IMG/VR virus record: IMGVR_UViG_3300027749_000290
Location: 1 to 35,029 of that record
Reading direction: 5' to 3' (one strand)
Origin: a virus
Length of the DNA: 35,029 nt
How positions within the stretch are numbered: position 1 is the first letter of the stretch; each line of letters starts with the position of its first letter. Of the stretch, positions 1 to 35,029 are shown in pieces. The notes below the pieces were generated by a model. That model was not told the DNA's origin. It ran no database searches and saw only the letters and a list, made by a program, of their open reading frames with translations. Position numbers and translations under genes: made by a program.

Positions 1-1
1 C

Positions 2-649
2 GACGTTCAAGTGATCTGCAACGTGGGTGTGCTGACGACTGGGTTTGATGCCGATGTCAGGTGCATCGTTCTGGCGAGGCCGACAAAGTCTGAGATCTTG
101 TATGTCCAAATGATTGGGCGGGGTCTGCGGACTGCCAAAGGGAAAGCCGACTGCCTGATCTTGGATCACAGCGACACAACCATGCGGCTGGGGTTCGTCA
201 CCGACATTGGAACAAACAAACTGCATGATGGGACAGCCAACCGTCAGGCGGTCGAGAAGACGGCACCCCTGCCAAAGGAATGCCCTGCCTGCGCCTTCCT
301 GAAGCCGCCCAAGGCCCGCAAATGCCCGGCCTGTGGGTTTGAGCCGGTCGCCAAGGTGGATGTTGGCAACGCTGACGGGGAGCTTCTGGAACTGACCCGC
401 AATGGGAAGGTAAAGGCTGAGACGTTCACGATGGCACAAAAGCAGGACTGGTATCGCCAGCTAGTGCTGCATGCCAGCCTGCGTGGCTACAAACCTGGGT
501 GGGCCTATTGGGCATTCAAGGACAAGTTCAAGGTAGGTCCAGATCACTCACTAGATCCCCGCCCCGCCATCACCATGAGCTATGAAGTTCAGAACTGGAT
601 CACCGCACGGAATATCCGCAAAGCTAAAGCTAGGGAGAAGGCAGCGTGA
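2..649 (+). CDS. DEAD/DEAH (SF2) helicase, C-terminal part, cut by window start
   Basis: The reading frame is open from base 2, so this is the 3' part of a longer gene. The visible 215 residues start in the second RecA-like domain of a superfamily 2 helicase. Motif V is seen as TTGFDA and motif VI as QMIGRGLR, both ATP-binding/arginine-finger motifs. After the helicase core come two CPAC pairs (CPACAF...CPACGF), a probable zinc ribbon, and a C-terminal helical tail. In phages such proteins unwind DNA during replication or recombination (UvsW/SSL2-like); the exact role is inferred. Its stop overlaps the next start by 4 bases (GTGA), so it is translationally coupled to the DpdA-like gene. The ATPase motifs I-IV lie outside the window. 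Confidence 0.88.
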   Translation, partial: DVQVICNVGVLTTGFDADVRCIVLARPTKSEILYVQMIGRGLRTAKGKADCLILDHSDTTMRLGFVTDIGTNKLHDGTANRQAVEKTAPLPKECPACAFLKPPKARKCPACGFEPVAKVDVGNADGELLELTRNGKVKAETFTMAQKQDWYRQLVLHASLRGYKPGWAYWAFKDKFKVGPDHSLDPRPAITMSYEVQNWITARNIRKAKAREKAA

Positions 650-1323
650 TCCACTATCATGGAACACCTATAACTCCGATCAATTCATTACTGGAACTTC
701 ATGGACGCCATTTTTGTGTCAGCCATGCTGCGCCGCAAGATGTCGAACGCTGCCATCAGATTGGTCAATCTGTGATGCTGGACAATGGTGCGTTTTCCGC
801 ATGGAAGACCGGGAAACACGTTGACTGGAACGGTTATTATCGATGGGCAGACCGTTGGCTGGATTGCCCGACAACATGGGCCATTATACCAGATGTCATT
901 ACCGGATCTGAGGAAGATCAGGATGCCTTAATCCTTAGATGGCCTCATGGTCAGAGAGGAGTTCCAGTTTGGCACATGCATGAAACGCTTGATCGTCTGG
1001 TGGGACTAACATTGGAATGGCCCAAGGTCTGCATTGGATCATCAGCACAATATGCAAAAGTTCTGTCCCCGATATGGGTCAGTAGGATGGATTTGGCATG
1101 GAACGCCATAATGCGGCATCACCGTCGTGTTCCTCCAATTCATATGTTGAGGGGGATGGCTTGCAGTGGACGAGATTGGCCTTTCGCTTCTGTAGATAGC
1201 ACTGACATTGCGCGCAATCATCATTTGCCGCACCAATCACCTCGCAAAATGGCGGATCGTTGGGATACAGTTCAATGCCCGCATAAATGGGAACAAGCAC
1301 ATGAGCAGATGGAGTTGATGTAA
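646..1323 (+). CDS. TGT/DpdA-like DNA base-exchange enzyme (short form)
   Basis: This 225-residue protein looks like a small member of the tRNA-guanine transglycosylase/DpdA superfamily. DpdA swaps guanine in DNA for a 7-deazaguanine base. Visible landmarks in TIM-barrel order are LDNGAFSAW (D46, the equivalent of the TGT substrate-binding Asp), PDV (D83), VWHMH (107-112), IGSS (130-133), HMLRGM (166-171, like HxLG) and SVDSTD (182-187, D184 at the nucleophile position). No zinc-binding CxC..C tail typical of tRNA TGTs is seen, and the length is well below that of TGTs, which fits the DNA-acting branch. The start is GTG at 646, overlapping the helicase stop, with GGGAGAAGG upstream. The following gene is a VUT/YhhQ-type transporter, which supports a 7-deazaguanine role. 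Substrate and product are inferred. Confidence 0.72.
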   Translation: MIHYHGTPITPINSLLELHGRHFCVSHAAPQDVERCHQIGQSVMLDNGAFSAWKTGKHVDWNGYYRWADRWLDCPTTWAIIPDVITGSEEDQDALILRWPHGQRGVPVWHMHETLDRLVGLTLEWPKVCIGSSAQYAKVLSPIWVSRMDLAWNAIMRHHRRVPPIHMLRGMACSGRDWPFASVDSTDIARNHHLPHQSPRKMADRWDTVQCPHKWEQAHEQMELM

Positions 1324-1820
1324 TGCTAATGATCGCAGTTTATGTTTCCGCTATAGTTGCTGCAAACCTTTTGGTGGCAACATTTGGCCCAGCCATATCT
1401 CCTATCAACGCCTTTTTGTTGATCGGTTTGGATTTGGCGCTTCGTGATTGCCTTCACGAGAAATGGAAGAACAGTAAATTGATCTTGAAGATGGGGGGAG
1501 TGATTTTCGGATCGGGAGTTATCTCATTTGTGTTTGATCAAGGCACAGGAGTGATTGCGCTCGCTTCTATGGCGGCATTCATCGCATCCAACATCGCAGA
1601 TGCATTGATGTACCATGTGCTAAGGGCAAAACCTTATTTGGTAAAGTCAAATGGATCTAACATTGTTGGATCAGCCGTTGATAGTTGTGTTTTCCCGACA
1701 CTCGCATTTGGTTCAATCATGCCAGAGATAATGCTGCTTCAATTTGCTGCGAAGTTTGCGGGAGGTTTTGTTTGGTCAATTGTTTTGGCTCATATGTCCA
1801 AAAGGGAGAAAGCAGCATGA
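1323..1820 (+). CDS. VUT/YhhQ-family transporter (queuosine-precursor type)
   Basis: This hydrophobic protein of 165 residues has about five membrane segments. Residues 41-48 (RDCLHEKW) and the later block with SN at 109-110 and VGSAVDS at 115-121 match the conserved VUT/YhhQ signature. The E. coli member YhhQ imports the 7-deazaguanine precursors preQ0 and preQ1. The protein is shorter than the usual roughly 220 residues, mainly at the N terminus and loops. It would act in the host inner membrane. Its ATG overlaps the stop of the DpdA-like gene (TAATG), and its own stop overlaps the primase start (ATGA), so the three are co-translated. The pairing with a TGT/DpdA-like enzyme suggests the phage feeds its own DNA modification by uptake rather than synthesis, since no queCDEF genes are seen here. 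That role is inferred. Confidence 0.75.
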   Translation: MLMIAVYVSAIVAANLLVATFGPAISPINAFLLIGLDLALRDCLHEKWKNSKLILKMGGVIFGSGVISFVFDQGTGVIALASMAAFIASNIADALMYHVLRAKPYLVKSNGSNIVGSAVDSCVFPTLAFGSIMPEIMLLQFAAKFAGGFVWSIVLAHMSKREKAA

Positions 1821-2752
1821 GTGAGGCCAGAGACATCGCTAAAGGGCATTGGCGGGAGATCTTGCCTGCCTTGGGCCTTGACAGCCGGTTCCTGCAAAAC
1901 CGTCATGGCCCATGCCCTATCTGTGGCGGGGATGACCGTTTCCGGTGGGATGACCAGTTCCAGCTTGGTGGCTTTATCTGCTCCCAGTGCGGCGCAGGGG
2001 ATGGCTTCAAGCTGGCAGGGAAGGTCACCGGCTTATCATTCAACGAAATTGCCGAAAGGATTCGCCAGATGCTTGGACACAGCAATGAGTATCAAGGTGC
2101 AATGGGCGACGTTGAGGAGATGCGCCAGCGGGAGAAGATGAAAACCCTCTGGGAAGGCGCAGGACCGCCAAAGCTATACGGGGCAGTATCCGCCTACCTA
2201 GAAGAGCGTGTTGGCTGTCTCTGGCCCTCCCAGGAGCTTCGCGAGGCATTTTACGGTCAGCATCCCATGATGGTCGCTAGGGTGCGAGATTATACCGGCC
2301 AAAGGGCGGTCAATTTGCACCTGACCATCCTGACCCATGACGGCCACAAAGCTGACCTTGAGATTAGCAAAAGGCTGATGAAGGGTAAGCTGCCAGATGG
2401 GTGCGCGATCCGACTGGGTCCTGAGAAGGCTGTGATGGGTGTTGCGGAGGGGATTGAGACGGCGATTTCCGCCGCCATCATGTTCGACATGCCGGTGTGG
2501 GCTTGCATCAATGGGACGCTGTTGTCCAAATGGATTCCCCCCGCCAAGGCTGAACAGGTGATGGTGTTTGGTGACAATGATGCAAATTTCACTGGACAAT
2601 CAAAGGCTTATCACCTGGCGAACCGGCTAGAGGTCCAATACAAGCGGCGGGTGACGGTGTCCATTCCGCCTGTGGTGGGTCAGGATTGGAACGATCATCT
2701 ACATAAAACCTGGGGCCAAAAGGGGGTAGGTTTTCTGCGGGTTGTGAAATAG
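1817..2752 (+). CDS. DNA primase with zinc finger and Toprim domain
   Basis: This is a primase of 311 residues. The N-terminal zinc finger has C33-x2-C36 (in CPICGGDDRFR) and C55-x2-C58, as in T7 gp4 and P4-alpha type primases. The Toprim domain follows, with the catalytic Glu at 211 (VAEGIET) and the metal-binding pair D253/D255 (FGDNDAN). There is no helicase domain at the C terminus, so it probably works with the separate helicase upstream. I chose the ATG at 1817 because it overlaps the stop of the transporter (ATGA), follows a GGGAG sequence, and begins just before the recognisable N-terminal helix and zinc finger. It makes RNA primers for phage replication. It is the last gene of the plus-strand operon. 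Confidence 0.9.
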   Translation: MSEARDIAKGHWREILPALGLDSRFLQNRHGPCPICGGDDRFRWDDQFQLGGFICSQCGAGDGFKLAGKVTGLSFNEIAERIRQMLGHSNEYQGAMGDVEEMRQREKMKTLWEGAGPPKLYGAVSAYLEERVGCLWPSQELREAFYGQHPMMVARVRDYTGQRAVNLHLTILTHDGHKADLEISKRLMKGKLPDGCAIRLGPEKAVMGVAEGIETAISAAIMFDMPVWACINGTLLSKWIPPAKAEQVMVFGDNDANFTGQSKAYHLANRLEVQYKRRVTVSIPPVVGQDWNDHLHKTWGQKGVGFLRVVK

Positions 2753-2781
2753 GTCGGCAATGGTCGGCAATAGTCGGTAAT
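2753..2781. repeat. Three GTCGGCAAT-type repeats at exact 10-bp spacing
   Basis: GTCGGCAAT occurs at 2753 and 2763 and GTCGGTAAT at 2773, directly after the primase stop. ATTGCCG at 2780-2786 is the inverted form and could pair with CGGCAAT. Exact 10-bp spacing places the sites on one face of the helix. They could be protein-binding sites or part of a terminator for the plus-strand operon. Confidence 0.6.
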
Positions 2782-2790
2782 TGCCGCCGG

Positions 2791-2827
2791 AAACTAAAAC
2801 GGGACCAGAGATCTCCCCCGGCCCCGT
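2791..2827 (-). terminator. Intrinsic terminator of the minus-strand early operon
   Basis: On the minus strand the arms ACGGGGCC and GGTCCCGT form an 8-bp stem (one G-U pair) around a 13-base loop, followed by TTTTAGTTT. It lies just after the last minus-strand gene (stop at 2858) and faces the converging plus-strand operon. Confidence 0.7.
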
Positions 2828-2857
2828 CCAATCAGGCGCAACGCACAACCAATGCGC

Positions 2858-2962
2858 CTAATGATGTCGCTTCTTCTGTGCCGGTGAGGTGAAGAAAGCG
2901 GTAAATATCACAAGCATGACCATGAACATACCATACAGGATCAGCCCAGCCAGACGGATCAT
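2858..2962 (-). CDS. Small single-pass membrane protein, 34 aa
   Basis: This short gene encodes a 34-residue protein starting MIRLAGLILYGMF and ending PAQKKRHH. Residues 4-26 are hydrophobic, giving one membrane helix, followed by a basic tail that is probably cytoplasmic. Its ATG overlaps the stop of the KGG-repeat gene by ATGA, the same overlap used throughout this operon, and a terminator lies directly downstream. I know no family for it. A small host-membrane-acting early protein is possible. Confidence 0.6.
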   Translation of the reverse strand: MIRLAGLILYGMFMVMLVIFTAFFTSPAQKKRHH

Positions 2963-3228
2963 GGCTCCACCTTCTTCGATCCGCCCAACTTCCCTGCGCG
3001 TGACGCCAAGGCTGGGTCCATGCTGAATGCGCGCTTCTCAGGACGTGTTTGTGCCCCACCCTTGCGACCAGCTTTGATAGCCAGATCCTTGTTGACTGAG
3101 AAAGCCCTTTTATTGGCGGGGACGTTTTTACCGCCTTTGGAGGCTATTTCCTTGCGCCTCTCCGGTGTCATGCTAGCGAACCCACGTTTGCCGCATGGAA
3201 CCACTACCCAATTTGATTCTTCAGTCAT
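2959..3228 (-). CDS. KGG-repeat small basic protein
   Basis: This 89-residue basic protein has repeated short units: MTPERRKEIASKGGKNVP, AIKAGRKGGAQT and ASRAGKLGGSKK, each with a Lys-Gly-Gly motif in a helix-turn setting. The pattern matches the stress-induced KGG-repeat family (E. coli YciG-like), found in bacteria and in some phages. Its molecular function is not settled; nucleic-acid binding is plausible from the charge. An 'R/KRAFS-D..LA..AG' unit occurs twice, pointing to internal duplication. It sits in a minus-strand operon, 1 bp after the preceding gene and overlapping the next one by 4 bases. Confidence 0.8.
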   Translation of the reverse strand: MTEESNWVVVPCGKRGFASMTPERRKEIASKGGKNVPANKRAFSVNKDLAIKAGRKGGAQTRPEKRAFSMDPALASRAGKLGGSKKVEP

Positions 3229-3229
3229 G

Positions 3230-3532
3230 TCAGCACCCCTTCGCGTTACAGACGACCGTAATGGACTCGTCTATAGCTGAGTTTAAGTTGTCCATATACT
3301 CCTGACCAGTCAGGTTTGAAAACCGGGCCAGTGATATCTTCTCCAATGCCGCCAGCATATCAGGTGCTGCCAGTAGGACGTTCAGATTGTTCTGGGTCCG
3401 GTGCATCATGACCCGACAGACCGAAACGTCCCTGTCGGTGTCCTGCGCCCTGATATAGACGCTGTTGTTGACCCATTTGGTGGTCCAAGGGCTGGGCGTG
3501 TGTGGCTGTCTGTGCTTTACGATAGCGTTCAT
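3230..3532 (-). CDS. Phage protein with HTPxPW and LLAAPDMLAALE motifs
   Basis: This 100-residue protein has the N-terminal motif HTPSPW and the central motif NVLLAAPDMLAALEKI. That pair is typical of a very common family of small phage proteins of unknown function. The start at 3532 is set by a 4-base ATGA overlap with the methyltransferase-like gene; an extension further upstream would run deep into that gene and is unlikely. The C terminus is acidic and helical and ends VVCNAKGC. The family is usually found among early, host-takeover-type genes, which fits this operon. Confidence 0.75.
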   Translation of the reverse strand: MNAIVKHRQPHTPSPWTTKWVNNSVYIRAQDTDRDVSVCRVMMHRTQNNLNVLLAAPDMLAALEKISLARFSNLTGQEYMDNLNSAIDESITVVCNAKGC

Positions 3533-4161
3533 AGTGTCCCCCATTGTTCCGCCATTGCGTCGGCGATCCCGCTGAAGGTTGCAGACCGAATCTTCCACCG
3601 GTCTGCGGATGGCGGCAGGTTGTACCATTCTGGCAAGCTGCGGCCTGATTTGGTGACATGACGCGCACCCTTCCCAACCATTTGGGTGGGCATGAGAGGC
3701 GGCAGATCCTTCAGCCAGAGGCATGTGGTTTTCGTCGCCTCGTGACCAAACATGTAGGGCTGGATGATCTGGTCCGGCTTGCGGATGTGGCTCGATATGA
3801 TGCTGACCGGATTCTCCAATGCGATCCGGGGAATGGGAGCGTCAAGAAGCGTCTGCACAAAGGCGAGGGCCTCTTGCTGTTCCTGCACCTTATCCTTGAA
3901 CCAACGGGCGCCCGACACTGCCAGATGAGTGCAAGGCGGGTGAGCGACCATTAGGTCCCAGCCATCATGCAAAATGTCCAGCACGTTTCCCTGATGGTGA
4001 TATCCCCGCTCTGGATGATTAGTCCTGATCCCTGTGTGGGAATCATAGGTCCAGTTTGGCTTCTCTGTGGGCAGAAGGTCACATGACCATGCATCGTGAC
4101 CAAGCGCCCTGAAGGCGTCCCTGACCGTTCCAGAGTATTCACAGGCGACCAGAACCCTCAT
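3529..4161 (-). CDS. Compact C5-cytosine-methyltransferase-like protein
   Basis: This 210-residue protein has a Rossmann-type SAM-binding start (VLVACEYSGTVRDAF, motif I at about 4-17). PPCTHLAVSG at 75-84 has Cys77 at the position of the catalytic cysteine of C5 DNA methyltransferases. LENP at 115-118 replaces ENV, and a closing RWKIRSATFSGIADAMA resembles motif X. There is essentially no room for a target-recognition domain, so it is much shorter than restriction-type enzymes. Proteins of this kind are frequent in phages and are usually annotated as DNA methyltransferases; the actual base and target are unknown. It overlaps both neighbours by ATGA. It may act with the 7-deazaguanine genes to protect phage DNA, which is inferred. 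Confidence 0.72.
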   Translation of the reverse strand: MRVLVACEYSGTVRDAFRALGHDAWSCDLLPTEKPNWTYDSHTGIRTNHPERGYHHQGNVLDILHDGWDLMVAHPPCTHLAVSGARWFKDKVQEQQEALAFVQTLLDAPIPRIALENPVSIISSHIRKPDQIIQPYMFGHEATKTTCLWLKDLPPLMPTQMVGKGARHVTKSGRSLPEWYNLPPSADRWKIRSATFSGIADAMAEQWGTL

Positions 4162-4361
4162 GGGACCAACCCCTGTTTTTCCATTTCCGTTAGGATGATT
4201 CCTTCATAGTCCGGGGCATCGCATAGAATGACCATGTCCCGGTCATAGTCCGACTGTTCAGCGTCCGACAGCGGAGGCGAATAGTCAAAGCTGCGTTCGC
4301 ATGGATTGAATCCAATGCCAATGATCCTGACCCATTTCGCTGCGATCTGTTCTGTGTTCAT
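4158..4361 (-). CDS. Hypothetical acidic early protein, 67 aa
   Basis: This is a 67-residue acidic protein (MNTEQIAAKWVRIIG...). I chose the ATG at 4361 because a strong GGGGGG Shine-Dalgarno-like run lies just upstream and the in-frame extension has no second ribosome site. Its stop overlaps the methyltransferase-like start (ATGA). No domain is recognised. The sequence is mostly polar with a short hydrophobic stretch (MVILC) near residue 45. Confidence 0.65.
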   Translation of the reverse strand: MNTEQIAAKWVRIIGIGFNPCERSFDYSPPLSDAEQSDYDRDMVILCDAPDYEGIILTEMEKQGLVP

Positions 4362-4374
4362 GACCAATCCCCCC

Positions 4375-4590
4375 TTAGTGATAAGCGGCAAGCAGCCACT
4401 GACGGGCGCTTTCCAGTGACCAATGATGCTTAACCTCGCCATGAACCGAAACAGCGCGCCATGTGTGGCGGTCCCGATTCTTGACACCAATCTTGCCAAT
4501 GAAGCCGGTCGGATGACCAAAGTAAGTGAGTTGCCAGATTCCGTCCGGCGCTTTGGTGAGTTGAATGGGGCTTTGCTTTTGCTGTACCAT
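4375..4590 (-). CDS. Hypothetical early protein, 71 aa, first gene of operon
   Basis: This 71-residue protein starts MVQQKQSPIQLTK and ends SARQWLLAAYH. Several aromatic residues in the centre (WQLTYFGHPTGF) suggest a small beta-rich fold. The ATG at 4590 is preferred over the ATG at 4602 because GGAG lies 7 bases upstream of it. It is the first gene of the minus-strand operon, 32 bp from a good promoter. No family is recognised. One TGACCAATG repeat copy lies inside its coding sequence near 4416. Confidence 0.65.
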   Translation of the reverse strand: MVQQKQSPIQLTKAPDGIWQLTYFGHPTGFIGKIGVKNRDRHTWRAVSVHGEVKHHWSLESARQWLLAAYH

Positions 4591-4621
4591 GTGAGTCTCC
4601 ATTGTGGGTGACGAATCAGAC

Positions 4622-4649
4622 ACTATCATATGCTTGACCATAAAGTCAA
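4622..4649 (-). promoter_or_regulatory. Sigma70-type promoter with overlapping inverted repeat
   Basis: On the minus strand, TTGACT (-35, plus coordinates 4644-4649) is 16 bp from GATAGT (-10, 4622-4627). The inverted repeat TTGAC-N6-GTCAA (4634-4649) overlaps the -35 element and could be an operator. It points into the minus-strand early operon that begins at 4590. Confidence 0.5.
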
Positions 4650-4650
4650 C

Positions 4651-4945
4651 GGTCCATCGTGACCAATGGTCCATCGTGACCAATGACTAATAACCAATAG
4701 GGAATCTGACCAATGATCGATCTGGACCGGGAACTGACCATTTTTGCCATTTCTGTTTTCGTGTTTTTCATTTGTCCGGTTGGTCTGGTTTTAGGCGCGA
4801 TCATTGTTGACCAATGGTCCGGTGACCAAGGCGTGACCAATCGCACCCCTGACCAATGACCAATGACCAATGACCAATGACCAGGGCGCGACCAGGCGAC
4901 CCCGCCAGAGGTCCGGCGGGTCGATGGTCCAGTGGTCCAGAACCG
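4651..4945. repeat. TGACCAA-rich repeat region (non-coding, possible origin)
   Basis: This non-coding stretch contains a perfect 17-bp tandem duplication (GGTCCATCGTGACCAAT at 4651-4667 and 4668-4684). A 7-bp tandem array, TGACCAA x4 plus TGACCAG, covers 4850-4884, and further TGACCAATG copies lie at 4707 and 4808. In the middle, 4741-4800 is T-rich. Directly repeated short sites beside an A/T-rich stretch resemble replication iterons, but slippage-generated repeats are equally possible. No convincing gene is seen here. Confidence 0.6.
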
Positions 4946-4963
4946 AAATCGGTATTTCGGTTC
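4940..4963. terminator. Perfect 10-bp hairpin, terminator-like
   Basis: GAACCGAAAT and ATTTCGGTTC form a perfect 10-bp stem with a CGGT loop. TTTATTT follows on the plus strand only. It lies 2 bp beyond the stop of the minus-strand gene ending at 4965. The T-run orientation would stop plus-strand transcription; on the minus strand it would be a hairpin without a T-run. Confidence 0.5.
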
Positions 4964-4964
4964 T

Positions 4965-5174
4965 TTATTTGACCAGTCGGCGCCTGCGGCTCATTTCGAC
5001 CGTGTAGGCGTCAAATTCATTTAGCAGCTTCGCCATGTATGGGTCGCGCGTGTCACGCTCTCGCATGACTCCCATGGTCGCGCTAATATCCTGAATCGCA
5101 TGGCGCAATTCAGCGACCGGCTTAGCCTTGGCGCGTGCTTCATAGTAGGCGAGAGTGTATGGTTCAATCCGCAT
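4965..5174 (-). CDS. Hypothetical helical protein, 69 aa
   Basis: This 69-residue, mostly helical and charged protein (MRIEPYTLAYYEARAKAKP...) ends in a basic cluster, RRRRLVK. GGAG lies 7 bases upstream of the ATG at 5174, within the recurring GGAGTC sequence that also precedes the two other minus-strand genes of this operon. No family is recognised. It is the last gene of the minus-strand operon running away from the divergent regulatory region at 6077-6180. Confidence 0.65.
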   Translation of the reverse strand: MRIEPYTLAYYEARAKAKPVAELRHAIQDISATMGVMRERDTRDPYMAKLLNEFDAYTVEMSRRRRLVK

Positions 5175-5198
5175 GGCGCGACTCCATTAGCGTTATTA

Positions 5199-5222
5199 GT
5201 TAAGGTTACCTTAACCGGTTAA
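5199..5222. promoter_or_regulatory. Two overlapping palindromes, possible operator
   Basis: GTTAAGG-TTA-CCTTAAC (5199-5215) overlaps the perfect 12-bp palindrome TTAACCGGTTAA (5211-5222). They lie between two small minus-strand genes, across the stop codon of the upstream one. The core AACCGGTT recurs at 7698-7705 after the terminase small subunit gene. It could be a regulator-binding site or an RNA hairpin. Confidence 0.4.
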
Positions 5223-5299
5223 ACAAAGCACAAGGCGCAAAGGCCGCCCAAAAAGGCAAAGCAAACGACACACAAGATTCCCTCAATTACCTTTTCCAT
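5219..5299 (-). CDS. Tiny membrane peptide, 26 aa
   Basis: This open frame of 26 residues starts MEKVIEGILCVVC and ends ALCFV. After a short charged start it is entirely hydrophobic, with four cysteines and two adjacent glycines, so it would form one membrane helix. GGAG is 7 bases upstream of the ATG in the same CGGAGTC context as its neighbours, which is the main support for it being real. No family is known to me. Confidence 0.45.
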   Translation of the reverse strand: MEKVIEGILCVVCFAFLGGLCALCFV

Positions 5300-5337
5300 T
5301 GTCTGACTCCGTTGTTAAGCTTGTTTGGTACTAATGA

Positions 5338-5355
5338 GGCGCGCCGTGACGCGCC
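5338..5355. terminator. GC-rich hairpin downstream of the cysteine-rich gene
   Basis: GGCGCG and CGCGCC form a 6-bp GC stem with a 6-base loop, 9 bp after the stop of the minus-strand gene ending at 5364. There is no clear T-run on the minus strand (CTTTAA follows on the plus strand), so it may be an attenuator or RNA-stability hairpin instead. Confidence 0.4.
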
Positions 5356-5363
5356 CTTTAATA

Positions 5364-6050
5364 TCAAGCTGCAATTGCGCTTGCTTTGCGCTTTTGAACG
5401 CCATGAGCAGGGAATCCGATAATTGCGTCACGCTTGCGAGCGCACAATCCGCATGAGGCGCAAGTAATGTCATCCCGATAGGTAGCAGGACAAACGACAA
5501 TCTTGCGCCCTTGTGGCGTTGCAAGCTTGACGTTTCCCTGAATGGTAGACGGTAACACTACCGCAACGGGCGCAATGTCCAAGGCGGCAAGGGAATCCGC
5601 ATGATCTAGATTGTTTGCGCTTAAGTTAATGGTAAATCCGTTTGCGTTCGCATGGGCGATAGCGTCACGATTCCCTTCATTGGCAAGGGAGTCGTAATGA
5701 GTGTATGTAAATCCACGCTTTCCCTTGTTTGCTTTCACAAGCTTCGCAAGCGCAACGGAGTCGATAGCGAAACCATCGCCCGGCAAATCTCCTGCTTGAT
5801 TGTGACGCCACAATGCGCCTTTGTTAAGCTTAGACACTTGCTTTGTGAATTCATCCCATGCGACTCCAAGCTTGCGCAGCGTCACTTTTTGCCAAAAGAG
5901 ATTCAGCGGACCGTTTTCCGCATAGCATCCCTGATTATTCGCAAAGGGACATATGGGCGGACATGTGTCGCGAGTCGTAGTGGAAACAGGAATCGGCCCT
6001 GTTTTCGCATTGCGCGATATTTTGGTTAAGCTTACGTTATAATCTCGCAT
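5364..6050 (-). CDS. Cysteine-rich phage protein, possible Fe-S or radical-SAM-like enzyme
   Basis: This 228-residue protein has seven cysteines in two clusters: C30-x3-C34-x7-C42 (DTCPPICPF...GCYAENGP) and C187...C197-x2-C200-x2-C203 (TCASCGLCA), followed by RDAIIGFPAHG. The GCYAE piece resembles the motif of phage Gp37/Gp68 (DUF5131) radical-SAM-like proteins, but the spacing differs. I recall similar unnamed proteins in other phages with this C-terminal block. Two metal sites, Fe-S or zinc, are likely; the reaction is unknown. The middle has 'TYTHYDSLANEGNRDAI', a likely barrel-type segment. GGAG lies 8 bases before the ATG at 6050. The gene faces away from a symmetrical regulatory region and is the first of a three-gene minus-strand operon. 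Confidence 0.7.
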   Translation of the reverse strand: MRDYNVSLTKISRNAKTGPIPVSTTTRDTCPPICPFANNQGCYAENGPLNLFWQKVTLRKLGVAWDEFTKQVSKLNKGALWRHNQAGDLPGDGFAIDSVALAKLVKANKGKRGFTYTHYDSLANEGNRDAIAHANANGFTINLSANNLDHADSLAALDIAPVAVVLPSTIQGNVKLATPQGRKIVVCPATYRDDITCASCGLCARKRDAIIGFPAHGVQKRKASAIAA

Positions 6051-6076
6051 TGTGGCGACTCCGTTTCTGATGACTC

Positions 6077-6180
6077 TTTATATGTCTTTTAGACATAGAA
6101 GCCTAATCGTTATTTACGATGATCGGCCTGGCTTTGATAGAAACAAACGATTAGTGTCGTATGTCTTTTAGACATATAAA
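6077..6180. promoter_or_regulatory. Divergent control region with two identical palindromic operators
   Basis: The palindrome TATGTCTTTTAGACATA occurs at 6081-6097 and 6160-6176. Each is flanked outside by TTTA/TAAA in mirror orientation. Inside, CTAATCGTT (6103-6111) and AACGATTAG (6146-6154) are also mirrored at the same distance from each palindrome centre. The whole region is therefore a roughly 100-bp dyad between a minus-strand operon (6050) and a plus-strand operon (6217). It very probably holds two back-to-back promoters and paired repressor or activator sites. Confidence 0.75.
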
Positions 6181-6216
6181 CAGACTCAAGTTAACGCAAA
6201 CAAGGGAATCAAAAAC

Positions 6217-6480
6217 ATGGAAAACAACTATCGCTCACTATCGGTTATTGCTCGCGAGATTTGCAAAGATTGGACTCGCGTCAATTATGCGGCGAAACCG
6301 TATCTTTGCGCCATGCAAACAATGGGCGATATCAGGGAGTCGTATGGTTATGACTCCGGTGTTTCGGTAGTGCTCTATTTCCTTTCCAATGCTTCAACTT
6401 GGAAAGGCGATACCGCAAAGCGTATCAAATTAGAGTTAAAAGCTATGGTAGCAAACAAGCCTATCAAGCTTGCGGCTTAA
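6217..6480 (+). CDS. Hypothetical early phage protein, 87 aa
   Basis: This 87-residue protein has a helical first half (MENNYRSLSVIAREICKDW) and the motif FLSNASTWKGDTAKRIKLELKAM near the end, a pattern I associate with small hypothetical proteins of rhizobial and similar phages. The ATG at 6217 follows GGGAATC. It is the first gene of the plus-strand arm of the divergent region, so it should be controlled by the paired palindromes. The function is unknown; a host-takeover or regulatory role would fit the position. Confidence 0.7.
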   Translation: MENNYRSLSVIAREICKDWTRVNYAAKPYLCAMQTMGDIRESYGYDSGVSVVLYFLSNASTWKGDTAKRIKLELKAMVANKPIKLAA

Positions 6481-6486
6481 GGAAAC

Positions 6487-6657
6487 ATGAACATGACATA
6501 TCGGAAAATCGGCGGTCTTCATTTCGTAAAGCTTGGCGCGCTTACCTTTTCATGGTGCGTATCTAAGCGCAAGAATCCTAAGCTTGAGGCAATCAAGCAA
6601 TTGAGGCGCCGGATTAATGAGGCAAAGCGCAATTTTCGCATGGGAGTCGCAAAATGA
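6487..6657 (+). CDS. Small basic protein, 56 aa
   Basis: This 56-residue basic protein (MNMTYRKIGGLHFVKLGALTF...) has a C-terminal helix rich in Lys and Arg. AGGA lies just upstream of the ATG at 6487 and its stop overlaps the next start as ATGA. The overlap and ribosome site make it very likely real. No family is recognised. It sits 6 bp after the previous gene in the same operon. Confidence 0.6.
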   Translation: MNMTYRKIGGLHFVKLGALTFSWCVSKRKNPKLEAIKQLRRRINEAKRNFRMGVAK

Positions 6658-6893
6658 CAATCAAATCAACGCAATGGCGAGTCACAAAGCACGCTGGGGA
6701 ATCCTCGCCATGGTATCTTGAGTCGCAATGCTTGCTGCAGGATGGTAGCGCGACTCCATGGGGTCGCATAGGACGCTACAGAACGCGCAAAGCTGCAATC
6801 AATGTGGGAATGATCATGCGAGAACGGGGAGAGCGTATATCATGGCCGGGGAGCGCTATTCGCATGGGAATCGCGTTAGTGGAGTCGTGCTAA
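6654..6893 (+). CDS. Hypothetical early phage protein, 79 aa
   Basis: This 79-residue protein (MTIKSTQWRVTKHAG...) has several tryptophans and the stretch WGRIGRYRTRKAAINVGMIMRERG, which suggests a beta-hairpin followed by a basic helix. GGAGTCGCAAAATG gives a good ribosome site that overlaps the end of the previous gene (ATGA). A terminator follows 28 bp after the stop, so it ends the plus-strand early operon. No family is recognised. Confidence 0.65.
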   Translation: MTIKSTQWRVTKHAGESSPWYLESQCLLQDGSATPWGRIGRYRTRKAAINVGMIMRERGERISWPGSAIRMGIALVESC

Positions 6894-6920
6894 CATAGGC
6901 TAAACAATTCCTTGCCAATA

Positions 6921-6950
6921 GGCTGGATTCCTACGGGAGTCCGGCCTTTT
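6921..6950 (+). terminator. Intrinsic terminator after the plus-strand early operon
   Basis: GGCTGGATTCC (6921-6931) and GGAGTCCGGCC (6936-6946) form an 11-bp stem with two G-U pairs around a TACG loop, followed by TTTTC. It separates the small early operon from the terminase small subunit gene. Confidence 0.8.
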
Positions 6951-6955
6951 CTTGT

Positions 6956-6983
6956 TTGGATTCAAGGCGTTATATGCTATTCT
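6956..6983 (+). promoter_or_regulatory. Candidate promoter for terminase small subunit
   Basis: TTGGAT (6956-6961) and TATTCT (6978-6983) are 16 bp apart, about 70 bp upstream of the small terminase start and directly after a terminator. The match to sigma70 consensus is moderate; a phage-specific promoter is also possible. Confidence 0.4.
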
Positions 6984-7055
6984 GGAGTCGTTCAAAGAGT
7001 CGTGCTATGGTTTCCCCGTTCGCCATTACATTGGCAAGGATTCAGGGGTAACGCA

Positions 7056-7688
7056 ATGGAACGCAAAGCCAAGCCGGAACGCAAGCCTAGCATGGGACAA
7101 TTGCGAGAGGCATTGCAAGGCGAGCTTCCCATTATCAGAGAGGCGAGAGAGGCAAGGGAAACCCGTGGGCGCAAGTCATCCTATACAAGGGAAGCTTTCC
7201 TTAAGGTATGTGAGCACATGTATGCGGGTAAGCCTACCGCAGAGGCATTGGACGCTGAAGGGATAGCGTCATCGACTTTTTACGGTTGGCTTGAGCGGGA
7301 TGCTACAGTCGACGTGAATTCAGAAATAGGACGGGAGATAGCGGAAGAGTCCCTCTTTTGCCGGAATGTATTCGCACGTGCGCGTAAGGCATTGGCGGAT
7401 CACGCTTTTTCGGAAGCTTTGTCGCGTGCACGCGCCATTGCCGGGCGGGATGACATTGAATCCGCCCACGTTTCCGCTACCAAGCTGCTAGTCGATACGC
7501 TGAAATGGTATGCGGAACGCCTCAACCCGAACGTGTATGCGGAACAACCCGTCCAACCTATCGCGCAAACAGTTCATAACGTGACGAATAACCTAACCAT
7601 CGATTCCAATGCATTGGACGGGACGCAACGTAACGCCTTGCGCGCAATGTTACTGCAAGCGCGTGACTCGAAACTAATCGAGCAATAG
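7056..7688 (+). CDS. terS: Terminase small subunit
   Basis: This 210-residue protein contains a helix-turn-helix-like block, GRKSSYTREAFLKVCEHMYAGKPTAEALDAEGIASSTFYGWL. A helical region follows (FARARKALADHAFSEALSRA), then HVSATKLLVDTLKWYAERLNPNVYAE, the typical layout of phage small terminases that recognise the packaging start on DNA. The C-terminal tail (TVHNVTNNLTI...) is probably the portal/large-subunit contact. I chose the ATG at 7056; the open frame reaches upstream into the terminator hairpin, which cannot be coding. It is separated from the large subunit gene by about 1.6 kb, which is unusual, and that gap holds the parS sites. Confidence 0.82.
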   Translation: MERKAKPERKPSMGQLREALQGELPIIREAREARETRGRKSSYTREAFLKVCEHMYAGKPTAEALDAEGIASSTFYGWLERDATVDVNSEIGREIAEESLFCRNVFARARKALADHAFSEALSRARAIAGRDDIESAHVSATKLLVDTLKWYAERLNPNVYAEQPVQPIAQTVHNVTNNLTIDSNALDGTQRNALRAMLLQARDSKLIEQ

Positions 7689-7689
7689 T

Positions 7690-7709
7690 TTACAACTAAC
7701 CGGTTGTAA
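7690..7709. terminator. Hairpin directly after the terminase small subunit stop
   Basis: TTACAAC and GTTGTAA form a 7-bp stem around TAACCG, starting 2 bases after the stop. There is no T-run, so it may be an RNA-stability hairpin or, because it contains the palindrome AACCGGTT also found at 5213-5220, a protein-binding site. Confidence 0.4.
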
Positions 7710-8101
7710 TCCTGGGATCAAGTGGCCGATATCACGGGGTTTATACAACCGCACGTTGCATTGAACGCAAGCATAGCTTTCCGGGGACTTGAACTGAGCT
7801 TTCAAGGCACCTCAGAAAGAGACCACCATAGGCACCTGTCCACAAGAGGCCCCCCGGTCTTAGGTACCAAATCCCCTCCCCGCTAATCTGTTAGATATAT
7901 CAAATCTGTATCCCCTACCCTGCCCATACCCCCCCCCTACCCCGCCGGTATCGGGTCCTCTCTATACAGTGAGGCATTGCCTGCTACCCCAGCATAGGCC
8001 ACTGGCTAGGCACATGGGGGGTACCCCCCCGTACCCCCGGTTTTAGGTACCCTTTTGGTGACGGGTGACAGAGGTGACGGAGGATTCCTATTATCCACCT
8101 A
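7710..8101. other. Non-coding C-rich region with direct repeat and GC palindrome
   Basis: No convincing gene is seen on either strand. The region has long C runs (for example around 7930) and an 18-bp direct repeat with one mismatch, CCCCCGGTYTTAGGTACC at 7851-7868 and 8034-8051. A shorter copy of its start lies at 8451. The palindrome GGGGGGTACCCCCC lies at 8016-8029. It could contain the packaging site recognised by the small terminase, or other DNA-binding sites. Confidence 0.5.
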
Positions 8102-8150
8102 TTAACAAATAATGGACCTATAATATGATTCCTCTGTCACCTCTGTCACC
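8064..8150. repeat. Large imperfect inverted repeat
   Basis: The 21-bp arms at 8064-8084 and 8130-8150 are inverted copies with one mismatch. They are built from GGTGAC/AGAGGTGAC units, with weaker pairing continuing inwards for about 10 bp. The loop is about 45 bp and A/T-rich. The right arm lies in the end of the zinc-ribbon gene and 9 bp from the first parS site. It may form a cruciform or bind a protein. Confidence 0.6.
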
Positions 8151-8299
8151 TTGCCAGATGTTTCACGTGAAACAATTGGGTTTCCTGCCCTGTCTGTGGG
8201 TGGCTGTGCGCCGCAACGGTTGCAATACAAGTTGTTGTTGACCCAGTGGACAGGTCCCTCGCATTTGCGGCAACGTCTACGGCTCAACCGAATTGTCAT
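8102..8299 (-). CDS. Small zinc-ribbon protein, 65 aa
   Basis: This 65-residue protein has a basic start (MTIRLSRRR) and a zinc ribbon with C10-x2-C13 and C26-x2-C29 (CRKCEGPVHW...YCNRCGA). AAGG lies about 10 bases upstream of the ATG. The codons for VSRET encode the first parS site on the opposite strand, as also seen in bacterial genes that contain parS. The last residues are read from the right arm and loop of the inverted repeat, so the C terminus (VTEVTEES...) is probably not conserved. DNA or RNA binding is likely; no closer family is recognised. Confidence 0.5.
   Translation of the reverse strand: MTIRLSRRRCRKCEGPVHWVNNNLYCNRCGAQPPTDRAGNPIVSRETSGKVTEVTEESYYRSIIC
8159..8174. promoter_or_regulatory. 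parS: parS site 1 (ParB-binding palindrome)
   Basis: TGTTTCACGTGAAACA is an exact match to the canonical chromosomal parS sequence bound by ParB in most bacteria. It lies inside the zinc-ribbon gene, where it encodes VSRET on the minus strand. Confidence 0.8.
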
Positions 8300-8492
8300 G
8301 GTCTACCCTTTGGCGAATGTCACAACTAGTTAGGCATTTGGCTAACTATGGTAAGTAACCGTTACCCAGACCATCCAGGCACCCCCTGACTTGCTGGCAC
8401 GGTTAACACCAGCAGGGCATTCTTGGTTGAGCGAGTGGGACTTACCCACACCCCCGGTTTACCCGGCGTTCCCTTAAACTACCGCTCAATGT

Positions 8493-8669
8493 CTATTTGG
8501 GTGGTTTTGGCATCGGCATCCAGTGTGTTGGAAGCAAACTTTGCTTTGAATGTTCAGAGGTCCATGTTGCCCCGTTGTTCCACCAGCGCATTGCCTCTAC
8601 CCAATCCCCATTGCTGCCAATAATAATTGACCCATTTTTTGGCGCATTGTCTATCGGTTTCCATTTCAC
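8493..8669 (-). CDS. DUF551-like small protein, 58 aa, GTG start
   Basis: This 58-residue protein starts GTG at 8669 with GAGGGGG about 7 bases upstream. The sequence shows the DUF551 pattern: W-x-PIDNAPKNG at the start, a WVEAMRWWN centre and PTHWMPMPKPPK at the end. DUF551 proteins are small, tryptophan-rich proteins common in phages and of unknown function. A parS site lies 16 bp upstream of the start, so ParB binding could repress or roadblock this gene; that is inferred. Short plus-strand frames covering the same DNA have no family match and are rejected. Confidence 0.65.
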   Translation of the reverse strand: MKWKPIDNAPKNGSIIIGSNGDWVEAMRWWNNGATWTSEHSKQSLLPTHWMPMPKPPK

Positions 8670-8685
8670 GGTTTACCCCCTCTAG

Positions 8686-8701
8686 TGTTTCACGTGAAAC
8701 A
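8686..8701. promoter_or_regulatory. parS: parS site 2 (ParB-binding palindrome)
   Basis: Exact TGTTTCACGTGAAACA in non-coding DNA just upstream of the DUF551-like gene. A half-like sequence, TTTCACGGTTTAC, lies 20 bp to the left at 8664. The stretch from here to 8892 holds no convincing gene. Confidence 0.85.
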
Positions 8702-8892
8702 TTGCGGGTCGGACGCTACCCCGACTGTCTTGGCTTCCGGGCCAAGCTGCTATCACCCTGCCCACATGCGATTTCGTTGGGCCGCCGCAAATCTTGTGGT
8801 GGGCTGGTCGAGCGGTCCAGCATCTTGGCTACTGTTGATCAGGCAGCGCCTCACTGGTCTTCCCAGCCACCAGTTTGTACCTAGCATACAGA

Positions 8893-8908
8893 TGTTTCAC
8901 GTGAAACA
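8893..8908. promoter_or_regulatory. parS: parS site 3 (ParB-binding palindrome)
   Basis: Exact TGTTTCACGTGAAACA, 207 bp from site 2 and 4 bp beyond the stop of the minus-strand gene ending at 8913. All three sites share further flanking bases (AG before, ATT or AAT after). Confidence 0.85.
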
Positions 8909-8912
8909 TTTG

Positions 8913-9161
8913 CTAGCTTGGGTCACCCAAATCGTAGTCAGCCACTGTCTTGCCGTTAGCGTTCATCACATAGACCATGCCCAAGTCTAATGTTTTGGTC
9001 AGATGCCCGCCGTTAACAAATGAGCCACTTGTGTAGTGAAGCTTTCTTACCCACGGCTTGCCGGTGTCAGCAACCTCTTCGCCATTGTCTTCGTACCAAA
9101 CAGTTACGGCCTCAATGAGGTGTTGCGTGTTGTTCCTGTCGATGTGCTTGATGGTAAGCAT
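8913..9161 (-). CDS. Hypothetical protein, 82 aa
   Basis: This 82-residue acidic protein (MLTIKHIDRNNTQHLIEAVTVWYEDNG...) has an alternating pattern typical of a small beta-sheet fold and ends in VADYDLGDPS. AGGAG lies 8 bases upstream of the ATG at 9161, so the start is well supported. It is on the strand opposite to the terminase genes that flank it. No family is recognised; it may be an accessory (moron-like) gene. Confidence 0.7.
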   Translation of the reverse strand: MLTIKHIDRNNTQHLIEAVTVWYEDNGEEVADTGKPWVRKLHYTSGSFVNGGHLTKTLDLGMVYVMNANGKTVADYDLGDPS

Positions 9162-9270
9162 GCTACTCTCCTGCTGCTGCTATGACGGGAGAACCGTCCA
9201 AATCACTCTAGCATATTATCAATAAATAGCTATACTATTTTACATCATATACCACATTGGCGGGGATACT

Positions 9271-10992
9271 ATGGCTACGCTTAACTTTGACGGCCATCAG
9301 ATTGATATTGAACGCCAACTCATGGAACTGGACCGTGCTGACTGTGAAGACAGTCTTTACACGTTCCTGAAACACTCATGGAAGCACATCGACTCGTCGC
9401 CCTTCACCGAAGGCTGGCCCATTGAAGCTATTGCAGAACACCTGCAAGCAGTCGCAGATGGTGAGATCCGACGCCTGATCATCAACATTCCGCCCCGCAT
9501 GGGTAAGTCGTCCATTACTTCCTGCGCGTTTCCTGCCTGGGTATGGGCGCAGCCGCAGTCCTCGCCAACGTCAGGGCCAGGCGTCCAATTTCTCCATGCA
9601 TCATATGCTCAGCAGTTGTCGCTGCGTGATTCGGTCAAATGCCGCCGCCTGATTGAAAGCCCATGGTACAGGAAGCTGTGGGGCGAACGGTTCAAGTTGA
9701 CATCCGACCAAAACACCAAGGGAAGGTTTGATAATGACCGCAATGGATCACGGCTTTCAACTTCAGTTGGCTCAGCTCTTACGGGTGAGGGTGGGTCTAT
9801 TATTGTTGTCGATGATCCAAATGCGGCGCAAGAAGCTTTCTCAGAAGCAACCATTGCCAGCACGATTGAATGGTGGGACTCTGCGCTCTCAACCCGCCTC
9901 AATGATCCCAAGACCGGTGCGTTTGTCGTCATCCAGCAGCGGCTTTCAGAAGAAGATCTGACCGGCCACATCATGTCCAAGGACGAAGGCGAGTGGACGC
10001 ATCTGTGCCTGCCCATGCGTTACGAATGGCAGCGCCACAGCTACACCTCCATTGGCTGGCATGATCCTCGTGGCATGGACAACAACAATGAGCCTCTCAT
10101 TGAGATTAACGAAGACGGTGACCGCATCCCCGTCAACGTAGAAGCTCAGATTGAACTGGAAAACCGGGAAGGGGAGCTCCTTTGGCCGGATCGCTTTGGT
10201 GAGACCGAAGTCACCATCCTTGAGAAGCAGCTTGGCCCTTGGGCGGCAGCCGGTCAGCTTCAACAGCGCCCTGAGCCCAAAGGCGGCGGCATCATCAAGC
10301 GCGAGTGGTGGCAGCCATGGGAGTCTGCCAACTATCCCAATATGGATTTAATCATTGCAACTGTCGATACGGCATATACGACCAAAACGGAAAACGACCC
10401 ATCAGCCATGACCGTATGGGGAATATTTTCAAATACCGGATCTGTTCAAGCTCCGCATCATGCCATAGGACGCGACGGCAAACGGGCAGATTATGAACGC
10501 CTGTACTCTGAGGCGGCCCCCAAAGTCATGCTGATGCATGCCTGGCAAGGACGCTATGAGCTGCACGATCTGGTACTTAAAGTCTCAGAAACCTGTCGGT
10601 CCATGAAAGTGGACACGCTCCTAATCGAGAACAAAGCCGCCGGTCACTCCGTAGCCCAGGAAATCCGCCGGATGTACGGGTTTGAAAAGTTTGGCGTCCA
10701 CATGTTTGATCCTAAAAGCCAAGACAAATTGGCTAGGCTTTATTCCGTCCAGCATTTGTTTGCCGAAGGGTTGGTCTATGCCCCCATCAAGCAGTGGGCG
10801 GAAATGGTCATTGCCCAGGTAGGTCAGTTTCCCAAAGGCAAGCATGACGACTTGGTGGACACCGTAAGCATGGCTATGAGGCATCTGCGGGATACCGGAG
10901 CCATCATGCGCAGTGATGAGTACCGGTCTGAGATTGGCGATAGCTTGGCCTTTAAGGGTAACAAAGCATGGGAACCGCTCTATCCAGTTTGA
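9271..10992 (+). CDS. terL: Terminase large subunit
   Basis: This 573-residue packaging motor has Walker A at 73-81 (IPPRMGKSS), Walker B at 177-183 (IIVVDDP) and the coupling motif QQRLSEEDLTG at 222-232. The C-terminal RNase H-like nuclease starts with D366 (ATVDTAY). It continues with the LLIENKAAGHSVAQEIRR segment and ends with HDDLVDTVSMAM, whose Asp residues complete the metal site. It pumps DNA into the prohead through the portal and cuts it. The length is normal for the family. The ATG at 9271 is preceded by GGCGGGG; the upstream DNA is A/T-rich and may hold the late promoter. The small 70-residue gene and the portal follow. Confidence 0.95.
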   Translation: MATLNFDGHQIDIERQLMELDRADCEDSLYTFLKHSWKHIDSSPFTEGWPIEAIAEHLQAVADGEIRRLIINIPPRMGKSSITSCAFPAWVWAQPQSSPTSGPGVQFLHASYAQQLSLRDSVKCRRLIESPWYRKLWGERFKLTSDQNTKGRFDNDRNGSRLSTSVGSALTGEGGSIIVVDDPNAAQEAFSEATIASTIEWWDSALSTRLNDPKTGAFVVIQQRLSEEDLTGHIMSKDEGEWTHLCLPMRYEWQRHSYTSIGWHDPRGMDNNNEPLIEINEDGDRIPVNVEAQIELENREGELLWPDRFGETEVTILEKQLGPWAAAGQLQQRPEPKGGGIIKREWWQPWESANYPNMDLIIATVDTAYTTKTENDPSAMTVWGIFSNTGSVQAPHHAIGRDGKRADYERLYSEAAPKVMLMHAWQGRYELHDLVLKVSETCRSMKVDTLLIENKAAGHSVAQEIRRMYGFEKFGVHMFDPKSQDKLARLYSVQHLFAEGLVYAPIKQWAEMVIAQVGQFPKGKHDDLVDTVSMAMRHLRDTGAIMRSDEYRSEIGDSLAFKGNKAWEPLYPV

Positions 10993-11034
10993 GGAAAATC
11001 GGCTAAACATTAAAAGTGTAAGCGGGAAATTTCC

Positions 11035-11247
11035 ATGCAACAGGTTTTGGCAAACGCAGTTGTTGACGTTATCAAGCCGTCAACACCGGTCAGGATTGGC
11101 AACTTCAAGGTCGAAGTTTGGGGCCAGCCCCCCTACGACTATGTTCGGACCTATGAAATCATGGCAAAATCCGATACTATGGCTGCACAAGAAGGCATCC
11201 AACGCTTTGTCCAAGAGATGGAAGCCATGGACCTCAGTAAGGAATAG
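11035..11247 (+). CDS. Hypothetical protein between terminase and portal, 70 aa
   Basis: This 70-residue protein begins MQQVLANAVVDVIKPSTPVRIGNFKVEVWGQPPYDYVRTYEI and ends in an acidic helix. A beta strand block followed by one amphipathic helix is suggested. It sits 42 bp after the terminase and 5 bp before the portal. A small gene at this position is common in podovirus-like head cassettes, but no function is known. Confidence 0.75.
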   Translation: MQQVLANAVVDVIKPSTPVRIGNFKVEVWGQPPYDYVRTYEIMAKSDTMAAQEGIQRFVQEMEAMDLSKE

Positions 11248-11252
11248 TTTTC

Positions 11253-13580
11253 ATGCCGATGACGCCAGGGCTCATGGGAAACATCCGGCAACCCGCTCCA
11301 GAAGAGGGTGCCATACCTCTTGGCGGGGATACCATCATTGAGATCATGGATGATGGTCAGGACAATCCCACTATAGATAAAGACGGCGCTATCCTTGAAA
11401 TACAGCATGCTGATGGGTCACTGACCATTTCTTTGGACGGGAAACCAATCAACGATAACCGCCAGGAGCGTGATGAAACCGATTGGTATCGCAATCTGGT
11501 AGATGACGTATCAGAAGGTGTCCTCAACGGCATCTCGCAGGACCTGCTGCGTGGCATTCGCGACGATATCTCCAGCCGCAATGACTGGATTGAGGATCGT
11601 GCGCAGGGCATTAAGCTTCTTGGTCTCAGGATTGAGATCCCCGGCTTGCAGGGTGCGTCTGATGGCGCTCCGGTAGAAGGGATGAGTAAAGTTCGACACC
11701 CGTTGCTGCTTGAAGCAGTGCTGCGATTCCAAGCAAATGCGCGTTCTGAGCTGCTTCCAACCGATGGTCCGGTCAAAATTCGCAATGATAACAACAATGC
11801 AAACCTTCAGGACGACCAATTAGCCAATGCGTTGGAGAATGATCTCAATCATTATCTGACCTCAACGGCTACAGAGTACTATCCTGACACCGACCGCATG
11901 CTCTTGATGCTGGGTTTTGGTGGGACAAGCTTTAAAAAGGTCTATTTCTGCCCGCTGCGCAACCGTCCAGTGTCAGAAAGCGTCGATGCAAACGATTTGA
12001 TCGTTAATAACGCCGCTACAGACCTCAGAAACGCAAAAAGGATTACCCATCGCTCATATATGCGCCCCAGCACAGTCAAAAGACTGCAAATCTTGGGTGT
12101 TTACGCCGATATTGACCTGTCTACGCCCAAAGCACCGGACTACGACAGCGTTCAGCGTGAGAAAAACGCCCAGCAAGGCATCAGTCCTGAGTCCATGAAC
12201 CCTGAAGACAGGGATCGCGAGATCTATGAGGTCTATTGCGAGCTGGATTTGCCCGGATTTGAACATAAACACAAGAACAAGCCTTCCGGTTTGGAAATTC
12301 CATACATCGTCACGATAGATTTTTCCTCTCAGCAGGTTCTTTCCGTTGTGAGGAACTACGCAGAGGACGATCAAGACCTTCCAACAGCTCGCCGCCGGTT
12401 TGTAAAGTACACATTCGTGCCGGGTATGGGGTTTTACGACATAGGTCTGCTACATATCCTTGGCAATACAACAAATGCCATCACTGCTGCGTGGCGTGAG
12501 CTGCTCGACGCCGGTATGTACAACAATTTCCCCGGTTTCCTCATGGCGGACACCGGAGCCCGGCAGAATACCAACATTTTCCGTGTCCCTCCTGGCGGGG
12601 GTGCTTTAGTCAAGACCAATGGCATGCCAATCAATCAAGCCATCATGCCGCTCCCCTATAAGGAGCCATCTGGCGCTCTGATGAACCTAGTTACCCAGAT
12701 GTCAGAGACCGGAATGCGTGTGGGCGGTACCTCTGAAGTCATGGTGACTGAGGGTAAAGCTGACGCTCCGGTGGGAACTACGCTTGCGATGATTGAGCAG
12801 GCCCAAAAGGTTCTCAACTCTGTCCACAAGCGCATGCATGCAGCGCAGTCTGAAGAGTTTGAAATGTTGGTTGAGTGCTTCAAGGAACATCCAGAGAGTT
12901 TCTGGCAGAAGCGCAAGAAAGCTGCTTATCCTTGGGACGAGAAAACATTTGTGGACGCGCTGGACAATTACTATTTTGTCCCGCAGGCAGATCCCAACAC
13001 ATCTAGCCAGACGCAGCGCCTGATGAAAGTGCTGGCGCTCAAGCAGTTAGTGGCTTCTAACCCAAGCCTGTACGACCCGATTGCCGTGGATACGGCTGCT
13101 CTGCAAGCCCTTGGCTGGAGCAACCCGCAGCAGTTCATGATCCCCGCATCTGCGCAGGGCAAGCCCCCGCCAGAGTTGATGCAGGCCATAGCTAAGGCTC
13201 AGAACGACAAGAGCAACGCTGATGCCCGCATGATGGATAGCCAGACCCGTGCCGCCGAATCACAGGCAAGGTTGGATCTTGATCGCCAACGTCTTGAGAT
13301 GGAGATGGGCAAGAATCAGGGCGATCCTGCCAAGATGGCCCAGATCGACACTCAACGGATGGAAATCCAACAGCGTGAGAAAGACACGATGTTTGATGCC
13401 ATTAACCGCAAACGTGATCGTGAAAGTCGTGAGCGGCTTGCTGCAATTAAGTTAGCTGAAGAACTCATGCGTAACCCCCAAGGCTTGCCGCTAGCCCAGC
13501 AAGTCCTTGATCCACAAATGCTTGCGCGTCTGGAAGGCAATGAGCCTACTCTGGATGGCACCCAGACTGGAGAACTGTAA
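11253..13580 (+). CDS. Portal protein
   Basis: This is a 775-residue portal (head-tail connector) protein. An acidic N-terminal extension is followed by the core with WIEDRAQGIKLLGLRIE, the HPLLLEAVLRFQANARSELLP helix region and the stretch ERDETDWYRNLVDDVSE typical of large podovirus portals. About residues 400-520 hold the conserved GFYDIGLLHILGNTTNAITAAWRELLDAGMYNNFPGFL and SEVMVTEGKADAPVGTTLAMIEQAQKVL segments. The C-terminal 150 residues form a long charged coiled coil (RAAESQARLDLDRQRLEME...), probably the barrel inside the head. It forms the 12-subunit ring through which DNA is packaged. The stop overlaps the next start (TAATG). Confidence 0.9.
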   Translation: MPMTPGLMGNIRQPAPEEGAIPLGGDTIIEIMDDGQDNPTIDKDGAILEIQHADGSLTISLDGKPINDNRQERDETDWYRNLVDDVSEGVLNGISQDLLRGIRDDISSRNDWIEDRAQGIKLLGLRIEIPGLQGASDGAPVEGMSKVRHPLLLEAVLRFQANARSELLPTDGPVKIRNDNNNANLQDDQLANALENDLNHYLTSTATEYYPDTDRMLLMLGFGGTSFKKVYFCPLRNRPVSESVDANDLIVNNAATDLRNAKRITHRSYMRPSTVKRLQILGVYADIDLSTPKAPDYDSVQREKNAQQGISPESMNPEDRDREIYEVYCELDLPGFEHKHKNKPSGLEIPYIVTIDFSSQQVLSVVRNYAEDDQDLPTARRRFVKYTFVPGMGFYDIGLLHILGNTTNAITAAWRELLDAGMYNNFPGFLMADTGARQNTNIFRVPPGGGALVKTNGMPINQAIMPLPYKEPSGALMNLVTQMSETGMRVGGTSEVMVTEGKADAPVGTTLAMIEQAQKVLNSVHKRMHAAQSEEFEMLVECFKEHPESFWQKRKKAAYPWDEKTFVDALDNYYFVPQADPNTSSQTQRLMKVLALKQLVASNPSLYDPIAVDTAALQALGWSNPQQFMIPASAQGKPPPELMQAIAKAQNDKSNADARMMDSQTRAAESQARLDLDRQRLEMEMGKNQGDPAKMAQIDTQRMEIQQREKDTMFDAINRKRDRESRERLAAIKLAEELMRNPQGLPLAQQVLDPQMLARLEGNEPTLDGTQTGEL

Positions 13581-15187
13581 TGGCTGATAGAAATGACGAC
13601 CGGTTCTCTAGCCCGGCAGCTCTTCGATTGGCGCGAGAGTTAGCCGCACGTTCTTCAGACAGACCCAAGGCTGTTGCGCCCGGCTATGTGCTTGGAACTG
13701 ATGCAGATGGCAACACCATCTTGATCCCTACGGACGTTCAACCATCCGGGCGTGGCGGCATCTTTGACAATGCTGCTCGCGAGTTTGAAAACTATGGTCC
13801 TCGCACTTCAGATTTTACTGAAGGAACTGCAAACGCCTACAACGCAGGCCAGCAGTATGTTCAGCAAGGTCGCGAGAACATGCAGTACAACCCAGCTTTT
13901 GGCGCTATCCAGCGAGCGGGTGGTACGCTTATGTCAGCAATGTCTCCGCTTGCTGGTGCGGCTAGTTCCATTAGCAAACCTATTGGAAGATACTTTGGCC
14001 CAGCCCCGGAACGTGCGGCGGATGTCGCCACAACTGTTGCGCCCTTCTTTGGCGGGGCAGGCCGTGGCTCAAAGGTTAGGCCAATGGAAGGAAGGGCGCT
14101 TGAGCTGACAGAAAGGCCAGCGCCTGAATTTATTGGCCCTCCTGAGTTGCAAGGTCCCCGCCAGATAACTCCGCAAACTCTTATCGGTCCCCCTGAAATG
14201 CAAGGCCCTCACCAGCCTTTTAGGGTTAATGTTCGCATGAAAGCTCGCCCTGGAGATCCAGAGTTTATTGGTCCATCTGAACAGATTGGGCCGCAACTGC
14301 CTCGCCAAACAAGCCCGGAATTTATTGGCCCGCCTGAGATGCAGGGTCCTCGTTTGCAAAGGCCCGGAGACTTCATTGGTCCTCCTGAGATGCAGGGTCC
14401 TCGCGAGTTAATTGGCCCTCGTCAGCAGAGGCCGGGTGATTTTATTGGGCCACCCGAAATGCAAGGCCCTCGCCAGCTACCTCGCCCAACAGACGCTGAG
14501 TTTATTGGTCCTCGTGAGCAGATTGGACCGCAACTCCCTGCTCGTCCGGGTGACCCCAACTTCATTGGCCCGTCTGAGTTTATTGGGCCACCTGAGTTTA
14601 TTGGCCCCCAGCGCCCCTTCATGGCAGGGAGAATGTCTGAACCTACTGCCCTTGGCACAATGGGTGCTGGTGCTTTGACGCTTGCCCGTTCAATGGGTCC
14701 GGCTGGACAGCCTGTCGGTTCTGGCCGGGGTTCCATGATTGAAGAGCCAGGCGCTCGCGCTGATTATCAATTTGCGCAAGACGCTGTTGGTTCTGGCCGT
14801 GGCTCTATGCTTCCTAATGCAAATGCTCGTGTAGCTTACGAAAAAGCTCAGGCGCTTGATGCTGCCAAACAGCGCATGGCTGCCATACAAGCAACTGGCG
14901 ACAGGGCTCCTATGCCTCCTGCGCGCCCAAGAGAAGGTGGCCTTGCTAGCCTTTTTTCTGGCCCTGCGTATCAGTCTAAAGGCGGAGAACTTCGTCAGGA
15001 CGGCAAGATCAACTGGGGTGACTCAGATAGCGCCGCTGACTTCTTCCGTGCAGACAAAGCCCGTATGGAAACGCCAGATGCGCTAGGCATGAACCGTGGC
15101 GGGGCTGCTAGTGGCAAGCCTGACAAGAATGAAGCCATCCACCGGGCGCTGGACATCATTTCCCATCTTGTTGGACATAGGCGGTAA
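13580..15187 (+). CDS. Low-complexity head-region protein with IGP-P/S-E repeats
   Basis: This 535-residue protein has a helical N terminus, a small-residue-rich part (110-165), then a proline-rich repeat block at about 183-346. There the unit FIGPPEMQGPR and its variants (FIGPSE, QIGPQLP) recur, with 13 IGP cores. After this comes a duplicated VGSGRGSM segment (around 385 and 410). The C terminus ends in KNEAIHRALDIISHLVGHRR. The C-terminal helix resembles short ALxI helices in the next protein. It is translated from an ATG overlapping the portal stop. A role inside the virion or in scaffolding the portal region is plausible from position only. No enzyme domain is seen. Confidence 0.75.
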   Translation: MADRNDDRFSSPAALRLARELAARSSDRPKAVAPGYVLGTDADGNTILIPTDVQPSGRGGIFDNAAREFENYGPRTSDFTEGTANAYNAGQQYVQQGRENMQYNPAFGAIQRAGGTLMSAMSPLAGAASSISKPIGRYFGPAPERAADVATTVAPFFGGAGRGSKVRPMEGRALELTERPAPEFIGPPELQGPRQITPQTLIGPPEMQGPHQPFRVNVRMKARPGDPEFIGPSEQIGPQLPRQTSPEFIGPPEMQGPRLQRPGDFIGPPEMQGPRELIGPRQQRPGDFIGPPEMQGPRQLPRPTDAEFIGPREQIGPQLPARPGDPNFIGPSEFIGPPEFIGPQRPFMAGRMSEPTALGTMGAGALTLARSMGPAGQPVGSGRGSMIEEPGARADYQFAQDAVGSGRGSMLPNANARVAYEKAQALDAAKQRMAAIQATGDRAPMPPARPREGGLASLFSGPAYQSKGGELRQDGKINWGDSDSAADFFRADKARMETPDALGMNRGGAASGKPDKNEAIHRALDIISHLVGHRR

Positions 15188-15190
15188 GCC

Positions 15191-16873
15191 ATGGTCAAGC
15201 GGCACACAGCAGAAGCGTTGCGTATTGCCAAGGCTATACGCCGAAAGAAGTATGCTGATGGTGGTGCGCCATGGGGTAACGTATATGGCAATCAAAGCGA
15301 TCCAATTTTTGATCAGCTTCAAAAAGACATAGCTGCTCAAAAAAGCCGACCGCTTCCTGCAATAGGTTCATTGCAAAAAAATCCAGTGCCATCGCCAGTT
15401 GACGTTAAGCCTAATGTTGGAGGGGATGCTCCGGTAACTGGAGACAAGGACGCAGGGTTGCCGTACATTCCTGGCGGGGTTGAAGGTGGCTCTAGCATGG
15501 ATGGTGGCCCCGGTAGCGTGTCTGGTACAACCTCCGGCAACACTTTTGGCGGCAACACCTATGGGGAAACCTATGGGCCAGCTAATACAGGTTTTGGCCT
15601 ACTAGATAACGCCATAAACAATCCGGGGGCTACCGCAATCAATGCCGCTGTTAGTACGGTCCCCGGCCTTGGGCCGCTCAACACCATTTCGGGTTTGTTT
15701 GGTGGCCCGAATGCTGGCGGCTTGGCTACCGGCTCGTATGGCAACCCCACGTCTATGTCTGGAACATCCTATAGCAAGGGGTCAGACCCTTCTGCGCCTA
15801 CATCCGCATCTAAAGGCCAGACTTCAGCGCCTGCGGCACCTGCTGAAGCGCCACTTAGCACCACCTCAGTGGCGACAACATCCGTAGCGCCTACTCCGGG
15901 GCAGTTTGGAGACATGTACACAGGGCTTCCAGCCCCCATGGCACCAACTGAACCGGTTGCCCCTACTGAGGATGTGTCTGTAAGCCCGACTGGTGTGGCC
16001 ATTGCCAACACACCCGCTGGCTTTGCATTAGCACAACAACAAACAGATCAACATGCATTAGATGCATATGATGCAGCCAAGGCTGATGAAAACGCCGCTA
16101 AAGCTGGCGCGCAAATTGGCGAACAAGTGGGCCAAGCATTAACTTCGCAAACACCATCTGCGCCCAACCCAGCCGGGGAACTTGGCTGGACCGGATGGAC
16201 AGGACAAGCCAAATCCTACTCATCAGATATCCAATCTCCTCAAATTGCTGCTCCTCCGCCATTTGCAACAGCAGAGCAGCTTGCTGATGTTCCTGCGGAC
16301 ATGATTGGCCCCACAGATGTTGGGCAGTCCATCAGCAACTACAGCTATGGCACATTGGCAGATCAAAACCAGCAAGTATCTGATTTGGGTGATGCCATCA
16401 GTGCAGGTTTGGGCGATACCGCACTTGGATCTGGGTTAGGCGATGGCACCATAGGTGGTGAAACCGGTTCTTTTGGGGCTGGTATTGGTGGCTTTGGTGG
16501 CGGGTTTGGTGATGGTTCTATAGGGGGCGAGACTGGATCGTTTGGCGCTGGCATTGGCGGTGAAACAGGGTCCTTTGGCAGTAACACTGGCGATACTAGC
16601 TCCGACAGCAGTGACAGCAATAGCGACAGCGGCGGAACCGGTGGTAGTGATAGCAGCGGCGATGGTGGCGGTGGCGGTGGTGATAGCGAAAAGCGTGGGG
16701 GCCTTGTCCGCTCAAAGCGTCATGCCTCTAACGATATGGTCAAGCAAGCGTTAAAAGTTACTGATGCTTATAGCCGTAAATCAAAGTTGCGACCCAAAAA
16801 AGATGGCTCTGTTGTTAAACAAGCCGTTGTGTTAGCATCGAAATTGGCAAAGCGCCAACGGGGACGCCCGTAA
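15191..16873 (+). CDS. Gly/Ser/Pro-rich head-region protein
   Basis: This 560-residue protein has a basic N-terminal helix followed by YADGGAP (HTAEALRIAKAIRRKKYADGG), then a long disordered region rich in Gly, Ser, Pro, Thr and Ala. The unit GGETGSFGAGIGG is repeated around residues 415-470, and a Ser/Asp/Gly-only stretch follows. The C terminus is basic (KRGGLVRSKRH..., VKQALKVTDAYSRKSK) and ends KRQRGRP, an AT-hook-like core. Basic ends and a flexible middle suggest a virion-internal DNA-contacting or tethering protein. It lies 3 bp after the IGP-repeat gene. No homologous enzyme family is recognised. Confidence 0.72.
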   Translation: MVKRHTAEALRIAKAIRRKKYADGGAPWGNVYGNQSDPIFDQLQKDIAAQKSRPLPAIGSLQKNPVPSPVDVKPNVGGDAPVTGDKDAGLPYIPGGVEGGSSMDGGPGSVSGTTSGNTFGGNTYGETYGPANTGFGLLDNAINNPGATAINAAVSTVPGLGPLNTISGLFGGPNAGGLATGSYGNPTSMSGTSYSKGSDPSAPTSASKGQTSAPAAPAEAPLSTTSVATTSVAPTPGQFGDMYTGLPAPMAPTEPVAPTEDVSVSPTGVAIANTPAGFALAQQQTDQHALDAYDAAKADENAAKAGAQIGEQVGQALTSQTPSAPNPAGELGWTGWTGQAKSYSSDIQSPQIAAPPPFATAEQLADVPADMIGPTDVGQSISNYSYGTLADQNQQVSDLGDAISAGLGDTALGSGLGDGTIGGETGSFGAGIGGFGGGFGDGSIGGETGSFGAGIGGETGSFGSNTGDTSSDSSDSNSDSGGTGGSDSSGDGGGGGGDSEKRGGLVRSKRHASNDMVKQALKVTDAYSRKSKLRPKKDGSVVKQAVVLASKLAKRQRGRP

Positions 16874-16891
16874 TCCTAGCTAGGAGCTGTT

Positions 16892-18136
16892 ATGTCAGAT
16901 ATGGCAAAAAAGGCCCGTGCGGCCATGAAGGCAAAGGCCAAAAGCCTTACTGCCGACCGTCCCCTTGAGAGAGTGGACTCATCTACATTTACGCCGCCTG
17001 AACTTTTGAATGCTGATGTGAAGACCGGCATGCGTCCGATCTCTCGTCGCGCATACAAGTCTGGCGGCAAGGTTGAGGGTGCTAAGGCCCCCCCCAACAT
17101 GGGCAAATCTGTCCGTTCTGGCAACAAGCCGGTAACCGCAGATTCGTTTATCAATCGCAATATGAAGGATGCCAATCAGGAGCGTGAGGGCATCAAGCAT
17201 ATTGGCGGGTTGAAGACTGGTGGCCGTGCCAAAAAGATGGTTGGCGGCCCCATGGAGGGTGCGCAGCGGATGATGCAGCGCGCACAGGCTGTTGGTGATG
17301 TTCCTGACGCTACGATGAACTTCAGCGGCATCAAAAAGGGTTCGCTTTCTCCCATGCGCGCTACGGGCATGAAGAAGGGCGGCTCTGCTGCAAAGCATGA
17401 GGATGTTGCGGAAGACAAGGCGCTCATCAAGAAGATGGTGAAGCCTGCGGCGCGCACCGCCAAGGCGGAGGGTGGTTACAATACTGATTACTATGCGCGC
17501 GCCAAACGTCGTGAAGATCTTGGCGACGATAGCATCAGCCACGCAATTGCCGAAAGTGAGGCTCGCCGTCGTCAGGCATATGACGAGGAGCATGGTACTC
17601 AGGAACTGAAATCTGGCGGTAAAGCTAAACGCACCGCCAAGTTTGGCGGCGGCGCTCTGGGCGGAGCACCCAAGAAGGGCGGCAAGGGCAAGACCAACAT
17701 CAACATTCTGATTGGTGCTGGTAGACCTGCTGGCGCTGCTGACATGGCTCCTAACCCTATGGGCGGGCCTACGCCTCCTCCGGGCATTCCGATTGCTGTC
17801 CCGCCGCCTGCTGGGGGGCCTCCGGGCGGCGCTCCTATGCCGATGCCTATGCCCATGCCGGGTCCTGCTGGCCCTCCTGGCCCTCCCGGAATGCCTATGC
17901 CCCGCAAGTCGGGTGGGCGTACCTACAAGTCCTATAAGGACATGGACGCTGGTGCCGGTTCTGGCGAAGGCCGTCTTGAAAAGACTGAGATTGCCAAGCG
18001 TGGAGAGCGCAAGTTTGGCGGCAAGGCTTACCGTTCCTACAAGGACATGGATGCGGGGGCTGGATCTGGCGAAGGGCGTTTGGAGAAGGCAGAGATTGCT
18101 TCCAGGCATCCCAAGGTGTTGCCCGGCAATTACTGA
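16892..18136 (+). CDS. Basic KxGG-motif virion-type protein
   Basis: This 414-residue, strongly basic protein has repeated KSGG/KTGG/KKGG motifs (YKSGGKVEG, LKTGGRAKK, MKKGGSAAK, LKSGGKAKR). A proline-rich part with MPMPMPMPGPAGPPGPPG comes next. The C terminus holds a tandem pair of a roughly 30-residue unit containing SYKDMDAGAGSGEGRLEK. I associate this last motif with head-region proteins of environmental phages. The AGGAG at 16881 supports the ATG at 16892. Charge and position suggest binding to packaged DNA or to the inner capsid; this is inferred. A long open frame on the opposite strand is a composition artefact. Confidence 0.75.
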   Translation: MSDMAKKARAAMKAKAKSLTADRPLERVDSSTFTPPELLNADVKTGMRPISRRAYKSGGKVEGAKAPPNMGKSVRSGNKPVTADSFINRNMKDANQEREGIKHIGGLKTGGRAKKMVGGPMEGAQRMMQRAQAVGDVPDATMNFSGIKKGSLSPMRATGMKKGGSAAKHEDVAEDKALIKKMVKPAARTAKAEGGYNTDYYARAKRREDLGDDSISHAIAESEARRRQAYDEEHGTQELKSGGKAKRTAKFGGGALGGAPKKGGKGKTNINILIGAGRPAGAADMAPNPMGGPTPPPGIPIAVPPPAGGPPGGAPMPMPMPMPGPAGPPGPPGMPMPRKSGGRTYKSYKDMDAGAGSGEGRLEKTEIAKRGERKFGGKAYRSYKDMDAGAGSGEGRLEKAEIASRHPKVLPGNY

Positions 18137-18202
18137 TTTGCAGCAGAGCGCGTTCTAGCTGCAAATTGGGTGGAGATGCGATCCCCCTTCGTGTCTCCAC
18201 CC
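18136..18202. terminator. Two adjacent hairpins after the KxGG protein
   Basis: ATTTGCAGC (18136-18144) pairs with GCTGCAAAT (18158-18166), and GGGTGGAGA (18168-18176) pairs with TCTCCACCC (18194-18202). Neither has a T-run, so transcript processing or partial termination is more likely than a classic terminator. Confidence 0.5.
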
Positions 18203-18233
18203 TCCATACAAAAGGGGGCCGCAGGGGGCGGTT

Positions 18234-18449
18234 ATGGCAGGAACAACGTATCAGGCGTACTATCAGTATGAGTTGAAAAAGCTCATCAATGAAAATATCG
18301 AAAGACTTAAAGAAGGTCTCGTAAGCTCTTATCAAATCGAAGGTTTTGACTTTTCGGGCTACCGACACCAAGTAGGTAGAGTCGAAGGACTGCGCATGGC
18401 TTTGGAGCTGTGCGAGGAAGCAGACGCCATTGTGAATGGCAAAGAGTAG
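18234..18449 (+). CDS. Hypothetical helical protein, 71 aa
   Basis: This 71-residue protein is predicted to be almost entirely helical (YQYELKKLINENIERLKEGL...GLRMALELCEEADAIVNGKE). GGGGGCGGTT precedes the ATG at 18234. The arrangement of a 'YRHQVGRVEGLR' turn between two helices resembles small hypothetical proteins found next to phage head genes. The function is unknown; it is co-transcribed with the GroES-like gene 9 bp downstream. Confidence 0.7.
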   Translation: MAGTTYQAYYQYELKKLINENIERLKEGLVSSYQIEGFDFSGYRHQVGRVEGLRMALELCEEADAIVNGKE

Positions 18450-18458
18450 GGGGTAGAT

Positions 18459-18851
18459 ATGCCGTTTATGCCTATGGAACACGAAACAGATCCCGTTGAG
18501 CACTTGAAGAAAGAGTTGGGGGATCTTTCAACAATTGAAGTATTCAACAATCAGATACTGGTGGCGGTCTACATCCGCCCTCAGAAGACGAAAAGCGGCA
18601 TCATCCTGACCAGTCAGACGACTGATGAGGACCGGTATCAGTCCAAAGTTGGATTGGTAATCAAAAAAGGTCCGCAGGCTTTTCTGGATAGTTCCGGCGA
18701 ATGGTTTGATGATGTTGAGATCAATGAGGGCGATTGGATTGTTTTTCGTCCGTCCGATGGCTGGAGCATTACCGTCAATAATGTCCTGTGCCGCATGATT
18801 GATGATGTGAACATCAAGGCCCGTGTCGATCAGCCTGATCGCGTTTGGTAA
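18459..18851 (+). CDS. GroES-like (Cpn10) co-chaperonin-type protein
   Basis: This 130-residue protein has the Cpn10 layout. NNQILVAVYIRPQKTKSGIILTS resembles the first strands and the start of the mobile loop, then VGLVIKKGPQAF, then EGDWIVFRPSDGWSITVNNVLCRMI matches the later beta-barrel strands. GroES-like proteins cap GroEL; the phage examples T4 gp31 and RB49 CocO help fold the capsid protein. Its position directly before the scaffold fits a role in folding the major capsid protein. The mobile loop region TTDEDRYQ is polar and lacks the usual hydrophobic IVL tripeptide, so interaction with GroEL is uncertain. Confidence 0.75.
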   Translation: MPFMPMEHETDPVEHLKKELGDLSTIEVFNNQILVAVYIRPQKTKSGIILTSQTTDEDRYQSKVGLVIKKGPQAFLDSSGEWFDDVEINEGDWIVFRPSDGWSITVNNVLCRMIDDVNIKARVDQPDRVW

Positions 18852-18863
18852 AGGAGAAATCAC

Positions 18864-19790
18864 ATGTCGGACACCGAAGAGCAGATTGAATTTAATCTGG
18901 ATGATGCTCCCAAGGTAGAGGCGCAAAAAAACGACGAGCCCATCATTGAGATTGTTGATGAGCGCGTTCTTGAAGCAAATCAAGAAGGTCAAACTCCTGA
19001 AAAGGATGTTGATAAAGCACTGAAAAAGCTTACTAAAAAGCTTGAGGAAGAGCGCAAAGCCCGGATGGATGCCGAAGCTTTTGCTCGTAATGCGGGTGAA
19101 CAGGCTCGTATGGCTCATAATGAAGCCAGCGACAGCAACTTGCATTTGGTCAGTGGGGCTATTGATTCGGTCAGGCGCGATCAGGAGATCCTGAAAGCAA
19201 ATCTTCGGGATGCGATGGCGATTGGCGACTATGATAAGGCCGCTGATCTTCAGGAGCAGATGGCTTCCAACATTACAAACCTACGCCAGCTTGAGCGTGG
19301 CTTTGAGGAGATGAAGCAGCAGCCTCGCGTTCAGCCTCAGGCACCCCAGCCAAGGGGTGTAACGGTAGATACGCTAATTGAACAGGTAACGCCCCGTTCA
19401 GCGGAGTGGCTTCAGCGCAATCGTGAGCATTTGCCGGATCAGAGGTCGATCCGTGTCATGGCAAGGGCGCATGATGATGCAGTTGATTTTGGAATTGCTC
19501 CTGAATCAGATGCGTATTTCCAGTTTGTTGAAAATAGGCTTGGGATTAGCAACAAACGTAATTCTATCCCAGAGGTAGATGCCGTTATGTCTGATGCGTC
19601 CCAATCTAAGCAACGTCGATCTTCACCCCCATCTGCTCCGGTATCTAGAAACCCAATCGACTCTCCGCAACGTCCCGGAGTAATTCGATTGACGCCCGCA
19701 GAGGTTGAGGCCGCTAAAATCAGCGGTATTACGCCTTTGGAATACCATGAGAACAAGATGCGAGAGCTGCAAAAGCAGCGCATGAACTGA
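18864..19790 (+). CDS. Head scaffolding protein
   Basis: This 308-residue acidic protein is rich in coiled coil (residues about 45-150: DKALKKLTKKLEEERKARMDAEAFARN... and LRDAMAIGDYDKAADLQEQMASNITNLRQLERGF). A proline/glutamine linker and a C-terminal helix (LTPAEVEAAKISGITPLEYHENKMRELQKQR) follow. This composition and the place between portal and major capsid genes are typical of scaffolding proteins, which guide prohead assembly and then leave. The C-terminal helix would be the capsid-binding part. AAGGAG precedes the ATG. The next gene follows after 10 bp. Confidence 0.82.
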   Translation: MSDTEEQIEFNLDDAPKVEAQKNDEPIIEIVDERVLEANQEGQTPEKDVDKALKKLTKKLEEERKARMDAEAFARNAGEQARMAHNEASDSNLHLVSGAIDSVRRDQEILKANLRDAMAIGDYDKAADLQEQMASNITNLRQLERGFEEMKQQPRVQPQAPQPRGVTVDTLIEQVTPRSAEWLQRNREHLPDQRSIRVMARAHDDAVDFGIAPESDAYFQFVENRLGISNKRNSIPEVDAVMSDASQSKQRRSSPPSAPVSRNPIDSPQRPGVIRLTPAEVEAAKISGITPLEYHENKMRELQKQRMN

Positions 19791-19800
19791 GGAGAGTTAA

Positions 19801-20415
19801 ATGTCTGATATTGCTACAAGTTCTACCAAACGCCGTGGTCGCCCGCCTCGTTCTCCGGTCTCAATCCTTGCTGCGGACCATGATGAGGTTCTTGATGCCC
19901 TTGCTGTTCGGGAATCTGCACCTGAACGCCCTGCTATGAGGCCCTCTTTGCGTGAAGATGACCCCAGGGCGGCTGCTGCTCGCCGTGCTGCGGAAATCCG
20001 TGGGCATTTGGGTGGCATGGATGAAGGAACTGATGAGTTCAGGACCCCCGAAGCACCTCCTGGCTGGGAATATGAGTGGAAGCGCCGGACTTTGCTTGGT
20101 CAGGAAGATCCTGCATATCAGGTTCAACTTGCTCGAATGGGCTGGGACCATGTTCCAACCAATCGTCACCCTGAAATGATGCCTGTTCAGGGGGTGCACC
20201 CAACAATTGAACGTAAGGGCATGGTTTTGATGCAGCGTCCGGCAGTAATTTCGGAGGAAGCCCGTGCGGCTGACCGCAGGCGGGCGCAAAACCAAGTTCG
20301 CGTTAAAGAACAACAGCTTAACGCAGCTCCTGATGGCACTTTAACCCGTGATCACGCCAGTGTCCGGCCTCAAATTAACAAGGGATATTCGCCAATTCCG
20401 GTCCCTAAAGACTAA
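19801..20415 (+). CDS. Basic head-region protein with AT-hook-like N terminus
   Basis: This 204-residue protein starts with a basic KRRGRPPRSP motif (10-19) with the GRP core of an AT-hook, so the N terminus may bind the minor groove of DNA. A helical acidic part, the conserved-looking APPGWEYEWKRRTLLGQEDP block and a QLARMGWDHVPTNRHPEMMP block follow. The last 60 residues are charged and helical. I recall this WEYEWKR layout from uncharacterised podovirus head-cassette proteins. GAGGAG precedes the ATG, and a strong terminator follows the stop, ending this transcription unit. Confidence 0.75.
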   Translation: MSDIATSSTKRRGRPPRSPVSILAADHDEVLDALAVRESAPERPAMRPSLREDDPRAAAARRAAEIRGHLGGMDEGTDEFRTPEAPPGWEYEWKRRTLLGQEDPAYQVQLARMGWDHVPTNRHPEMMPVQGVHPTIERKGMVLMQRPAVISEEARAADRRRAQNQVRVKEQQLNAAPDGTLTRDHASVRPQINKGYSPIPVPKD

Positions 20416-20430
20416 AATTACGCTAATTGG

Positions 20431-20457
20431 GGGGTCGCATTAAGCGGCCCCTTTACA
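20431..20457 (+). terminator. Intrinsic terminator between scaffold and capsid units
   Basis: GGGGTCGC (20431-20438) and GCGGCCCC (20444-20451) form an 8-bp stem with one U-G pair around ATTAA, followed by TTTACATTT. It limits read-through into the capsid genes, which then need their own promoter in 20460-20580. Confidence 0.75.
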
Positions 20458-20509
20458 TTTGTCATTTATAATTGTATTTTTTGTTTCAAGCTCTAAAGAG
20501 CCTACTCCA

Positions 20510-20563
20510 TTCCCCGGCGCGAATGGACCACATTTCGTAGATTTACGGCTTCCCCGGCGCGAA
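20510..20563 (+). promoter_or_regulatory. Direct repeat TTCCCCGGCGCGAA upstream of the capsid operon
   Basis: Two exact 14-bp copies at 20510-20523 and 20550-20563 are 40 bp apart, in non-coding DNA between a terminator and the decoration-like gene. A TATAAT lies at 20467-20472 without a good -35. The repeats may be activator or phage-promoter elements driving strong capsid expression. Confidence 0.5.
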
Positions 20564-20597
20564 GCTAGTGAATTGCTCCCCAAAAGGAGCCCTCCCC

Positions 20598-21191
20598 ATG
20601 GCTAATACGAACGCACCGTTTGGCTTTCGCCAAGTGAGCGGTAATGGCTCTGCCCCGACCTATGAGCAGGTTGCGGTAGATATTGCCTATAACACGACGA
20701 ACATCTTTTTTGGCGACCCCGTTGCCCCCACTAGCACTGGCTACATCACGCAGGCTGGCTCGTCTGGCGGTAGCTCTGATACGCAGATTGCTGGCATCTT
20801 TGCTGGCTGTCAGTATCTCTCGACCGTGATGAAGCGCACTGTTTGGTCCAACTACTATCCTGGTGGGACTGATCCTGCGACCGGCACGATCATTGGCTAT
20901 ATCATCAATGATCCCAATGCTAGGTTTAATGCTCAGACCAGCTCTGCTGGCGCTGCGCAGACAAACATTAACAACACTGTTGGCTTCACGATTGGCTCTG
21001 GCAACACTTCGACCGGCATCTCTGCCGCTCTGGTGAACATGTCCACTGCTGGCACGGATGCTACTCAGCCCTTCCGCATCTTGGCGCTTGACACGACCCC
21101 CCCGGGTTCGAGTGGCACTGAGGCTGGCGCCTACAATTATGTAATTGTTGGCTTCAACAATGTGTCCACCAAGTCCCTCGTGGGCATTTAA
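20598..21191 (+). CDS. Head decoration/structural protein
   Basis: This 197-residue protein starts MANTNAPFGFRQVSGNGSAPTYEQVAVDIAYNTTNIFFGDPV. The NAPFGF start and Gly/Ala/Thr-rich beta content match abundant structural proteins encoded just upstream of major capsid genes in many environmental phages. It probably sits on the outside of the capsid as a decoration or stabilising protein. AAGGAG at 20584-20589 fixes the ATG at 20598; the in-frame upstream extension overlaps the regulatory repeats and is rejected. The codons here and in the capsid gene show many C-ending, highly expressed-type choices. The major capsid gene follows after 12 bp. Confidence 0.8.
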   Translation: MANTNAPFGFRQVSGNGSAPTYEQVAVDIAYNTTNIFFGDPVAPTSTGYITQAGSSGGSSDTQIAGIFAGCQYLSTVMKRTVWSNYYPGGTDPATGTIIGYIINDPNARFNAQTSSAGAAQTNINNTVGFTIGSGNTSTGISAALVNMSTAGTDATQPFRILALDTTPPGSSGTEAGAYNYVIVGFNNVSTKSLVGI

Positions 21192-21203
21192 GGAGTAGGA
21201 TCA

Positions 21204-22118
21204 ATGGCTGTTAATCTCTCAGCGATTAAAGACCTTCTCCTCCCCGGTCTCCGTGGGGTTGAAGGCAAGTACGAGCAGATCCCGTCGCAGTACGACAAGA
21301 TCTTTAACAAGCATGATTCCAAGATGGCGCTTGAGCGCACCGCTGAAATGCGTTTCTTGGGTCTTGCTCAGTTGAAGACTGAAGGCGGCCAGACGCAGTT
21401 CGACAACAACGCTGGCGAGCGTTATGTGTACAACCAGGAGCACACTGAAATTGCTCTGGGTTATGCCATCACTCGCAAAGCGATTGACGACAACCTCTAC
21501 AAGACCCAGTTCATGCCTTCGAACCTTGGCCTGATTGAATCTTTCCATCAGACCAAAGAGATCTACGGCGCGAACGTGCTGAACACTGCTACGACGTATA
21601 ATGCGTCTGTTGGCGGTGACGGCAAGGCTCTTTGCGCCAGCGATCACCCGATTGATGGCACGACGGTCCCCAACATTCCGACGACCCCGGTCGATCTGAA
21701 TGAGTCGACCCTGCTGAACGCGATGATCTCGATCAGGACGAACTTCAAGGACCAGGCCGGTCTGAAGATCTTCGCTCGTGGCCGCAAGCTGATCATCCCC
21801 CCGCAGCTTGAGCCCGTTGCTATCCGCCTCACCAAGACGGAACTCCGTCCCGGTACTGCGGACAACGACGTCAACGCGATCATGAGCACGGCAGGTGGCC
21901 TCTCTGATGGCTACATGGTCAACGACTTCTTGACCTCTCAGTATGCTTGGTTCTTGCTGACCAACATCGACGGCCTGTCGTACATGGAGCGAGTAAAGTT
22001 TGAATCCGACATGCAGGTCGACTTTGTTACAGACAACCTGCTTGTTAAGGGCTACGAGCGTTACTCGTTTGGTTACTACAATTGGAGGAGTATCTGGGGA
22101 AGTTTCCCAACCTCTTGA
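21204..22118 (+). CDS. Major capsid protein (HK97 fold, Mu gpT-like)
   Basis: This 304-residue protein has the N-arm and E-loop region in the first 100 residues. Conserved blocks ALGYAITRKAIDDNLY, TYNASVGGDGKALCASDHP and GLKIFARGRKLIIPPQLEPVA belong to the P domain. DNLLVKGYERYSFGYYNWRSIWGS closes the fold, as in Mu-like HK97-fold capsid proteins. It forms the capsid shell. GGAG lies upstream of the ATG. Members I know often end in a FG(W/Y)xxxRGxxGSPG-type tail; here the end reads FPTS and is directly followed by a homing-endonuclease-type gene, so the last residues may have been altered by that insertion. Confidence 0.88.
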   Translation: MAVNLSAIKDLLLPGLRGVEGKYEQIPSQYDKIFNKHDSKMALERTAEMRFLGLAQLKTEGGQTQFDNNAGERYVYNQEHTEIALGYAITRKAIDDNLYKTQFMPSNLGLIESFHQTKEIYGANVLNTATTYNASVGGDGKALCASDHPIDGTTVPNIPTTPVDLNESTLLNAMISIRTNFKDQAGLKIFARGRKLIIPPQLEPVAIRLTKTELRPGTADNDVNAIMSTAGGLSDGYMVNDFLTSQYAWFLLTNIDGLSYMERVKFESDMQVDFVTDNLLVKGYERYSFGYYNWRSIWGSFPTS

Positions 22119-22152
22119 TTTGGTTGGGTTTTGCGTCCTTAGAACGCTACAG

Positions 22153-22182
22153 TTGACAAAAATTAATCTTCCGGTGTATGGT
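22153..22182 (+). promoter_or_regulatory. Promoter of the HNH/endonuclease VII gene
   Basis: TTGACA (22153-22158, perfect -35) and TATGGT (22177-22182) are 18 bp apart, 26 bp before the nuclease start. An own promoter is typical of free-standing homing endonucleases. Confidence 0.6.
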
Positions 22183-22207
22183 TCATAACCAACATCGGGA
22201 GATTAAA

Positions 22208-22891
22208 ATGAAGGGTAAAGCTAAGGTTCCAAGTCTAACACACCAGCAAGTTCGGGACGCTTTGGACTACAATCCTGCTACCGGAGTGTTTGTGTGGAAA
22301 ATCAGCCCAGCGAAAAATGTAAAATCTGGAACCACTGCTGGCGGAAATAGCAAAGGCAACGGCTATCGCTATATTCGCCTTAGTGGGGAGGAAATTACAG
22401 AGTGTCGAATGGCTTGGTTTTACATGACTGGGCGGTGGCCGGAACGGAGAGTTAAGTTCAAAAGCGGCGATAAATCAGATTGTCGTTTTGAAAATTTAAC
22501 TCTTTTTAACGGCCTTGCTGGTGAATTTGATCATAAGACGCGAGAAGGCCGTCAGGCTTATCAAAATGCTTATCGGGCAAAAACACCAAACCAGCAAAAG
22601 GCTCGTGCCTTGCGTGACAGTTTTGGCCTTTCGCTTGATAAATACAACAAAATGTTTGAGGCTCAACAAGGCAGGTGCGCTATCTGTAACCAACCAGAAA
22701 CGCAAATGCGCAAAGGAAAGCTAAAAACATTAGCTGTCGATCATAACCACAAAAGTGGTGCAATTCGTGGCTTGTTGTGTTTTGATTGCAATACGGGCAT
22801 TGGGAAGCTTAAGGATGATCCTCAAATCCTCCGGTTAGCTGCTCAATATCTGGAGTATCACCTAGGCATCCAAACCATCCGACCGGCCTAG
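22208..22891 (+). CDS. Homing-type nuclease: degenerate HNH domain fused to endonuclease VII-like domain
   Basis: This 227-residue protein has two parts. Residues about 13-100 look like the HNH_3-type domain (DYNPATGVFVWK...GYRYIRL...ECRMAWFYMTGRWPE...DCRFENLTLF). The usual catalytic histidines are replaced (C67, F84/K85 region), so it is probably only a DNA-binding part. Residues 155-220 are a recombination endonuclease VII-like domain with C157-x2-C160, DHNH at 178-181 and C191-x2-C194-N195. The ATG at 22208 is chosen because GGGAG lies 6 bases upstream; the in-frame ATG at 22178 lies in the -10 element. It sits between the capsid gene and its normal neighbour and has its own promoter, so it is likely a mobile element. 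Confidence 0.85.
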   Translation: MKGKAKVPSLTHQQVRDALDYNPATGVFVWKISPAKNVKSGTTAGGNSKGNGYRYIRLSGEEITECRMAWFYMTGRWPERRVKFKSGDKSDCRFENLTLFNGLAGEFDHKTREGRQAYQNAYRAKTPNQQKARALRDSFGLSLDKYNKMFEAQQGRCAICNQPETQMRKGKLKTLAVDHNHKSGAIRGLLCFDCNTGIGKLKDDPQILRLAAQYLEYHLGIQTIRPA

Positions 22892-22935
22892 CGGACGCTG
22901 CACAGACGGATGGTTAACTCGTGCAGGAGGTTCCT

Positions 22936-23382
22936 ATGGGAATCACTACATTCACTGGCCCGATTAAAGCGGGCGATGTTCTGGATACGACCGGCACCAC
23001 TGCTGGCACGATTAAGAACGTAGGTTTTGTTGCAATGGCGCAGACTGCGAGTATCACGCAGGCTGGCACCACTGCGGCATACAATACTGGCATTTGCATT
23101 CCGGCTTACAGTCATATCCTGAACATTCAGTTCTTGAATACGACTGCTTGGGATACGACGAACACTCTCAGCGTTGGAACTAGCGCAACGGCAACTGAAC
23201 TGGTTGCCAGCGTGGCTATGATCCAGGGTCAAGTGTCGGCTGGACCCGGCACTAGTGCGACTCGCACCGGAAACTGGTCCAATACTGGTGCAAGCGATGT
23301 GATCATTTATGTCCTGTCCACTAACACTGGTGTAGGCGTGGGTGACATCATTGTTCGTTATATCCAGGCTGAAAACGCCTAA
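22936..23382 (+). CDS. Structural protein following the capsid gene, beta-rich
   Basis: This 148-residue protein (MGITTFTGPIKAGDVLDTTGTTAGTIKNVGFVAMAQ...) is rich in Thr, Gly, Ala and Val, with a short-strand pattern and almost no charged residues. That is typical of phage head decoration or head-completion proteins. AGGAGG lies 6 bases upstream of the ATG at 22936. It would normally follow the capsid gene directly but is separated from it by the nuclease insertion. The TGDIIVRYIQAENA end is strand-like. The function is otherwise unknown. Confidence 0.75.
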   Translation: MGITTFTGPIKAGDVLDTTGTTAGTIKNVGFVAMAQTASITQAGTTAAYNTGICIPAYSHILNIQFLNTTAWDTTNTLSVGTSATATELVASVAMIQGQVSAGPGTSATRTGNWSNTGASDVIIYVLSTNTGVGVGDIIVRYIQAENA

Positions 23383-23402
23383 TCAAGCCATAGGAGGCTA
23401 GT

Positions 23403-23663
23403 ATGAAGGGTAAAGGTAAGCTCCAGTCCGGCAAGAATCCTGACAAGTCTCTTGGCGGGGATTTTTACGCTGGTGGTCAGTCTCAGGTTGCTGCGGATGC
23501 CAAGGACAAGTCCGAAGGCTTCAAGCGTGGCGGCAAAACTGTCAAGATGATGGGCGGCAAGGCCAAGGCTGATATGGGTCGCAAGCCCCGTATGAGCGGT
23601 GGCAAGGTCATGTCCTCTGCCAGTGGCCCTGGCACTCAGCGCGCCAAGTCTTCTCACTACTAA
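23403..23663 (+). CDS. Small basic KxGG protein, 86 aa
   Basis: This 86-residue, Lys/Gly-rich protein has FKRGGKTVKMMGGKAKADMGRKPRMSGGKVM in its second half. The KRGG, MGGK and SGGK motifs are shared with the 414-residue protein at 16892. It has no predicted stable fold and is probably disordered and DNA- or capsid-bound. GAGG lies just before the ATG, and a strong terminator follows the stop. Confidence 0.72.
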   Translation: MKGKGKLQSGKNPDKSLGGDFYAGGQSQVAADAKDKSEGFKRGGKTVKMMGGKAKADMGRKPRMSGGKVMSSASGPGTQRAKSSHY

Positions 23664-23694
23664 GATCATCCTTCCGGGTCTAAAGTGAGACTAG

Positions 23695-23718
23695 CGGGGG
23701 CTTCGTGCCCCCGTTTTT
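23695..23718 (+). terminator. Strong intrinsic terminator
   Basis: CGGGGGC (23695-23701) and GCCCCCG (23707-23713) form a 7-bp GC stem around TTCGT, followed by five T residues. It ends the capsid transcription unit; the AGGAG of the next gene lies 3 bases further on, so termination may be partial. Confidence 0.85.
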
Positions 23719-23731
23719 GCAGGAGATTACA

Positions 23732-23971
23732 ATGACTGCTGCTTGGACACGCAAGGAAGGCAAATCTGAATCTGGCGGCCTTAATGAGAAAGGCCGGGCG
23801 TCTCTGCGCGCCCAAGGCCATGATATTAAGCGTCCCCAGCCAGAAGGTGGCTCTCGAAAAGACAGTTTTTGCGCCAGAATGACCGGTATGAAGCGAAAAA
23901 TGACGGGTTCTGCCAAGGCGGCTGATCCTGATAGCCGCATCAATAAGTCTCTCAGAGCGTGGAATTGTTGA
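23732..23971 (+). CDS. DUF6321-like small basic protein, 79 aa
   Basis: This 79-residue basic protein has the pattern AWTRKEGKSESGGLNEKGRASLRAQG...KRPQPEGGSRKDSFCARMTGMKRKMTG, which I recognise as the DUF6321 type found in many marine and freshwater phages. Its function is unknown. AGGAG lies 7 bases upstream of the ATG at 23732. The strong conservation of the SFCARM block suggests a fold or binding site. It is followed after 1 bp by another small basic gene. Confidence 0.75.
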   Translation: MTAAWTRKEGKSESGGLNEKGRASLRAQGHDIKRPQPEGGSRKDSFCARMTGMKRKMTGSAKAADPDSRINKSLRAWNC

Positions 23972-23972
23972 T

Positions 23973-24137
23973 ATGGAAAAGCCTTTTTGGGAGAAAGATG
24001 CGCCAAAAGATGCTAAAGTGAAGCATCTTGACCGGAAGCAGAAGCAATCTGCTAAAGCAATGGCTAGGGCTGCTGGACGACCCTATCCAAACGCTGTTGA
24101 TAATATTTCAGCAGCAAGAGCGGGGAAACGTAAATGA
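23973..24137 (+). CDS. Small basic protein, 54 aa
   Basis: This 54-residue basic protein (MEKPFWEKDAPKDAKVKHL...) has a helical KQSAKAMARAAGRPYPNAVDNISAARA block, which I associate with small proteins found beside DUF6321-type genes in environmental phages. Its stop overlaps the start of the second nuclease gene (ATGA), and it begins 1 bp after the DUF6321-like stop. The function is unknown. Confidence 0.65.
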   Translation: MEKPFWEKDAPKDAKVKHLDRKQKQSAKAMARAAGRPYPNAVDNISAARAGKRK

Positions 24138-24604
24138 ACGTAGTTTCCATGCCCTCATTCAAACATTGCAATGGGTGCCGTTCCAATAAGCCCTTAGAGG
24201 GCAATTTTTGGAAAGGGCAAAGCCTTTGCATTGAATGCACCAAGGATCGCCAAAAAAACAGATGGGGGAGCCGGACTCCTAAAAAACGTTTGGAGCAACA
24301 TTTAAAATATAAATATGCTTTGACGATTAACGAGCTTAACGAGGCACTTGAAAAGCAAAATGGCGGATGCGCTATTTGTGAAGAGGTGCTTCCAGATCTT
24401 TTGGTTTATAATAACAGGCGTCGGGGTTATGCGATTGACCATAATCACGAAACTGGAGAGTTTCGGGGCGTTCTTTGCTTGAAATGCAATTCAATGCTAG
24501 GAATGTCAAGAGATAACCAAGAACTTCTAAAAAAGGCAGCAGCCTATTTAGAAGAACGTGGCTCTTACCATAATGCTGCGGCAGCGAGATCGAAGGGAAA
24601 GTGA
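24134..24604 (+). CDS. Recombination endonuclease VII-like HNH nuclease
   Basis: This 156-residue protein has two N-terminal zinc-type pairs (C12-x2-C15 and C32-x2-C35). The nuclease domain follows with C79-x2-C82, DHNH at 102-105 and C115-x2-C118-N119, then the helix LLKKAAAYLEERG. The domain is the His-Me finger type of T4 endonuclease VII, which cuts branched DNA. Here it could act in DNA packaging or be a homing endonuclease. Its catalytic half is clearly similar to the C-terminal half of the nuclease at 22208. It overlaps the previous gene by 4 bases and has no obvious own promoter, so it looks like an integrated part of the operon. Confidence 0.85.
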   Translation: MNVVSMPSFKHCNGCRSNKPLEGNFWKGQSLCIECTKDRQKNRWGSRTPKKRLEQHLKYKYALTINELNEALEKQNGGCAICEEVLPDLLVYNNRRRGYAIDHNHETGEFRGVLCLKCNSMLGMSRDNQELLKKAAAYLEERGSYHNAAAARSKGK

Positions 24605-24605
24605 C

Positions 24606-24929
24606 ATGAAGCTCACGACAATCACAGCGACTGGCGTTAGCCGCAGCAATGTCTGCGCCGTTGATGACTTTCAAGCCCCCTTCAATGTTGGCATTGGCGC
24701 AAAGTTGGTTTCAGGCGCTGCCACGTTCAACATTGAGTATTCAATGGATGACCCAATGGCGGATGGGTACACCGCTGCGGGTGCAACCTGGTATGTTGCC
24801 ACGGGATTTTCCGGCGTGAGCGCCTCAACTGGTGGTGCTTTGACAGTCCCCTGCAAAGCCATCTGCATCAACATTACCGCTAGTGCGGGTACTGTTACTG
24901 CTACCATCATTCAAGCCGGGCCTGTCTAA
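24606..24929 (+). CDS. Beta-rich structural protein, 107 aa
   Basis: This 107-residue protein (MKLTTITATGVSRSNVCAVDDFQAPFNVGIGAKLVSGAATFNIEYSMDDP...) alternates short hydrophobic strands with Gly/Ala/Thr turns, like small head-tail completion or decoration proteins. The ATG at 24606 follows GAAGGGAAAG and lies 1 bp after the nuclease stop; an upstream in-frame extension would overlap the nuclease gene and is rejected. Its stop overlaps the next start (TAATGG). The exact role is unknown. Confidence 0.75.
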   Translation: MKLTTITATGVSRSNVCAVDDFQAPFNVGIGAKLVSGAATFNIEYSMDDPMADGYTAAGATWYVATGFSGVSASTGGALTVPCKAICINITASAGTVTATIIQAGPV

Positions 24930-25618
24930 TGGCTACAAGTGCATCATGGGACTTTAATCCTGCACTTGGTGAGATTGTCCTCTATTCGTACAATCTCATT
25001 GGGGTGCGGAATACTGCCGTGCTCCAAGAGCATATGGCCGCTGCTCGCATGGCGGCAAACATGCTTCTGTCCCGCTGGAGCAACCAAGGAGTCAACCTTT
25101 GGGCGGTTGATTTGATCACCACCCCGCTCGTACAGGGTACATCCACGTATGCTGTAGACTCCAATACGGTGATGATATTGGACGCCTACATTGAGACAGA
25201 TAACGGTTCAGGACAGCCAATTGATCGCCTTATTCTACCGATTAGCCGCACGGAATATGCTTCGTATCCTAACAAAGAGCAGCAGGGGTTCTCCACGACT
25301 TACTGGTTCGACAGGCTGCTATCCCCGACAGTGACGCTTTGGCCTGTGCCTGATGGGACGACAACGTCCTTTAAGTACTATCGTGTGCGTCAGTTGCAGG
25401 ATGCAAATCTGCAAAATGGACAGCAAGTTGAGATACCCTATCTTTGGATGGAAGCATTTGCTTACGGTTTAGCTCAGAGATTGGCGGTTATTTGGGCTCC
25501 TGAACGGGTTCAAATACTCAAGCCGATGGCTGATGAGGCGTATCAGATTGCTGCTGATCAGAACGTAGAAACTGCCCAGCAGTACATTTCCCCTATGATC
25601 TCTGGCTATTTCCGATAA
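24929..25618 (+). CDS. Head-tail adaptor protein (podovirus gp4/SU10-adaptor type)
   Basis: This 229-residue protein has a helical start (AALGEIVLYSYNLIGVRNTAVLQEHMAAARMAANMLLSRWSNQGVNLWAVD), a beta segment with GTSTYAVDSNTVMILDAYIE and RTEYASYPNKEQQG, and WPVPDGTTTSFKYYRVR. The C-terminal helical part is WMEAFAYGLAQRLAVIWAPERVQ. This order is typical of adaptor proteins that sit below the portal ring and start the tail in short-tailed phages. The protein at 32355 shows the same general layout, so two adaptor-type proteins are present. It overlaps the preceding gene by 1 base. Confidence 0.75.
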   Translation: MATSASWDFNPALGEIVLYSYNLIGVRNTAVLQEHMAAARMAANMLLSRWSNQGVNLWAVDLITTPLVQGTSTYAVDSNTVMILDAYIETDNGSGQPIDRLILPISRTEYASYPNKEQQGFSTTYWFDRLLSPTVTLWPVPDGTTTSFKYYRVRQLQDANLQNGQQVEIPYLWMEAFAYGLAQRLAVIWAPERVQILKPMADEAYQIAADQNVETAQQYISPMISGYFR

Positions 25619-25627
25619 GGGGGCGTC

Positions 25628-28836
<3,209 letters not shown>

Positions 28837-28862
28837 TCAGCAAAGGGCAAGAGGGGGGTCTC

Positions 28863-29465
28863 ATGCTACCAATCATTGTCTGTTGCAACACAGACAAAAA
28901 CATCAGCGTTCTTGAGGCTTCCATAAAATCTTATGCGCCAGAAGCAGATCTGCTTCGCTACGGGTTCTCTGGCTCGTCTTTTGGCGAGAGCTACAACGCA
29001 GCCATGGATGAGGCGTTTTTGTCTTATGATGAGCTAATCATCGCTAATGACGACGTTGTCCTAACTCCATCTACTATGGCTGAGTTTATGTCTGACATTC
29101 AAGGTCTAAAAGCCTGGAACAGTAACACCCTTGGCATGGTTGCTACCTATTCCAATGAAGTTCGGGCAGTTCAGAACATACGCTATAATGATAGAGTTTT
29201 GCGCAATCTTAACTGTGTGTCTCCAATATTTGCTTATCTTAGCAAAGCTGCGTACCGTACTGCACCATTTCCTCCCCTGAATTGGTATTCAGATGATGTC
29301 ATGTGTGAGGATTTGATCGCTGCTGGCTTCTACAACTATGTCTCAAAAGCCTATGTTCACCATGTTGGCTCTGCCACGATTGGTCACGACCATAATGCTT
29401 TGACAGAAGCCGCCAAACCATGGATTAAGGAAAACAGGCCGCACTACTACAGCAAATGGTTCTGA
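28863..29465 (+). CDS. Glycosyltransferase, GT-A fold (family 2-like)
   Basis: This 200-residue protein has a GT-A type start (LPIIVCCNTDKNISVLEASIKSY), then GESYNAAMDEAFLSYDELIIANDDVVL. The NDD at 62-64 is the metal/nucleotide-sugar DxD-type site. The stretch NWYSDDVMCEDLIAAGFYNYVSKAYVHHVGSAT holds the acidic catalytic-base region and the closing His. It is short and has no membrane segment, so it acts in the cytoplasm on a soluble acceptor. Being 26 bp after the collagen-like fiber gene and followed by a second glycosyltransferase, it most likely modifies the fiber; host surface glycan is an alternative. Confidence 0.8.
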   Translation: MLPIIVCCNTDKNISVLEASIKSYAPEADLLRYGFSGSSFGESYNAAMDEAFLSYDELIIANDDVVLTPSTMAEFMSDIQGLKAWNSNTLGMVATYSNEVRAVQNIRYNDRVLRNLNCVSPIFAYLSKAAYRTAPFPPLNWYSDDVMCEDLIAAGFYNYVSKAYVHHVGSATIGHDHNALTEAAKPWIKENRPHYYSKWF

Positions 29466-29477
29466 GGGGGACTGAAC

Positions 29478-30566
29478 ATGAAGATTTGCGTATATGCCAT
29501 CAGCAAAAATGAAGCTAGCTTCGTCAAGCAGTTCTGTGAGTCTGCAAAAGACGCAGATCTCATCCTCATTGCCGACACTGGAAGCACAGACAACACAGTT
29601 GAATTGACTCGTGAGTGCGGAGCAACGGCTTACGACATATGCATTTCTCCGTGGCGGTTTGACCTAGCTCGCAATGCGGCCCTTGCTCTTGTTCCACGTG
29701 ACTTTGATGTCTGCATCAGCTTGGACCTAGATGAGGTGCTTGAGACTGGGTGGCGTGAAGAAGTTGAGCGCGTCTGGGAGGCGGGTGTGACCACTCACAT
29801 GCGATATTTGTTTGACTGGAGTAACGGACTAAAATTTCATTCTGAAAAAATACACGCAAGACATGGGTACAAATGGCATCATCCTTGCCATGAAGTATTG
29901 AGAATGAGCTGTGACTTTCAAGAAGTTTGGGCCAACACTGGGATGCTCCTTGTCACGCACAAGCCTGACCCAACGAAAAGCAGGGGGTCATATCTTGGAT
30001 TGTTGGAGCTATCCGTCAAGGAAGACCCGTCTTGCCAGCGCAATGCCTTCTACTACGCCAGAGAACTGAGTTTCTATGGCCGGTGGCAGGAAAGCATTGA
30101 TATGTGCAAAAAGTACCTAGCAATGCCTACGGCAACCTGGGATCACGAACGCTCATATGCTTATCGCGTCATTGGGCGCAGTTATCGTGAGCTTGGCAAC
30201 AGCATTGAGACTGAAAAAGCTTTTCACATGGCGGCAGTTGAAGTTCCTCATATTCGGGAACCTTGGTACGAATTGGCACACTTATGTTACCTTCAAAGCC
30301 GGTGGGAAGAGTGCTTTGCCTACGCTATGCGAGGGCTAAAGATCACCTTTCGGGAAAACGTATACACCTCTGAATCAATCGTTTGGGGGTATCAGTTGCA
30401 TGATTATGCCGCTATCGCTGCATGGCGCTTAGGATTGTATGACATTGCAATTGAGCAAGGGAGACTTGCTATTGCATTTGAGCCAGAAGATGTTCGCCTA
30501 AAGCAAAATATGGAGTACTATGAAGAGAGCAAGTTGGCATCAACTTTAGCTGTAGCAGCCGAATGA
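29478..30566 (+). CDS. Glycosyltransferase family 2 protein with TPR-like C terminus
   Basis: This 362-residue protein has an N-terminal GT2 domain: KICVYAISKNEASFVKQF, ADTGSTDNT (32-40), FDLARN (61-66) and SLDLDE (81-86) with the DxD-type metal site. HHPCHEVL lies around residue 135. The last 160 residues contain several 34-residue-like helical repeats (for example AFYYARELSFYGRWQESIDMCKKYL and EPWYELAHLCYLQSRWEECFAYAMRG), typical of TPR domains that hold long peptide acceptors. This architecture resembles protein-modifying glycosyltransferases, supporting glycosylation of the neighbouring fiber. The stop overlaps the next start. Confidence 0.85.
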   Translation: MKICVYAISKNEASFVKQFCESAKDADLILIADTGSTDNTVELTRECGATAYDICISPWRFDLARNAALALVPRDFDVCISLDLDEVLETGWREEVERVWEAGVTTHMRYLFDWSNGLKFHSEKIHARHGYKWHHPCHEVLRMSCDFQEVWANTGMLLVTHKPDPTKSRGSYLGLLELSVKEDPSCQRNAFYYARELSFYGRWQESIDMCKKYLAMPTATWDHERSYAYRVIGRSYRELGNSIETEKAFHMAAVEVPHIREPWYELAHLCYLQSRWEECFAYAMRGLKITFRENVYTSESIVWGYQLHDYAAIAAWRLGLYDIAIEQGRLAIAFEPEDVRLKQNMEYYEESKLASTLAVAAE

Positions 30567-30811
30567 TGAGGTTTGACCTTGTGGATCAGTCAACTATCAA
30601 CATGGTTTTTGGGGCCATTCTAGCAGTGTCCGGCTGGTTTTTTCGGATATTATGGGAAGCAGTGCAGACCTTGAAAGACAATCTTCACAAGATTGAAGTT
30701 GATTTGCCCGTAAACTACGTCCGAAAAGACGATCTTGACAAGCGCATGGATCACATTGAAACGATGTTCCAACGCATCTATGACAAGCTTGATGGGAAGG
30801 CAGACAAATGA
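30563..30811 (+). CDS. Membrane-anchored small phage protein, 82 aa
   Basis: This 82-residue protein has one N-terminal membrane helix (MVFGAILAVSGWFFRILWEAV) followed by a helical tail (LKDNLHKIEVDLPVNYVRKDDLDKRMDHIETMFQRIYDKLDGKADK). The HKIEVDLPVNYVRKDD segment is typical of a small protein family found beside lysis genes in alphaproteobacterial phages. It may be a holin partner or spanin-like factor, but this is not certain. It overlaps both neighbouring genes by 4 bases. Confidence 0.72.
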   Translation: MMRFDLVDQSTINMVFGAILAVSGWFFRILWEAVQTLKDNLHKIEVDLPVNYVRKDDLDKRMDHIETMFQRIYDKLDGKADK

Positions 30812-31281
30812 GTACGACTGAAGAGAAACAGGAAAAGATTGCCCTTGAGATGGCCGCAAGCGCCAGCAAAGGCGCACTAGTTGAAAAAATCACTTTTGCC
30901 GGTATCCCAATTTTGTTCTCTTGCGTTGTCTATTTGATGAGTGCCCTGTCTAACGCCAACAACGAAATCATCCAAATCAAATCCAAGATCGCAGTTGTGG
31001 TAAATGCCGACAACAAGGCGATCCCGCCGCAGGGCACGACCATTGACATGGCTCAGATCAGGGAAGCTTTGAGCGACAAGATTGAAAAGGTCGAGCGTGA
31101 GGCGGCGCTTGCTCGCGCAGCCATGACGCTTGATCGTGAGCGTTCAATGTCTGCGATAGAAAAATCTCGCATGGACATGAATACAGACGCAGCTATGGCC
31201 CGTGCTTCCATACGTTTTGATGTTGCTCAGATGGTGGCAGCAATAGATAAGCGCCTCACGTTGCTGGAGAAAGACAGATGA
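30808..31281 (+). CDS. Single-TM coiled-coil protein near lysis genes
   Basis: This 157-residue protein has one membrane segment at about residues 29-48 (FAGIPILFSCVVYLMSALS) and then a long charged helix (ALSDKIEKVEREAALARAAMTLDRERSMSAIEKSRMDM...VAAIDKRLTLLEKDR) likely to form a coiled coil. The layout (short cytoplasmic part, one helix, long periplasmic coiled coil) is compatible with an i-spanin-like or membrane scaffold role in lysis, but no lipoprotein partner was seen. It overlaps both neighbours by 4 bases. Confidence 0.65.
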   Translation: MSTTEEKQEKIALEMAASASKGALVEKITFAGIPILFSCVVYLMSALSNANNEIIQIKSKIAVVVNADNKAIPPQGTTIDMAQIREALSDKIEKVEREAALARAAMTLDRERSMSAIEKSRMDMNTDAAMARASIRFDVAQMVAAIDKRLTLLEKDR

Positions 31282-31799
31282 GCTTGCTTGATCAATTTGG
31301 GCCTCTGCTTGGTCAGATAGCCCCGACCATTGCGACTGCATTGGGTGGCCCCTTGGCGGGGATTGCTGTCAAAACACTGTCTGCCGTTCTTTTGGGCCAT
31401 GAAAATGGTTCGGAGGATGATGTAAAGGCGGCAATGTCAAATGCATCCCCCGACCAGCTTGTAGCCCTGAAGAAAATTGACGCAGACTTCAAGGCGCACA
31501 TGAAGGAACTGGACATTGATCTTGAGCGCATTGCTGCCGGGGATCGTGACAGCGCCCGTCAGATGCAGCGCGAAACCAAAGATTGGGTTCCCAAGCTTTT
31601 GGCAATTGTCATTACAGTTGGGTTTTTTGGTATCTTGGTTTGGATGCTGGTGATGGGGATGCCGCAGACGGGCACGGAGGCGCTCCTAATGATGTTGGGC
31701 GCCTTGGGGACGGCGTGGACCGGCGTGGTCAACTTCTACTACGGCTCGTCCGCCGGATCTAAGGCCAAGAACGACCTCCTTGCTGCAAAGGACAAGTGA
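31278..31799 (+). CDS. Holin, 3-TM type
   Basis: This 173-residue protein has a hydrophobic N-terminal stretch (IAPTIATALGGPLAGIAVKTLSAVLLG), a long charged middle (LKKIDADFKAHMKELDIDLERIAAGDRDSARQMQRE) and two C-terminal membrane helices (LLAIVITVGFFGILVWMLVMG and LMMLGALGTAWTGVVNFYYGSSAGS). This is the layout of the Holin_3TM family, which makes holes in the inner membrane to release the endolysin. The endolysin gene follows after 1 bp. The GSSAGSKAKN end is typical of the family. Confidence 0.85.
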   Translation: MSLLDQFGPLLGQIAPTIATALGGPLAGIAVKTLSAVLLGHENGSEDDVKAAMSNASPDQLVALKKIDADFKAHMKELDIDLERIAAGDRDSARQMQRETKDWVPKLLAIVITVGFFGILVWMLVMGMPQTGTEALLMMLGALGTAWTGVVNFYYGSSAGSKAKNDLLAAKDK

Positions 31800-31800
31800 C

Positions 31801-32310
31801 ATGCAAGAGAATTGGGACGTCAGCTTTGAGATGGTGCTGGCCCACGAAGGCGGCTACGTCAACGACCCTCGCGATCCGGGTGGGCGCACGAACTTGGGCG
31901 TCACGCAGAGGGCGTGGGAGTCGTATGTCGGGTATCCTGTGAACGAAGAGTTCATGCGCGCCTTGACGCCATTCATCGTCAAGCCCTTCTACAAGGCTAT
32001 GTATTGGGACAAGATCAAGGGCGACCAGCTCCCCAATGGCGTGGACTATGCGGCCTACGACTTGGCGGTGAACTCCGGCGTGGGCAGGGCGGCGAAGTTC
32101 TTGCAAGAGATTGCTGGCGTCCTCGTTGATGGGTCTTTGGGGCCAAAGTCCATGGGCGCCATCAGGGAGTGCGACCCCGAGCAGGTGGTTGACGCCCTCT
32201 GCGACATGCGCCTCGACTTCCTCAAGCGGCTGCCGACCTTTGAGACGTTTGGGAAGGGATGGAGCCGTAGGGTTGCGGAGGTCAAGCTTGCGGCAACCAG
32301 TATGGCGTAA
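31801..32310 (+). CDS. Endolysin, GH108 N-acetylmuramidase
   Basis: This 169-residue lysozyme has the GH108 start motif HEGGYVNDPRDPGGRTNLGVTQ with catalytic Glu16. YWDKIKGDQLPNGVDYAAYDLAVNSGVGRAAKFLQEIAG then contains the central helix and the conserved VNSG. A putative peptidoglycan-binding C-terminal region follows (VDGSLGPKSMGAIRE...FGKGWSRRV). There is no signal peptide, so export depends on the holin. The ATG at 31801 follows AAGGAC; an in-frame upstream start would overlap the holin gene. It cuts the glycan strand of the cell wall at the end of infection. Confidence 0.93.
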   Translation: MQENWDVSFEMVLAHEGGYVNDPRDPGGRTNLGVTQRAWESYVGYPVNEEFMRALTPFIVKPFYKAMYWDKIKGDQLPNGVDYAAYDLAVNSGVGRAAKFLQEIAGVLVDGSLGPKSMGAIRECDPEQVVDALCDMRLDFLKRLPTFETFGKGWSRRVAEVKLAATSMA

Positions 32311-32354
32311 AGAAGCTTGTGGTGTTATAGTCTCTGCGTCTTGGAGTTTCTAAC

Positions 32355-33296
32355 ATGACCACCGGCCTCAATTACGCACAGTATGTCACTCAAATCGCGA
32401 CAATGGCTGTCGTTTCAGAGACCGATTCCGCTTTTCAGAACATCCTGACGCAGATGATCACCTATTCTGAAAACCGGATGTATCGTGATCTTGACTTCCT
32501 GTTCACTTCCGCTTCGTCAACGGCTTACAGCTTGACTGTTGGAAGCAGGGTTTTGAATGTTGACGCTGAGACGTTTCCATACGGGACTTTGGTTGTTCCA
32601 GAGCAGATCAATGTGATCACTCCAGCGGGAACAAGTAATCCAGATTCTGGCAATCGAGTTCCGCTTTTGCCAACAACAAAAGAATTTTTGGATGCTTGCT
32701 ACGGGTCCGGTCTTTCCGCCAATCGCTCCGTTCCTCAGTATTGGGTTCCGTTTGACAATTACACTTTTTTGGTTGGTCCCTATCCAGACGCCAGCTACAG
32801 CGTTGAAATTGTTGGAACATATCGTCCGCAATCTTTGGGATACTTGCCGCCTGTTTCGTCTGCTTCTTCTGGTGGAACAATCGTCTTCAGTGCAGCGCAT
32901 GGCCTGTCTACGGGGAACACAATAACGCTCTACAATTTTGCGCCTTCTGGCTGGAATGCGTCTTTTGTAGTGACGGTGACAAACTCAACAACGGTGGTTG
33001 TGTCTACGTCTGCCATAACCGCTACCACAATTGGGACAACGGCATCCGCTGGTTCCACCACATTCATCAGCCTTAATCTGCCTGATATCATGATTATGGC
33101 TTCCATGATCTACATCAGCGCCTATCAACGCAACTTTGGCAGGGCAAACGACGATCCTCAGATGGCTATTACCTACGAAAGCCAGTATCAGGCCCTCTTG
33201 AAGAACGCGATGGTGGAGGAGAACAGAAAGAAGTTCGAAGCCGCTGGCTGGTCTTCTCAGTCCCCGTCGCCTATTGCTTCACCGACAAGGGGCTAA
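32355..33296 (+). CDS. Tail/neck adaptor protein with inserted beta module
   Basis: This 313-residue protein begins with a helical part (YVTQIATMAVVSETDSAFQNILTQMITYSENRMYRDLDFLFT). It continues with beta strands (AYSLTVGSRVLNVDAETFPYGTLVVPEQINVI) and WVPFDNYTFLVGPYPDASYSVEIVGTYRP, as in SU10-type adaptor proteins. At about residues 170-235 a Gly/Thr/Ser-rich beta module is inserted (GGTIVFSAAHGLSTGNTITLYNF...), and the final part is a helix pair (YISAYQRNFGRANDDPQMAITYESQYQALLK). It probably joins the portal/adaptor ring to the nozzle. GGAG lies 12 bases upstream of the ATG. The nozzle-like gene follows after 3 bp. Confidence 0.75.
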   Translation: MTTGLNYAQYVTQIATMAVVSETDSAFQNILTQMITYSENRMYRDLDFLFTSASSTAYSLTVGSRVLNVDAETFPYGTLVVPEQINVITPAGTSNPDSGNRVPLLPTTKEFLDACYGSGLSANRSVPQYWVPFDNYTFLVGPYPDASYSVEIVGTYRPQSLGYLPPVSSASSGGTIVFSAAHGLSTGNTITLYNFAPSGWNASFVVTVTNSTTVVVSTSAITATTIGTTASAGSTTFISLNLPDIMIMASMIYISAYQRNFGRANDDPQMAITYESQYQALLKNAMVEENRKKFEAAGWSSQSPSPIASPTRG

Positions 33297-33299
33297 CCC

Positions 33300-35029
33300 A
33301 TGCCCCATAACTCCTTCAAGCTTATCCCAGGCGTTGATCAGAACAAGACCCCGGCCCTTAATGAGGCTGCGATCTCTGAAAGCCAGCTTATACGGTTTAT
33401 CCCGGATCGGACGATTGGCGGCTTGGTTCAAAAGCTTGGTGGCTGGCTGAAGTATCCGTCATTGTCAGCGAGCTTTATCGGCTCAATTGTGCGCTGTCTG
33501 TGGGGATGGGAAGACACCAATTCAAACTCATATCTTGCCGTTGGTGCGGTGGGCCAGGGTGATATCACTGTCACTGGAGCAAGTGGCAATGGAGTAACTG
33601 CAACCTTAACCTATATCGGCCCCTTTGTTTTTCATATTGGCAAAGGCATAATCGTGTCTGGCATAGATCCGGCTGGATATAACGGGACATATATCGTTAC
33701 AGGGGCAACCCCAACATCTGTATCATATGCCAGCACGGAAATTGGAGCATATGTCTCCGGCGGCACGGTCACTGGCGGGGGCGGCTCATTGGAGATTGTC
33801 ACCAATGGTGGCATCAATGACATTACACCTCAAAAAACAACTGTAGATGTGCCAGTTAACTTTTCTACAACTGCAAGTAGCCCTATTGTAACAATTACGG
33901 ATGTAGACAGTAACATAGACGTTCATGATGTTGTTGATATCCAGACGCAGGTTAGCGTGGGCGGTTTGGTTCTATTTGGTCAGTATCCCTGCACAAATCT
34001 TACCGTAGATACGTATGCAATCACTGCAACAGATGCTCTTGGTGCGCCTAAAAATGCAACATTTAGCACAACAACAAAAGTTGTTACCGGGGCGTCTGGC
34101 ACAGGCTCATTGGCTACTTTAACATATGCCGCTTCATATACGTTTGAAATCGGTAGCACCATTACCATTACCGGGGTAAACCCTGCCGGGTACAACGGAA
34201 CCTATCTTGTCTACTCCTCAACTTCGACAAGTGTCACATATGCCAGTTCTGAATATGGGGCCTATGTGAGCGGCGGAAGCATCACTAATACGGGGCAAGT
34301 TCCACTTTATGAAACGACAAACGGCAGCAGCTTTGTTGTGGTTATGTTGTCAGATCATGGGTATTTAGTCGGTGATGTTTTCCCTGCTTTAGTAGCCACA
34401 ACCATTGGCAACAGCGACATAACACTCTACGGCAATTACACCGTTTTAAATGTGTACAATGCTGCGCAGTTTCAAATATCGGCAGGGAACACCGCCACAG
34501 CATCAACAACATCTTTTGAAAATTCTGACTTTGTCAGGTTTGTTTACCATAATGGCGTAGGGCCAAGCACTCCTGCGCTTGGATATGGTAAAGGACCTTA
34601 CGGCGCAGGCGGATACGGCACTGGCGCATCTTCGCCTGACAATACGGGCGTTCCCATCAATGCTATTGATTGGACCTTGGATAACTGGGGTGGCTATTTG
34701 CTGGCAAACCCATTGGGTGGACCAATTTACCTTTGGAACCCAGCTTCTGGAGCTCCTATAGGGCAGATAATAGCCAATGCACCCCCCGCCAATAATGGAA
34801 TATTCGTTGCTATGCCGCAGCAACAGATCATTGCCTTTGGCAGCACATTCACCGGATTTGTAGATCCAATGTTGATCCGCTGGTGTGATGTTGGCGACTA
34901 TGAGAGTTGGATTCTTAGCCCAACCAATCAGGCAGGCGATTACCGCATACCCAAGGGTTCTCGTATTGTGCAGGGTATCCAAGCTGGTCAACAGGGCTTG
35001 TTTTGGACGGACCTTGGCATTTGGGCCAT
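33300..35029 (+). CDS. Tail nozzle-like (DNA stabilisation) protein, cut by window end
   Basis: The reading frame stays open to the last base, so the gene continues beyond the window; 576 codons are visible. It begins MPHNSFKLIPGVDQNKTPALNEAAISESQLIRFIPD, followed by GGLVQKLGGWLKYPS and LWGWEDTNSNSYLAVGAV, the typical start of beta-propeller-like nozzle proteins of short-tailed phages. Two copies of a PAGYNGTY...VSYAS...GAYVSGG beta module (about 33560-33780 and 34085-34300) are inserted. Later come YGKGPYGAGGYG, WTLDNWGGYLLANPLGGPIYLWNP and WCDVGDYESW, conserved in this family. It would form the end of the short tail and hold packaged DNA in place. Confidence 0.78.
   Translation, partial: MPHNSFKLIPGVDQNKTPALNEAAISESQLIRFIPDRTIGGLVQKLGGWLKYPSLSASFIGSIVRCLWGWEDTNSNSYLAVGAVGQGDITVTGASGNGVTATLTYIGPFVFHIGKGIIVSGIDPAGYNGTYIVTGATPTSVSYASTEIGAYVSGGTVTGGGGSLEIVTNGGINDITPQKTTVDVPVNFSTTASSPIVTITDVDSNIDVHDVVDIQTQVSVGGLVLFGQYPCTNLTVDTYAITATDALGAPKNATFSTTTKVVTGASGTGSLATLTYAASYTFEIGSTITITGVNPAGYNGTYLVYSSTSTSVTYASSEYGAYVSGGSITNTGQVPLYETTNGSSFVVVMLSDHGYLVGDVFPALVATTIGNSDITLYGNYTVLNVYNAAQFQISAGNTATASTTSFENSDFVRFVYHNGVGPSTPALGYGKGPYGAGGYGTGASSPDNTGVPINAIDWTLDNWGGYLLANPLGGPIYLWNPASGAPIGQIIANAPPANNGIFVAMPQQQIIAFGSTFTGFVDPMLIRWCDVGDYESWILSPTNQAGDYRIPKGSRIVQGIQAGQQGLFWTDLGIWA

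Follow-up and report, generated by a model that had tools for sequence, protein, structure and literature searches.

The DNA analyzed here (the window, meaning the whole stretch of 35,029 bp) is virus contig IMGVR_UViG_3300027749_000290, positions 1 to 35,029, and is probably a fragment of a phage genome. Its left end cuts a helicase gene, and this gene is followed on the same strand by three others, with two copies of a short near-repeat at the outer borders of the middle pair:

2 to 649, plus strand: DNA helicase, 3′ part (5′ end off the contig), upstream flank of the cassette; PHROG 16 (DNA helicase), E 7.8e-29
632 to 649, plus strand: left copy of an 18-bp near-repeat, AGGGAGAAGGCAGCGTGA, in the helicase 3′ end; from the sequence and an empty-site comparison with locus L352
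646 to 1323, plus strand: short DpdA, 225 aa, GTG start, predicted guanine/7-deazaguanine transglycosylase; PHROG 887, AlphaFold2 (AF2), Foldseek, hhalign
1323 to 1820, plus strand: Vut_1/COG1738/YhhQ (QPTR)-family six-helix membrane protein, 165 aa, ATG start, predicted preQ0/preQ1-type importer; PF02592, AF2
1803 to 1820, plus strand: right copy of the near-repeat, AGGGAGAAAGCAGCATGA, 16/18 identical, spanning the transporter 3′ end and the primase start; from the sequence and the empty-site comparison
1817 to 2752, plus strand: DNA primase (Zn-ribbon plus Toprim), downstream flank of the cassette; PF08273 E 4.5e-14, PF13362 E 1.2e-17, PHROG 510 E 2.1e-63

Read directly from the sequence, the helicase stop and DpdA start overlap by 4 nt (GTGA, 646-649), the DpdA stop and transporter start have base 1323 in common (TAATG, an overlap of 1 nt), and the transporter stop and primase start overlap by 4 nt (ATGA, 1817-1820). 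The ORFs, their order, and their overlaps of 1-4 bases are thus as claimed in an earlier note on this DNA. The same four genes occur in the same order in an independent contig, L166, in which the helicase gene is complete and the transporter and primase are identical to those of the window, showing that the arrangement is not an accident of assembly.

A Pfam scan of the 225-aa protein returned no match, and PHROG 887 ("queuine tRNA-ribosyltransferase") matched residues 1-191 with an E of 7e-49. An alignment of the window protein with its relatives from viral contigs (59 sequences) contained 32 invariant positions, among them H3-P8, D46, G48-A49-F50, P82-D83, H110, G131-S132, H166, R169, S182, and D184-S185. 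The motifs quoted in the earlier note (LDNGAFS, PDV, HMLRGM, and SVDSTD) were all present, with most of their letters invariant. By analogy with TGT chemistry, we take D46, D83, and D184, each invariant in all 59 sequences, to be candidate base-recognition and nucleophile residues. The AlphaFold2 model was an eight-strand TIM barrel (pLDDT 91.7, pTM 0.88) resembling TGT/DpdA structures, as the proposed DpdA-like identity had implied. A Foldseek search of the BFVD viral models gave 27 matches with E <1e-3, and those that carried names were almost all DpdA or queuine tRNA-ribosyltransferases. Among solved structures in the PDB, where TM-scores were moderate (0.45-0.54), the best match was Cap10, the TGT-like partner of CdnD, in the Cap10-CdnD complex with NDG modification (9ntn; E 1.5e-4, TM 0.54), and murine TGT ranked ninth. 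The substrate of Cap10 differs, being CdnD with an NDG modification according to the entry title, and no CdnD-type partner was seen at the window.

At the sequence level, the link to the TGT superfamily was bridged through the profile of phage 9g DpdA, to which the window DpdA aligned with an E of 5.8e-12 (hhalign; probability 97.5, 164 columns), pairing DNGAFS with DSGAFS, WHMHE with FHAGE, HMLRG with HGFGI, and VDST with CDSS. The two proteins appear to be homologous barrels with the same order of motifs. However, 9g DpdA has 317 aa and is clustered with genes for GTP cyclohydrolase, QueD, an amidotransferase, and QueE, whereas the window DpdA has 225 aa and no such neighbors. Comparison of the DpdA profile with canonical bacterial TGT was not significant (hhalign, E 0.15-0.18), and phmmer/hmmsearch against PDB sequences gave nothing significant for bacterial TGT homology. 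PF01702 was absent from all 59 family members, and the C-terminal zinc-binding part of TGT was also missing, since the ORF stops ~40 aa past the last motif and has no conserved cysteine cluster. On these grounds a canonical TGT was rejected, and the model and profiles place the 225-aa protein in the DpdA/TGT superfamily as a DpdA. The earlier note had called the protein much smaller than typical TGTs; it is indeed shorter than TGT (375 aa in E. coli), but its length is normal for a large subfamily of phage DpdA.

These comparisons bear on whether the pair acts on tRNA, that is, whether the DpdA is a mini-TGT for which the importer supplies queuosine precursors, raising host tRNA Q during infection. 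Such a role would suit the superfamily, the annotation of DpdA family members as queuine tRNA-ribosyltransferases, and the presence of a TGT, and hence the use of Q, in 19 of 20 host genomes examined. Yet those hosts already possess the enzyme that a phage mini-TGT would duplicate, and the window protein lacks the C-terminal cysteine/histidine zinc part and aligns to 9g DpdA rather than to TGT. Its relative in phage MED16, ~42% identical by tblastn, comes from a phage whose own DNA contains dADG (LC-MS/MS, ~0.13% of G, with only traces of dPreQ0; PMC8306585). We therefore regard action on tRNA as unlikely.

The 165-aa protein matched PF02592 (Vut_1) with an E of 1.2e-13 and 52.2 bits against a gathering score of 27.2. 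The match spanned profile positions 60-143 of 152, the N-terminal third of the transporter being divergent. Its AF2 model (pLDDT 88.7) consisted of six helices of 21-31 residues, so the protein is not obviously truncated, and the nearest solved fold was an ECF-transporter S-component (5edl; TM 0.64, E 0.3). The profile match and the six helices bear out the VUT/YhhQ-family identity given in the earlier note, and by sequence the protein is assigned to the YhhQ-type (QPTR) family, with import of preQ0/preQ1 predicted. E. coli YhhQ (QPTR, COG1738) is likewise a Vut_1 protein with six helices and a predicted 7-deazaguanine importer, and it is required for preQ0 uptake (PMC5372724); the window protein differs from it in its length of 165 aa and its divergent N-terminal third. 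The closest relatives (~50% identity) were transporters of gammaproteobacterial phages such as PEAT2. A search of viral contigs with the window transporter as query found a single contig, L166, and transporter loci were therefore drawn from the neighbors of DpdA and from a phage collection.

The imported compound might also be something other than preQ0 or preQ1. A genuine DpdA could be served by a transporter with a different purine-like substrate, for instance 7-amido-7-deazaguanine, unsubstituted 7-deazaguanine, or guanine, in which case the inserted base would be neither of the two. Substrates are thought to vary within the heterogeneous COG1738, and other purines are possible (PMC5372724). 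The window Vut_1 is only 20-33% identical to the Vut_1 of the other DpdA loci aligned, and the scarcity of dPreQ0 beside dADG in MED16 DNA would agree with a different base. Against this stands the clear Vut_1 match, and we know of no COG1738 member with such a substrate. Another purine as the imported compound thus seems quite unlikely.

The four overlapping genes had been read in the earlier note as an operon linking modification to replication, a claim that did not survive comparison with related phages. A search with the primase recovered 20 related loci besides L166. In some of these, the helicase gene is followed directly by the primase gene, which it overlaps in the same way (L352, L361-L364, and L366), and in others different small genes lie between the two (L348-L350, L353-L355, and L357). 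The latter often encode a protein of ~90-100 aa with a zinc-ribbon-like start (CHCGS...C..C) and a WMPLP-like end. The slot between helicase and primase thus receives variable insertions in these phages, the DpdA-transporter pair is an accessory cassette within it, and the gene overlaps stem from entry of the cassette into this slot of the operon. At the empty site of L352 (helicase/primase junction near 5001), there is one copy of the repeat, identical at 18 of 18 positions to the left copy of the window. The simplest reading is that the cassette entered the slot and duplicated the coupling junction, which for a short, purine-rich near-repeat of 18 bp we propose as an inference.

Pairing of the two genes extended well beyond this locus. 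Among 80 related viral loci recovered by DpdA alone, 60 had a Vut_1 gene within about 0.7 kb of the DpdA gene (39 upstream and 21 downstream). In a control set of 80 loci recovered with another window gene, a methyltransferase (total length 0.855 versus 0.857 Mb), Vut_1 was found once, and that single copy also adjoins a DpdA. The transporter lay beside DpdA in 52 of 75 loci of a second, distant DpdA subfamily (Aoka-type, 208 aa) and in only 3 of 37 loci of a third (phiLM21-type, 274 aa). On a tree of 126 DpdA proteins, the states of the transporter (none, upstream, or downstream) require at least 20 changes, and the history of the association thus includes many gains, losses, or rearrangements; this count is the safer figure, as the sampled loci are partly redundant (same phages) and the control is one gene family. 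Annotated phages with the pair include PEAT2, Tbat1_6, AB3P2, Lg3, Opt-719, RCIP0319, X2_30, RHph_N3_2, Pam5, and ECO111 5-P. These results support a DpdA-transporter pairing much more conserved than chance would produce. Its extension to all DpdA was rejected: besides the phiLM21-type loci, no transporter was found near DpdA in MED16 or in Pseudomonas-type prophages. The nearest relatives of the window DpdA (L002-L007, 80-84% identical) also had no transporter nearby, whereas the window transporter is closest to those of PEAT2 and similar phages, making the window itself an example of such rearrangement. A preQ1 riboswitch was sought upstream, but neither the window nor any of 23 related loci had an Rfam riboswitch at gathering thresholds.

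A cassette of this kind could be a passenger with no current role in modification, either decaying or selected for something else. Its accessory nature, with relatives having either nothing or other genes at the same position, and the patchy occurrence of the transporter across the DpdA tree would be expected of a passenger. Intact ORFs, the invariant residues of the DpdA alignment, tight translational coupling of the cassette genes, and repeated re-formation of the pair in divergent phages all speak for genes in use, and we consider a passenger cassette very improbable.

The absence of visible synthesis genes had also been pointed out in the earlier note, and a Pfam scan of 46 further ORFs of the window agreed, finding no que or fol genes of preQ0 synthesis on the contig, which may be incomplete. 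In bacterial genomes that carry the window DpdA family, true QueC was present in 18 of 20. The two genomes without it (Devosia and Rhizobium subbaraonis) both have DpdA together with Vut_1; expressed by genotype, QueC was absent from two of the three prophage-bearing genomes that have both genes and present in all 17 with DpdA alone. The probability of this split by chance, from exact counting, is 3/190 (0.016), for a post hoc comparison of only 20 genomes in which host lineage is a confounder. Of 385 genomes sampled from the same class as the Devosia host, one had the short DpdA, which is too rare in genomes for the comparison to grow beyond n=20. In the family of Rhizobium subbaraonis (genomes G405-G464 and G005), 42 of 61 sampled genomes lacked QueC and 57 of 61 had Vut_1, which suggests that reliance on imported precursors of queuosine is widespread there; the pair is also present in Rhizobium phages N3_2 and X2_30. 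The pattern of QueC in hosts fits import-fed modification, short of proof.

Taking the loci and hosts together, we think that the pair is probably an accessory cassette of two genes that modifies DNA with an imported 7-deazaguanine base. To the fold and family of both proteins, the conserved acidic residues, and the repeated pairing in divergent phages, this reading adds a mechanism. The Vut_1/YhhQ-type protein would take up a 7-deazaguanine base, most likely preQ0 or preQ1, during infection; the short DpdA would then swap guanines in phage DNA for the imported base or a derivative of it, such as 7-amido-7-deazaguanine; and the modified DNA might be shielded from some host nucleases. In its favor, phage 9g DNA carries dG+ (PMC6884629), and MED16 has dADG in its DNA although it has no synthesis genes (PMC8306585). 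Counting against it, the modified share of G in MED16 is small and the tested enzymes still cut its DNA at GA/GGC-containing sites (PMC8306585), the transporter does not accompany every DpdA, and a distant Vut_1 gene in phage mEp021 adjoins a methyltransferase instead. In the literature searched, we found no nucleoside data for a phage with DpdA and Vut_1 only.

Several parts of this picture are already published, namely both protein families, DpdA-only phages, phage YhhQ homologs, a transporter in a que cluster, and the idea of salvage. DpdA-only phages form the third group of Hutinet et al. (2019), for which host-made or imported precursors had been suggested; the same survey reported phage YhhQ homologs, with no correlation with DpdA (PMC6884629). 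Members such as MED16 and Salmonella phage 7-11 resemble the window in having a short DpdA without genes for preQ0 synthesis, but MED16 differs in the lack of a transporter gene near its DpdA. A preQ0/preQ1 transporter inside a phage que cluster, together with the salvage hypothesis, has likewise been described (PMC6266253, PMC8310023). Pantoea phage Vid5 and the Enterobacter phage EC151/Seuratvirus clusters share with the window a Vut_1-type transporter and a DpdA/TGT; in those phages, however, the transporter lies inside a que/fol cluster and the DpdA is longer, whereas the window has a stand-alone two-gene cassette. We did not find a systematic pairing of the stand-alone short DpdA with a transporter stated in the literature searched, in which recent papers were thinly covered, and the pairing may be new here.

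If the favored reading is correct, import by itself is enough to provide phages with a base for DNA modification, using two small genes where about six are usual, and DNA modification by lone-DpdA phages in hosts unable to synthesize the precursor would be explained. More tentatively, and with the odds somewhat against it, import-fed modification could be a widespread phage strategy, in which a minimal DpdA with its own importer was repeatedly re-assembled from different transporter lineages, entered early operons in the form of a mobile cassette, and is usable in hosts that cannot make preQ0 (many Rhizobiaceae), with transporters possibly tuned to a base other than preQ0/preQ1. The pair bears on the question raised in 2019 of whether DpdA-only phages use exogenous precursors, and its conservation offers a handle on the base used by each DpdA through its transporter. 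Lg3 and Opt-719 are E. coli phages and make the pair amenable to laboratory work.

A few further observations were made in the course of the analysis. Pfam scanning of the window ORFs between 2959 and 35027 gave a Cpn10 (GroES-like) domain (E 1.3e-7), in an ORF that was not pinned down, and two matches to recombination endonuclease VII. In Caulobacter phage DMCA (L085, 5705-6726), a gene annotated as 6-carboxytetrahydropterin synthase (QueD) directly precedes the short DpdA, and the stretch yielded no Vut_1, which suggests QueD as an alternative partner of DpdA. In Enterobacteria phage mEp021 (L173, 3968-5235), a distant Vut_1 lies directly beside a "DNA cytosine methyltransferase" rather than a DpdA, and the PPC...SGARWF motif of this methyltransferase resembles a window protein encoded at 3529-4161 on the minus strand (PHROG 757).
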